DNA of 47,418 nucleotides from Lachnospiraceae bacterium (GTDB taxonomy: Bacteria; Bacillota; Clostridia; Lachnospirales; Lachnospiraceae), in contig JAGBMJ010000001.1 of assembly GCA_017634975.1 (NCBI GenBank), forward strand, positions 1 through 47,418, in the 5' to 3' direction. The notes under the pieces were generated by a model. That model had not been told where the DNA came from. It worked only from the letters and a program-made list of their open reading frames with translations, and did no database searches. The position numbers and the translations under genes were made by a program. Below, in pieces: positions 1-47,418 of this stretch (position 1 is its first letter; each line of letters opens with the position of its first letter).

Positions 1-53
1 TCTTTGCCCAGGAAGCCCTTCGGATCGCATATGAATTACTGTCCATGCACTAA
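1..53 (+). CDS. C-terminal end of an unidentified protein (partial)
   Basis: The frame beginning at base 3 reads 16 codons (FAQEALRIAYELLSMH) and stops at TAA 51-53. The peptide looks like an amphipathic C-terminal helix with ordinary codon use, so it is probably the tail of a gene beginning before the window. Too little is present to name a family. The other two forward frames give less protein-like reading. No hairpin followed by a T-run lies between this stop and the next gene; there is only an 11-bp inverted repeat at 56-66 and 94-104. Confidence 0.4.
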   Translation, partial: FAQEALRIAYELLSMH

Positions 54-130
54 ACCTCCCCATTAGAATAATCTACTTCTTACAAGATCAATACTAATGG
101 GGAGATTCATAACCGTACAGACTCGATTAT

Positions 131-1348
131 TTGACGCTTACGTTTGAGATCAAAGGTAAAGTCAATACAGCAATATGCTATGCAACGGTAGTTGAGGAAG
201 AGGCGATCGAGCAGGTACGCCGTATGTGTGATTATCCGTTTACGGAAGGCGCAAAGATCCGTATCATGCCGGATGTACATGCCGGAAAAGGCTGTACGAT
301 CGGGACCACTATGACCGTAGTGGATAAGGCGGTGCCGAATGTGGTGGGCGTGGATATCGGCTGTGGTATGTATACCGTCAATCTGGGCAAAGCAGGGATC
401 GACCTGGAGAAACTGGATGCGGCAGCGCACTGCATCCCGTCCGGACGGAATGTCTGGGAGGGGCGTCAGGAGCGTTTTGACCTGACCGGACTGCGCTGCT
501 ACCGGGAACTGAAGGAGATGAAATGGCTGGAGCGTTCTCTGGGCACTCTGGGCGGCGGCAATCATTTTATCGAGATCGACCGCGCGGCAGACGGAACCAA
601 CTATCTGGTGATCCACTCCGGCAGCCGGAACCTGGGCAAACAGGTGGCGGAGCTGTACCAGCAGCTGGCGATCAACCTGAGCAGAGGGTACGGAGACTAT
701 CTGGAGCAGCGGGACGAGATCATCCGTACCTACAAAGAGCAGGGGCGCAAAAGCGAGATCCAGAAAGCGCTGAAGGAGCTGCACTGGCAGGTTTACGAGA
801 GTGAGACGCCTGTCCCGGAGGATCTGTGCTGCCTGTCCGGTAAATATCTGGAGGACTATCTGCATGACGTGGAGATCTGCCAGGCGTTTGCACGGAGAAA
901 CCGTGAGAAGATGGCGGAGATCCTGCTGGAGCGTACGGGGATCTGCGGAGGCGAAGCATTCCATACGATCCATAACTATATCGATACCGACGAGAGGATC
1001 CTGCGGAAAGGTGCGATCGCAGCCCATGCGGGCGAGAAAGTACTGATCCCGATCAATATGCGGGACGGCAGCGTGCTGGCGATCGGTAAGGGCAACCCGG
1101 AGTGGAACTACTCGGCACCGCATGGCGCAGGGCGGGTGATGTCCCGGTCCAAAGCCAAAAATACGCTCTCCATGGAGGAGTACCGGGAGGAGATGAAAGG
1201 GGTGTATACGACTTCGGTCAACGAGCAGACCCTGGATGAGGCGCCGATGGCATACAAGTCTCTGGAAGACATTATTGATTTGATCAAAGATTCCGTTGAT
1301 GTTATCGATGTGATGAAGCCCATCTACAATTTCAAGGCGTCGGACTGA
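131..1348 (+). CDS. rtcB: RtcB family RNA ligase
   Basis: RtcB ligases join RNA ends bearing 2',3'-cyclic phosphate or 3'-phosphate to 5'-OH ends, using GTP and Mn2+, and act in RNA repair. The 405-residue protein carries the family hallmarks in order: MPDVHAGKG near residue 50, VGVDIGCGM near 75, the metal-binding stretch LGGGNHFIEI near 140, VIHSGSRNLG near 160, and AIAAHAG followed by SAPHGAGR in the C-terminal third, where the guanylylated His lies. The start is the TTG at 131. An in-frame TAA at 110-112 rules out a longer form, and no ATG occurs before the conserved core begins. The only Shine-Dalgarno-like run (GGGGAG, 99-104) is about 26 bases upstream, so the initiation signal is weak. 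It lies in a single-gene unit closed by the terminator at 1401-1431. I see no rtcA or regulator gene nearby. Confidence 0.95.
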   Translation: MTLTFEIKGKVNTAICYATVVEEEAIEQVRRMCDYPFTEGAKIRIMPDVHAGKGCTIGTTMTVVDKAVPNVVGVDIGCGMYTVNLGKAGIDLEKLDAAAHCIPSGRNVWEGRQERFDLTGLRCYRELKEMKWLERSLGTLGGGNHFIEIDRAADGTNYLVIHSGSRNLGKQVAELYQQLAINLSRGYGDYLEQRDEIIRTYKEQGRKSEIQKALKELHWQVYESETPVPEDLCCLSGKYLEDYLHDVEICQAFARRNREKMAEILLERTGICGGEAFHTIHNYIDTDERILRKGAIAAHAGEKVLIPINMRDGSVLAIGKGNPEWNYSAPHGAGRVMSRSKAKNTLSMEEYREEMKGVYTTSVNEQTLDEAPMAYKSLEDIIDLIKDSVDVIDVMKPIYNFKASD

Positions 1349-1400
1349 CTGAAACAGGGGGGAGAATTCCGCGGATCGGTCAAATTGCAGATGGCAACCG

Positions 1401-1431
1401 AAAAAAGCGTTCCCTGAGCGGAACGCTTTTT
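1401..1431 (+). terminator. Intrinsic terminator after rtcB
   Basis: The arms AGCGTTCC (1406-1413) and GGAACGCT (1420-1427) pair perfectly around a CTGAGC loop. The stem is extended by A:T pairs from the A-run at 1401-1405 and the T-run at 1427-1431. It lies about 50 bases after the rtcB stop. Confidence 0.9.
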
Positions 1432-1495
1432 GGCTTTATGAATTTCTTTGTAATTTCTATAAAGCAAAAAGTCCTCTGTGGAATGTGCGCATAGG

Positions 1496-1524
1496 TTGAA
1501 AAATACGCAAAAAAACAGTAAAAT
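1496..1524 (+). promoter_or_regulatory. SigA-type promoter for the nonulosonate module
   Basis: TTGAAA (1496-1501), a 17-base spacer, then TAAAAT (1519-1524). It sits between the rtcB terminator and the cytidylyltransferase gene, giving an expected 5' leader of about 30 bases to the ATG at 1562. Confidence 0.65.
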
Positions 1525-1561
1525 AGTATGGATTATAGATAGAAAACGGGAGGCAGGAAAG

Positions 1562-2347
1562 ATGCTGTCAAAGGAACTGATCCAGAAGGGGGAGATCTAC
1601 GCCATTATTCCGGCGAGAGCGGGAAGCAAGGGTGTGAAGAATAAGAATATCCGCTGTGTGAAGGGCTACCCTTTGCTCGCATATGCGGCTGCTGCGGGGG
1701 CGTTGTGTCCGCAGGTGTCCAGAGTGTTGGTATCGACGGATTCGGCGGAGTATGCAAAGATCGCGAACTATTACGGAGCCGAGACACCGTTTCTGCGTCC
1801 GGCGGAGTATGCCACGGATACGTCACCGGACATCCAGTTTATGGAGCATGCTATCGGATGGCTGGCAGAAAAGGAGGGTAAACTGCCGGAGTTTTTTATG
1901 CATCTGCGTCCCACAACACCGATCCGTGAGATGACGATCGTCAATGCGGCAGCGGAGAAGATGCTGGCCGATCCGGAGGCAACGAGTCTGCGCTCCGCAC
2001 ATAAGCAGGTGTTTCCGCCTTACAAGATGTTCTGTGTACGGGAGGACGGCTATTATCGCAGCTTTGTGGACGGGATGACCATTGACGAAGCAAACAATCC
2101 GAGACAGGATTTTTCGCAGGTCTATGTACCGGACGGCTATGTGGATCTGCTGCGTACCGAATTTATTATGGAAAACCATCTGATGCACGGAAACCGGGTG
2201 ATCGCCTATACCATCGAAGAGACGGTGGATGTGGATGCCAAGAAGGACCTGGAGTATCTGGAATTTTATATGGAAAACCGTGAAACGGAACTGCTGAAAT
2301 ACCTGCGGGAAAATTATAAACCGCTGGATGAAGCGGGGATCGTATAG
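1562..2347 (+). CDS. Acylneuraminate (nonulosonate) cytidylyltransferase
   Basis: This enzyme family activates sialic-acid-like sugars as CMP-sugars (CTP + nonulosonate to CMP-nonulosonate + PPi). The 261-residue protein opens, after about 12 residues, with the signature IIPARAGSKGVKNKNIR, which forms the nucleotide-binding loop of CMP-NeuAc and CMP-legionaminate synthetases. LVSTDSAEYAKIA and the substrate-loop motif LRPTTPIR follow. The start is ATG 1562, preceded by GGGAGG at 1549-1554; a longer frame from 1478 has no ribosome-binding site and an unrelated N-terminus. With the Gfo/Idh/MocA and SDR genes downstream, the trio resembles Campylobacter ptmB/ptmF/ptmA, which act in flagellin legionaminate supply. 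That parallel is inference; CMP-NeuAc, CMP-legionaminate and related substrates cannot be told apart by eye. No NeuB-type synthase gene is in the window. Confidence 0.88.
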   Translation: MLSKELIQKGEIYAIIPARAGSKGVKNKNIRCVKGYPLLAYAAAAGALCPQVSRVLVSTDSAEYAKIANYYGAETPFLRPAEYATDTSPDIQFMEHAIGWLAEKEGKLPEFFMHLRPTTPIREMTIVNAAAEKMLADPEATSLRSAHKQVFPPYKMFCVREDGYYRSFVDGMTIDEANNPRQDFSQVYVPDGYVDLLRTEFIMENHLMHGNRVIAYTIEETVDVDAKKDLEYLEFYMENRETELLKYLRENYKPLDEAGIV

Positions 2348-2400
2348 AGACGGCGGATCCGAAAGATAAGCCGGGGATGGGAGATAGGAGAAGAATGCTT

Positions 2401-3447
2401 ATGAAGATTTTGATGATCGGTCTGGGCAGCATCGGACAGCGGCATGTGCGGAATATCCGTCAGGTTCTGGGAGACGGGGCGGAACTGCTGGCCTACCGCG
2501 TGCGCGGTGCAAAGACGACATTTACCGATAAACTGCAGATCCGGGAGGGTGTAGATCTGGAGCAGGAATACGGGATCACTTCGTATACGGATCTGAATGA
2601 GGCACTGGCACAGAAGCCGGAGATCGCCTTTATCACCAATATCACATCGAAGCATATGGAGTGTGCCCTGCAGGCAGCAAAAGCGGGATGCCATCTGCTG
2701 ATCGAGAAGCCGCTGGCAGCGGATATGGAAGGTGTGGAAGAATTGAAGGCACTGGCAGAGGAAAAGAAGCTGACGGTGTTTATGGGCTTTCAGAACCGTT
2801 ATCATCCCTGTGTGGAAGTGATAAAGGAAACGGTAGAAAGCGGAATGCTCGGAAAGATACGCTATGTGGATGCAGAGTTTTCCGAGCGGCTGACCACGAT
2901 GCACCGCTATGAGGATTACCGCGGTACCTATATGGCGCAGAGCGTGATGGGGGGAGGACCGGTACTCAATCTGCAGATGCACGACCTGGATATCCTGCAG
3001 TGGATCTTCGGCGTGCCGAAGAGTGTGACGGCCGTCCTGCAGAGGCAGAGCGGTCTGGAGATCGATGTGGAGGAAAGCGCTTCGGCGGTATTCCGCTGCG
3101 GAGAAGGCGAAAACAGTTTTCCGATCTGCACACATACTGACTTTCTGCAGTATCCGCCGGTACACCGGTTCAAGGTCGTGGGGGAAGGCGGACGGCTGGA
3201 AGTCGATCTGAACAGTACCGAATATGCAATATGGCTCGGGGATGAACGGATCCGGTCCGGGGAGTATCCGGATTTTGCCAGAAACAGTATGTTTCTCCGG
3301 GAACTGGAAGATTTTCTGGCAGCGGTGCGTGGAGACCGTGAGGTAAAGATCGGATTGCAGAACGGTATCGATACCCTGCGTATGGCAATGGCGATCAAAA
3401 AAGCCGATGCGGAGAAAAGAGAAGTTTCTTTAAACGAGATCGCTTAA
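2401..3447 (+). CDS. Gfo/Idh/MocA family oxidoreductase
   Basis: A soluble NAD(P)-dependent sugar dehydrogenase-like protein of 348 residues. The N-terminus MKILMIGLGSIGQRHVRN is the dinucleotide-binding beta-alpha-beta of the family (GxGSxGxRH). The motif EKPLAADMEG near residue 100, with the lysine that usually contacts cofactor and substrate, and the GGGPVLNLQMHDLDIL region, with the His-x-x-Asp-type catalytic site, are both clear. Two ATGs are possible: 2395 and 2401. AGGAG at 2386-2390 is 4 and 10 bases from them respectively. I chose 2401 because homologues normally begin MKIL. It follows the cytidylyltransferase by about 50 bases and is probably in the same operon. The substrate is unknown; a hexosamine or nonulosonate precursor would suit the neighbours. 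Confidence 0.85.
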   Translation: MKILMIGLGSIGQRHVRNIRQVLGDGAELLAYRVRGAKTTFTDKLQIREGVDLEQEYGITSYTDLNEALAQKPEIAFITNITSKHMECALQAAKAGCHLLIEKPLAADMEGVEELKALAEEKKLTVFMGFQNRYHPCVEVIKETVESGMLGKIRYVDAEFSERLTTMHRYEDYRGTYMAQSVMGGGPVLNLQMHDLDILQWIFGVPKSVTAVLQRQSGLEIDVEESASAVFRCGEGENSFPICTHTDFLQYPPVHRFKVVGEGGRLEVDLNSTEYAIWLGDERIRSGEYPDFARNSMFLRELEDFLAAVRGDREVKIGLQNGIDTLRMAMAIKKADAEKREVSLNEIA

Positions 3448-3480
3448 GGGTTGAGAAAGAACAGCGGAGGATATAGTGCT

Positions 3481-4326
3481 ATGGCAAAGAAGATTTATAC
3501 CAATCGTTTTGAGATCACCGGGAGAGTATGTATCGTGACCGGCGGCGGCGGCCTGATCGGGATGAAGCATGCGGAAGCGATCGTGGAAGGCGGCGGTATC
3601 CCGGTGCTTCTGGATATCGTGCAGGCAGGGATGGACCGCGTGCAGAACGGATTAAAAGAGGAGTACGGTGACGATATCACCGTGGAAACCTTTGTGACGG
3701 ATATTACGGATCGCAGTGCATTGGAAAACGTACGCGATCGCCTGATGGAAAAATACGGACATATCGATGTGCTGATCAATAATGCGGCAAACAATCCGAA
3801 AGTGGAAGGCGGTTCGAAGAATCTGGGCGCCATCCGTTTTCATAATTTCCCGGTAGATATGTGGGATCAGGATATTGCGGTAGGCCTGACCGGCGCGATG
3901 CTCTGTGCACAGGTCTTCGGAGAAGTAATGGAAAAACAGGGCAAAGGAATCATTCTGAACATTTCTTCCGATTACGGTCTGATCTCACCGGACCAGCGTA
4001 TTTATCGCAAGGAGGGATTGCCGGAGGAGGAGCAGACGGTGAAGCCGGTCTCCTATTCCGTTGTAAAGCATGGACTGATCGGACTGACCAAGTATCTTGC
4101 CGTATACTGGGCGGAAAAAGGTATCCGCGTGAATACGCTGTGTCCGGCCAGTCTGGAAAACGGACAGGATCCGGAGTTTCAGGAAAAGATCAGCAAGTTG
4201 ATCCCGCTCGGTCGTATGAGCCGTCCCGATGAGTATGTCTGCACGATCCTGTATATGATCTCGGATGCAGCGACCTATATGACCGGGGCAACCGTTGTGC
4301 TGGACGGCGGTCGTACGATCTGGTAA
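3481..4326 (+). CDS. SDR family oxidoreductase (PtmA-like)
   Basis: A 281-residue short-chain dehydrogenase/reductase. The Rossmann motif VTGGGGLIGMKHAEAI lies near residues 18-33, an acidic residue ends beta-2 (LLDI, favouring NAD(H)), NNAAN follows near residue 100, and the catalytic pair is Tyr192-x3-Lys196 (YSVVK) with upstream serines at LNISSDYG. The insertion after the serine motif (about 30 residues to the Tyr) is longer than in the smallest SDRs, as in flagellin-modification protein PtmA-type members. The start is ATG 3481 with GGAGG at 3466-3470; an upstream TTG at 3451 would add ten residues and lacks a ribosome-binding site. It is the last of the three co-directional genes. Its reaction is not known from sequence. 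Confidence 0.85.
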   Translation: MAKKIYTNRFEITGRVCIVTGGGGLIGMKHAEAIVEGGGIPVLLDIVQAGMDRVQNGLKEEYGDDITVETFVTDITDRSALENVRDRLMEKYGHIDVLINNAANNPKVEGGSKNLGAIRFHNFPVDMWDQDIAVGLTGAMLCAQVFGEVMEKQGKGIILNISSDYGLISPDQRIYRKEGLPEEEQTVKPVSYSVVKHGLIGLTKYLAVYWAEKGIRVNTLCPASLENGQDPEFQEKISKLIPLGRMSRPDEYVCTILYMISDAATYMTGATVVLDGGRTIW

Positions 4327-4343
4327 CCGATACAGACATCGGT
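4326..4343 (+). repeat. Small inverted repeat after the SDR gene
   Basis: ACCGAT (4326-4331) and ATCGGT (4338-4343) pair around a six-base loop immediately after the SDR stop codon. There is no T-run, so it is not a clear terminator and transcription may continue into the next gene. Confidence 0.4.
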
Positions 4344-4368
4344 CGCAGACACAAAGGTAACAGAGGGT

Positions 4369-4557
4369 ATGGATGAACAGGTATACGGAATCGTAAAAGT
4401 TGACGAGCAGGGCAGGATCACCCTGCCGGAGGGAGCGCGGAGCGCATTCGACATAACGGCGGGAGAGCGTCTGGTGGTAATGCGCAAGGATACGGACGCG
4501 CTGGTATTGGTGAAAGCGGAGCAGTTTTCGGAGGTGAGAGCAGAGGAAACCGGATGA
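4369..4557 (+). CDS. AbrB/SpoVT-type DNA-binding protein
   Basis: A 62-residue protein with the swapped-hairpin AbrB pattern: GIVKVDEQGRITLPEGARSAF, then GERLVVMRKDTDALVLVKAEQF. It matches the small single-domain AbrB/MazE-fold regulators that bind DNA as dimers. The start ATG 4369 follows a purine-rich CAGAGGG. Its last bases overlap the start of the diguanylate cyclase (ATGA overlap at 4554-4557), so the two are translationally coupled. MazE-like antitoxins share the fold, but no toxin-like partner is adjacent; the neighbour is a 580-residue signalling protein. The likely role is local transcriptional control, as inference only. Confidence 0.75.
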   Translation: MDEQVYGIVKVDEQGRITLPEGARSAFDITAGERLVVMRKDTDALVLVKAEQFSEVRAEETG

Positions 4558-6296
4558 CAGAGAGTGTGGAAACTGTGAAAAAAGGAGCGAAGAGCGAAGA
4601 AAACAAAAGATCCTCCCTGAGCATTCTGGTAGGTGTCCTTACGCTGCTTTTGCTGGTCGTGATCTATGCTGCCATGAAGAAAAGTGATGTCGGAGATATC
4701 AAGCAGCAGCAGGATCAGCGATACGATGTAAATGTAAATGGTGAGATGCATTATGATGTGGACCTCGGAACGTTTACTTTCCCGGATATGCACGCCGGGG
4801 AATTGCTCATATATTCCACCACATTGAAGGGACACATAGAGACGCCCATGATCCGTCTGTTCGTGGCGCATTCTTCGGTACGTGTTTTTCTGGATGATGT
4901 ATTGCTGTATGAATATGGGGAACAGACCCAGCATATGTACGGATATGGTTATATTACGGTTCCGCTGCCGTCGGATTACGAAGGCAGAACGCTTACGGTG
5001 GCGCAGACAGTCCGGGAAAACGGCGAGATCCGCAAGATCCGTATGCCCTCGGTCTGTAATGCCGACCGTTTTAACGACGGGATCATCGGGGATAAGCGGA
5101 TCCAGCTGATCGTCAGCTGTGCCGTGATCGTACTCTCGGCTACGGTGATCGTAGTGGGATTTATGTTTATTCACCGGAATCCCAAGGTACGCAATCTGAT
5201 CTGGATGTCCATTTCGTTTATTTTTATCGCGTTGTGGTCGTTCGGGATCAGCAATCTGATCGAGTTGTTTGCTCCAAACCAGCTGGCGCTGAAAGGATAT
5301 ATCGAATACTTTTCCCTGTATATCGCGCCGGTATTTTTCCTGATGTATTTTGCGGATGACTTCTATTACAGCTACAAAGGGAAGAACCGTTATCTGTTTC
5401 CCGTATTGATCTCTTTGGAGGTAGCGTTTCCGATCCTTGCGCTTTTCCTGCACTTCCTCGATATCCTGCATTTGCCCAAGATCCTGCTTGCAGGGCATGT
5501 ACTGATCGTGCTGACCCTGATCTATGTGCTGGCGATGAGCATCGTACGGGTGAAACGCAGACAGGTGATCCACAAGGAAATGCTGGTGGGTACGATATTG
5601 CTTGTGATCGTATCCATGATCGAGTTTGCCAGATATCTGTATTACAAATATGTCAATGTGCAGAGCAGTGATTTTGAGAGCATTGTACTGGTCGGTCTGT
5701 ATTTCTTTGCGCTTTCCGTCATCATTGATTTCTTCAATTCCCAGCAACGGACTTTGCTGACGGAAGCCAAAAATGAAGTGCTGGAAAAACTGGCTTATGA
5801 AGACATCATGACAGGCGTATATAACCGGCAGAAAGTAAATGAACTGGAACAGGAGATCGTAAAACATCCCAGGCCGTTCGGCATCGTCAATTTTGATCTG
5901 AACGATCTGAAAAAAGCCAATGACCGGTACGGACACGCGGAAGGAGACCGGCTGATCACGGATTTTGCATCGCTTTTGCAGGAGGTATTCTCGGAAGCCG
6001 GTATCGTTGCGCGTATGGGCGGTGATGAATTTATCGTAGTCTATCCGCATTTGGAAAACGTGGATCACGAGGCGCTGCTGGAACGTCTTCGGAAAGATTG
6101 TGAGAGGCGGAACAGGGAACGGAAAAATGTGCAGATCAGTTATGCCGCCGGATTTGCCTGCATCCGCGAAGAGGAACTGCATGGGATGCAGGGAGACGAG
6201 GAGATCACCCGTGTGTTCCGGGAGATCTATAAGCGTGCGGATGCGAAGATGTATGAGAACAAGGCACTGGTCAAGGGAAAAGTATCCGGGAGGTAG
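4554..6296 (+). CDS. Membrane diguanylate cyclase with extracytoplasmic sensor and 7TM region
   Basis: It makes cyclic di-GMP from two GTP. Order: a charged cytoplasmic N-terminus; TM helix at about residues 23-41; an extracytoplasmic beta-rich domain at about 42-185 whose pattern (LLIYSTTLKG, VRVFLDDVLLYEYGE, YGYITVPLP) resembles 7TMR-DISM-type ligand domains; about seven hydrophobic segments between 185 and 400; a short coiled linker; and the GGDEF domain from about 415. The active-site loop is canonical (RMGGDEF, GGDEF at residues 489-493), and the GTP-binding NFDLNDLKKANDRYGH motif is intact. No RxxD inhibitory site lies five residues before GGDEF, so product feedback is not expected through that site. 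The gene overlaps the AbrB-like gene by 4 bases. The signal it senses is unknown. Confidence 0.9.
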   Translation: MTESVETVKKGAKSEENKRSSLSILVGVLTLLLLVVIYAAMKKSDVGDIKQQQDQRYDVNVNGEMHYDVDLGTFTFPDMHAGELLIYSTTLKGHIETPMIRLFVAHSSVRVFLDDVLLYEYGEQTQHMYGYGYITVPLPSDYEGRTLTVAQTVRENGEIRKIRMPSVCNADRFNDGIIGDKRIQLIVSCAVIVLSATVIVVGFMFIHRNPKVRNLIWMSISFIFIALWSFGISNLIELFAPNQLALKGYIEYFSLYIAPVFFLMYFADDFYYSYKGKNRYLFPVLISLEVAFPILALFLHFLDILHLPKILLAGHVLIVLTLIYVLAMSIVRVKRRQVIHKEMLVGTILLVIVSMIEFARYLYYKYVNVQSSDFESIVLVGLYFFALSVIIDFFNSQQRTLLTEAKNEVLEKLAYEDIMTGVYNRQKVNELEQEIVKHPRPFGIVNFDLNDLKKANDRYGHAEGDRLITDFASLLQEVFSEAGIVARMGGDEFIVVYPHLENVDHEALLERLRKDCERRNRERKNVQISYAAGFACIREEELHGMQGDEEITRVFREIYKRADAKMYENKALVKGKVSGR

Positions 6297-6301
6297 AGGA
6301 T

Positions 6302-7090
6302 ATGGTATTATATTATTCCGCTACGGGGAACACAGAATTTATCGCAAAGCAGATCGCTGACCGTCTGGAGGATCAGTGTCTGAATCTGCTGGAACGCATC
6401 CGGACAGAGGATGTCACACCGATCCGGTCGAGAAAACCGTTTGTGATATGCTCACCGATCTATGTCTGCGAGATGCCGCAGTTCCTGACGGATTATCTGA
6501 AAAAGGTCAAGCTGTCCGGAAACCGGAAAGTCTATTTTATCTTTACCAGCGGTGGCTATACCGGGATCGCCGGTCCGCTGGCCCGACAGATCATGCGGCA
6601 TAAGAATAAAGTGTATATGGGGCGGGCAGAGTTTAAGATGCCGAGAAACTATCTGATCAGTGAGCATTACCCCATGCTTTCTCCGGAGGAGAACAAGGAG
6701 CGGATCCGCAATTCCTACGCCAGGATCCCGGAAGTGGTGGAGCGGATCCTGCAGCGAAAGAAACTGCGGGCGAGGCATGTGTTTTTGTTTGAACTGCTGA
6801 TCACGCTGCCGTTTCATCCGCTGTGGACGAAGTATAAACAGCCGGCATCGCCGTTCCGCGCGACGAACAAATGCATCAGCTGCGGAAAATGCGAGAAGGT
6901 ATGTCCGCTGAACAATATTGTGATGCTGTATAACAAGCCGGCGTGGAAAAAAAGCTGTGCGCATTGTATGGCGTGTATCGGGAACTGTCCGGTGGATGCC
7001 ATTGAATACGGAGAGCGGACGGAAGGAAAAGAGCGCTACCGCATCAGCAAATACGTGAAGCGATTCACGGGGGAGCTGGAGTGGAAATAA
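6302..7090 (+). CDS. EFR1 family flavodoxin-ferredoxin protein
   Basis: A 262-residue redox protein with an N-terminal flavodoxin-like fold (YYSATGNTEFIAKQIADRL binds the FMN phosphate) and two C-terminal [4Fe-4S] motifs: Cys191, 194, 197 and 201 (CISCGKCEKVCP) and Cys219, 222, 225 and 229 (CAHCMACIGNCP). Such proteins are expected to carry electrons in the cytoplasm between reductases and unknown acceptors. The start ATG 6302 has GGGAGG eight bases upstream and lies 5 bases after the cyclase stop, so it is in the same operon. Why an electron carrier is co-transcribed with a diguanylate cyclase is not evident. Family assignment is firm; the physiological partner is unknown. Confidence 0.9.
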   Translation: MVLYYSATGNTEFIAKQIADRLEDQCLNLLERIRTEDVTPIRSRKPFVICSPIYVCEMPQFLTDYLKKVKLSGNRKVYFIFTSGGYTGIAGPLARQIMRHKNKVYMGRAEFKMPRNYLISEHYPMLSPEENKERIRNSYARIPEVVERILQRKKLRARHVFLFELLITLPFHPLWTKYKQPASPFRATNKCISCGKCEKVCPLNNIVMLYNKPAWKKSCAHCMACIGNCPVDAIEYGERTEGKERYRISKYVKRFTGELEWK

Positions 7091-7125
7091 AAGGGAAAGC
7101 AGGCATGAGAAAGGAGAAAAAAGAA

Positions 7126-9081
7126 ATGGCGTTTGATTCAAGAGCATATGTACATGAGGCAGATAAGGCAGCGTTAAATGCGCTGAAAGCGATACCGGGA
7201 TTTCAGCAGCTGGTAAAAGGATTTATGAAGATCTTCAGCGAGCGGCAGTATCGCATTGTGAATCTGTCAAGTAATATACGGATCTCGGAAAAGCAGTTTC
7301 CGAAGTATTACGAGATGCTTCCTCCGATCTGTGAGAAACTGGGGATCGATGTGCCGGATCTGTATCTCTGCCTTAACGATAATCCCAATGCCTATACGGC
7401 CGGTGATGAAAATCCGTTTATCGTGATGACCTCCGGTCTGATCAACAAAATGCCGGAAGAACTGTTGCCAACGGTACTGGCACATGAATGCGGACATATC
7501 GCCTGCCATCACCAGCTGTATTCCACCATGGGCAGGATCGTATTAAGCGGTGCCTCCACAGCAGCAAGCACGTTTCTTCCGATGGGGGGGCTGCTGACGG
7601 TTCCGATGCAGGTGGCATTTTATTACTGGATGCGCTGCAGCGAGTTTTCCGCAGACCGCGCCGCAGTATTGTGTGACGGAACGGCAGACAAGATGTCTAC
7701 TGCATGTATGTATTTTGCAGGATACGACAGCCGTTTTCCGGTAGAACCGAATAAAGAAGAATTCATGAAACAGGCGCAGGAGTATCGCGAGATCGTCAAG
7801 AACAACGGATGGGATAAGACACTGGAATTTATGTATATGGCGAATGCCAGCCATCCGCTCACGGCAGTGCGCGCACTGGAATGCGAAGAGTGGGCGAAGA
7901 CAGAGCTGTGCCGGGGACTTTTGGAAGGCAGGGTCATTGTACGGAAGAAAGGGGAGGCGGCTAACGAAGAAAACCGCAGCGGTAAGCGTTCAAACGGTGC
8001 AGATCTGAAAACCGCTGAAGAGGCTCAGGCGGAAGTGTTTCGGGAGATGTCGAGAAATGCATCTGCCACTGTTACAGATGTGGCTGATACGGCACCGGCA
8101 GCTGACGAGACAAATAGTATGTCATCCGTGAAGGAAGAAAAGCCTGCGGAGGTAAGCGGTGCGGCATCCGCAGTTACTGAGACACAGAGCGTTGCTGCCG
8201 GGAGTGAAACACCTGTAAATACCGTGAAGCCGGAAGCGAGAAAGGATACCATTCCCTGGTACAAGGACACAAAGCTGACCGCAAAGAATGCAGAGATCGC
8301 AAAAGAAACGCAGAAGATTTGCCGGGAAGGAGCCTATCAGTATATCGGGAAACCCCTGAAGCTGCCGGAGCATGACTTCTCGGCAGGGGAGCTGTTTGCG
8401 CCGGAGGATGGAGCCTACTTTATCCAGAAGGGTATCGCGGAATATCAGAAAGAAATGTCATGTAAGATCGAAGTGACAAACGAGGATTCCTATCAGGCGG
8501 CGCATCGTTATTCAAATCCGTTTGTTATGAATTTTGCAAACGCGGTGCATCCGGGCGGAGGATTCCTGATCGGGGCACCGGCACAGGAAGAGTCCCTGTG
8601 CCGGAACAGTACATTGTATATGTCGCTGACATCCAGAACGGCTTCTCCGATGTACCGGTTCAATAAGTTCAAACCGCTGGCATCTGATTATATGCTGCTT
8701 TCTCCGGAGGTGTGTGTCTTCCGCGATGCGCATGGAAACCTGCTGGAAGAGCCTTACATGGTTTCGGTTTTGACAACACCTGCGCCCAATCGGAAAAAAG
8801 AGGCGGCCAATGTGGCGGCGGAAGCGATCGATGAGACAATGAAGCGCAGGATAAAGATCATGCTGCATATTGCAATGAAGAAGGGGTATAAGAATCTGAT
8901 CCTCGGTGCCTGGGGATGCGGTGCTTTCGGACATGATCCGGCGGTGGTTTCGGAATACTTCCGTTCCATTCTGATCGATGAAGGATATCAGGAGTGCTTT
9001 AAGAATATCTGTTTTGCAGTGTACGGACCGGAAGACAGCGCTAACTACACGGTATTCCGGGATGCTTTTTCGAGAGTATAA
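7126..9081 (+). CDS. Fusion: M48 metallopeptidase + bacterial PARG macrodomain (TIGR02452-like)
   Basis: A 651-residue two-domain protein. Residues 1-280 are an M48 zinc peptidase: HECGH at 120-124 supplies two zinc ligands and the catalytic Glu, and Glu173 in SEFSADRAA is the expected third ligand. Residues 280-375 form an Ala/Glu/Thr/Ser-rich, low-complexity linker. Residues 385-651 match bacterial-type poly(ADP-ribose) glycohydrolases: Gly477-479, seven residues, then Gln487-Glu488-Glu489 (the GGG-x6-8-QEE signature), followed by LTTPAPNR and LGAWGCGAFGHDP, typical of the family. Both active sites appear intact. The start ATG 7126 has AAGGAG at 7111-7116; upstream in-frame GTG 7081 and ATG 7105 lack good sites. 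There is no signal peptide and no clear TM pair as in HtpX, only one hydrophobic stretch after HECGH, so it is probably cytoplasmic. The fusion may couple removal of ADP-ribose to proteolysis; this is inference. Confidence 0.88.
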   Translation: MAFDSRAYVHEADKAALNALKAIPGFQQLVKGFMKIFSERQYRIVNLSSNIRISEKQFPKYYEMLPPICEKLGIDVPDLYLCLNDNPNAYTAGDENPFIVMTSGLINKMPEELLPTVLAHECGHIACHHQLYSTMGRIVLSGASTAASTFLPMGGLLTVPMQVAFYYWMRCSEFSADRAAVLCDGTADKMSTACMYFAGYDSRFPVEPNKEEFMKQAQEYREIVKNNGWDKTLEFMYMANASHPLTAVRALECEEWAKTELCRGLLEGRVIVRKKGEAANEENRSGKRSNGADLKTAEEAQAEVFREMSRNASATVTDVADTAPAADETNSMSSVKEEKPAEVSGAASAVTETQSVAAGSETPVNTVKPEARKDTIPWYKDTKLTAKNAEIAKETQKICREGAYQYIGKPLKLPEHDFSAGELFAPEDGAYFIQKGIAEYQKEMSCKIEVTNEDSYQAAHRYSNPFVMNFANAVHPGGGFLIGAPAQEESLCRNSTLYMSLTSRTASPMYRFNKFKPLASDYMLLSPEVCVFRDAHGNLLEEPYMVSVLTTPAPNRKKEAANVAAEAIDETMKRRIKIMLHIAMKKGYKNLILGAWGCGAFGHDPAVVSEYFRSILIDEGYQECFKNICFAVYGPEDSANYTVFRDAFSRV

Positions 9082-9168
9082 GACCGGAGAGAATACGGTA
9101 AAATAAGATCATGAAAAAGCCATAAAACGGAAGAGAGATCCCGTATCTTTATCAGAAGTGTTAAAAAA

Positions 9169-9204
9169 GTAACCATTCAGAACCGTAATGTTCTGAATGG
9201 TTAC
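9169..9204 (-). terminator. Perfect 15-bp inverted repeat with T-run on the minus side
   Basis: The arms at 9169-9183 and 9190-9204 are exact complements around a CGTAAT loop. The six A residues just before the left arm (9163-9168) become a T-run only for minus-strand transcription. No minus-strand gene ends here, so it may block antisense read-through, or act as a plus-strand processing hairpin between the fusion gene and the lipoprotein. Confidence 0.5.
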
Positions 9205-9234
9205 GGTAAATGCCTGGATACGAGGGGGGTGCGG

Positions 9235-10329
9235 ATGAACAGGAAACGCATGATAGCGAAAGGAATAGGGCAGGTTCTGCCGTTTTTTTGTGCAGTCTTT
9301 CTGACTGCCTGCGGTACGGAGGGGAGCGAAACGAAACGCGGAAGCATCGCTGATGCGGAAAAGATCGAAGGAACAGGGACCGGACAGGACGGCTTGGATC
9401 CCGGGGCGGATATTTCGGAAGTGAATCTTCCGGAGAATGAGATCCTGTTGGTATTCCGCTATACAAACGGGGCAGAGGGATATGCAGACAACGGGCACTT
9501 CATTGATACAAACGGAGATGCCTATGGATTTTATTTCTCACAGTATGGGTACAGTGCTTACCGGAATAATGGGATGGAACTGTATGACAAGCTGATGCTG
9601 ATCCGTGAGAATACGGAACCGAAGGTCAATATCGGAAGTGACGCTGTTCAGTACATCTATAAGCTTGGGGAGCAGATCGATCCGAATGCGGGCTTTGAAA
9701 AGGAATCCATGGCTTGCGATATGGGGCAGTATACACTGTATTACTATGATGCCGATACCGGGGAAATGGTCGAGTGCGGAGCCTACGGGGATGTGGATGA
9801 AACGCCGGAAGACTTTTATGCCGGACAACTGTGGGATTATTTCAGATATAAGATCGAGCAGGCCAGTGTGCCGCAGACCTATCTGTATACCGACGGGGAT
9901 GTGCCGATGGAGAGCGTTCATTGCGGATATATGGATGGGATGGACGGGAAATATATTTTTCCGAATGCGGAAGACCTGCGTGCATTTGCTGCCCGGAGCG
10001 GGATCGCGTGTGACAGTTTCCTGGACAATATGGATGAGTATGAAATGCAGTCCTATACGTATCTGCTGGAGATTCGGAATGTAACTTCCACAGGATATGA
10101 TCTGAAAGCGGATGCGATCATGAACTATAACGGACGGACTGATTTTTTGCTTTCTGCAGATAGTGTGATCCCGGAGCCGGGAGCGGTTGCGGGATCAGCA
10201 ATGGATGGTTTCTGCTTTGTGGCGGCCTATCCGTATGTTTATGACATCAGTGAACTCGGGGATGACTGGACCCTGTCGGAAGATATCGTCTGGAATACAC
10301 CGGATGCAGTTATTGGTGGGATTGAGTGA
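9235..10329 (+). CDS. Lipoprotein of unknown function
   Basis: A 364-residue exported protein. The N-terminus has basic residues, a hydrophobic core and the lipobox LTAC with the lipidated Cys at residue 26, giving a membrane-anchored extracellular protein. The mature part is acidic and rich in Tyr, Asp and Gly, with a low-complexity stretch after the Cys (about 27-65) that probably acts as a tether. I do not recognise a catalytic motif or named domain. The start ATG 9235 is 5 bases after the run GAGGGGGG; a GTG at 9229 is also in frame but overlaps the ribosome-binding site. It is separated from the M48-PARG gene by about 150 bases containing an inverted repeat, so it may be a separate unit. 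Confidence 0.7.
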   Translation: MNRKRMIAKGIGQVLPFFCAVFLTACGTEGSETKRGSIADAEKIEGTGTGQDGLDPGADISEVNLPENEILLVFRYTNGAEGYADNGHFIDTNGDAYGFYFSQYGYSAYRNNGMELYDKLMLIRENTEPKVNIGSDAVQYIYKLGEQIDPNAGFEKESMACDMGQYTLYYYDADTGEMVECGAYGDVDETPEDFYAGQLWDYFRYKIEQASVPQTYLYTDGDVPMESVHCGYMDGMDGKYIFPNAEDLRAFAARSGIACDSFLDNMDEYEMQSYTYLLEIRNVTSTGYDLKADAIMNYNGRTDFLLSADSVIPEPGAVAGSAMDGFCFVAAYPYVYDISELGDDWTLSEDIVWNTPDAVIGGIE

Positions 10330-10346
10330 TATATGATATGTGTAAA

Positions 10347-10366
10347 GGGCTGCCGTTTGGCAGCCC
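10347..10366. terminator. Bidirectional hairpin between convergent genes
   Basis: GGGCTGCC (10347-10354) and GGCAGCCC (10359-10366) pair perfectly around GTTT. It is the only strong hairpin between the lipoprotein stop (10329) and the end of the minus-strand cyclase (10377). Flanks are GTAAA and GTTGTTTAC, so the T-runs are imperfect in both directions. Confidence 0.65.
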
Positions 10367-10376
10367 GTTGTTTACG

Positions 10377-12284
10377 TTATCTTGGTGTTTCCCCTTTCAT
10401 TGCTGTTTTGATCCGGTACATTTTATCATCGGCACGTTTGACCACATCCTGGACGGAGAGATCCGTTTTCGGATCATAGGAAGCGATGCCGCAGGCGATG
10501 GAGACGTAGTCCGATGGCAGGGGAAGCTCTTTGGTATAAGGACTCATGTGGTGTTCCAGTTCGGCGTACAGCTGCTCCTGTTCTTCATAATCGCTGCCGA
10601 TCAGCACAGCAATGAATTCGTCACCACCCACGCGGTAGACCGGACTGTGTTTGAAGATCTTACAGATCAGATGGCATGCACGGATGAGATACCCGTCGCC
10701 GGCATCGTGTCCGTAGGTGTCGTTGATCAGTTTCAGATTGTTCACGTCAAACATTGCGATCGCAAAAGTCGTTTCCGTCGTGGAATTGATCTGTGACTGG
10801 AGAAATTTTTCCTTATCTTCATACGCCATACGATTGTTTACATTGGTAAGCGGATCACGGCGCATCAGATCCAGCAGGCGCTTGTTGACCTGATCCAGAC
10901 TCAAAGCATGCCGGAATTTATCAAAGACGAGCCCCATACGGCTCTGATAGGTCTGCAGGAAATGGTTCTCCACTTTGTCCATACAATCCCGGAAGATGAT
11001 ATATCCATAGGCCTCATCCGCTTCGTGCAGAGGCAGGAAGATGTAGAGATGGTTTTCGGTGTCATCCCTGTAGCCGGGGATCAGTTCTCTGGAGGGGAAC
11101 AGATCCTTTTCATAAGCAACACCGTTTTCCGTCGAATAGAGTACTTCCATATTGCGGCTGTAACCGTCTGTATTCAGACGGATATTCGGGTCATAAATGG
11201 ACAGACCGAAATTCGGCTCCAGAAGGACATGGAAGGAATCGCCTTCATAATCGTGATTCTCGGTCAGCAGGCGGTGCAGATTGCGTTTGAAATCCTGATA
11301 GGTTAAGCATGACAGGATCGTGGAATCGATCAGGTTCAGCTTCCGGTTGAAATAGGTGGTCATGGCGCGTTTGTAAAACGTTTCACGGCCTACGCGGCGC
11401 CGGATATTGTCACTGTTACGGTATTGAAAACAGTTACAGCTTTCCCCAGGGATAAACTTACAGGGAACCAGTTCGGACCGGACGGCTTCGCTGTCATGGC
11501 ACAGCTCCAGCCATACCTTGGCAGCGGCAGCACCCATTTCCGTAAAACACTGATCCACGGATGCGATGGAAGGGGAGAAAATCTGGCTGTCATCAATGAA
11601 GTCGAAACCGGTCACCAGCACATCGTCCGGTACTTCATAACCGTTACGATTTAAGGACATAACACATTCCATAGCCAGACCGTCATTGGCACAGATAAAG
11701 GCATCCGGCAGTGTCTCGCCGTTTGCGCACATCTCATCGATCTTTTTGGTAACCGCGGCATTTTCCCATTTGGTATAGTAAACGCTTTTCAGATCCCCGG
11801 GATATCCACTCTGCTCCAGATAATCCTTTACTGCTTTGAGGCGCAGTTCCGAATCCAGGGAATCCTGCGTGCCGGCAAAGAAGATGATGTTGTGTACATT
11901 ATGTTCTTTCTGCAGATGTTCGGCCAGATCCAGAGTGGCACGGTAGTTGTCGGAACCGACATAGCTGATACCGTCACTGCGTGCACCCTGCATAACAACA
12001 GGGATTCCGGCTTCCCGGCTCCGCCGGATGATGTTATCGATCCGGTCCTGAAAATTCAGACCGCTTCCGAAAATCACGGTACCATCGAAATCATGGAGAT
12101 CCGGAAGGTTAAAGATATTCATTTCGCCGCGTTTATTCGCAGCGGTATCAATGAAAGTGGGGTAGCATGTAAACAGGAACAGATCGACCGGTTTGTCAGA
12201 CAGAGCTTTCTGCAATCCGGTGAGAAACTGCGAAAGGATCTCACCGCACCAGCCGGTTGTAAAAACTGCGATTTTTTTCTTCAT
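10377..12284 (-). CDS. Diguanylate cyclase with LacI-type periplasmic-binding-protein-like sensor
   Basis: A 635-residue protein. Residues 1-285 read like the sugar-binding core of LacI/GalR regulators (IAVFTTGWCGEIL, VVMQGARSDGISYVGSDNY, PDAFICANDGLAMECV, TGFDFID, SIASVDQCFTEMG) but without the N-terminal helix-turn-helix and without a signal peptide. A middle region (about 300-450) of unknown fold follows. Residues about 465-630 are a GGDEF domain with an intact loop at 553-557 (RVGGDEF) and NVNNRMAYEDKEKF and FDVNNLKLINDTYGHDAGD motifs. It is therefore a predicted cytoplasmic cyclase that couples a small ligand, perhaps a sugar, to c-di-GMP. There is no RxxD inhibitory site before GGDEF. 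It is transcribed alone, divergently from glnA. Confidence 0.9.
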   Translation of the reverse strand: MKKKIAVFTTGWCGEILSQFLTGLQKALSDKPVDLFLFTCYPTFIDTAANKRGEMNIFNLPDLHDFDGTVIFGSGLNFQDRIDNIIRRSREAGIPVVMQGARSDGISYVGSDNYRATLDLAEHLQKEHNVHNIIFFAGTQDSLDSELRLKAVKDYLEQSGYPGDLKSVYYTKWENAAVTKKIDEMCANGETLPDAFICANDGLAMECVMSLNRNGYEVPDDVLVTGFDFIDDSQIFSPSIASVDQCFTEMGAAAAKVWLELCHDSEAVRSELVPCKFIPGESCNCFQYRNSDNIRRRVGRETFYKRAMTTYFNRKLNLIDSTILSCLTYQDFKRNLHRLLTENHDYEGDSFHVLLEPNFGLSIYDPNIRLNTDGYSRNMEVLYSTENGVAYEKDLFPSRELIPGYRDDTENHLYIFLPLHEADEAYGYIIFRDCMDKVENHFLQTYQSRMGLVFDKFRHALSLDQVNKRLLDLMRRDPLTNVNNRMAYEDKEKFLQSQINSTTETTFAIAMFDVNNLKLINDTYGHDAGDGYLIRACHLICKIFKHSPVYRVGGDEFIAVLIGSDYEEQEQLYAELEHHMSPYTKELPLPSDYVSIACGIASYDPKTDLSVQDVVKRADDKMYRIKTAMKGETPR

Positions 12285-12327
12285 ATTGTCAGTCCCCCTA
12301 TTACAGAGAAGAATTGCTCGCTTTTAC

Positions 12328-12356
12328 ATTATAACAGTAAAATAATCTTTTTTCTA
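12328..12356 (-). promoter_or_regulatory. Candidate minus-strand promoter for the sensor-cyclase gene
   Basis: Read on the minus strand, TATAAT lies at 12333-12328, with TAGAAA at 12356-12351 and a 17-base spacer. The -35 matches four of six consensus bases. It lies about 45 bases upstream of the start codon at 12284. Confidence 0.5.
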
Positions 12357-12392
12357 TAAATTTTTGTGTATTATTACGATATGGGTATGGCA

Positions 12393-12421
12393 TTGACGGA
12401 TGAACGGGCATGTTTTATAAT
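12393..12421 (+). promoter_or_regulatory. Strong SigA-type promoter for glnA
   Basis: TTGACG (12393-12398), a 17-base spacer, TATAAT (12416-12421). The predicted start point is near 12428, giving a leader of about 115 bases that contains the hairpin described at 12438-12476. Confidence 0.8.
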
Positions 12422-12437
12422 AGCATACGTTGACACG

Positions 12438-12476
12438 AAGGAGTGCTCGAAATACGGGCGCTCCTTTTGCTTTTTT
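12438..12476 (+). terminator. Terminator-like hairpin in the glnA leader (candidate attenuator)
   Basis: The arms 12438-12449 and 12455-12466 pair over 12 positions, two of them G-U, around an AAATA loop. They are followed by TTTT, GC and six more T residues up to 12476. It lies downstream of the glnA promoter and about 65 bases before the start codon, so it would stop most transcripts unless overridden. The ANTAR protein encoded just after glnA is a plausible antiterminator. The loop has five bases rather than the six with A1 and G4 typical of ANTAR targets, and only one hairpin is evident, so the link is inference. Confidence 0.6.
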
Positions 12477-12541
12477 GGCAGGAAACTGATATTATGACCG
12501 AAAACAAAAGACAAATCCTACCGGAGAAAGGGGAGGTTATC

Positions 12542-13870
12542 ATGGCAAAATACACGAAGGAAGAGATCCTGCAGATCGCGGAAGAGGAAAATGTGGAATT
12601 TATCCGATTGCAGTTTACGGATGTGTTCGGCAATCTGAAGAATCTGGCGATCACGGCAGGACAGCTGGAAAAGGCGCTGAACAATGACTATATGTTTGAC
12701 GGTTCCGCAATCGATGGCTTTGCGAGGGTGGAAGAGTCGGATATGTATCTGTATCCGGATACGGACACCTGGGCGATCCTTCCCTGGAGACCGCAGCATG
12801 GCAAGGTGGCACGTATGCTCTGCGATGTATATACGGCAGAACGCAAGCCGTTTGCGGGGGATCCCAGACGGATCCTGCGGAAGACGGTGACGGAAGCAAA
12901 GGAAAAGGGATATACCTTCCATGTGGGACCGGAATGTGAATTCTTCCTGTTCCAGACCGGCGAGGACGGAGAGCCGACGACACTGACCAATGAGCGAGCG
13001 GGCTACTTTGATATCGGACCGGTGGATACCGGCGAAAACGCACGCCGTGATATGGTGCTTACTCTGGAGGAGATGGGCTTTGATATTGAATCCTCCCATC
13101 ACGAGATCGCTAACGCGCAGCACGAGATCGACTTCCATCACGATGAAGCGCTGAAAACGGCGGATAATGTGATGACCTTCAAGATGGCAGTCAAGACCAT
13201 CGCACGCCGGCACGGGCAGCATGCGACCTTTATGCCGAAACCGCAGTATGGTAACAACGGTTCCGGGATGCATCTGAATATGGCTCTCTATAAGGACGGA
13301 AAGAATATCTTTGATGATCCTGAAGGAGAGGGTGGGATCAGTGATGAGGCCAGATATTTCATCGGCGGACTGATCCGGCACATCAAGGGAATGACTGCAG
13401 TGATGAACCCGCTGGTAAACAGCTATAAGCGTCTGGTGCCGGGCTATGATGCACCGGTGCTGATCGGCTGGGGGCGCGGCCGGGGCACCATGCTCCGTGT
13501 GCCTTCGCAGCGCGGGGAGGATACCCGTATCGAGCTGCGCAGTCCGGATTCAGCAGCCAATCCGTATCTGGCGATGGCAGTGGCGCTGCGGGCGGGACTG
13601 GATGGTATCGAGAAGAAGATCCAGCCGCCGGCACCGATCGAAGGCAATGTTTATGAAGTATCCGAGGCAGGGCAGATCGCTGCCGGGATCGAATCGCTGC
13701 CGGCGACGCTGATCGAGGCGGTCCGTGAGCTGGAGAAGGATACGCTGGTAACGGATACGCTGGGCGAGCATATCGCACCGCTGTACATATCGGCAAAGAA
13801 GAAGGAGTTCCTGGAGTACAGTGCACAGGTATCCCAGTGGGAAGTAGACCGATATCTGTATAAGTATTAA
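12542..13870 (+). CDS. glnA: Glutamine synthetase, type I
   Basis: It converts glutamate, ammonia and ATP to glutamine in the cytoplasm and is the main ammonia-assimilation enzyme. The 442-residue length fits the short GSI-alpha type of Firmicutes. Visible landmarks in order: MFDGSAIDGFARVEESDMYL near the N-terminus, the metal-site GPECEFFLF, the ammonia/Glu region EIDFHHDEALKTADNVMTFK, NGSGMHLNMALYKDGKN, the Glu-binding flap NPLVNSYKRLVPGYDAPV, and RIELRSPDSAANPYLAMAV. I do not see the adenylylation segment of the longer enterobacterial class. The start ATG 12542 has GGGGAGG at 12530-12536. The frame stays open upstream to GTG 12443 through the terminator hairpin, but that extension is not conserved. 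An ANTAR regulator gene follows at 55 bases. Confidence 0.97.
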   Translation: MAKYTKEEILQIAEEENVEFIRLQFTDVFGNLKNLAITAGQLEKALNNDYMFDGSAIDGFARVEESDMYLYPDTDTWAILPWRPQHGKVARMLCDVYTAERKPFAGDPRRILRKTVTEAKEKGYTFHVGPECEFFLFQTGEDGEPTTLTNERAGYFDIGPVDTGENARRDMVLTLEEMGFDIESSHHEIANAQHEIDFHHDEALKTADNVMTFKMAVKTIARRHGQHATFMPKPQYGNNGSGMHLNMALYKDGKNIFDDPEGEGGISDEARYFIGGLIRHIKGMTAVMNPLVNSYKRLVPGYDAPVLIGWGRGRGTMLRVPSQRGEDTRIELRSPDSAANPYLAMAVALRAGLDGIEKKIQPPAPIEGNVYEVSEAGQIAAGIESLPATLIEAVRELEKDTLVTDTLGEHIAPLYISAKKKEFLEYSAQVSQWEVDRYLYKY

Positions 13871-13924
13871 GAATTTTCTGAAAAAGGAAGCTGGTTTTCA
13901 ATTCGCAGAGAAGGAGGGGCGTCC

Positions 13925-14473
13925 GTGACAGGCCTGATCGTACTGTTCGGGAAAACTGAAGAAGCACACGGTATACGCAGTCTCCTGATCCGTAACGGTT
14001 ATGAGGTGACGGCGGCCTGCACGACCGGGGCCCAGGCGCTGGCCCAGGCGGATGAGCTGGATGACGGTATCATCATCTGCGGCTACAAGTATGCGGATAT
14101 GATCTACTCGGATCTGCTGGACGAGCTGCCGAAGGGGTTTGAACTGCTGCTCGTAGCTTCCGGTGCCCGCATCGAGGAAGGCGTGGAAGACGGTGTGGTG
14201 GCGCTGGCAATGCCGCTGAAATCATCGGAACTGATCGGTACGCTGGGTATGATGATCGGGCGGCGTGAGCGAGAAAAGAAGAAGGCACGCCTGGCACCGA
14301 AGAAACGCTCGCCGGAAGAGATCGCGCTGCTGGAGCGCGCCAAAGCGGTACTGATGGAACGTAACCATATGAGCGAGGCGGAAGCCCACCGCTATATCCA
14401 GAAATGCAGTATGGACACCGGGACGGGACTCATCGAAAGTGCCCAGATGGTATTAGCTATGATGGATAACTGA
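13925..14473 (+). CDS. ANTAR-domain RNA-binding regulator with degenerate receiver domain
   Basis: A 182-residue protein. Residues 1-110 follow the receiver-domain pattern (LIVLFGKTEEAHGIRSLLIRNG) but the place of the phosphorylated Asp reads IIICGYKYAD, so phosphorylation is unlikely. A basic linker follows. Residues about 125-182 form an ANTAR domain (PEEIALLERAKAVLMERNHMSEAEAHRYIQ, then a C-terminal helix). ANTAR proteins bind paired RNA hairpins and prevent transcription termination. The start is GTG 13925, preceded by AAGGAGGGG. It lies directly after glnA, whose leader contains a terminator-like hairpin, which suggests nitrogen-responsive autoregulation of this pair. How activity is controlled without a phosphorylatable Asp is unknown; direct contact with glutamine synthetase would be one option. 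Confidence 0.85.
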   Translation: MTGLIVLFGKTEEAHGIRSLLIRNGYEVTAACTTGAQALAQADELDDGIIICGYKYADMIYSDLLDELPKGFELLLVASGARIEEGVEDGVVALAMPLKSSELIGTLGMMIGRREREKKKARLAPKKRSPEEIALLERAKAVLMERNHMSEAEAHRYIQKCSMDTGTGLIESAQMVLAMMDN

Positions 14474-14558
14474 TCCTAAGGAAGGGCCCGCGAAGCGGGA
14501 GGATGCCTTAGGATATTCGCGAGGGGGGACCCACGAATGTGGGGGGAGCCCTTGCGAT
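14473..14558 (+). repeat. Tandem pair of similar folded elements before dapF
   Basis: Element 1: ATCCTAAGG (14473-14481) pairs with CCTTAGGAT (14506-14514), enclosing CCCGC-GAA-GCGGG (14487-14499). Element 2: CGCGAGGG (14519-14526) pairs with CCCTTGCG (14550-14557), enclosing CCCAC-GAAT-GTGGG (14530-14543). Both share outer stem, purine-rich strand, short GC hairpin with a GAA loop, GGRGGA, second outer arm and then GAT. They look like two diverged copies of one motif of about 40 bases. Neither ends in a T-run. The family is not recognised. Confidence 0.6.
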
Positions 14559-14660
14559 GTAGAGGTTGTCGATAACTATATAATTCCCGCTTGCCGGCTC
14601 CCGATAAGTATTTTGATAAACGGGAAGTTTAATTAATGCGAGAGAAAAAGAGGACGAAAC

Positions 14661-15566
14661 ATGAAATTTGTAAAGATGCATGGCTGCGGCAATGATTACA
14701 TTTATGTGGACGGAGCCAAAGAGAAAGTAGAAAATAAGCCCGACGTGGTACGGCGGCTGAGCGACCGGCATTTCGGGATTGGCGGGGACGGCGTGATCTT
14801 TATCAATCCTTCCGCGAATGCGGATTTTGAGATGGAGATGTATAATGCGGACGGATCCCGCTCGGAGATGTGCGGCAACGGCATCCGCTGTGTGGCGAAG
14901 TTTGTCTATGACCTGGGGCTGACCGATAAGAATCCGGTGCGGATCGAGAGCGGCGGCAAGGTAAAAACACTTTATCTGCACTTAAAAGACGGAAAGGTGG
15001 ATACCGTGACCGTCAATATGGGAGAGCCGGTCCTGAAACCGGCAGAGGTACCGGTGGATGTAGCGCAGTTTGCAGACGGTGCACTTGATGCCGGTCTGGA
15101 TATGGTTGTCGATCAGCCGATCCGCCTGACCTTTCCGGACGGGACGACAGCAGAAAGCCGTATGACCTGCGTATCCATGGGCAATCCGCATGCCGTGACC
15201 TATGTGGACAGCGTGGATGCGGTGGATATGGAACGTGTGGGGCTGACCTATGAGCACCATCCGGCGTATCCGAAGTATGTGAATACGGAATTTATCGAAG
15301 TGGTGGACAAGAAGCATATCCGTATGCGTGTGTGGGAGCGCGGTACCGGAGAGACGCTGGCCTGCGGAACGGGGGCATGCGCATCGGTGGTGGCAGGTGT
15401 ATTGAACGGAAAAAATGACCGCAGGACAACGGTGCATCTGCTGGGTGGGGATCTGGAGATCGAGTGGAGAGAGTACGACAACTGTGTCTATATGACCGGA
15501 CCCGCAAGGATCGTATTTGAAGGAGAAGTCGATCCTGCGGCTGTGGAGACCAATCCGAAAGCATAG
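14661..15566 (+). CDS. dapF: Diaminopimelate epimerase
   Basis: It interconverts LL- and meso-diaminopimelate, the last step before the branch to peptidoglycan and lysine. The 301-residue protein has the two-cysteine, cofactor-independent racemase pattern: MHGCGNDYIYVDG at the N-terminus, GGDGVIF, then Cys71 in ADGSRSEMCGNGIRC and Cys235 in TLACGTGACAS. Both halves of the pseudo-symmetric fold are complete. The start ATG 14661 follows AGAGGACGAAAC. A leader of about 190 bases with two folded elements precedes it. It is paired with dapL, 85 bases downstream, as in organisms using the aminotransferase variant of the pathway. Confidence 0.97.
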   Translation: MKFVKMHGCGNDYIYVDGAKEKVENKPDVVRRLSDRHFGIGGDGVIFINPSANADFEMEMYNADGSRSEMCGNGIRCVAKFVYDLGLTDKNPVRIESGGKVKTLYLHLKDGKVDTVTVNMGEPVLKPAEVPVDVAQFADGALDAGLDMVVDQPIRLTFPDGTTAESRMTCVSMGNPHAVTYVDSVDAVDMERVGLTYEHHPAYPKYVNTEFIEVVDKKHIRMRVWERGTGETLACGTGACASVVAGVLNGKNDRRTTVHLLGGDLEIEWREYDNCVYMTGPARIVFEGEVDPAAVETNPKA

Positions 15567-15651
15567 TGTCTTGAGAAAGACCGTGTGATTTCAGGAAGAG
15601 AAATCTGTAATTCTATAGATATAAGAAAGTCATTTAGGAGGAGACAAAACC

Positions 15652-16866
15652 ATGGTTTGGCCAAATGAAGATTATCTGAAACTGCCGGGAAGTTATCTGT
15701 TTTCGACCGTAGCAAGAAAGCAGAGGGAGTTTTCGGCAGCACATCCGGAAGCAAAGATCATCCGTCTGAGCATCGGGGATGTGACACAGCCGCTGGCACC
15801 GGCGATCATCGAAGCACTGCACAAAGCGGTGGATGAGATGGCATCGGCCGAGACATTTAAGGGCTATGCGCCGGATCTGGGCTATGAGTTTCTGCGGAAT
15901 GTAGTCTCGGAAAAGGACTACAAGGCAAGAGGCTGTGATATCGCGCCGGATGAGATCTTTATCTCCGACGGAGCCAAGGGGGACTGCGGCAATATCCAGG
16001 AGATCTTTGCACGTGACTGCAAGGTGGCGGTATGCGATCCGGTGTATCCGGTCTATGTGGATACCAATGTAATGGCAGGCCGTACCGGAACCTATGATGA
16101 AAAGACCGGCACCTGGTCGGATGTGATCTATATGCCATGTACGGCAGAGAACGGATTTGCACCGGAGCTTCCGAAGACGGTACCGGATCTGATCTATCTG
16201 TGTTTCCCGAACAATCCGACAGGAGCGACGATCACGAAAGACCAGCTGCAGGTGTGGGTGGATTATGCAAATAAGGAAGGTGCCGTGATCATCTACGATG
16301 CGGCTTATGAAGCGTATATCTCCGAAGAAAACGTGCCACACAGTATCTATGAGTGTGAAGGCGCGAGAGAGTGTGCGATCGAGATCCATTCCTTCTCCAA
16401 GAATGCGGGCTTTACCGGTGTGCGTCTGGGCTATACCGTGATCCCCAAGGATCTGAAGGCCGGTAACGTAGCGCTGCACGCTCTGTGGGCAAGAAGGCAT
16501 GGTACCAAATACAACGGTGCTCCGTACATCATCCAGAAAGCCGGCGAAGCGGTGTATACGCCGGAAGGACAGGCGCAGCTGAAGGAGCAGGTTGCATATT
16601 ATATGAAGAATGCACAGACGATCCGGGAAGGACTGGCAGCAGCGGGCTATACCGTATCCGGCGGTGTGAACGCGCCGTACATCTGGCTGCGTACCCCGAA
16701 GGATATGACCAGCTGGGAATTCTTTGATCATCTGCTGGAGAAAGCCAACGTGGTCGGTACGCCGGGCAGCGGCTTCGGGCCGAGCGGCGAGCATTACTTC
16801 CGCCTGACGGCATTCGGCAGCTGCGAGAACACGGTGGAAGCTATCGAGCGGATCAAAAAGATGTAA
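15652..16866 (+). CDS. dapL: LL-diaminopimelate aminotransferase
   Basis: A PLP enzyme converting tetrahydrodipicolinate plus glutamate directly to LL-diaminopimelate, bypassing the succinylated or acetylated intermediates. The 404-residue length is typical of bacterial DapL. Landmarks: MVWPNEDYLKLPGSYLF at the N-terminus, RLSIGDVTQPLAPAI, FISDGAKGDCGNIQEIF, FPNNPTGATITKDQL, YDAAYEAYI, and the PLP lysine Lys250 in HSFSKNAGFTGVRLGY. The start ATG 15652 has a strong AGGAGGAG. Together with dapF it supplies meso-DAP in two steps. The unit ends at the terminator 16887-16912. Confidence 0.95.
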   Translation: MVWPNEDYLKLPGSYLFSTVARKQREFSAAHPEAKIIRLSIGDVTQPLAPAIIEALHKAVDEMASAETFKGYAPDLGYEFLRNVVSEKDYKARGCDIAPDEIFISDGAKGDCGNIQEIFARDCKVAVCDPVYPVYVDTNVMAGRTGTYDEKTGTWSDVIYMPCTAENGFAPELPKTVPDLIYLCFPNNPTGATITKDQLQVWVDYANKEGAVIIYDAAYEAYISEENVPHSIYECEGARECAIEIHSFSKNAGFTGVRLGYTVIPKDLKAGNVALHALWARRHGTKYNGAPYIIQKAGEAVYTPEGQAQLKEQVAYYMKNAQTIREGLAAAGYTVSGGVNAPYIWLRTPKDMTSWEFFDHLLEKANVVGTPGSGFGPSGEHYFRLTAFGSCENTVEAIERIKKM

Positions 16867-16886
16867 GCATATGGTTTCAAAATCTG

Positions 16887-16912
16887 AAACGAGGGAGAGA
16901 TCCCTCGTTTTT
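16887..16912 (+). terminator. Intrinsic terminator after dapL
   Basis: AACGAGGGA (16888-16896) and TCCCTCGTT (16901-16909) pair around GAGA and run into a T-stretch to 16912. A second hairpin, GTTTCA (16874-16879) with TGAAAC (16885-16890), overlaps its left foot and could compete with it. Confidence 0.9.
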
Positions 16913-16915
16913 CTG

Positions 16916-16944
16916 TTCTCAGGATCGGCAGAAAATGATATAAT
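16916..16944 (+). promoter_or_regulatory. Promoter for the DJ-1 / ABC exporter unit
   Basis: TATAAT (16939-16944) is exact; the -35 TTCTCA (16916-16921) matches four of six bases at a 17-base spacing. It begins within a few bases of the dapL terminator T-run. Confidence 0.6.
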
Positions 16945-16992
16945 AAAAAAGTGTTCTTATAGTATCCGGGAAAATAAAGGAGGGTTTTTCTT

Positions 16993-17541
16993 ATGGCAAA
17001 GGCAGCTGTATTTCTGGCAGACGGTTTTGAAGAAGTGGAGGCGATCGCGCCCATTGATCTGCTGCGCCGCGGCGGGGTGGAGGTGACCACCGTATCCATT
17101 ATGGGGCGGACCACCGTACACGGCTCACACAATATCGATGTGACGGCAGATACGGTATTGGAATCATTTGATTTTGCGGGGATGGATATGTTGGTACTGC
17201 CGGGCGGAGGCCTGGGGACCAAAAATCTGAAAGCGTGTGCACCGCTGCTGGAAAAAGTAAAGGAATTTGACGCAGCCGGCAAATATATCGCTGCGATCTG
17301 TGCGGCACCGACGGTCTTTGGTATGCTGGGGCTGCTGCAGGGGAAGACGGCAACATGCTACGGCGGTATGGAAGCGGAGCTGACCGGAGCAAAAGCGGTC
17401 ACGGACCCGGTGGTGGTGGACGGGCATATCATCACTTCCAGAGGCATGGGAACCGCAACACAGTTTGGATTGAAACTGCTGGAGATCTTTACCGACAAGG
17501 CAACGGCGGATAAGATGGCAGCTACGGTGATGATGCCGTAA
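16993..17541 (+). CDS. DJ-1/PfpI family protein
   Basis: A 182-residue protein of the DJ-1/ThiJ/PfpI superfamily. It begins KAAVFLADGFEEVEAI, whose Glu is the conserved partner of the nucleophile, and has VLPGGG near residue 70 and the nucleophile-elbow cysteine Cys103 in AAICAAPTVFG. Family members act as protein or nucleotide deglycases, chaperones or redox sensors; the exact function cannot be read from sequence. The start ATG 16993 is preceded by AAAGGAGGG. It is followed 23 bases later by the ABC exporter genes, so all three may be one transcript. Confidence 0.92.
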   Translation: MAKAAVFLADGFEEVEAIAPIDLLRRGGVEVTTVSIMGRTTVHGSHNIDVTADTVLESFDFAGMDMLVLPGGGLGTKNLKACAPLLEKVKEFDAAGKYIAAICAAPTVFGMLGLLQGKTATCYGGMEAELTGAKAVTDPVVVDGHIITSRGMGTATQFGLKLLEIFTDKATADKMAATVMMP

Positions 17542-17564
17542 TATCGTTATACCGGAAGAAAGAG

Positions 17565-19289
17565 ATGAAAAGATTATTACAATACCTGAAAGAATACCGT
17601 GTGGAATGCATCCTGGGGCCTCTGTTTAAATTACTGGAGGCCTCGTTTGAGTTAATGGTCCCGCTGGTGGTAAAGCGGATCATCGACGTGGGCATCGCAA
17701 ATGGCGACCGCGATTATATCGTGCGTATGGTGCTGCTGATGATCGCACTGGCAGTGGTAGGACTGACCTGTTCCTTAACTGCACAGTATTTTTCTGCCAA
17801 AGCAGCTGTGGGATTTTCGGCAAAAGTAAAGAATGCGGTATTCTCCCATATCCAGACACTCTCCTATACCGAGATCGATACTCTGGGTACTTCGACGCTG
17901 ATCACGCGACTGACCAGTGATATCAATACACTGCAGGGCGGCGTGAATATGTTTCTGCGTCTTTTGCTGCGTTCCCCTTTTGTGGTGGCGGGCGCCGTGA
18001 TCATGGCGATCTCCATCGACCGGCAGGCGATGAAAACCTTCGGTGTGACGGTACTGGCGCTTTCGCTGGTGGTCTACCTGATCATGCGCTTCACCATCCC
18101 GATGTACAAGAAAGTGCAGGGCAGTCTGGATCAGGTAACATCAAAGACACGTTCGGCACTGACGGGGGTGCGTGTGACCAGAGCCTTTGGCCTGGAGGAA
18201 CGGGAACAGCAGGAGTTTGGTGAAGCCAATGCATCGCTGCTGGCGATCCAGGTGCTTTCGGGAAAAGTATCGGCACTGCTTAATCCTGTGACCTTTGCCC
18301 TGGTCAACCTGGGGCTGATGTGGCTGCTTTGGGAAGGCGCGCTGGCGGTTGACACCGGCCGTCTGTCGCAGGGGGCTGTGGTTGCCCTGGTCAATTATAT
18401 GTCACAGATTCTGGTGGAGCTGATCAAACTGGCAAATCTGATCGTGCAGATCACCAGAGCACTGGCAAGCGCAACACGGATTTCTTCCGTTTTAGAGATC
18501 ACTTCTTCCATGCAGGAAGGTACAGAAGCGCCGGAATGGAAGGGCGGTGCGGCTTCGGTTACCTTTGAAAATGCGGCTCTGCGATATGCAAACGGTGGAG
18601 AGGATGCCGTGGGAGGGATCACGCTGAACGCTGCACCGGGCAGCACCATCGGCATCATCGGCGGTACCGGTTCCGGCAAGACTTCGGTGATCCAGATGAT
18701 CCCGCGTTTTTATGATGCGACGGAGGGAAAGGTCCTGGTCGATGGAAAAGATGTACGGGATTATACCTATGCATCCCTGCGGGAGCGCATTGCGGTGGTT
18801 CCGCAAAAATCCGTTCTGTTCAGCGGTTCGATCCGTGACAATATCCGCTGGGGAAAAGCGGATGCCACGGATGTGGAAATACAGGAAGCGCTGCAGATGG
18901 CGCAGGCAGCAGACTTTGTGGCAGAAAAAGAAGGCGGACTGGACTATACGGTGGCTCAGGGCGGAAAAAACTTTTCCGGCGGACAGCGGCAGCGTCTGGC
19001 GATCGCAAGAGCCCTGGTTAAAAAGCCGGCGATCCTGATCCTGGACGATTCTACTTCGGCGCTGGATTATGCAACGGATGCGGCGCTGCGCAAGGCGATC
19101 CGGGAGATGCCGGATCCGCCGACGACGTTTATCGTATCCCAGCGGACGGCATCGATCATGCACGCGGATCAGATCCTGGTGCTGGATGCCGGAAAGGTTG
19201 TGGGGCAGGGAACCCATGAGAAACTGATGAAAAGCTGTGAAGTCTATCAGGAAATCTATCACTCCCAGTTCGGAGGTGATACCAAATGA
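17565..19289 (+). CDS. ABC exporter half-transporter, degenerate-site subunit
   Basis: A 574-residue protein with an N-terminal six-helix transmembrane domain (about 1-310) and a C-terminal nucleotide-binding domain: Walker A GGTGSGKTS near residue 365, signature FSGGQRQRLAIARAL, and Walker B ending ILILDDSTSAL. In the Walker B, Asp495 stands where the catalytic Glu is expected. Its partner gene overlaps by 4 bases. In heterodimeric exporters such as TM287/288 or BmrCD the subunit with Asp forms the non-hydrolysing site, matching what is seen here. The substrate is unknown; drugs, lipids or peptides are all possible. The start ATG 17565 has a modest GGAAG site. Confidence 0.92.
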   Translation: MKRLLQYLKEYRVECILGPLFKLLEASFELMVPLVVKRIIDVGIANGDRDYIVRMVLLMIALAVVGLTCSLTAQYFSAKAAVGFSAKVKNAVFSHIQTLSYTEIDTLGTSTLITRLTSDINTLQGGVNMFLRLLLRSPFVVAGAVIMAISIDRQAMKTFGVTVLALSLVVYLIMRFTIPMYKKVQGSLDQVTSKTRSALTGVRVTRAFGLEEREQQEFGEANASLLAIQVLSGKVSALLNPVTFALVNLGLMWLLWEGALAVDTGRLSQGAVVALVNYMSQILVELIKLANLIVQITRALASATRISSVLEITSSMQEGTEAPEWKGGAASVTFENAALRYANGGEDAVGGITLNAAPGSTIGIIGGTGSGKTSVIQMIPRFYDATEGKVLVDGKDVRDYTYASLRERIAVVPQKSVLFSGSIRDNIRWGKADATDVEIQEALQMAQAADFVAEKEGGLDYTVAQGGKNFSGGQRQRLAIARALVKKPAILILDDSTSALDYATDAALRKAIREMPDPPTTFIVSQRTASIMHADQILVLDAGKVVGQGTHEKLMKSCEVYQEIYHSQFGGDTK

Positions 19290-21025
19290 AAAGCAATCGA
19301 AAGATCATCCGGAAAGTTTTACATTATCTGAAGGCTTACTGGCCGTTTATGCTGGCGTCAGTCTTTTTTGCGGCAGTGTCTGCACTGCTGGCACTGTATC
19401 TGCCGGTGCTGACCGGTAACGCGGTGGATCTGGTTGTCGGCAAGGGAAAAGTCGATTTTGACGGGATCAAAGAGATCCTTTTGCAGATGGGACTCGTGGT
19501 GGCGGTAACGGCTGCGGCGCAGTGGATTATGAATGCCTGCAACAACCACATTACCTACGGTACGGTGCGGGATATCCGTCAGGCGGCCATGAAACAGATC
19601 GAGCGGCTGCCGTTATCCTATCTGGACAAACATCCTACCGGTGAGACGGTCAGCCGGATCATTGCGGATGTGGATACCTTTGCCGACGGCCTGCTGCTTG
19701 GCTTTACGCAGTTCTTTACCGGGCTGCTCACGATCGGCGGTACGCTGATTTTGATGGTGGCGATCCACAAATGGGTCGCGCTGGTGGTGATCCTGCTCAC
19801 ACCGCTGTCCCTGTTTGTAGCAGCATTTATCGCAAAGAATACCTCCAGTCTGTTTAAGAAGCAGTCGGAGACCCGCGGTGTGCAGACGACGATCATCGAA
19901 GAGATGGTAGGCAATGAAAAGATCGTGCAGGCCTTTTCCTACGAAGACGACGCGCAGGAGATGTTTGCAAAGAACAACGAAGATCTGCGGAAGGTTGCGT
20001 TGAAAGCGATCTTTTTCTCCTCGCTGACCAATCCCTGTACACGCTTTGTAAATAACACGGTTTACGCGGGGGTGGCACTCTTCGGCGCATGGGAAGTCGT
20101 CAAGGGAACACTTACGGTGGGACAGCTGACGGCATTTTTAAGCTACGCCAATCAGTTTACCAAGCCGTTTAATGAGATCTCCGGTGTGGTAACGGAACTG
20201 CAGAATGCGCTGACCTGCGCCGGCCGTGTGTTTGAACTGATCGAAGCCGAACCGCAGGTGCCGGAAGCGGAAAATGCAGCGATGCTTCAGAATGCCAAAG
20301 GAGCCGTGGAAATCTCCCACGTGGATTTTGCCTATACGCAAGAGCAGCATCTGATCGAGGATCTGTCCGTGTCCGTGAAACCGGGCGAGCGTGTGGCGAT
20401 CGTCGGACCCACCGGCTGCGGCAAGACGACGCTGATCAATCTGCTGATGCGTTTCTACGATGTGAAGAACGGCAGTATTGCCGTGGACGGTACGGATATC
20501 CGGGATTACACCAGACATTCCCTGCGCACTTCTTATGGTATGGTATTGCAGGAAACATGGTTAAAACCGGGGACGATACGGGAAAATATCACACTGGGCA
20601 AACCGGAGGCCACGGAGGAAGAAGTGATCCGGGCGGCGAAGCTGGCACATTCCCACAGCTTTATCAAACAGCTTCCGCAGGGCTATGATACCGTGATCGG
20701 GGAAGACGGCGGTGTATTATCGCAAGGGCAGAAGCAGCTGATCTGCATCACGCGCATCATGCTGAGTCTGCCGCCGATGCTGATCCTGGACGAGGCGACC
20801 AGTTCCATTGATACCCGTACGGAGATGAAGATCCAGGATGCCTTCGCGCGGATGATGAAAGGACGTACCAGCTTTATCGTGGCGCACCGTCTGTCCACGA
20901 TCAAAGAGGCAGATACGATCCTGGTGATGAAAGACGGAAACATCATCGAGCAGGGGAACCACGAAACGCTGCTGGCGCAGGACGGCTTCTATGCGAAGCT
21001 GTATCGCAGCCAATACGAATTTTAG
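19286..21025 (+). CDS. ABC exporter half-transporter, catalytic-site subunit
   Basis: A 579-residue partner of the preceding gene, overlapping it by ATGA and with CGGAGG just upstream. It has a six-helix transmembrane domain, Walker A GPTGCGKTTLIN and Walker B ILILDEATSSID with the catalytic Glu503 intact. Its signature motif is altered to LSQGQ (Gln480 in place of Gly). This complements the partner: the good Walker B here pairs with the partner's normal FSGGQ, while the altered signature pairs with the partner's Asp site. The two genes therefore encode an asymmetric heterodimer with one active ATPase site. The substrate is not evident from neighbours. Confidence 0.93.
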   Translation: MKSNRKIIRKVLHYLKAYWPFMLASVFFAAVSALLALYLPVLTGNAVDLVVGKGKVDFDGIKEILLQMGLVVAVTAAAQWIMNACNNHITYGTVRDIRQAAMKQIERLPLSYLDKHPTGETVSRIIADVDTFADGLLLGFTQFFTGLLTIGGTLILMVAIHKWVALVVILLTPLSLFVAAFIAKNTSSLFKKQSETRGVQTTIIEEMVGNEKIVQAFSYEDDAQEMFAKNNEDLRKVALKAIFFSSLTNPCTRFVNNTVYAGVALFGAWEVVKGTLTVGQLTAFLSYANQFTKPFNEISGVVTELQNALTCAGRVFELIEAEPQVPEAENAAMLQNAKGAVEISHVDFAYTQEQHLIEDLSVSVKPGERVAIVGPTGCGKTTLINLLMRFYDVKNGSIAVDGTDIRDYTRHSLRTSYGMVLQETWLKPGTIRENITLGKPEATEEEVIRAAKLAHSHSFIKQLPQGYDTVIGEDGGVLSQGQKQLICITRIMLSLPPMLILDEATSSIDTRTEMKIQDAFARMMKGRTSFIVAHRLSTIKEADTILVMKDGNIIEQGNHETLLAQDGFYAKLYRSQYEF

Positions 21026-21046
21026 TGATCAGGGGGAGAGAAGAGG

Positions 21047-21976
21047 ATGTTTTATCTTATCAAAGAGCGATTGGTGGAATGTAAGGCAGAGGAGCTGAAA
21101 AAATGCAACCGGAAGCTGCAGTATGTAGCGGTGCTCACCTCCGAGGAATGGGCAGAGCAGCGGGAATGCTTTGAGATGGGGATCGATATGGAGATCAATA
21201 CCAATACCGACGAGATCCTCGGTACCAAGATCGAAGTGAACTATGACTCCCTGACCGGCACCTTCAAGATACCGGACCGGAAGGATCTGGATGCGGATGA
21301 CCGGGTGTTTGCTTTTGCGATGGACGAGCGTGGCATCGTGTTTATCGATGATTCCGATACGGTTTGTGATCTGATCGACAAGATCACAAAGATCAAGTAC
21401 TGGCGTTTTCCGAGCCTGGAACGATTCTTATACGATTTCCTGGAAATGATCGTACACGATGATCTGCGCCTGATGGAGCGGTATGAGTGTGATCTGGATG
21501 CGGTGGAAAAAGAGATCCTGTCCGGAGCTGACGAAGAATGCCTGCAGAAGATCAACCTGATCCGCGGGGATGTGCGCCAGCTGCGGATCAATTATGAACA
21601 GCTGATCGATCTGGGGCAGGAACTGGAAGAGAATGAAAATGACTTTTTTACGGAAGACAATCTGCGATACTTCCACCTGTTCTTAAACCGTATGGCGCGG
21701 CTGTATGATGTGGCGGGGTCTCTGCGGGACTACACGGTGCAGTTGAATGACCTGTACAAGTCACGCATCGATATGCGGCAAAACCGTATCATGACAGTAC
21801 TGACGGTGGTAACGGCTATCTTTATGCCCCTGACGCTCATCGTAGGATGGTACGGCATGAACTTCGTCTACATGCCGGAGCTGCAGTCGCCTTTCGGCTA
21901 CCCTGCGGTGATGATCGTGAGCCTTTTGATCGTGCTCTTCTGCCTGATCTTTTTCAAGAAAAAGAAATGGCTGTAA
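21047..21976 (+). CDS. corA: CorA family divalent cation transporter
   Basis: A 309-residue protein with the CorA layout: a large cytoplasmic N-terminal domain, a long coiled helix (about 130-240, rich in Glu, Leu and Arg), then two C-terminal TM helices with the pore signature YGMNF between them (VVTAIFMPLTLIVGWYGMNF) and a lysine-rich tail (FFKKKKWL). CorA forms pentamers that import Mg2+, or in some members Co2+, Ni2+ or Zn2+. The start ATG 21047 follows AGGGGGAGAGAAGAGG. It is co-directional with the ABC exporter, 21 bases downstream. Selectivity cannot be told from sequence alone. Confidence 0.92.
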   Translation: MFYLIKERLVECKAEELKKCNRKLQYVAVLTSEEWAEQRECFEMGIDMEINTNTDEILGTKIEVNYDSLTGTFKIPDRKDLDADDRVFAFAMDERGIVFIDDSDTVCDLIDKITKIKYWRFPSLERFLYDFLEMIVHDDLRLMERYECDLDAVEKEILSGADEECLQKINLIRGDVRQLRINYEQLIDLGQELEENENDFFTEDNLRYFHLFLNRMARLYDVAGSLRDYTVQLNDLYKSRIDMRQNRIMTVLTVVTAIFMPLTLIVGWYGMNFVYMPELQSPFGYPAVMIVSLLIVLFCLIFFKKKKWL

Positions 21977-22024
21977 GGTTCGTTCCGTTTGGCTTCGTCA
22001 CAGCTTTCATACTCCTGCCCTGCG

Positions 22025-22053
22025 TTGCAGTTTCGGGAAGTATGCGGTATAAT
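22025..22053 (+). promoter_or_regulatory. SigA-type promoter upstream of the membrane-anchored unknown
   Basis: TTGCAG (22025-22030), a 17-base spacer and an exact TATAAT (22048-22053). It gives a leader of about 30 bases to the GTG start at 22092. Confidence 0.75.
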
Positions 22054-22091
22054 AAACGGAATGGTTTGCGCATTGTTTGGAGAGAAAAACT

Positions 22092-22955
22092 GTGGATGAG
22101 AAACCGGAAGAAGTGATCGGCAAAGGAACACGCAGAGGCACGGGGGGCAGCAGTCCGAAGACAATGGATCGGATCGATCCGTTTACCGGGGAGGCAATCA
22201 CCTACCATTATCTGAATACGGCCCGGGCAAGACGCAGGGGAACGGAAGAAGATGCGATCGGGGCGGCCAAAGTGCGCAGACGCGGGATGCTGCGGAAATA
22301 CCGGCCGGTGATCTTAAGCCTTTTGTTTGTGGCTATGGCGGGGATCTTAGTATCCCGGGGGGCCGGCAGGAGCGGTATGGTCTACCGGGAGCATCTTGAA
22401 GATGTGGCGGTGACGATGACAGGACCGGACGGAATACAGATCGCACTGACCTTAAATGACCTGGCTTATTATGTATGGAAGGTCGAGAGGGACGGTGATG
22501 TGCGGGCGCAGGCATACGATGCCACGGATCCCAAAGCCTACTGGAATCTGTATTTTAATGATGCGGCCGGACAGTCCGGTTATATGTCGGACCTGGGAAG
22601 AAAAGCGGTCGTGGACTATGCCGTGCGGGATGCTATCTATGTGCGGGAAGCACAGGCAAAGGGATTTACACTCACGGAGGAGCAGGAGAAGGAAGCGGTA
22701 CTGGAGGCAGACAGGATCTTTCTGGATCTGTCACCGAAGGCGGCGGAAAGCCTGCAGTTTACGCGAGAGAGTCTGATCGGGTCCGTGAAAAAAGAAACAC
22801 TTGCACGGGAATATATGTTATACTTATATGATAACGGTCAGAAGGATATCGACGTGGGCGGAGCGTGGTATGAGGCGCTGAAGGCAGCCTATGCGGTGAC
22901 GGAAGATGCCGATATCATCAAAGGAATACGGATCGGGTATGTGACGATAAATTGA
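22092..22955 (+). CDS. Single-pass membrane-anchored protein of unknown function
   Basis: A 287-residue protein with a basic, probably cytoplasmic N-terminal segment of about 70 residues, one TM helix (about 72-90, VILSLLFVAMAGILV) and an extracytoplasmic domain of about 195 residues. The helical part (FTLTEEQEKEAVLEADRIF and the following 60 residues) recalls the N-terminal chaperone helices of SurA/PrsA-type foldases, but no peptidyl-prolyl isomerase domain follows; that likeness is weak. The start is GTG 22092, 9 bases after TTTGGAGAG; a TTG at 22077 overlaps the ribosome-binding site. It has its own promoter. A hairpin lies between its stop and glgB. Confidence 0.7.
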   Translation: MDEKPEEVIGKGTRRGTGGSSPKTMDRIDPFTGEAITYHYLNTARARRRGTEEDAIGAAKVRRRGMLRKYRPVILSLLFVAMAGILVSRGAGRSGMVYREHLEDVAVTMTGPDGIQIALTLNDLAYYVWKVERDGDVRAQAYDATDPKAYWNLYFNDAAGQSGYMSDLGRKAVVDYAVRDAIYVREAQAKGFTLTEEQEKEAVLEADRIFLDLSPKAAESLQFTRESLIGSVKKETLAREYMLYLYDNGQKDIDVGGAWYEALKAAYAVTEDADIIKGIRIGYVTIN

Positions 22956-22972
22956 AGGAGACACCTCATACG

Positions 22973-22997
22973 TCGGCTTCCTCTCCAGGGAAGCCGA
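22973..22997 (+). repeat. Hairpin in the glgB leader
   Basis: TCGGCTTCC (22973-22981) pairs perfectly with GGAAGCCGA (22989-22997) around seven bases. No T-run follows, so it is not an intrinsic terminator. It ends 16 bases before the glgB start and next to its ribosome-binding site, where it could affect mRNA stability or translation. Confidence 0.55.
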
Positions 22998-23013
22998 GAG
23001 GGAGATACAGGAC

Positions 23014-24876
23014 ATGAAGACAGAATTATTGCTGAAAGACTTTTTTGAGGGCAAAGCACTGAATGCTTATGAGTATTTCGGTGCACACGTGAGTAAGGGC
23101 GGAGTGACATTCCGCACCTATGCGCCGGGAGCAACGGGGGTAAACCTCTTCGGTGATTTCAACGGCTGGCAGGAAGTGCCGATGGAACGGGACGAGCATG
23201 GTATCTATTCCATCACCGTAAAGGAGGCCAAAGTCGGACAGCTGTATAAATATGTGATCTACGGACATAACGGCTGGCGTGCGGAACATGCGGATCCGTA
23301 TGCCTTCGGTGCAGAGCTGCGGCCGGGCAGCGCATCAAAGATCGTGGATCTTTCGGAATATCCGTTTACGGACGATGCGTGGATGAAGCAGCGGAATGAT
23401 TGTAAGAAGAGTCCGCTGTCTATCTATGAAGTACATCTGGGAGCATTCCGGCGTAACCCTGAGGATGAGAACGGCTGGTATAATTATCGCGAGATCGCGC
23501 AGCCGCTGATCGAATACGTTATAAAAGCCGGCTACACACACATTGAGATGATGCCGGTATGCGAGCATCCGTATGACGGCTCGTGGGGCTATCAGCTGAC
23601 CGGTTATTTTGCGCCGACGTCCCGTTACGGTTCGCCGGCAGATCTGAAATACCTGATCAACGAGTGCCACAAGGCGGGACTGGGCGTGATCATGGATTAC
23701 GTGCCGGTGCATTTTGCCATCGATGATTTTGCACTGAAACTGTATGACACTACATCGTTATATGAGCAGAATAACGGCAGCCAGTGGGGCACCTGCATGT
23801 TCAACCACGAACGCAACGAGACCGTGAGTTTCCTGCTTTCGGCAGCAGACTACTGGCTGAGTGAATTTCACTTTGACGGTCTGCGTGTGGATGCGGTGAG
23901 CTGCCTGATCCATAACGGTGGCGAGCAGGGACGCGGTGAGAATGCTTCGGGTATGCGTTTTGCGAGAAACTTAACAACGCTGATCAAAAAGAAACATCCG
24001 AAGGTAATGCTTTTTGCGGAGGATTCGTCTTCGTGGCAGGGCGGCGTGACTAAACCGGTGGAAGAAGGCGGTCTGGGCTTTGATTACAAGTGGGATATGG
24101 GCTGGATGTATGACAGTCTGTACTTCTTATCACAGCCTGCGGCGCAGCGCGAGGCGGCCTATCACAAGATGACGTTTTCCATGTGGTATTTCTATACCGA
24201 GCGTTTTATCCTCTCGCTCTCCCATGATGAAGTGGTCGGAGGAAGAGGAACGATCCTGGAGAAGATGCCGGGAACGGACGAAGAGAAATTTGCTCAGGCG
24301 AGAGCCTATTATACGTATATGTACGCACACCCGGGCAAGAAGCTGTCTTTTATGGGCAATGAGCTGGGGGAGCGTACGGAATGGAACGAAAGCCGGGAGG
24401 TCGAATTTGATCTGTTGCAGCAGCCGCTGCATAAGGGACTGTACGATCTGATCACGGACCTGCAGAAGCTGTATGTGACGGAACCGGTATTGTATGCCGA
24501 TGAATATGCCGTGGACAATTTTACCTGGCTGTACTGCGAGCAGGGACCGAAGATCCTGTACGTGATGAAGCGTATGGCAAAGGGCAAAGCCTATGTCTAC
24601 GTGATGAACTTCGGGGATACGGCGATCGAAGACTATGCATTGGCACTCGATAAGCCGGAGCCGGAAGAGGAAGGTGCAGCTGACGGGGAAGAACACAAAC
24701 CGAAGAAGAAAGCTGCCAGGAAGAAAGAGGAGAGCTGGGAACTGCTGCTTTCCACGGATTGGAAGAAATACGGCGGCACACAGGAAGAGAAATGTGTGAC
24801 GCTGCGGTCAAAGAAACGGGAAATGATGCTGCAGGTGCCGGCCTACAGTGCGGCGGTATATGAGGTGATCCTGTAA
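23014..24876 (+). CDS. glgB: 1,4-alpha-glucan branching enzyme (GH13, CBM48)
   Basis: It introduces alpha-1,6 branches into glycogen in the cytoplasm. The 620-residue protein has an N-terminal CBM48-like domain (FRTYAPGATGVNLFGDFNGW), the GH13 barrel with the nucleophile Asp293 in FDGLRVDAV, the acid/base Glu336 in LFAEDSS and the third carboxylate in LSLSHDEVV, plus GYQLTGYFAPTSRYG. The C-terminal beta domain carries an unusual charged insertion (about residues 550-575, rich in Glu, Lys and Ala). The start ATG 23014 follows GAGGGAGATACAGG. No other glycogen gene is in the window; instead it leads a run with a PilZ receptor and folate genes. Confidence 0.93.
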   Translation: MKTELLLKDFFEGKALNAYEYFGAHVSKGGVTFRTYAPGATGVNLFGDFNGWQEVPMERDEHGIYSITVKEAKVGQLYKYVIYGHNGWRAEHADPYAFGAELRPGSASKIVDLSEYPFTDDAWMKQRNDCKKSPLSIYEVHLGAFRRNPEDENGWYNYREIAQPLIEYVIKAGYTHIEMMPVCEHPYDGSWGYQLTGYFAPTSRYGSPADLKYLINECHKAGLGVIMDYVPVHFAIDDFALKLYDTTSLYEQNNGSQWGTCMFNHERNETVSFLLSAADYWLSEFHFDGLRVDAVSCLIHNGGEQGRGENASGMRFARNLTTLIKKKHPKVMLFAEDSSSWQGGVTKPVEEGGLGFDYKWDMGWMYDSLYFLSQPAAQREAAYHKMTFSMWYFYTERFILSLSHDEVVGGRGTILEKMPGTDEEKFAQARAYYTYMYAHPGKKLSFMGNELGERTEWNESREVEFDLLQQPLHKGLYDLITDLQKLYVTEPVLYADEYAVDNFTWLYCEQGPKILYVMKRMAKGKAYVYVMNFGDTAIEDYALALDKPEPEEEGAADGEEHKPKKKAARKKEESWELLLSTDWKKYGGTQEEKCVTLRSKKREMMLQVPAYSAAVYEVIL

Positions 24877-24889
24877 GGGACGGAGAAAC

Positions 24890-25579
24890 ATGAATTATAA
24901 CGATATCCCCCTGGGGGTAAAAGTACAGATCTGTGTTTCAAATGGCAGCGATATGCAGGCCAAGTTCATTTCACGTGTGATGAAGACCGGAGATAAGAGC
25001 CTGCTGGTGATCCCCTTTATGCACAAGGGGGTGCGGGTGAACTTTAACGGACAGAACATCCACATCAACATGGAAGTGCCGGATGGGGAAGGCAATAACT
25101 GGACCTTCAAGAACTGCAAGATCGATACCGTAAAAAAGAACGGTCTGGTCTACCATCGTATCCTGACACCGATGACGGAAGGCATCGAGAACCGTCGCGG
25201 TGAGCGCCGTACCTATGTATGGCAGCCGGCAATCTTTACGATCGAGGGTATTACCGAGCAGATCTTTACCACCTTAAAGGATGTGAGCCCCAGCGGCTTC
25301 GCATTTGTGGTGGATCCCAAAAAGAGACTGCCCATCACGGTCGGTAAAAACGTGGCGTGTACGATCAACGAAAAGAACGGAACGACGATCCATATCCGCG
25401 GAAAGGTGATCCGGAGGGAAAAGATGGATCAGTATGTGCTTTATGGCTGCCGCTGCGGTGAGCAGAATCAGGAAGTTTTGGATTATATCGAACGTCTGAC
25501 CAACAAAGAGCAGGCAGACAACCGCGTAAACGATAATCAGAATTTCGGCTTCTCGCCGGAAGAGATGATGCAGGTGTGA
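24890..25579 (+). CDS. PilZ-domain c-di-GMP receptor (YcgR-like)
   Basis: A 229-residue soluble protein. Residues 1-95 resemble the N-terminal YcgR-type beta domain (PLGVKVQICVSNG, LLVIPFMHKGVRVNF). Residues from about 98 form a PilZ domain with the c-di-GMP-binding RxxxR motif in NRRGERR (Arg102/103 and Arg106/107) and D-x-S-x-x-G at Asp131, Ser133 and Gly136 (DVSPSGFAF). In flagellated bacteria such proteins slow the motor or alter secretion when c-di-GMP is high. The start ATG 24890 follows GGGACGGAG and lies 13 bases after glgB. It fits the two diguanylate cyclases elsewhere in the window, though no direct pairing is shown. Confidence 0.9.
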   Translation: MNYNDIPLGVKVQICVSNGSDMQAKFISRVMKTGDKSLLVIPFMHKGVRVNFNGQNIHINMEVPDGEGNNWTFKNCKIDTVKKNGLVYHRILTPMTEGIENRRGERRTYVWQPAIFTIEGITEQIFTTLKDVSPSGFAFVVDPKKRLPITVGKNVACTINEKNGTTIHIRGKVIRREKMDQYVLYGCRCGEQNQEVLDYIERLTNKEQADNRVNDNQNFGFSPEEMMQV

Positions 25580-25626
25580 CCGGACATTTGCGGAATAAAC
25601 CAACAGGATCAAAGGAGGGGATGACA

Positions 25627-26013
25627 ATGGAATTCAGAGAAAGAAAGCGCTGGGGATTTTTGGGACTGCCTTTTACCTTTACGGTATATAAGGTACGTGA
25701 GGATATGCTCACCATAGAGTCCGGCTTTTTGAGCAAAAAAGAAGAAGACTGCTATATGTACAAGATCAATGACGTGGAACTGCGCAGGAGCTTCTGGGAG
25801 CGGATCTTCCGGACCGGTACCGTTATCTGCTTTACCGGTGATGTGACCGATCAGACACTGACCTTAAAGCATGTGCGTAATTCCAAGGAGATCAAGGAAT
25901 TTATCCTGAAGCATTCAGATGAAGAAAAGATCAAACGTCGTACGGTGAATATGCAGAACATCGGTCACAATATGGATCTGGATGGCGACGGCATTCCTGA
26001 TGATATGGGATAA
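25627..26013 (+). CDS. Small PH-domain protein with acidic C-terminal motif
   Basis: A 128-residue protein whose first 95 residues look like a bacterial PH (bPH) domain: alternating beta strands (FTFTVYKVREDMLTIESGFL, CYMYKINDVELRRSF, VICFTGDVTDQTLTLKHV) and a closing helix (NSKEIKEFILKHSDEEKI). The last residues read DLDGDGIPDD, matching a calcium-binding D-x-D-x-D-G loop as in dockerin or thrombospondin type-3 repeats. The start is ATG 25627, spaced 8 bases from AGGAGG; ATG 25621 touches the ribosome-binding site. There is no signal peptide. Function is unknown. Confidence 0.75.
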   Translation: MEFRERKRWGFLGLPFTFTVYKVREDMLTIESGFLSKKEEDCYMYKINDVELRRSFWERIFRTGTVICFTGDVTDQTLTLKHVRNSKEIKEFILKHSDEEKIKRRTVNMQNIGHNMDLDGDGIPDDMG

Positions 26014-26027
26014 CGACGACGGTTGCT

Positions 26028-27356
26028 ATGAAGGATCATGAAGTGAAAGCCTATATGGAGAGCCTGTCGGCCGGTGCGATCGTCAATCCCGGCAGGGAGG
26101 AGATGCAGCTGGAAGCCCTGCAGGATCTGCTTGTACGTATGGGAAATCCGGAGCAGGGTCTGCGGTATGTGCATATCGCGGGAACCAACGGCAAGGGTTC
26201 CGTGCTGGCGTATGTATCAACGGTACTGCAGGAGGCGGGATACCGTGTGGGAAGATACTTCTCGCCGGCATTGCGTGATCCCTGGGAGAAGATCCAGGTG
26301 CAGCAGAAACCGATCGCAAAGACAGCAATCCGGGAAGGAATCGCGGCTATTGCGGAATGTACGCAGCAGATGGCGGCGGAAGGAAAACGGCTGCCGACGC
26401 AGTTTGAAGTCGAAACCGCGCTGGCTTTTTGGTATTTTCGAAAGAAGAGCTGTGATATCGTAGTGCTGGAATGCGGTCTGGGCGGGCGAACGGATGCGAC
26501 GAATGTGATCCCGGCACCGGAGGTGTGTGTGTTTGCGCCCATCGCGATGGATCATATGGCGATCCTGGGGGCTACGGTGGAAGCCATCGCCCGTGTGAAA
26601 GCCGGCATCATCAAGCCGGGAGCGGATGTGGTGAGCGCACCGCAGCAGATGCCGGAAGCCGGCCGGGTATTGGAGCAGGCGGCAAAGGCGAAGAATGTGT
26701 CCCTGACGTATGCTGAGGCAGTCTCTCATGTGCGGTACGGGCTGAAAAAGCAGACCCTGGATACCAAAGGATACCGAAAACTTGAGATCACGATGGCAGG
26801 AGTGTACCAGCCGGAGAATGCAGCAGTTGCCGTTACGGTACTGGATGTCCTGCAGAAACGGGGCTTCCGGATCCCCGAAGAGAAACTGAGGAGCGGACTG
26901 CGGAAGACCGTATGGCCCGGGCGATTTGAGATCCTTAAGGAAAAGCCGTATTTTATTTTGGACGGGGCACATAACAAAGCGGCCGCAGAGGTATTACGCA
27001 GATCGCTGGATATTTATTTCCCGGAAAAGTCCTTTGTAATGATCCTCGGGGTGCTGCGGGATAAGGCATATGAGGATGTGTTAAAATGTCTGCTGGATAA
27101 GGCGGTACAGGTGATCACGCTGACTCCGCCGGAGAACGTGCGGGCATTGTCCGCGATCGAACTGGCGGAAGCGGTACAGGAATACGACGTGAGTGTCACA
27201 TGTGCTGACAGCGTGGAAGAGGCCGCGGAATTGGCGGAGCTGCTTTCCGGAAAACAGTTTCCGATCCTGGCAACAGGGTCCTTGTCGTGGCTGGGACGGC
27301 TGGAAGAAATCATAAATTTGAAGGGACAGGTTGTGAAAAAGTATCATGGTAGATGA
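26028..27356 (+). CDS. folC: Bifunctional folylpolyglutamate/dihydrofolate synthase
   Basis: It adds glutamate to dihydropteroate and then further glutamates to folates, using ATP, in the cytoplasm. The 442-residue protein has the Mur-ligase-like ATPase loop GTNGKGS at residues 52-58, [47 protein letters not shown] and [24 protein letters not shown], all diagnostic of FolC. The ribosome-binding site before ATG 26028 is poor, and translation may depend on coupling with the gene upstream (14-base gap). Its end overlaps folE by 11 bases. Confidence 0.95.
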
Positions 27357-27903
27357 AGAAAAAGTACAACAGGCGATACGCCTGCTATTGGAGGGGATCG
27401 GAGAGGATCCGGAGCGGGAAGGCCTGATCGATACGCCGTGCCGGGTAGCGCGGATGTATACCGAGGTACTGGCCGGAATGGATGAGGATGCCGGACAGCA
27501 TCTGGGCCGGACCTTTACGGCGACTTCCGGGGATATGGTACTGGAGCGGGATATCACGTTCTTTTCCACCTGTGAGCATCATCTGATGCCGTTTTTCGGT
27601 AAGGTACATATTGCTTATCTGCCGGACGGTAAGGTGACGGGACTCTCCAAACTGGCGCGTACCGTGGAGGTCTTTGCGAGACGGCTGCAGATGCAGGAGC
27701 GCCTGACCGGACAGATCGCCGATGCCGTGATGGAGGAGCTTTCCTGTAAAGGCGTGATGGTGATGGTGGAGGCGGAACATACCTGTATGACGATGCGCGG
27801 CGTGAAGAAGCCCGGCAGCAGCACCGTAACGGTGGCTATGCGCGGTGCCTTTGAGAAGTATGTGAATCTTCAGGAGCAGTTCTACCGGATGCTAAAGCAT
27901 TAA
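27346..27903 (+). CDS. folE: GTP cyclohydrolase I
   Basis: It converts GTP to 7,8-dihydroneopterin triphosphate, the first step of folate (tetrahydropterin) synthesis. The 185-residue length is standard. Visible motifs are [12 protein letters not shown], the zinc site [46 protein letters not shown], the second zinc cysteine in [12 protein letters not shown], and [15 protein letters not shown]. The start ATG 27346 overlaps the folC end, implying translational coupling. It is followed by the folB-folK fusion 22 bases later. Confidence 0.96.
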
Positions 27904-27925
27904 TGGTGTTTTTGGAGAGGAGATT

Positions 27926-28762
27926 ATGGACGAGATCCGTATCAGCGGTTTAAAAATATTTGCGTACCACGGAGTGTATGCGCGGGAAAATGAGCAGGGA
28001 CAGGATTTCATCCTGCATGCGGTTATGGGTGTATCCACGCAGCACGCCGGTCTTACGGATGATCTGGAGGCATCGATCTCCTACGAAGAAGTATGCGAGA
28101 TCCTGCAGCGTGAGATGAAGGAACATACGTGGAAACTTCTGGAAGCCGTGGCGGAGCATATATCGATCGTTCTGTTTGCAAAGTATCCGATATTGCAGGA
28201 ACTGACACTGGAAATAGAAAAGCCGGATGCACCGATCGATGCGGATTTCCGATCAGTATCGGTACGCATTCACAGAAAGCGGCATACCGTATATGTGGCA
28301 TACGGTGCCAATGAAGGAGACTGTGAAAATCAGATCCAGGAAGGGATCGCCGCCATTGACCGGGATCCGTGCTGCCGGGTGCGGCGTATGAGCCGGCCGG
28401 TCAGAAGCACACCGTACGGAGGGGTGGAACAGAAGGATTTTTACAACGGCGTACTCCATATGGAGACGATCTATGAGCCGATGGAACTGCTGCAGTTTCT
28501 GCAGGGGATCGAAGCGGCCCAGGGGCGTGACCGTGAACATGCTGTTCATTGGGGACCGCGTCCGCTGGATCTGGATATCCTGTTGTATGATGATCTGGTT
28601 TACGACAGTAAGGAATTGGTGATCCCGCATCCGGAAATGGCGAAGCGGGACTTTGTGATGCTTCCGCTTGCGGAGATCGCGCCGTTCGTGCGGCATCCGC
28701 TGACAGGCAGGACGATCCGGGAGATGGCGGAAATGCCGATGGAAAAACATGTCAGAAAATGA
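27926..28762 (+). CDS. folBK: Fused dihydroneopterin aldolase / HPPK
   Basis: A 278-residue bifunctional folate enzyme. Residues 1-118 are FolB (ISGLKIFAYHGVYARENEQGQDF with the catalytic region, SISYEEVCEIL, LLEAVAEHI). Residues about 121-275 are FolK (VYVAYGANEGDCENQIQEGI, VRRMSRPVRSTPYGGVEQKDFYN, and GPRPLDLDILLYDD with the Mg2+ aspartates). It makes 6-hydroxymethyl-dihydropterin and pyrophosphorylates it for dihydropteroate synthase. The start ATG 27926 has GGAGAGGAG. The stop codon TGA at 28760-28762 lies inside the left arm of the palindrome at 28758-28832. No folP is present in the window. Confidence 0.95.
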   Translation: MDEIRISGLKIFAYHGVYARENEQGQDFILHAVMGVSTQHAGLTDDLEASISYEEVCEILQREMKEHTWKLLEAVAEHISIVLFAKYPILQELTLEIEKPDAPIDADFRSVSVRIHRKRHTVYVAYGANEGDCENQIQEGIAAIDRDPCCRVRRMSRPVRSTPYGGVEQKDFYNGVLHMETIYEPMELLQFLQGIEAAQGRDREHAVHWGPRPLDLDILLYDDLVYDSKELVIPHPEMAKRDFVMLPLAEIAPFVRHPLTGRTIREMAEMPMEKHVRK

Positions 28763-28832
28763 GCCATGGGGACGGTTCTCTGGCCCATTTTCCGAAGAAA
28801 AACGGGCCAGAGAACCGTCCCCGTGGCTCATT
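28758..28832. repeat. 29-bp near-perfect palindrome acting as bidirectional terminator
   Basis: The arms 28758-28786 and 28804-28832 are complementary over 29 positions with one G-U. The 17-base loop folds further (TTTTC with GAAAA). T-rich tracts follow on both sides (ATTTTT on plus; ATTTTC on minus). Each arm begins with AATGAGCCA, and the TGA within it is the stop codon of folBK on one side and of the DUF5050 gene on the other. The core GGGGACGGTTCTCTGG resembles hairpin repeats I recall as dispersed in clostridial genomes; that is recollection, not a search. Confidence 0.85.
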
Positions 28833-29892
28833 CGATTTTTACTGCAGTCGATGCTCCGGAGAATGTCGTTACGTTGACACTACCGAAGGTCGGTGTCTGA
28901 TAGATGGGCATGTCGTTGGCAAAATCATGGAAATAGACATAATCGGAAGTGATCTGTATCCCGGCAGCGGTACCCGGGCGGACCACTTCTTCGCCGGAAC
29001 CGTCCACACGGATACGTTTTAAGGCATAATCGCTGCCGCCGGTCATATCCACGGTCTGGTAGTAAATGATATCCCCGTACAGATTATAGGAATCAATGGT
29101 CTCGTTCGAGATCGTGCGTACCGAGTCGTTCGTTAAGGAATAACACTTTAATCGAAGCTGGTCATCCATATCCAGGAAAAACACATTATCCCCGGACACG
29201 ATAGGAAGATACATATTGAGGGAACAGACTTCGACAGGATCTCTCCCTTCCGGCGACATGGCATAGAGATGGTGATCCTTCTCCATGCCGGCATAATAGA
29301 TCATCCCATCTGCGGCACAGCCCAGTTTCGGATGGTCTTTTGTGTGGGTGGTATTGTCTTTTCCGTTGATGGAGACGCTGTCCACGGTGACCAGTGCTAC
29401 GTCCTCGTTGGCAGGATTTTCACCAAAATTGGTATAGTAGACTCGGCTGCCGAAGAGCATGCAGCTGTCGGTGGTGACGCGGGCCAGAAGAACATTGGTC
29501 TTGCCGGCCGCATCCACGCGATAGATGCCGCGTCCGTTCCGGACATAGCCGAGTCCCGACTGGTCGGAAGCGGAAGTGGAGAAATAGTAGATATATCCGC
29601 CGGCAGCATTGATAAAGGAATCCGAGCCGGAGACCAGCTTGCGGATATCGGTCTGATCGGAATTCATCACATAGATCGTGCCGCCGTCATAAGGGTTGGA
29701 AAAATAAACCTTGCCGTCTGCCTCACAGAATGTACCGCCGTTATAAAGATTTCCCGGAGTATTGCCAATCGTGGCCGGATCGTTCTCGGGGATCAGGACG
29801 GATCGGTCGCCCAGAATGCGCACCAGAACAAGCAATCCGATGATCGCGACGATGATAATAATTACGAGGATGGTTTTGAGAGCTTTCTTCAT
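28828..29892 (-). CDS. DUF5050 membrane-anchored beta-propeller-like protein
   Basis: A 354-residue protein with a lysine-containing N-terminus, one TM helix (about 8-26, ILVIIIIVAIIGLLVLV) and an extracytoplasmic part made of repeated YxxN/D-type blades (GKVYFSNPYDGGTIYVMNSDQ, GGYIYYFSTSA, SRVYYTNFG, GMIYYAGMEKDHHLYAM, GDIIYYQTVDM). These read as the six- to seven-bladed propeller of the DUF5050 family seen in Lachnospiraceae. No enzymatic motif is visible; binding or structural use at the cell surface is the usual guess. The start ATG 29892 has AGGAG about ten bases upstream on the minus strand. Its stop lies in the shared palindrome. Confidence 0.85.
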   Translation of the reverse strand: MKKALKTILVIIIIVAIIGLLVLVRILGDRSVLIPENDPATIGNTPGNLYNGGTFCEADGKVYFSNPYDGGTIYVMNSDQTDIRKLVSGSDSFINAAGGYIYYFSTSASDQSGLGYVRNGRGIYRVDAAGKTNVLLARVTTDSCMLFGSRVYYTNFGENPANEDVALVTVDSVSINGKDNTTHTKDHPKLGCAADGMIYYAGMEKDHHLYAMSPEGRDPVEVCSLNMYLPIVSGDNVFFLDMDDQLRLKCYSLTNDSVRTISNETIDSYNLYGDIIYYQTVDMTGGSDYALKRIRVDGSGEEVVRPGTAAGIQITSDYVYFHDFANDMPIYQTPTFGSVNVTTFSGASTAVKIE

Positions 29893-29954
29893 AAGTCAGT
29901 GACTCCTGTCCGTTTCAGCTTTTTGATTTTTCTTAAGGAATATTTGTTATGTAA

Positions 29955-29983
29955 ATTATACCCTTTTCACAAACTATCTGCAA
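29955..29983 (-). promoter_or_regulatory. Minus-strand promoter for the DUF5050 gene
   Basis: On the minus strand TTGCAG (29983-29978), a 17-base spacer and exact TATAAT (29960-29955). It lies about 65 bases upstream of the start codon and back-to-back with the cheC promoter; the two -35 boxes are 7 bases apart. Confidence 0.75.
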
Positions 29984-29990
29984 ACAAAGA

Positions 29991-30019
29991 TTGCGAAAAA
30001 GGGGAATTGCGGTTATAAT
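29991..30019 (+). promoter_or_regulatory. Plus-strand promoter for the cheC-mrp unit
   Basis: TTGCGA (29991-29996), a 17-base spacer and exact TATAAT (30014-30019). It is divergent from the DUF5050 promoter. Confidence 0.75.
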
Positions 30020-30021
30020 GT

Positions 30022-30048
30022 AATAATCTGGTGTTAGATTATTTTTTT
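30022..30048 (+). terminator. A+T hairpin with T-run at the cheC transcript start
   Basis: AATAATCT (30022-30029) and AGATTATT (30036-30043) pair perfectly around GGTGTT, and T residues continue to 30048. It starts at about the predicted transcription start (near 30026), so the 5' arm may be only partly transcribed from this promoter. Confidence 0.4.
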
Positions 30049-30064
30049 GCAAGGAGACCGGAGT

Positions 30065-30715
30065 ATGGACAATGCTGCACTGGAAGCCGCAAAGAAGAAA
30101 GCGGCACAGGCCGGATTTAATGATATGGAGCTGTCGGCGATAGGTGAAGTGGCAAACATAACGCTTGGAAATGCGGTGACGGCACTCAGTGTACTGATCC
30201 ACAGCAACATTGATATCTCTACGCCGTATGTGGAGATCAAGGATAAGGATGCCATCGTAGCGGAACAGCCGCTGAAATCAGTGGTGACCCGTGTGGATTA
30301 TGTAAAAGGCCTGGATGGATACAGTGTGCTGTTTCTGAAGGAAGAAGATGTCAAGATCATGACGGATCTGATGATGGGCAGTGACGGACATGGAATGTTT
30401 TATGAGCAGGACATTTCGGATCTGCATCTGAGCGCTGTATCGGAGTCTATGAACCAGATGATGGGGTCGGCTGCAACGGCGATGGGGATGATGATCAACA
30501 AACTGGTGGACATCTCTACCCCGAATACGATCCTGACGGATCCCGGGAATTATATTAATGATGCATTCCAGCAGGAAGATCGTTTCGTGCAGATCACGTT
30601 TGATCTGGATATGGGAGAGCTGATCCGTACACAGATGGTACAGCTGTATCCGTTCCGGCTGGCGAAAGCAATCGCAGATCTGTTCCTGGTAAAGAAGAGT
30701 AACGGAGAGATATAA
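30065..30715 (+). CDS. cheC: CheC-type CheY-P phosphatase
   Basis: A 216-residue chemotaxis protein. It has two copies of the CheC/FliY active-site pattern S-x3-E-x2-N-x22-P: Ser24, Glu28, Asn31 and Pro54 in the first half, and SAVSESMN with its Pro 22 residues after the Asn in the second. Both copies match exactly, so both sites may work. CheC dephosphorylates CheY-P and binds CheD; FliY has the same domain plus a C-terminal FliN part, which is absent here, so CheC is preferred. The length is like Bacillus subtilis CheC. The start ATG 30065 follows AAGGAGACCGGAG. No cheD or flagellar gene is adjacent; mrp follows by 4 bases. Confidence 0.75.
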   Translation: MDNAALEAAKKKAAQAGFNDMELSAIGEVANITLGNAVTALSVLIHSNIDISTPYVEIKDKDAIVAEQPLKSVVTRVDYVKGLDGYSVLFLKEEDVKIMTDLMMGSDGHGMFYEQDISDLHLSAVSESMNQMMGSAATAMGMMINKLVDISTPNTILTDPGNYINDAFQQEDRFVQITFDLDMGELIRTQMVQLYPFRLAKAIADLFLVKKSNGEI

Positions 30716-30719
30716 TAAA

Positions 30720-31562
30720 ATGAGTGAAGAATGTACGAAATCGGATTGTGAAGGCTGCGGGGAAAGCGGCTGCAGTCATCGGAAGGGAGCGCCGGCAAAA
30801 GAGGCGGCAAATCCCGGATCCCATGTAAAACATATGATCGCCGTGATCAGCGGCAAGGGCGGGGTGGGAAAGTCTACGGTAACCGCACTGCTGGCAAACG
30901 CGGTAAAGCAGATGGGAAAGAAATCTGCGATACTGGACGCGGATATCACAGGTCCTTCCATTCCGAAGATGTATGGGATCACCGAAAAGGCAGGATCGAA
31001 CGGAGAGGCGGTGCTGCCGGTCACATCGAAAGGCGGCATGCCGGTGATGAGCATCAATGTACTGCTGGAGGATGAGAACGAACCGGTGATCTGGAGAGGA
31101 CCGGTGATTTCGGGTACGGTACGGCAGTTCTGGACCGAAGTGGCATGGGGGGATGTGGATGTCATGCTGGTCGATATGCCGCCGGGAACAGGAGATGTTC
31201 CCCTGACGGTATTTCAGTCCCTGCCGGTGGATGGGATTGTTGTAGTGACCTCACCGCAGGATCTGGTATCCATGATCGTCGGCAAAGCTGTACGGATGGC
31301 ACAGATGATGAATGTCCCAGTATTGGGACTGGTGGAAAATCTGTCCTATTTTGAGTGTCCGGATTGCGGCAAACGCCACGAGATCTTCGGGCCGAGTCAT
31401 ATCGAAGAAGTTGCCGGACAGTACGGCATCGGACAGATCGTGCGTCTGCCGATCAACCCCGGGCAGGCGGCAGTCTGTGACAACGGGGAAGCGGATCAGC
31501 TGTCAAATGAGGAACTGACGGCTTTTGCAGGCCGGATCGTGACAGCATTGGAAGAGAAATAA
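30720..31562 (+). CDS. mrp: Mrp/NBP35 family Fe-S carrier ATPase
   Basis: A 280-residue cytoplasmic P-loop protein (ParA/MinD fold) for iron-sulfur cluster carriage. The N-terminal tail has Cys5, Cys10, Cys13 and Cys18, a Nubp-like cluster motif. The deviant Walker A is SGKGGVGKST at 44-53. Next come DADITGPSIPKMYG, VDMPPGTGDVPLTV and VTSPQDLVSMIVGKAV. The C-terminal Cys pair in FECPDCGKRHEIFG is the bridging-cluster motif of the family. The start ATG 30720 follows GGAGAG. It is co-transcribed with cheC, with no evident functional tie. Confidence 0.93.
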   Translation: MSEECTKSDCEGCGESGCSHRKGAPAKEAANPGSHVKHMIAVISGKGGVGKSTVTALLANAVKQMGKKSAILDADITGPSIPKMYGITEKAGSNGEAVLPVTSKGGMPVMSINVLLEDENEPVIWRGPVISGTVRQFWTEVAWGDVDVMLVDMPPGTGDVPLTVFQSLPVDGIVVVTSPQDLVSMIVGKAVRMAQMMNVPVLGLVENLSYFECPDCGKRHEIFGPSHIEEVAGQYGIGQIVRLPINPGQAAVCDNGEADQLSNEELTAFAGRIVTALEEK

Positions 31563-31585
31563 TATTTTTTTATAAGGAGAAAAAA

Positions 31586-32008
31586 ATGAAAGACGTAAAA
31601 GTAACTATTGGAGCAACCAACATCAAGTCTCTGAGCTATGACAATAACTTCACGGCGAAGCCGGGGGAGCCACTGAAGCTTGCCGTAAAGACAAAGGCGG
31701 CAGTGCGTCTGAATCCGGCAGCTCCGACAACGGCATTGGTAGCCGTTGCCTTTGAGGTGGGCGATGAGGAGAAAAAGGTAGTGAACATGTCTATGGAAAC
31801 ATGGACGACAGTAAATGTCAGCACGTTCGTAGACAATCTGGACGAGATGATCAAGAAGAACTATATCAATGATGTAATGCTGGCGGTAAATGAGAAGATC
31901 CGTATGACAGCTTCCCTGATGGGACTGAGCATTCAGACACCTCCTATTACCTTTGCATATCGAGACGGAGAAGAGACTCTGGATACGGAGATCTATACAA
32001 AGATTTAA
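31586..32008 (+). CDS. Conserved-looking 140-residue protein, possibly SecB-like fold
   Basis: A small soluble protein with no Cys or Trp-rich motif. It has several beta strands (VKVTIGATNIKSLSYDN, LKLAVKTKAAVRL, TALVAVAFEVGDEEKKVVNM, TVNVSTFV) and a C-terminal helix followed by MGLSIQTPPITF. The strand-helix order and the closing helix plus Pro-Pro-x-x-Phe loosely recall the SecB chaperone family. That is a by-eye impression and could be wrong. A good AAGGAG precedes ATG 31586. It ends 3 bases before the ABC-F gene, so they are probably co-translated. Confidence 0.6.
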   Translation: MKDVKVTIGATNIKSLSYDNNFTAKPGEPLKLAVKTKAAVRLNPAAPTTALVAVAFEVGDEEKKVVNMSMETWTTVNVSTFVDNLDEMIKKNYINDVMLAVNEKIRMTASLMGLSIQTPPITFAYRDGEETLDTEIYTKI

Positions 32009-32011
32009 GTT

Positions 32012-33970
32012 ATGTTATTAAGTATACAGCATGCAGACGCTGCCTACGGCGGTGACACAATCCTTCACGACATCAGTTTTGATGTGCGTGAAGGGGAGAA
32101 GGTCGCCGTTGTCGGCAGGAACGGCTGCGGTAAAACAACGCTTCTGAAATTGATCACAGGGGAGATCACCCCGCCATCCAGAGATGCTGATACGCAACCC
32201 ACGATCGTAAAGACAGGGAATCCGACCATCGGCTGGCTGTCCCAGATGACATTTGCGGATGAAAACGCAACACTCGGCGATGAGATCCGCAGTGTTTTTG
32301 CGCCCATTTTGCAGATGAAGGCACGGATGGAGGAACTGCTGTCCCTGATCGAAGAGAATGCGGATGAAAAAATGGTAGCGGAATATTCGGCCCTGGAGGA
32401 ACGGTTTACCTATCTGGGCGGATACCGCTATGAAAAAGACTACGAGCTGGTTTTCTCACGCTTTGGATTTTCCAAAGAGGATGAGGGCAGGCTCTTAAAA
32501 GAGTTTTCCGGCGGGCAGCGGACCAAGATCGCATTTATCAAGCTGCTGCTGTCCAAACCGGATCTGCTGCTTCTTGACGAGCCGACCAATCACCTGGATA
32601 TCTCGACGATCGCCTGGCTGGAAGGGTATCTCGCAGAGTATCCGCGGGCACTGGTCGTGGTATCGCATGACCGGCTGTTTCTGGATCGCGTGGCGGATAC
32701 GGTCTTTGAGATCGAACGGGGAAAACTGACCCGATATCCCGGCAACTACAGCGATTTTGTCAAGCGGAAAAAAGAAAACTATGACAAGCAGATGAAGGAC
32801 TACCTGGCGCAACAGAAAGAGATCGAAAGACTCTCGCAGGTAGCGGAACGCTTTATCCACAAACCGACCAAGGTGTCCATGGCGAGGTCGAAACTCAAAG
32901 CGATCGAGCATATGGATAAGATCGAAAAGCCGGAAGAGTATGATCTGAAAGCTTTTCATACCATGACGGATCCGGCCAGAGAGAGTGGCAATGACGTGCT
33001 GCTGGTAGAGAATCTGGGGATCGGTTATGATGAGCTGCTGACGAAGGTGAGCTGCCATATTCAGAAGGGGCAGAAGATCGGCATCATCGGAGGAAACGGA
33101 CTGGGAAAGTCGACATTTCTGAAGACTCTGATGAAAAAGATCCCCGCGAAGGGCGGAAAAGTAACCTTCGGGCACGGCGTGGAGTGCGGTTATTTCGAAC
33201 AGCAGATGGCACAGGTGGTGAGTACCAAAAGTGTGCTGAATGAGTTCTGGGATGAGTATCCCACACTGACCGAAACGGAAGTGCGTAATATCCTGGGTGG
33301 TTTTTTGTTCACTGGGGACGATGTATTTAAAGAGGTCACATCTCTGTCCGGAGGGGAAAAAGTAAGACTGGCACTGGCCAAACTGTTCCAGACCAGACCC
33401 AATTTCCTGCTGCTGGACGAGCCGACTAACCATATGGACATCGTCGGCAAGGAAGCACTGGAGGATATGCTGTCGGATTACAAGGGGACGCTGCTCTTTG
33501 TATCACACGACCGTTATCTGGTACGGCAGCTGGCAGATGCGCTATTGATCTTCCGGCCGGGGGAAACCGAGTTTTTCCCCTTCGGTTATGAGGAATACGA
33601 GCGCACCTACGGGAAAGAGAAGCTCCAGAGCAGCGCCGAGGTGTGGCAGATCGATACGGCGGGAAAGAAGAGTACAGAGCCCACGGATCGTGCTGAGGAA
33701 AAGCCGGTTGAAGAAAATGCCAAAAAGGGGTATAATCCCGGCAAAGAGAAGGCAAAGATGGAGCGGCGCCTGGCACGGCTGGAGGTGCTGATGGAAGAGT
33801 GTGATGCGAAGAAAGAGGAACTGAATGCCGCGCTCGCAGATCCGCAGTATGCCAGTGATTATGTGAAACTGGGCGAGATCCAGAAAGAGATCGATGAACT
33901 GACCGCACAGGCGGATGCGTACCTGGAGGAATGGGGAGAACTTTCCGAACGGTTGGAAAATCCGCAATAA
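32012..33970 (+). CDS. ABC-F family ATPase (ribosome-associated type)
   Basis: A 652-residue soluble protein with two ABC domains and no membrane part. Domain 1 has GRNGCGKTTLLK, FSGGQRTKIAF and LLLLDEPTNHLD; domain 2 has GGNGLGKSTFLK, LSGGEKVRLALAK and FLLLDEPTNHMD. A charged linker lies between them (KRKKENYDKQMKDYLAQQ), and a C-terminal coiled coil (about 570-650, MERRLARLEVLMEECDAKK) is like that of Uup/YdiF-type members. ABC-F proteins act on the ribosome E-site region; some give antibiotic resistance, others are housekeeping. Sequence by eye does not separate these. The ribosome-binding site is weak and translation is probably coupled to the gene 3 bases upstream. Confidence 0.92.
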   Translation: MLLSIQHADAAYGGDTILHDISFDVREGEKVAVVGRNGCGKTTLLKLITGEITPPSRDADTQPTIVKTGNPTIGWLSQMTFADENATLGDEIRSVFAPILQMKARMEELLSLIEENADEKMVAEYSALEERFTYLGGYRYEKDYELVFSRFGFSKEDEGRLLKEFSGGQRTKIAFIKLLLSKPDLLLLDEPTNHLDISTIAWLEGYLAEYPRALVVVSHDRLFLDRVADTVFEIERGKLTRYPGNYSDFVKRKKENYDKQMKDYLAQQKEIERLSQVAERFIHKPTKVSMARSKLKAIEHMDKIEKPEEYDLKAFHTMTDPARESGNDVLLVENLGIGYDELLTKVSCHIQKGQKIGIIGGNGLGKSTFLKTLMKKIPAKGGKVTFGHGVECGYFEQQMAQVVSTKSVLNEFWDEYPTLTETEVRNILGGFLFTGDDVFKEVTSLSGGEKVRLALAKLFQTRPNFLLLDEPTNHMDIVGKEALEDMLSDYKGTLLFVSHDRYLVRQLADALLIFRPGETEFFPFGYEEYERTYGKEKLQSSAEVWQIDTAGKKSTEPTDRAEEKPVEENAKKGYNPGKEKAKMERRLARLEVLMEECDAKKEELNAALADPQYASDYVKLGEIQKEIDELTAQADAYLEEWGELSERLENPQ

Positions 33971-34030
33971 AGTTGGGGATTTAGCCGAAAAATTCTCTGA
34001 AAAATTGTCAGTTCAAAATGCGCTAAATAG

Positions 34031-34059
34031 TTGAAAAAGTGCGAAAAATCGGCTATAAT
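34031..34059 (+). promoter_or_regulatory. Promoter of the probable 6S RNA
   Basis: TTGAAA (34031-34036), a 17-base spacer and exact TATAAT (34054-34059). The expected start is near 34066. Confidence 0.8.
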
Positions 34060-34065
34060 ATACTT

Positions 34066-34248
34066 AGTTCCGGATACCACTTGAGTTTCTGTTATTTGAG
34101 CCTACAGTACTTTAAACGGGATTCCTATATCGTCACGCTGATGTCAGGCCTCAGCAAGTTTCAGTGGAAGGCAGAGAGCGTGTGCTGCGGTCGCCCACCT
34201 AGCTATGCTAGGAGTCAACTTTCAGAAACCGGTATCCGGTATTTTTTT
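34066..34248 (+). ncRNA. ssrS: Probable 6S RNA
   Basis: A non-coding unit of about 183 bases with its own promoter and terminator. The ends pair: CCGGATACC (34070-34078) with GGTATCCGG (34231-34239), followed by TA and seven T residues. GTTTCTG near the 5' side pairs with CAGAAAC near the 3' side after an asymmetric bulge. Further in, CACGCT pairs with AGCGTG, and CCTAGC-TAT-GCTAGG forms a 3' hairpin. A long, imperfect rod of this size with a closing stem and internal bubble is the 6S RNA layout, which binds the housekeeping RNA polymerase. The sequence of the 3' part also looks like clostridial 6S RNA as I remember it. Another small RNA cannot be excluded. Confidence 0.68.
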
Positions 34249-34276
34249 ATAGGTGGTAACAGCGTGAGATAAAAAC

Positions 34277-35197
34277 ATGATTAAGGCAATTCTCTGGGTC
34301 TTCCAGCAATTCTTAAAATTCCTGAGAGTAATGAAGGAAAACAATACCTCGTCTTTTGCGGCGGGAGCGGCCTTTTTCGTGTTTCTGTCGATCATTCCGA
34401 TCGTGATCTTAGTTTGCAGTATTCTTCCGTATACCAATATTTCGCAGGATATGCTGGCAGCAGTCATAGAGGGGCTGATCCCGGCTTCCGTAGCCATCTT
34501 TTTTGACAGTGTGATCCTTGAATTCCGAGATCAGTCAGTGGCGGCAATCTCGCTGGCGACGATCATCACGCTGTGGGTTGCAGGAAAAGGCATGTTTGCT
34601 CTGATCAATGGCCTGAACGCGGTCAACCGCGTGAGTGAACAGCGTAACTGGGTGGTACTGCGGATCCGCGCCAGCGTGTATACATGTCTCATGATCGCTG
34701 TTATGATCTTTACCCTGGTCATCATGGTCTTCGGTAACTATGTCAATCAGTGGTTTACCCGTATGATCCCGGATTTCAACAGTGTCCTGCAGATGGTGCT
34801 GCATTTCCGATTTCTTTTCGTCTGGGCGTTTTTCACGTTTTTCTTTCAGATGATGTATACGGTATTGCCCAGCAAGCATATGGTGTTTCGGGAGCAGTTT
34901 CCCGGAGCACTGTTTGCGAGTATCGGATGGTCCCTGTTTTCATGGGCTTTTTCCACGTATCTGGAGTACTTTGTTAATTTTTCTATTTACGGATCGCTGA
35001 CTACGATCATCATCGGTATGATCTGGCTGTATTTCTGTATGTATATCCTGTTGACGGGGGCACAGATTAATCTGTATTTCCAGCCCCTGTTCATAGCGGT
35101 AAATCAGCATCGTTCCAAGAAAAAACAGCAGAAAAAAGCGGTACGTCTGGAAAAGAAGAGACAAAAAAAGCAGAGCCGCAGCGGCTCTGCCGAATGA
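34277..35197 (+). CDS. YihY/BrkB family membrane protein
   Basis: A 306-residue integral membrane protein with about six TM helices, in the pattern of the YihY/BrkB family formerly called RNase BN (NNTSSFAAGAAFFVFLSIIPI near the start, LYFCMYILLTGAQINLY near the end), and a strongly basic C-terminal tail (RSKKKQQKKAVRLEKKRQKKQ). Function is unsettled; the old RNase assignment is not supported for the family. ATG 34277 lies 29 bases after the 6S RNA terminator with only a weak ribosome-binding site. The codons for the last residues also form the terminator hairpin of the minus-strand gene. Confidence 0.88.
   Translation: MIKAILWVFQQFLKFLRVMKENNTSSFAAGAAFFVFLSIIPIVILVCSILPYTNISQDMLAAVIEGLIPASVAIFFDSVILEFRDQSVAAISLATIITLWVAGKGMFALINGLNAVNRVSEQRNWVVLRIRASVYTCLMIAVMIFTLVIMVFGNYVNQWFTRMIPDFNSVLQMVLHFRFLFVWAFFTFFFQMMYTVLPSKHMVFREQFPGALFASIGWSLFSWAFSTYLEYFVNFSIYGSLTTIIIGMIWLYFCMYILLTGAQINLYFQPLFIAVNQHRSKKKQQKKAVRLEKKRQKKQSRSGSAE
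35163..35190 (-). terminator. Terminator for the minus-strand coiled-coil gene, inside the yihY-like coding end
   Basis: GCAGAGCC (35170-35177) and GGCTCTGC (35183-35190) pair perfectly. The seven A residues at 35163-35169 read as a T-run on the minus strand. The hairpin thus serves the gene at 35226-35582 while encoding the C-terminal residues QSRSGSA of the convergent gene. Confidence 0.8.
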
Positions 35198-35225
35198 TCC
35201 GGTCATACTTCTTTTTATATTTTTT

Positions 35226-35582
35226 TTATATTTCTTTAAAGCGGAACAGTAATATGTTCGAGAGGGCGTCGATGGCGCTGTACAGTTCTTCTGCGGTGGC
35301 TTCCAGGTCCTCCGCCTGACGTGTCAGATCCACAGCGGCACTGTCGGGTACACTCTGCTGCGTAAAGTCCAGATCCTCATACAGATCTTCCTGACGGTTG
35401 CGCAGAGCCATTGCTTCGGCCTGTACGGCAGCCAGATTTTCCCTGGCTGCTGCGATCTGTTCTTTCAATGTGTGCATTTTTGCGGCGCCTTCTTCGGCAG
35501 CTTTCTGCACTTCTTCATCAGAATGACGGTACTTCACTTCTTCCACATCGGAAAACAGTTCGTCGATCACAGCTTTATCCAT
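35226..35582 (-). CDS. Small coiled-coil protein of unknown function
   Basis: A 118-residue acidic protein that is almost wholly helical and heptad-like (VQKAAEEGAAKMHTLKEQIAAARENLAAVQAEAMALRNRQEDLYEDLDF, then a second helix AVDLTRQAEDLEATAEELYSAIDALSNIL), described by position: helices at about 20-70 and 80-112. There is no signal peptide or TM. The start ATG 35582 has AGGAGGT at the expected distance on the minus strand. It has its own promoter and terminator, so it is a single-gene unit between two operons. I do not recognise the family. Confidence 0.7.
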   Translation of the reverse strand: MDKAVIDELFSDVEEVKYRHSDEEVQKAAEEGAAKMHTLKEQIAAARENLAAVQAEAMALRNRQEDLYEDLDFTQQSVPDSAAVDLTRQAEDLEATAEELYSAIDALSNILLFRFKEI

Positions 35583-35598
35583 GGGTAACCTCCTGGCC

Positions 35599-35626
35599 TG
35601 TATAATTACTCGAAATCTATTGACAA
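35599..35626 (-). promoter_or_regulatory. Minus-strand promoter for the coiled-coil gene
   Basis: On the minus strand TTGTCA (35626-35621), a 16-base spacer and TATACA (35604-35599). It lies 17 bases upstream of the start codon, so the leader is very short. Confidence 0.6.
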
Positions 35627-35677
35627 TAATCTATTGTAAAGAGATTGCGCCGCAGTGTCAACCCTGCTTCGGGACGA

Positions 35678-35706
35678 TTGACATAATACATAGGAAATAA
35701 TATAAT
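35678..35706 (+). promoter_or_regulatory. Perfect-consensus SigA promoter for the glycan cluster
   Basis: TTGACA (35678-35683), exactly 17 bases, TATAAT (35701-35706). This is the best promoter in the window. The expected start near 35713 gives a leader of about 50 bases to the TTG start at 35766. Confidence 0.88.
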
Positions 35707-35765
35707 AAATCGAATAAATATGCGGTTTTTTAAATGGATCTTGTATTAGTAAGCAGGGAATCGAT

Positions 35766-37166
35766 TTGAACATTAAATATATTTACCGCGGGCTCTGCGG
35801 CATATTATTAACAGTGTTGTATTGTGCCAGTTTTTTTATGGTATGGTATACGTTTGTACGGGATCATAATCAGACCGGACAGCTTTTGGGTTACGGTAAC
35901 CTGGGTATGTCCACAGGGATCTATCTGGTGATGATCTTTTTGCTGATGCGTTCGCTCGGCGGTTACCAGATCGGTGTACACCGCATGATGCGTACGATCG
36001 CCGGTCAGATCGTCACACTTCTGATCGCGGATTTTGTAGAGATTTTTATTTCTATGGCCATCACAGGGCAGTTCCGCTTTTTCTTTGCTTTTTCCGGGAG
36101 ATATCTGGGACTGTTCATTGCCCAGTCTGCACTCACCCTGCTGATGTCTACGGGGATGATCATCATGTATCAGAGAGTGTTCCCTTCGTTAAAAATGGTG
36201 GAGATCTGCGGAAATTTTCAGAATACCCTGTATGAAAAGATCGAATCCCGGCCGGATAAGTACGATATCGAGGAGAAGATCCAGTATCCGGAGAACGGGG
36301 AAGGGCTGGAGGAGGAGATCGCAAAATACGATGCGGTCGTTGTCAATGACCTGCCCAGTGAGGAGAAGAATAAAGTATTGAAGCTTTGCTTCGAAATGGA
36401 TAAGCGTGTGTATTTCACACCGAAGCTTTCGGATATCATTGTGCGCGGGGCGGAGGAGCTGAACATTTTTGATACGCCCCTTTACCTGTGCAGAAATATG
36501 GGCATTCCCTTATGGGAACGTATCTTAAAGCGTGCATTCGATATTCTGCTTTCGGCGGTTCTGCTGGTACTGTTATCCCCGGTGTTTCTCGGTGTGATGA
36601 TAGCCATCAAGATCGAAGATGGCGGTCCGGTCTTTTATAAACAGGAGCGTGTGACGCTGAACGGACGGAAATTCTGGATCCTGAAGTTTCGCAGTATGGT
36701 CGTAAATGCGGAGGATGACGGACATCCGCATCCGGCAGGCGAGCACGATCCGCGTATCACGAAAGTGGGGCATTTTATCCGGCCATGCCGTATGGACGAA
36801 CTGCCGCAGCTGCTCAATATCTTAAAAGGCGAGATGTCGGTGGTAGGTCCGAGACCGGAGCGTGTGGAGAACGTCGAAGAGTATACCAGAGAGATCCCGG
36901 AGTTTTCCTTCCGGCATAAGGTGCGGGGCGGGCTGACCGGTTATGCGCAGGTATATGGCAAGTATAATACAAAGGCTCTTGACAAGTTAAAAATGGATTT
37001 AACATACATCACAAACTATTCCCCGCTTTTGGATCTGCAGATCATATTTGAAACATTGAAGATCCTGTTTGTAAAAGAGAGTACGGAAGGATTCAGTGAA
37101 AAGCAGCTGGAGCATATGCGGCAGGTGGAACTGTTGCAGCAACTGCGGGAGGAGCATAAAAGATGA
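35766..37166 (+). CDS. Polytopic undecaprenyl-phosphate sugar phosphotransferase (WcaJ/CpsE-like)
   Basis: It transfers a sugar-1-phosphate from a nucleotide sugar to undecaprenyl phosphate, starting glycan assembly at the membrane. The 466-residue protein has four N-terminal TM helices (about 10-140), a CoA-binding-like middle domain (about 150-240), then a re-entrant membrane helix and the catalytic domain from about 255: PVFYKQERVTLNGRKF, LKFRSM, the catalytic Asp344-Glu345 in MDELPQLLNILKGEMSVVGPRPE, and GGLTGYAQVYG. The start is TTG 35766 with AGCAGGGAA upstream; the first ATG comes 24 codons later, inside the first TM helix. It overlaps the next gene by ATGA. Confidence 0.9.
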   Translation: MNIKYIYRGLCGILLTVLYCASFFMVWYTFVRDHNQTGQLLGYGNLGMSTGIYLVMIFLLMRSLGGYQIGVHRMMRTIAGQIVTLLIADFVEIFISMAITGQFRFFFAFSGRYLGLFIAQSALTLLMSTGMIIMYQRVFPSLKMVEICGNFQNTLYEKIESRPDKYDIEEKIQYPENGEGLEEEIAKYDAVVVNDLPSEEKNKVLKLCFEMDKRVYFTPKLSDIIVRGAEELNIFDTPLYLCRNMGIPLWERILKRAFDILLSAVLLVLLSPVFLGVMIAIKIEDGGPVFYKQERVTLNGRKFWILKFRSMVVNAEDDGHPHPAGEHDPRITKVGHFIRPCRMDELPQLLNILKGEMSVVGPRPERVENVEEYTREIPEFSFRHKVRGGLTGYAQVYGKYNTKALDKLKMDLTYITNYSPLLDLQIIFETLKILFVKESTEGFSEKQLEHMRQVELLQQLREEHKR

Positions 37167-38368
37167 TCGATAACATACTGCCGTTGATCGGACGCACGCA
37201 GCCGCTGTTTAGGGAAGATTTGGCAAAGATAGAAAAAGAATTAAAGGAGATCGTGCATAGCAGCCGTTTTTTGGTGATCGGCGGCGCGGGCACCATAGGA
37301 TCCGCCATTTGCAGGGAACTGTTTGACCGGGATCCCGGGGTATTGCATGTGGTGGACATCAGCGAAAATAATATGGTGGAGCTGGTGCGGGATATCCGTT
37401 CCTCCAGAGGGTACGGGACCGGAGAGTTTGCTACCTTTGCGATCGATTGCGGCAGTGATATCTTCCGGGCCTTTGTGAAGGAACAGAAGGCGCGGATCGG
37501 CGGTTATGATTATGTCTTCAATACTTCTGCGCTTAAGCATGTGCGTTCCGAAAAGGATCCATACACGCTGATGCGTATGATCGACACCAATATCTTCAAT
37601 ACAGACAGTACGATGCTGCAGGCAAAAGAGTGCGGAGCAAAGAAGTATTTCTGTGTATCTACCGATAAGGCGGCCAATCCCGTCAATATGATGGGAGCGT
37701 CCAAGCGCATCATGGAGATGTATCTGAACCGGCGCAGCCTGGAAATGCCGGTATCGACGGCGCGTTTCGCCAATGTAGCCTTTTCGGACGGGAGCCTGCT
37801 GTACGGATTCAACCGCCGGCTGGAAAAGAACCAGCCGCTGGCGGCACCGTGTGATGTGCGTAGGTACTTTGTGACTCCGAAGGAGGCAGGTGAGCTGTGT
37901 ACGCTTTCGTGTCTGACCGGTGAGAATCGTGATATCTACTTCCCGAAGCTGGATGAGGAACTCAATCTGGTGACTTTCAGCCATATCGCGGAAAAGTATC
38001 TGCGCAGCCTGGGGTATGAGCCGGTGCAGTGTGCAACGGAGCAGGAAGCGCGGGAGCGCGTAAGCGAACTGAAAGCGAAACATCAGTATCCGGTATACTT
38101 TTTTGAAAGTGATACTACCGGGGAAAAAGATTTTGAAGAATTCTATATGGATGGTGAAACCCTGGATCTTATGAAGTTTGACTCCGTCGGGATCGTCAAA
38201 AAGGGTGCCGATTACAGTGAAGAAAAGCTTCGGATGTTTTCCGATACCATTGCAAAGCTTCGCAGCACCGGTATGTGGACCCGTGGTGATCTGGTGGAAT
38301 TGTTTAATGAAATGCTTCCGGAATTTCACCACAAGGAGACCGGTAAGTTTCTGGACGGCAGAATGTAA
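37163..38368 (+). CDS. CapD/FlaA1-like nucleotide-sugar dehydratase/epimerase
   Basis: A 401-residue soluble SDR of the Polysacc_synt_2 group, expected to act on a UDP-HexNAc sugar (4,6-dehydration or 5-epimerisation). The NAD(P) motif VIGGAGTIGSAICREL is near residues 32-47; STDKAANPVNMMGASK holds the active site, with Met177-x3-Lys181 in place of the usual Tyr-x3-Lys. Met at this place is typical of FlaA1/PglF-type dehydratases. The C-terminal 100 residues extend beyond the core family. It has no TM part, unlike CapD or WbpM. The start ATG 37163 has GGGAGGAG. Confidence 0.82.
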   Translation: MIDNILPLIGRTQPLFREDLAKIEKELKEIVHSSRFLVIGGAGTIGSAICRELFDRDPGVLHVVDISENNMVELVRDIRSSRGYGTGEFATFAIDCGSDIFRAFVKEQKARIGGYDYVFNTSALKHVRSEKDPYTLMRMIDTNIFNTDSTMLQAKECGAKKYFCVSTDKAANPVNMMGASKRIMEMYLNRRSLEMPVSTARFANVAFSDGSLLYGFNRRLEKNQPLAAPCDVRRYFVTPKEAGELCTLSCLTGENRDIYFPKLDEELNLVTFSHIAEKYLRSLGYEPVQCATEQEARERVSELKAKHQYPVYFFESDTTGEKDFEEFYMDGETLDLMKFDSVGIVKKGADYSEEKLRMFSDTIAKLRSTGMWTRGDLVELFNEMLPEFHHKETGKFLDGRM

Positions 38369-38384
38369 TGGGGGAAGAGTAAAT

Positions 38385-39059
38385 ATGACCAGAATATGTG
38401 ACATTGTATTATCTGCGATCGCGATCGCGGTATTATTGCCGGTTTTGCTCCCGATCATGATCCTGTTGAAACTGACCGGTGAGCATTATGTTTTTTATAT
38501 GCAGCCGAGAGTGGGAAAGCATGGGAAGCAGTTCCCTTTACTGAAATTTGCAACGATGCTGAAGGATTCCCCGAATCTGCCCGGCGGACTTTATACGAGT
38601 GAGAATGATCCGCGAATGCTTCCGATGGGGAAGTTCCTGCGTAAGACCAAGATCAATGAACTGCCACAGCTATTAAATATCCTGGCAGGTGATATGAGTA
38701 TCATAGGCTATCGGCCTACGGTAAAGGAACATTTCAGCCATTATCCGAAGGAAGCAAGAAAGAAGCTGTGGTCTTCCCGGCCGGGATTGTCCGGGATCGG
38801 TTCCATCGTGTTCCGGAATGAAGAAGAGATGCTGCAGCGGGCGGAGAGCGAAGGGATCGATAAAGATGTCTTTCACCGGGATGTGATCACGCCGTACAAA
38901 GCAGAGCTGGAATGCTGGTATGTGAAACACCGTAATATCTTTATGTATTTTAAGATGATCGAGCTGACCATTGATGCGGTACTGCATCCGGACAGCAGGG
39001 AGTGGAAGAAACTGAAAGGTATCCCGGAGGTACCCAAGGAGCTGGAAGGATATCTGTAA
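38385..39059 (+). CDS. Short (monotopic) sugar phosphotransferase with altered catalytic dyad
   Basis: A 224-residue protein with one N-terminal membrane helix (about 3-25) and a sugar-transferase domain: VFYMQPRVGKHGKQFPLLKF, ENDPRMLPMGKFLRKTK, then INELPQLLNILAGDMSIIGYRPT. In PglC-type enzymes the catalytic pair is Asp-Glu; here the residues are Asn91-Glu92. The usual GPRP also reads GYRP. It may be inactive, have another role or tolerate the change. The start ATG 38385 follows GGGGAAGAG; upstream in-frame codons overlap the previous gene. It is the second phosphoglycosyltransferase of the cluster. Confidence 0.85.
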   Translation: MTRICDIVLSAIAIAVLLPVLLPIMILLKLTGEHYVFYMQPRVGKHGKQFPLLKFATMLKDSPNLPGGLYTSENDPRMLPMGKFLRKTKINELPQLLNILAGDMSIIGYRPTVKEHFSHYPKEARKKLWSSRPGLSGIGSIVFRNEEEMLQRAESEGIDKDVFHRDVITPYKAELECWYVKHRNIFMYFKMIELTIDAVLHPDSREWKKLKGIPEVPKELEGYL

Positions 39060-39062
39060 ACG

Positions 39063-39950
39063 ATGAAAAAGGTTTTGATCACAGGAGCCGGTTCTTATAT
39101 CGGCACGAGTTTTGAATGTTATGCCGCCGAAAAATATCCGGAAGAGCTGACGATCGATACGATCGATATGGTGGATGGTACGTGGCGGGAGTATGATTTC
39201 CGGCCGTATGATGTGGTTTTTCATGTGGCGGGGATCGCCCATGCCGATATCGGAAACGTAGACGAAGCAACAAAGCAGAAATACTATGCCGTTAATACCG
39301 ATCTGGCGATCGAGACGGCGGAGAAAGCAAAAGCACAGGGCGTGAAGCAGTTTGTTTTTATGAGTTCTGCGATCATCTATGGAGATTCCGCACCGCTCGG
39401 AAAGCGGAAACGTATCACGAAAACAACACGCCCGCATCCGGCAAATTTTTATGGGGATTCCAAGTGGAGGGCCGATCGCGGGATCCGGAAACTGGCGGAT
39501 GAAAATTTTACCGTCACGGTATTGCGTCCGCCGATGATCTACGGGAAAGGCAGCAAGGGCAATTATCCGACGCTGAGCAAGATGGCGAAAAAACTGCCGG
39601 TATTTCCGAAGGTGATGAATGAGCGTTCTATGCTCTATATCGAGAATCTCTGTGAATTCCTGTGTCAGGTGATGAAGCGGGGCGAGGGCGGTATCTTCTG
39701 GCCACAGAATGCAGAATACAGCAGGACCGATGCGGTGGTGAAAATGATCGCCGGAGCAAATGGGCATAAGATCCTGGTGACGAAGGCACTGAATCCTTTT
39801 GCGGGGATGGCCGGATGCGTGCCGGGCAGGGTGTCGGAGCTGGTGAACAAAGCTTTCGGGAACCTGTCGTATGAACAGAGTATGAGTCAATATGACTTTG
39901 ACTATCAGCTGGTGAGCTTGGAAGAAAGTATCCGCAGGACAGAACAGTGA
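39063..39950 (+). CDS. NAD-dependent epimerase/dehydratase family protein
   Basis: A 295-residue extended SDR for nucleotide-sugar modification. The N-terminal motif is KKVLITGAGSYIGTSF; the catalytic pair is Tyr130-x3-Lys134 (NFYGDSKW) with MSSAIIYGD supplying the Ser. The C-terminal substrate-binding half is short. It reads like GalE/WbpV-type 4-epimerases or 4-keto reductases, and the product sugar cannot be named. It starts 3 bases after the preceding stop and its stop overlaps the next start (GTGA). Confidence 0.85.
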   Translation: MKKVLITGAGSYIGTSFECYAAEKYPEELTIDTIDMVDGTWREYDFRPYDVVFHVAGIAHADIGNVDEATKQKYYAVNTDLAIETAEKAKAQGVKQFVFMSSAIIYGDSAPLGKRKRITKTTRPHPANFYGDSKWRADRGIRKLADENFTVTVLRPPMIYGKGSKGNYPTLSKMAKKLPVFPKVMNERSMLYIENLCEFLCQVMKRGEGGIFWPQNAEYSRTDAVVKMIAGANGHKILVTKALNPFAGMAGCVPGRVSELVNKAFGNLSYEQSMSQYDFDYQLVSLEESIRRTEQ

Positions 39951-40687
39951 AGATATCGATTATTACGATCAGTTACAATAGCGAAGCGGTGATCGCAAAG
40001 ACCATTGAGTCTGTGCTGAAACAGGATTATAAAGGGAGCGTGGAGTACCGGATCGTTGACGGGGCGTCCACCGACCGTACGGTGGAGATCGCGGAAAGTT
40101 ACCGGCCGCGGTTTGAGGCGAAAGGCTGGCAGTATGTGATCACATCGGAACCGGATAAAGGGATCTATGATGCGATGAACAAAGGGATCCGCGGGGCTGC
40201 CGGCGAGATCGTGGGGATCCTCAATTCCGGGGATTGGTATGAGCCGATCGCTTTGCGCATCGTTGCGGCAACCTACCGGAAGCGGCCTTTTGATATGTTC
40301 TATGCAGATATCAATCTGGTAAAGCCGGATGGCAGCGTCATCGTGAAGCATTCGAAGCATGACCGGATCGTGACAAGCCGGCACTGGAACCATCCGACGA
40401 GCTTTGTGACCAAAAAGACATATGAGGAACTGGGAGTATTCCGATGCATGGGGATCCATGACGATTTTGAATTTCTGCTGCGGGTAAGGAAGGCGGGAAA
40501 GAAGATCGTGATCCGCAATATCGTTCTGGCCGATTTTGCAACCGGCGGAACAAGCAACCAGAAGAATCTGAAGAAGAGTATCGAACGGATCCGGGATCGG
40601 TACCGCGGATACCGCGTGAACGGTTACAGCCGGCTGTATCTGATCGAATGTATCGCGATCGAAGCGGCAAAGGCAATCCTGTTATGA
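39947..40687 (+). CDS. Glycosyltransferase family 2
   Basis: A 246-residue GT-A enzyme. It begins KISIITISYNSEAVIAKTI and has the nucleotide-binding VDGASTDRTVEI, SEPDKGIYDAMNKGI, and the metal-binding acidic pair in DMFYADINL; the C-terminal motif HQ/W-type region reads SRHWNHPTSFVTK. It matches WcaA/WbbD-like family 2 members that add a sugar to a lipid-linked glycan in the cytoplasm. The start is GTG 39947, overlapping the previous stop. Confidence 0.88.
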   Translation: MKISIITISYNSEAVIAKTIESVLKQDYKGSVEYRIVDGASTDRTVEIAESYRPRFEAKGWQYVITSEPDKGIYDAMNKGIRGAAGEIVGILNSGDWYEPIALRIVAATYRKRPFDMFYADINLVKPDGSVIVKHSKHDRIVTSRHWNHPTSFVTKKTYEELGVFRCMGIHDDFEFLLRVRKAGKKIVIRNIVLADFATGGTSNQKNLKKSIERIRDRYRGYRVNGYSRLYLIECIAIEAAKAILL

Positions 40688-41853
40688 GTGAGCAAAGGGA
40701 ATACAATCGAACAGAACCGCTCTGCTTTGCGCTCGATCTGACCTGGGTACGGCATGGGATCGTGGGCGGAACGGAGTCGTTTGTCTGCAATCTGCTGGAA
40801 GGCTTTGCGGAATGTGTAAAAGAACGTCCGGGGATCGCTAAGATCGTATTGCTGACGGCAAAAGATAACCGGGAGGTCTTTCGGAAATACGAGTGTAAGG
40901 AAGGCATCCGCGGGATCACCTGCAATGTGCGCAGTGCAGACCGTAAAGGACGTCTTTTGTGGCAAAACCTGAAGATGGGGAAGATGCTGAAAAAAATGGG
41001 CATCCGTAAAGTGCTGGAACCGGTGTATTCCAAACCGTTTCTGGGACCGGGAGAGATCCGTTACTTTACGGTGATCCATGATCTGCTGGCATGGCATTTC
41101 CCGGAATACTTCTCAAAGAAGCGTGTCTGGTGGATGAAAAGCTGCTGGCGGAACACGGTAAAAACGTCCGCAAGGGTCATTGCGATCTCGGAATACACTA
41201 AGCAGGACATCCTTGCAAAGATGCCATATCCCGGAGTGGAGGTGGAAGTGATCCCGAACCCGATCGTGATAAGTTCCGAAAGTTCCGGGAAGGAAGTGCT
41301 GGAGCACTATCACGTTGCAGAGAAGGGATACTATTATACGGTATCTTCCCAGGTGCCGCATAAGAATCTGTCGACACTTCTGCGTGCGATGGGGATATTA
41401 AAAAGGAAACGGAGCGCGGCGATGCGGCCGCTTTTGATCACGGGTGTCGGGGAAGGCGTTACCGGTGAGCTGCAGCGGATCATCAAAGAGGAGCAGCTGG
41501 AGGACGGGATCATTTTTACCGGCTTTATCAGCGATGCGGAAAGGAACGCGCTCTATAAAAACTGCAGAGCATTTTTGTTCCCGAGTATCTTTGAGGGATT
41601 CGGGATGCCGCCGATCGAAGCAATGGTGATGCAGGTTCCGGTACTGACAACGGAATGTGCTTCCATCAAAGAGGTGACCGGCGGACTGCTCAACTATGTA
41701 AAGGATCCTATGGATCCGACGGAATGGGCAGAGTGGCTGGAGACAGAACTGCAGCTGCCTGCTGAGCGGGATACGGCAGAACTGCTGACACACTACGAGA
41801 AGCGCCGATGCGCGGAACAGTACCTGAAATGCCTGGGAGAGCAGAGACTATGA
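40684..41853 (+). CDS. Glycosyltransferase family 4
   Basis: A 389-residue GT-B enzyme. Landmarks: GGTESFVCNLLEGF in the acceptor half, FTVIHDLLAWHFPEYFSKK, VIAISEYTKQDIL, the donor-domain start YYTVSSQVPHKNLSTLLRAMG, and the E-x7-E motif FLFPSIFEGFGMPPIEAMVMQVPVLTT. It is likely mannosyl- or rhamnosyltransferase-like, but donor and acceptor cannot be read. The start ATG 40684 overlaps the previous stop by ATGA; an in-frame TTG-type start further up lies within the previous gene. Confidence 0.9.
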   Translation: MSEQREYNRTEPLCFALDLTWVRHGIVGGTESFVCNLLEGFAECVKERPGIAKIVLLTAKDNREVFRKYECKEGIRGITCNVRSADRKGRLLWQNLKMGKMLKKMGIRKVLEPVYSKPFLGPGEIRYFTVIHDLLAWHFPEYFSKKRVWWMKSCWRNTVKTSARVIAISEYTKQDILAKMPYPGVEVEVIPNPIVISSESSGKEVLEHYHVAEKGYYYTVSSQVPHKNLSTLLRAMGILKRKRSAAMRPLLITGVGEGVTGELQRIIKEEQLEDGIIFTGFISDAERNALYKNCRAFLFPSIFEGFGMPPIEAMVMQVPVLTTECASIKEVTGGLLNYVKDPMDPTEWAEWLETELQLPAERDTAELLTHYEKRRCAEQYLKCLGEQRL

Positions 41854-42764
41854 AAATATCAGTCGTTATGTGTACGTATAACGGCGAAAAATATATCGAA
41901 GAGCAGTTGCGAACGATCCTGAAGCAGAGCAGAAAGCCGGAGGAAGTGATCCTGTGTGACGATTGCTCTACGGATAAAACAGCAGAGATCATTCGCAGCT
42001 TTATCCGTACCTATGGGTTGGAAAACGATTGGCATCTGTATGAAAATCCGGAGAATATGGGATGGAAACGCAATTTTATGGAAACACTCCGACGTTCGAC
42101 GGGGGATCTGATCTTCCTCGCGGATCAGGATGATCTGTGGCATCCGCGCAAGATCGAGAGGATGAGCAAGGTCTGCGAACAGCATCCGGAGGTCAGTCTG
42201 CTGGTATGTGATTGCTATCCGTTTGATGATGTGACCGGAGAACGAAAGAAATGGTTTTTGCCGCAGCTGGGGAAACAGGATCTGATGCAGATCCCGATCG
42301 GCAGATCCTTTGCGGAAAGCCTGCGACCGGGATGTACTTATGCGCTGCGCGGCGGTATGCGGGAATATATCGACGAATTGTGGGAAGAAGACTGCCCGCA
42401 TGATCTGTTCTTCTGGTGTGCGGCGCTGGCACAGGGAAGCCTGTATTCCTATCCGAAGGTGTTGGTGAAATGGCGCAGGGCAGAGGGAAATGCTACACCG
42501 AGAAATGATAAGAACCGGGAATGCCGTATGGAGGTGCTGGAACGCCAGTACCGTGTGACAAAGCAGATGCTTGCGTATAAAGAGACATTGCAGATCCCGG
42601 AGAAGAACCGGATAAAAATGGAACAGGCACTGCAGGTATACCGGAAACGAAAAGATGCGATCGAGCGGGGAAGTCTGCCGGAACTGCTGGCACTGCTCCG
42701 ATACCTTCCTTTGTATCCAAGGAAACGATCCTGGATCGGGGATGTGATCGCAGCGACAAAATGA
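41850..42764 (+). CDS. Glycosyltransferase family 2 (rhamnosyltransferase-like)
   Basis: A 304-residue GT-A enzyme: KISVVMCTYNGEKYIEEQL at the N-terminus, LCDDCSTDKTAEII, and FLADQDDLWHPRKIERM, a typical DQDD metal site of RfbN/WbbL-like members. ALRGGMREYIDELWEEDCPHDLFFW holds the acceptor-side acidic residues, and the C-terminal 60 residues are basic and helical. The start ATG 41850 overlaps the previous stop, with GGGAGAGCAGAG upstream. Confidence 0.9.
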   Translation: MKISVVMCTYNGEKYIEEQLRTILKQSRKPEEVILCDDCSTDKTAEIIRSFIRTYGLENDWHLYENPENMGWKRNFMETLRRSTGDLIFLADQDDLWHPRKIERMSKVCEQHPEVSLLVCDCYPFDDVTGERKKWFLPQLGKQDLMQIPIGRSFAESLRPGCTYALRGGMREYIDELWEEDCPHDLFFWCAALAQGSLYSYPKVLVKWRRAEGNATPRNDKNRECRMEVLERQYRVTKQMLAYKETLQIPEKNRIKMEQALQVYRKRKDAIERGSLPELLALLRYLPLYPRKRSWIGDVIAATK

Positions 42765-42781
42765 GGACGGAAGGGAAGGCT

Positions 42782-43639
42782 ATGTCAGATAATTCAGAAA
42801 AAGAATACCCGCTGGTTTCGATCATCATCCGTACATGCGGAAGACCGCGGGTGCTGCGCAGGGCTCTGGAAAGCGTGAAACGGCAGACCTATCCGAATAT
42901 CGAAACGGTGCTGGTCGAAGACGGCATGAATGTATCCGAGCGATTTATAAAGAAGTATTATCCGGATCGGAATATCCGATACTTCAGCACGGGAGAACAT
43001 GTCGGCAGATGCAGAGCCGGCAATATCGGGCTGGAAAAGGCAAATGGAAAATATCTGAATTTTCTGGATGATGACGATATCCTGCTGGAGGAGCATGTCG
43101 CTCTTCTGGTAAAAGAACTGGAGAATTCGGAGCACCGGGTGGCCTATGCGATCGCGGAAGAGCATCAGTTTGTCCGGGATCCGCAGAATGAGCACCGGAT
43201 GCGGATCCGGCGAAAGTGCATTAAGTATAAACAGCCGTTCAACCGACTGCTTCTGTGTTATATGAACTACTTTCCGATCCAGTCGGTACTGTTTGAAAAA
43301 AAAGTATATGAAGAGAACGGCGGTTTTGACGAATCTCTGGAGATCTTTGAAGACTGGGATATGTGGCTGCGCTTTGCACTGCATAATGATTTTTTGTACG
43401 TGCCGGAAGTGACGTCGGTGTATTATACTCCGTTTAAGGGAAAAAACAAGAAAAAACGGGATATCGGTATGCGGACTGTGGAAGAAGAGGCCGTGGATAA
43501 GCATTTGCAGTATATGGTGCAGATGAATGCGAAACAGATCCGTGATGAGATGGATTATATCCTGAATGTCTTTAATAAGAAACGTCTGCTTTTTTATATG
43601 CAGAAGATCCGAAACTACTTATTGTACAGGGATTATTAA
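42782..43639 (+). CDS. Glycosyltransferase family 2
   Basis: A 285-residue GT-A enzyme: PLVSIIIRTCGRPRVLRRAL, VLVEDGMN, the metal site LNFLDDDDILLEEHV, and GGFDESLEIFEDWDMWLRFAL, a conserved acceptor-side motif. The basic C-terminus (KKRLLFYMQKIRNYLLYRDY region) probably lies against the membrane. The start chosen is ATG 42782 with AAGGGAAGG just upstream; ATG 42761, overlapping the previous stop, would add seven residues and lacks a ribosome-binding site. Confidence 0.88.
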   Translation: MSDNSEKEYPLVSIIIRTCGRPRVLRRALESVKRQTYPNIETVLVEDGMNVSERFIKKYYPDRNIRYFSTGEHVGRCRAGNIGLEKANGKYLNFLDDDDILLEEHVALLVKELENSEHRVAYAIAEEHQFVRDPQNEHRMRIRRKCIKYKQPFNRLLLCYMNYFPIQSVLFEKKVYEENGGFDESLEIFEDWDMWLRFALHNDFLYVPEVTSVYYTPFKGKNKKKRDIGMRTVEEEAVDKHLQYMVQMNAKQIRDEMDYILNVFNKKRLLFYMQKIRNYLLYRDY

Positions 43640-43645
43640 AAATCT

Positions 43646-45622
43646 ATGGGAATACTGGTAGCATTACCGGTCGCTGCAGCGATAGCGATCCTGGACAAAC
43701 GAAAAATTGAAGAGTTCCTTTTTCTGGCGATCGGGATCATCGTAAGCCTGATCCTCATATCCGGGATGATCGGAAATACCCTGCCCGGTGTGTACGTCAG
43801 TGTGGGGCTTGGAGTACTTGCGACGCTCTACTGTATTCTGGTGTGTGTCAAAGACCGGGAAAGGTTCTGCGCGGCGGTGGACACGCCGGGACTTTGGGGT
43901 GCGCTTCTGTGTATAGGGGTTGCGGCCCTGGTCTTTATCGGACGGACGGATCTGGGAAAGGATAATGATACCTTTTGGGCGCATGCGCCGCAGGTCATCA
44001 ATATGTACCGTTTCTCGGATATCGGCAGTGTGGGAGACCGCAGCAGATACTATACGCTTTTGTATACGGCTCCGGTGTATACGGGATGGTGCTATTTTTG
44101 CAATAAGCTATGGATATCCTATTCGGACGGGATCAATCTCTGGGCCAGACAGATCTTTATCCTTTCGGCATTCCTGCCAATGTTTACCGGGATACGCAAA
44201 AAGGATGTGAAGCGGATCGTTCTGTTATCCCTGATCCTGATGATACTGCAGTATCTGATCGATTTTTCAACGGATTTCATGCCGGATATACCGGTCGCCG
44301 GAGCAATGGTATATGGAACGCTGATGACCATCCGCATGTATCGGAACGAAAGAAACTATAATGATGCAGCATATCTTGCCGGGGCGTGTGTGTGGCTGGC
44401 ACTGCTGTGTGTGATGAAGCGGGCCGGAGGCATTTATACCTATGGGATCGTGGGAACGGCTACGCTGTATACCCTGGAGCGGGTGACGCAAAAGGAAAAA
44501 GGTATCGGTTTCTTCCGTAAGGTTCTGCCTATGATATGCATGGCTGCAGCGGTAGGAACTACAGTGTTCTACAGTCTCTACCGTGGAAAATATCTGTATC
44601 GGGACCTGCTGTTTACGTTCCAGCCGTTTGCATGTTATCTGCTGTTTTTTGCGCTGGGAGTCTTTTGTCTTATCGTGAAGAAAATGCTGCGGGAAAAGAA
44701 GAGCATTAGCCTGAGTTTCTTTCTGCTGGCGGTATTCTTCTGTGGGGTGCGGGCGCTTTTGGTGGTCGCGGAGCTGATGCAGGGAAGAATGTACACGGAA
44801 GGGGGGGCGAACAGCACGGACATCCTGTACCGTTTCTTCTCAATGTGGTTTACGAGACAGTATTTTATCGGAAACCGGTTCGCAAACGGGTGGAAGATCT
44901 CGGACTTTCTGTATATGCTGCTGTTAGCCGGTGTCCTGCTATATGTAAGGAAACTTGCAAAGCAAAAAAAGATCGCGCTTACGGGAACGGTCACGGATCT
45001 CGATAATGTGCTTCTTGCGGTCTTTTTCGGATATGTAGTGTATATGCTGTTTTACTGTTTCATTTATATGACGGCAGGGGAAGGTTATGTGCTGGATGAC
45101 AATATCGGATATGCTGACCGGTATTTCGGACCGGCCCTGCTGCTGGGCAGTATGATCGTCCTGCATGAATTGCTGGAGATCCGCAAGATCGACCGGACGA
45201 AACTGCTGATGGCGGTATTGCTTTTTCTGATGATCCTGCTCCCGCATAACCCGTTTCAGGTGCTGCAGCTGGAAAGTGATACCGGATGGGAAAAATATAA
45301 CGGAATGTACGAAGCGGCGGGATTGGAACTGACGGAGAATGATTATCTGCTCTGCATCGGACCGGATCATTGCCAGTATTATGCGTTTCCTGCGGTCTCT
45401 GAGCTGGACTATGGCGTAAAAGCAGCTGAGACATCGCCGGAGGAATGGGCGGAGAAGATTGTGGAAAAGGGATACCATTACCTGTTGCTGGAGGACTATG
45501 ATGCGAGATTTCCGGATGTATATCAGGATATGTTTACTGGCGGTATCGGCAGTATACAAAAGTGGTCTGTTTATGATATTATAGTGGACGGAAAAAGTGT
45601 GAAGTTTGTACGCAGAGGATAA
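43646..45622 (+). CDS. Polytopic membrane protein, GT-C or polymerase-like
   Basis: A 658-residue protein with about 12-14 TM helices in the first 520 residues and a soluble C-terminal domain (about 545-658). After the second pair of helices a loop reads GRTDLGKDNDTFWAHAPQVINMYRF, and such an early extracytoplasmic Asp-rich loop is typical of GT-C glycosyltransferases. The C-terminal part (YLLCIGPDHCQYYAF, YHYLLLEDYDARF) resembles the tails of large GT-C proteins. By position it could instead be the Wzy-type polymerase of this cluster. ATG 43646 has a poor ribosome-binding site and follows the previous stop by 6 bases. Confidence 0.7.
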   Translation: MGILVALPVAAAIAILDKRKIEEFLFLAIGIIVSLILISGMIGNTLPGVYVSVGLGVLATLYCILVCVKDRERFCAAVDTPGLWGALLCIGVAALVFIGRTDLGKDNDTFWAHAPQVINMYRFSDIGSVGDRSRYYTLLYTAPVYTGWCYFCNKLWISYSDGINLWARQIFILSAFLPMFTGIRKKDVKRIVLLSLILMILQYLIDFSTDFMPDIPVAGAMVYGTLMTIRMYRNERNYNDAAYLAGACVWLALLCVMKRAGGIYTYGIVGTATLYTLERVTQKEKGIGFFRKVLPMICMAAAVGTTVFYSLYRGKYLYRDLLFTFQPFACYLLFFALGVFCLIVKKMLREKKSISLSFFLLAVFFCGVRALLVVAELMQGRMYTEGGANSTDILYRFFSMWFTRQYFIGNRFANGWKISDFLYMLLLAGVLLYVRKLAKQKKIALTGTVTDLDNVLLAVFFGYVVYMLFYCFIYMTAGEGYVLDDNIGYADRYFGPALLLGSMIVLHELLEIRKIDRTKLLMAVLLFLMILLPHNPFQVLQLESDTGWEKYNGMYEAAGLELTENDYLLCIGPDHCQYYAFPAVSELDYGVKAAETSPEEWAEKIVEKGYHYLLLEDYDARFPDVYQDMFTGGIGSIQKWSVYDIIVDGKSVKFVRRG

Positions 45623-45667
45623 TCGTCCGTGCGGTAAGCCGGGCATACAAGAGAGGAGATCGAATAC

Positions 45668-46663
45668 ATGTTAAACGGCAAGACGATCCTGGTGACAGGA
45701 GGAACCGGTTCTTTCGGACACCACTTTGTGGAGTATGTACTTAAGCATTATGAACCGAAAAAGATCATCATCTATTCCAGAGATGAATTTAAGCAGTTTA
45801 TGATGCAGAATCAGTATAAGGAGTACAAAAAGATCCTGCGGTTCTTCATCGGTGATGTGCGTGATGAGGAGCGTCTGAAGATGGCGATGAACGGTGTGGA
45901 CTATGTGATCCATGCGGCGGCCCTTAAACAGGTACCGGCATGCGAGTACAATCCGCTGGAGGCTATTAAGACGAATATCAGCGGTGCGACCAATGTGATC
46001 AATGCCTCCCTGCAGACCGGTGTGAAGAAGGTAGTGGCACTCAGTACCGATAAGGCGGTGAATCCGATCAATCTGTATGGCGGTACGAAGCTGGTATCGG
46101 ATAAGCTGTTCTGTGCAGCCAATGCATACGGCGGAGCGGAAGGGACCCGTTTTGCCGTGGTGCGCTACGGTAATGTGGCGGGCAGCCGCGGCAGTGTGAT
46201 CCCGTTCTTTCAGAATCTGATCGATCAGGGCGTAAGGGAACTGCCGATCACGGATTTTCGTATGACCCGTTTCTGGATCAGTCTGGAGCAGGGCGTAGAG
46301 CTGGTGATCAAGGCACTGGAAGAGGCGCACGGCGGTGAGACTTTTATTTCCAAGATCCCGTCCTTTAAGATCACGGATCTGGCAGAGGCGATGCTGCCGG
46401 GCTGTGAAAAGAAGGAGGTTGGGATCCGGGAGGGCGAGAAACTGCACGAGATCATGGTGACCCGCGAAGACTCTATGCATACGTATGAATATGAGAAACA
46501 TTTCATTATCTACCCGCACTATGACTGGTGGCGTGAGCGGGATCTGATCCCCGGAGGCAAGCTGGTAGCGCCGGAATTTGAATACAGTTCCGGTACCAAT
46601 ACGGAATGGCTCTCCGTAGAACAGTTGCGGGAGCATATGAAGACGGATCTGGACGAGCATTAA
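45668..46663 (+). CDS. pseB: UDP-GlcNAc 4,6-dehydratase (inverting), PseB
   Basis: The first enzyme of pseudaminic acid synthesis: it dehydrates UDP-GlcNAc and inverts C5. The 331-residue protein has VTGGTGSFGHHFVEYVL at the N-terminus, IYSRDEFKQFMMQ, HAAALKQVPACEYNPLEAIKTN, and STDKAVNPINLYGGTKLVSDKL with Tyr137-x3-Lys141, the combination typical of PseB rather than the Met-type FlaA1 group. ITDFRMTRFWISLEQGVELV follows. The start ATG 45668 has GAGGAG. It is separated from the membrane protein by 45 bases. No pseC, pseH, pseG, pseI or pseF follows before the tRNA, so the rest of the pathway must lie elsewhere if present. Confidence 0.92.
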   Translation: MLNGKTILVTGGTGSFGHHFVEYVLKHYEPKKIIIYSRDEFKQFMMQNQYKEYKKILRFFIGDVRDEERLKMAMNGVDYVIHAAALKQVPACEYNPLEAIKTNISGATNVINASLQTGVKKVVALSTDKAVNPINLYGGTKLVSDKLFCAANAYGGAEGTRFAVVRYGNVAGSRGSVIPFFQNLIDQGVRELPITDFRMTRFWISLEQGVELVIKALEEAHGGETFISKIPSFKITDLAEAMLPGCEKKEVGIREGEKLHEIMVTREDSMHTYEYEKHFIIYPHYDWWRERDLIPGGKLVAPEFEYSSGTNTEWLSVEQLREHMKTDLDEH

Positions 46664-46707
46664 GTAAGCCGATTTCCCGTTTCGGTTGGTCGAGCATCTA
46701 TAAACTT

Positions 46708-46771
46708 GCCTTCCCCCTTGGGGGCGCTGTGTGCCAGTGGCACACGTTTAGCGCCGACCGAGCCGGAAGGC
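46708..46771 (+). repeat. Nested inverted-repeat element downstream of pseB
   Basis: Three nested stems: GCCTTCC (46708-46714) with GGAAGGC (46765-46771); GGCGCT (46723-46728) with AGCGCC (46750-46755); GTGTGCC (46729-46735) with GGCACAC (46739-46745) around AGT. It is followed by GAACCGGATGAGGGG, and the run TTCCCCCTTGGGGG inside can form an alternative fold. This style is like intergenic repeats of clostridial gut bacteria. It lies 45 bases after the pseB stop and has no clean T-run. Confidence 0.65.
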
Positions 46772-46799
46772 GAACCGGATGAGGGGTAAAAAATAATCA

Positions 46800-46829
46800 T
46801 TGACAAGATATTTCAATCTGTGGTAGAAT
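46800..46829 (+). promoter_or_regulatory. Promoter of tRNA-Trp
   Basis: TTGACA (46800-46805), an 18-base spacer, TAGAAT (46824-46829). It lies 18 bases before the tRNA. Confidence 0.75.
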
Positions 46830-46847
46830 ATTGCTTGTTGGAAACTT

Positions 46848-46918
46848 AGGGGATTAGTTAAACGGTTTAACATCGGTCTCCAAAACCGTCGAAGAGGGTT
46901 CGACTCCTTCATCCCCTG
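46848..46918 (+). tRNA. tRNA-Trp (CCA)
   Basis: A 71-base cloverleaf. The acceptor stem AGGGGAT (46848-46854) pairs with ATCCCCT (46911-46917), with G as discriminator. The anticodon loop CTCCAAA carries CCA. The T arm is GAGGG-TTCGACT-CCTTC. The D arm is compact (GTT with AAC around AAACGGTTT) and the outermost anticodon-stem pair is T-T. The CCA end is not encoded. Confidence 0.92.
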
Positions 46919-46920
46919 CG

Positions 46921-46961
46921 AAACCCGAAAGTGTTGTAAATACAGCACTTTCGGGTTTTTT
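46921..46961 (+). terminator. Strong terminator after tRNA-Trp
   Basis: The arms 46921-46938 and 46941-46958 pair over 18 positions with one G-U, leaving a two-base tip (effectively a four-base loop), and run into T residues to 46961. Confidence 0.92.
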
Positions 46962-47040
46962 CTTATGCCCAAAATCCCACTGAAAAGGAACCCATATTCG
47001 ACTGGAAAACGGTTTTTTACCGCTTTTTTTCTGATGTAAC

Positions 47041-47095
47041 TGCGGAAAAAGTGCGGTAAGACTGCGGAACACGTGCTATAATATTTTTAGCACGT
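47041..47095 (+). promoter_or_regulatory. Promoter with three 11-bp-phased direct repeats and a dyad over the -10
   Basis: TGCGG begins at 47041, 47052 and 47063, each copy followed by A/T-A, a spacing of exactly 11 bases. Directly downstream is an extended -10 (TGC then TATAAT, 47077-47082). ACGTGCTA (47071-47078) and TAGCACGT (47088-47095) form an 8-bp dyad over the -10. There is no good -35, as expected for an activator-dependent or tightly repressed promoter. Confidence 0.6.
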
Positions 47096-47224
47096 AATAA
47101 TTTAAAATATGAAAAGGGTATACAGAGAATGGCGGATGCTATGTGATTCGAAAATAGAAAAATATAGAAATGGAGCAAAGAAGCTTAAAGAAATTAAGCG
47201 ACGAACGATTACTTGGAGATCGCA

Positions 47225-47299
47225 ATGAAAATAATGGTCAGCGCTTGTCTCGCGGGTGAGAATTGCAAGTATAATGGTGTTAGCACCCTCATAGCATGA
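47225..47299 (+). pseudogene. Truncated DUF523 gene (N-terminal fragment)
   Basis: ATG 47225, with GGAG at 47215-47218, opens a 24-codon frame beginning MKIMVSACLAGENCKYNG, the characteristic N-terminus of DUF523 proteins, which are normally about 140-150 residues. After the Gly codon at 47276-47278 the sequence loses the match and stops at TGA 47297-47299. No other frame in the remaining 120 bases continues the family. The gene thus appears cut off by a deletion or insertion at about 47278. A lost remainder beyond the window cannot be excluded. Confidence 0.65.
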
Positions 47300-47317
47300 C
47301 ACTTTTTTATTCTGTTT

Positions 47318-47410
47318 GATTGTCGCTGGAATGATTGATATACTGTCAATCAGTCTGTAGAAAGGAAGATTCCGAAGGGAGTCTCTTGGCGGCGACAATC
47401 CTTCGGAATC
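47318..47410 (+). other. RNA-like fold with interleaved stems at the window end
   Basis: GATTGTCGC (47318-47326) pairs with GCGACAATC (47392-47400). GATTCCGAAGG (47368-47378) pairs with CCTTCGGAATC (47400-47410), so its left arm is inside and its right arm outside the first stem. TGATTGA (47332-47338) pairs with TCAATCA (47346-47352). The interleaving suggests alternative structures or a pseudoknot. No coding frame is convincing here. It may be a leader RNA for a gene beyond the window, or the end of an inserted element. Confidence 0.5.
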
Positions 47411-47418
47411 CATGGTAA

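Follow-up and report, generated by a model that had tools for sequence, protein, structure and literature searches.

An M48 peptidase fused to a microbial PARG macrodomain in Lachnospiraceae may be an unrecognised cell-defence enzyme

Introduction

Why would a bacterium carry a zinc peptidase and a poly(ADP-ribose) glycohydrolase (PARG) in one polypeptide? The question is raised by a gene in a 47,418-nucleotide stretch of a Lachnospiraceae genome (assembly GCA_017634975.1, contig JAGBMJ010000001.1, forward strand), which we refer to as the window. Both component domain families are already known. Bacterial PARGs (DUF2263) are described in the available text of PMC5966428 as reversing PAR, and that of PMC11833690 reports that 2'-OH ADP-ribosylation of RNA is likewise reversed by them, and that they protect E. 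coli against an ADP-ribosylating toxin. The architecture that joins such a domain to an M48 peptidase was noticed in a sequence-only reading of the window, which knew of no account of it; we likewise found no description in the open-access literature (PMC library), including papers on M48, HtpX or zincin peptidases with PARG or macrodomains or in an anti-phage or conflict context. We asked whether the fusion is real, how far it extends among related genomes, and what its two halves might do together.

Results and discussion

A single gene encodes both domains

The features of the locus are listed in Table 1. Both domains are read in one frame of 651 codons without a stop, as originally noted, and fused orthologues are present in two further related assemblies. 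One of them, at locus L033 from a Lachnospiraceae genome of the sheep omasum, encodes a protein 90% identical to that of the window; the other, at locus L035 from an uncultured Lachnospiraceae, encodes a 555-residue fusion with 88% identity in the M48 half and 71% in the PARG half. An AGGAG-type ribosome site precedes the ATG at 7126 as well as the genes of L033, L035 and the unfused sister locus L034 described below, and the longer alternative start, GTG 7081, is without comparable ribosome-site support. A frameshift or two separate genes had been named earlier as what might undo the finding, and an estimated contamination of 7.46% for the window's assembly gives some reason to consider that assembly or frame errors produced the fusion. 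Set against this are the identical architecture in L033 and L035, the low dN/dS values given below and the flanking genes common to the window and the orthologue loci; an artefact is already refuted by the existence of the fused orthologues, and we regard its probability as negligible.

Table 1. Coordinates of the features at the fusion locus (positions in the window)
Feature	Position	Strand	Remarks
EFR1-like gene, flavodoxin/ferredoxin type	6302..7090	+	directly upstream of the fusion; adjacency not conserved
M48-PARG fusion gene, 651 aa	7126..9081	+	single stop-free frame; Pfam/NCBIfam domains; fused orthologues in L033 and L035
M48 zincin module, residues 1-268	7126..7929	+	HECGH 120-124, Glu173, Asp177; without strongly hydrophobic segment
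Low-complexity linker, residues ~269-376	7930..8253	+	almost absent in L035
PWYKD junction motif, residues 377-381	8254..8268	+	conserved in all three fused proteins
Microbial PARG macrodomain (TIGR02452/PF10021)	8254..9078	+	GGG 477-479, QEE 487-489
15-pair hairpin after the fusion gene	9169..9204		terminator-like on the minus strand only

The N-terminal half matches the Pfam family Peptidase_M48 (PF01435) at residues 79-256 with an E-value of 1.9e-15 and 57.6 bits against a cut-off of 20.3. It carries HECGH at 120 and EFSAD at 173, an HExxH motif with a downstream ExxxD, which we take to be the zinc ligands of M48 peptidases. The C-terminal half matches PARG_cat_microb at 392-534 (Pfam; E 2.1e-29, 103.2 bits against a cut-off of 23.5) and TIGR02452 at 391-645 (NCBIfam; profile positions 2-265 of 266, E 2.4e-57, 194.5 against 50 bits). 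Its GGG and QEE motifs are separated by seven residues, in agreement with the GGG-X6-8-QEE signature given for microbial PARGs in the available text of PMC5966428. The M48 active site (HECGH 120-124, Glu173) and the PARG signature (Gly477-479, Gln487-Glu489) therefore lie where the sequence-only reading had placed them, the first within a match over the curated Pfam cut-off and the second within a full-length TIGR02452 match. By sequence, the one polypeptide thus combines an intact M48 metallopeptidase module with an intact bacterial PARG macrodomain.

Profile comparison with solved structures found an HtpX homologue, 3cqb, as the nearest chain to the M48 half (E 1.1e-05). Like the M48 peptidases of the HtpX/Ste24 group (PF01435), the fusion has HExxH and ExxxD motifs, but unlike HtpX it is without a strongly hydrophobic segment and belongs to a HECGH clade with exchangeable tails. 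The top hydropathy of any 19-residue span in the fusion is 1.24, and there is therefore no apparent membrane segment. Filing the protein under the HtpX subfamily and its membrane quality control was rejected, given a best score of 50.5 against an equivalog cut-off of 369 bits and the low hydropathy.

Among solved structures, the PARG half has bacterial PARGs as its relatives; two of these chains, 3sig and 3sij, differ by an E to A exchange at the second glutamate of QEE, corresponding to Glu489 here. Like the microbial-type hydrolases represented by 3sig (Deinococcus, Streptomyces), the fusion's macrodomain is full-length with GGG-X7-QEE, and it is 38% identical to the plasmid copies of D. radiodurans. 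Those enzymes are free-standing, whereas the PARG here forms the C-terminal half of a protease. Two-domain proteins with a PARG occur elsewhere in Lachnospiraceae, with ADP_ribosyl_GH in L020, L061 and L062 and with Macro in L052; in these the partner is another ADP-ribose domain, while in the window it is a peptidase. The PARGs of L011 and L017 continue into a long C-terminal domain that has no match in Pfam.

Both halves are maintained while the linker varies

The segment joining the halves is of low complexity, as noted before, although by the present bounds it comprises 108 residues rather than about 95. It has a similar length (~108 residues) in L033 and is almost missing in L035. Among 274 loci, the DNA pattern of the PWYKD junction motif had no matches beyond the fused loci and duplicates of them. 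Between the window and L033, dN/dS is 0.042 in the M48 half, 0.049 in the PARG half and 0.26 in the linker; between the window and L035, the values are 0.061 for M48 and 0.156 for PARG. Both halves are under purifying selection in the three related species and the linker is much less constrained, and the low dN/dS in M48 and PARG shows that both are maintained. A fast-evolving, low-complexity linker would suit a form of autoregulation in which the M48 half cuts this disordered segment and so releases the PARG domain. With almost no linker to cut in L035, we consider this highly improbable.

The fusion was found in three of the 35 genomes of the window's genus (G000, G311 and G327). In a fourth species (G313, with locus L034), the M48 gene has no PARG and ends in an unrelated low-complexity tail; we found no PARG remnant in L034, where the DNA similarity to the fused genes ends near codons 260-266. 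Among the matches listed from 299 family, 392 order and 398 phylum genomes, samples that overlap, include the window's genome and scored at most 3-4 candidates per genome, only the window's own protein matched with both halves; the class-level search used the M48 half alone as the query. Whether the architecture is common had been raised as a check on the original proposal, and it was thus seen in 3/35 genomes of the genus and not again among the matches listed in the wider samples. All 20 phage records retrieved matched the PARG part only, with no fusion among them, and none of 37 plasmid records covered 80% of the query, the 30 listed matching one half of the fusion each. On viral contigs, 0/32 matches to narrow sequence patterns encode an M48 relative; these 32 matches and the 20 PARG-only phage records gave no support for the M48 half having come from phages.

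We built trees of both halves, leaving out from the PARG tree L001, L038, L039, L040 and L057 (duplicates), L056 (fragment) and matches weaker than 1e-15. Genomes with the fusion also contain free PARG paralogues. The fused PARGs form one clade (support 100/99) that excludes L002 and L059, the free paralogues of two fused genomes, and a single fusion event is therefore the simplest account. The M48 tree also groups the fused rows (98/78), with L034 as their sister, and would fit either a loss of PARG in L034 or a gene in which it was never present.

The gene neighbourhood is rearranged among orthologues

In the window, the fusion is preceded by co-directional genes for a GGDEF protein (a diguanylate cyclase) and the EFR1-like flavoprotein, the latter separated from it by 35 bp, and followed by a gene labelled lipoprotein-like by its appearance and without a Pfam match. 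The operon with a diguanylate cyclase and an electron carrier proposed earlier holds as far as the co-directional genes are concerned, but the adjacency is not kept in L033 and L035. In L033, EFR1 and the fusion are separated by an epimerase-like gene and by a gene for a GTPase that matches DUF697 weakly; the gene preceding the M48 gene in L034 and L035 is presumably transposase-like, with no Pfam match. Genes on the 3' side also vary (small HECMH protein, MFS transporter, lipoprotein-like) up to a common LacI-GGDEF gene. The M48 gene occupies a variable slot, and the arrangement with the diguanylate cyclase and EFR1 is local. We therefore set aside a function read from this operon, the neighbourhood being rearranged in L033, L034 and L035; it probably says little about what the fusion does.

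The small HECMH protein (196-200 aa) is encoded directly downstream of the M48 gene, fused or unfused, in L033 (7974-8561, plus strand) and L034 (7120-7719, plus strand). Its N-terminus is hydrophobic by eye, the L033 copy is without a Pfam match, and no such gene was seen behind the window's fusion.

No ADP-ribosyltransferase adjoins the fusion, a point already made in the sequence-only reading and borne out for the four window neighbours scanned with Pfam. PADLOC gave no match for the fusion protein. Of ten other window proteins, it left six unmatched and assigned three to ATPase models (mad3/mad8 and others), which we read as ABC-type ATPases; the remaining one gave a GlgB-like match (C3a214, E 4.7e-36). 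With PADLOC on these ten proteins and with dynamin, BnzB, TerB and TIR profiles, no defence gene was found beside the window's fusion.

C-terminal modules are exchanged within the clade of the M48 half

The fused proteins fall in a 22-row HECGH clade (support 100/100) of a 46-row M48 tree; L102 (same as L034), L167 (same as L036) and L188 (same strain as L107) were dropped from the tree or from the locus comparison below. HExxH is present in all 46 rows and ExxxD in 45, the exception being a truncated row. The C-terminal tails of the clade comprise BnzB (6), PASTA-like (5), CxxC zinc-ribbon type (5), PARG (3), SHOCT (1), low-complexity (1) and almost no tail (1); the PASTA-like label was given by look, one tested tail having no Pfam match, and the zinc-ribbon label comes from Pfam for one protein (L037). 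On this tree, we assign the fusion's M48 half to a predicted soluble HECGH clade, distinct from HtpX, that exchanges its C-terminal module.

PADLOC matched five of the six BnzB tails, and the sixth, in L169, was matched by our own profile. The M48-BnzB proteins have the same N-terminal M48 module as the fusion (37-42% identity), but a C-terminal BnzB and an adjacent TerB-like gene where the fusion has PARG. The available text of PMC10952713 counts TerB among the Bunzi domains, and the M48-BnzB loci with TerB are an apparent variant of Bunzi with a built-in peptidase. At the window, Bunzi is not indicated: its own genome has no BnzB match, and the BnzB and TerB profiles match the loci of six relatives and not that of the window. 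In L091 (7269-9683), L094, L096, L097, L169 and L170, the M48-BnzB gene is followed by TerB-like and PDC-M09A-like genes; an L091 neighbour copy matches TerB (E 1.2e-5) and another matches PDC-M09A, and the neighbours outside L091 were assigned by similarity to these copies. BnzB is also found in two genomes of the window's genus, in frames where no M48 was seen.

Dynamin-like genes are present at 11 M48 loci, and when one gene each from five of these was submitted to PADLOC, all five matched LeoA/LeoBC models. The best LeoBC match beside an M48 gene was at the locus of a close relative, L180 (E 4.6e-101). In a recurrent arrangement, the M48 gene of L098, L099, L100, L101 and L186 is flanked by dynamin-like GTPase genes, with a pair on one side and a single one on the other; where tested, in L098 and L186, these are LeoA/LeoBC-like. 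In L090 (2558-6951), the M48 zinc-ribbon gene and a gene for a 1168-aa TIR-RHS protein have a 4-bp overlap; L092 has TIR genes ~1.2 kb downstream of a sister M48 gene. A CARF-nuclease-like gene adjoins the M48 gene in L093.

Altogether, 19 of the 46 loci of M48 relatives have dynamin-like (11), BnzB and TerB (6) or TIR (2) genes, in comparison with two of 20 HtpX-like control loci, both with weak dynamin-profile matches; there is some circularity here, since the compared loci were also the source of the profiles, with only two of them behind the TIR profile. The control loci were picked from lower-scoring M48 matches as HtpX-like, with no annotation, and two were shorter than asked. The other 27 loci, that of the window included, are without dynamin-like, BnzB/TerB or TIR genes. 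A profile of a small zinc-ribbon protein encoded nearby matched 10/46 test and 2/20 control loci and was not used. The labels need few changes on the M48 tree (dynamin 2, BnzB 1, TIR 1), which, with profiles drawn from the same loci, means that the association rests on few independent events. We consider the chance that the HECGH M48 clade is defence-associated to be about even, and the M48-PARG fusion may itself be an unrecognised cell-defence enzyme.

A possible division of labour between the two halves

Our main reading, to which we give a probability of roughly one in three, is that the fusion acts in the cytosol as a two-headed conflict or stress enzyme, with the PARG half recognising and clearing ADP-ribosylated targets and the M48 half cutting protein. 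The PARG half would bind and hydrolyse ADP-ribose attached to a protein or nucleic acid, and the tethering would bring the M48 half into position to cleave either that protein or the ADP-ribosyltransferase behind the attack. BnzB, zinc-ribbon, SHOCT and PASTA-like tails would have the same aiming or sensing role for a constant protease. We favour a C-terminal module that aims or triggers the peptidase because this would best join a tail-swapping protease with a catalytically intact macrodomain, and the coupling of de-modification and cutting proposed earlier would be compatible with the data. Extended to an ADP-ribose-guided protease, in which PARG directs M48 and an immune protease family has been re-aimed by tail swaps (PARG, BnzB, zinc ribbon, SHOCT, PASTA-like), the proposal becomes rather unlikely. 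If the activities are coupled, a nucleotide-derived mark would direct the protease, and bacterial PARGs, which are largely enigmatic, would act in microbial conflict in a second way. Independent of coupling, the soluble M48 proteins of the HECGH clade look like a module of Bunzi-, dynamin- and TIR-type loci that has been overlooked.

Candidate ADP-ribosylation partners

For a protease aimed by its PARG half, the trigger would most likely be a toxin or phage transferase, with the unlinked KptA/Tpt1 of the three fused genomes as a weaker candidate writer. DarT was found in none of four genomes (the three fused ones and the unfused sister), and the fusion was accordingly not assigned to DarTG. 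The PARP search gave no match in these four genomes, nor did its positive control.

TIR genes are present in all four genomes examined, on contigs other than that of the fusion, and no TIR gene lies beside the fusion as it would beside a Thoeris effector. In the available texts, a Thoeris TM-macro effector and a type IV Thoeris caspase-like protease employ a macrodomain and a protease, respectively, on ADP-ribose-type signals (PMC11204291, PMC12847820). The fusion resembles them in these components, but has another protease class, a PARG-type macrodomain with catalytic residues and no TIR gene at its locus. It could in principle work as a Thoeris-like nucleotide sensor: ThsA macrodomains bind ADPR-type nucleotides (PMC11204291), a TIR product activates the caspase-like protease (PMC12847820), two close M48 relatives share loci with TIR proteins, including the 4-bp overlap in L090, and TIR genes occur in each of the four genomes examined. 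The QEE glutamates of hydrolases are kept, however, and would be superfluous for a pure sensor, the fusion's contig is without a TIR gene, and both TIR-linked relatives end in tails of the CxxC zinc-ribbon type and not in macrodomains. A sensor of this kind is improbable.

All three fused genomes contain KptA/Tpt1, unlinked to the fusion, and the unfused sister has none; across the genus it occurs in 10 of the 35 genomes. The hypergeometric chance of this co-occurrence is ~0.02, without correction and for a comparison picked post hoc; as the three genomes are also sisters and KptA is not linked to the fusion, we treat it as a lead only. According to the available text of PMC11833690, the bacterial PARG SCO0909 was the most active of the tested hydrolases when the substrate was 5'-phosphate RNA carrying ADP-ribose from a Tpt1/KptA-like enzyme. 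Together with the KptA genes in the three fused genomes, this would suit two independent stress enzymes that are joined in one chain so as to be expressed together, an M48 half for protein quality control and a PARG half for repair of ADP-ribosylated RNA, DNA or protein, uncoupled from each other. Such independence is also in line with the highly variable length of the linker, the M48 gene that stands without PARG at the corresponding locus, L034, and the free PARG paralogues of the same genomes. It fits less well with the repeated tail exchange on the same M48 module, which suggests that the tail matters to the protease, or with the retention of both halves by three fused species. Doubtful as it is, we judge independent activities to be almost as likely as a protease aimed by its tail.

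A separate observation comes from another genome of the genus, in which KptA and a different PARG are encoded in one short gene cluster (L271, 2602-5325, minus strand).
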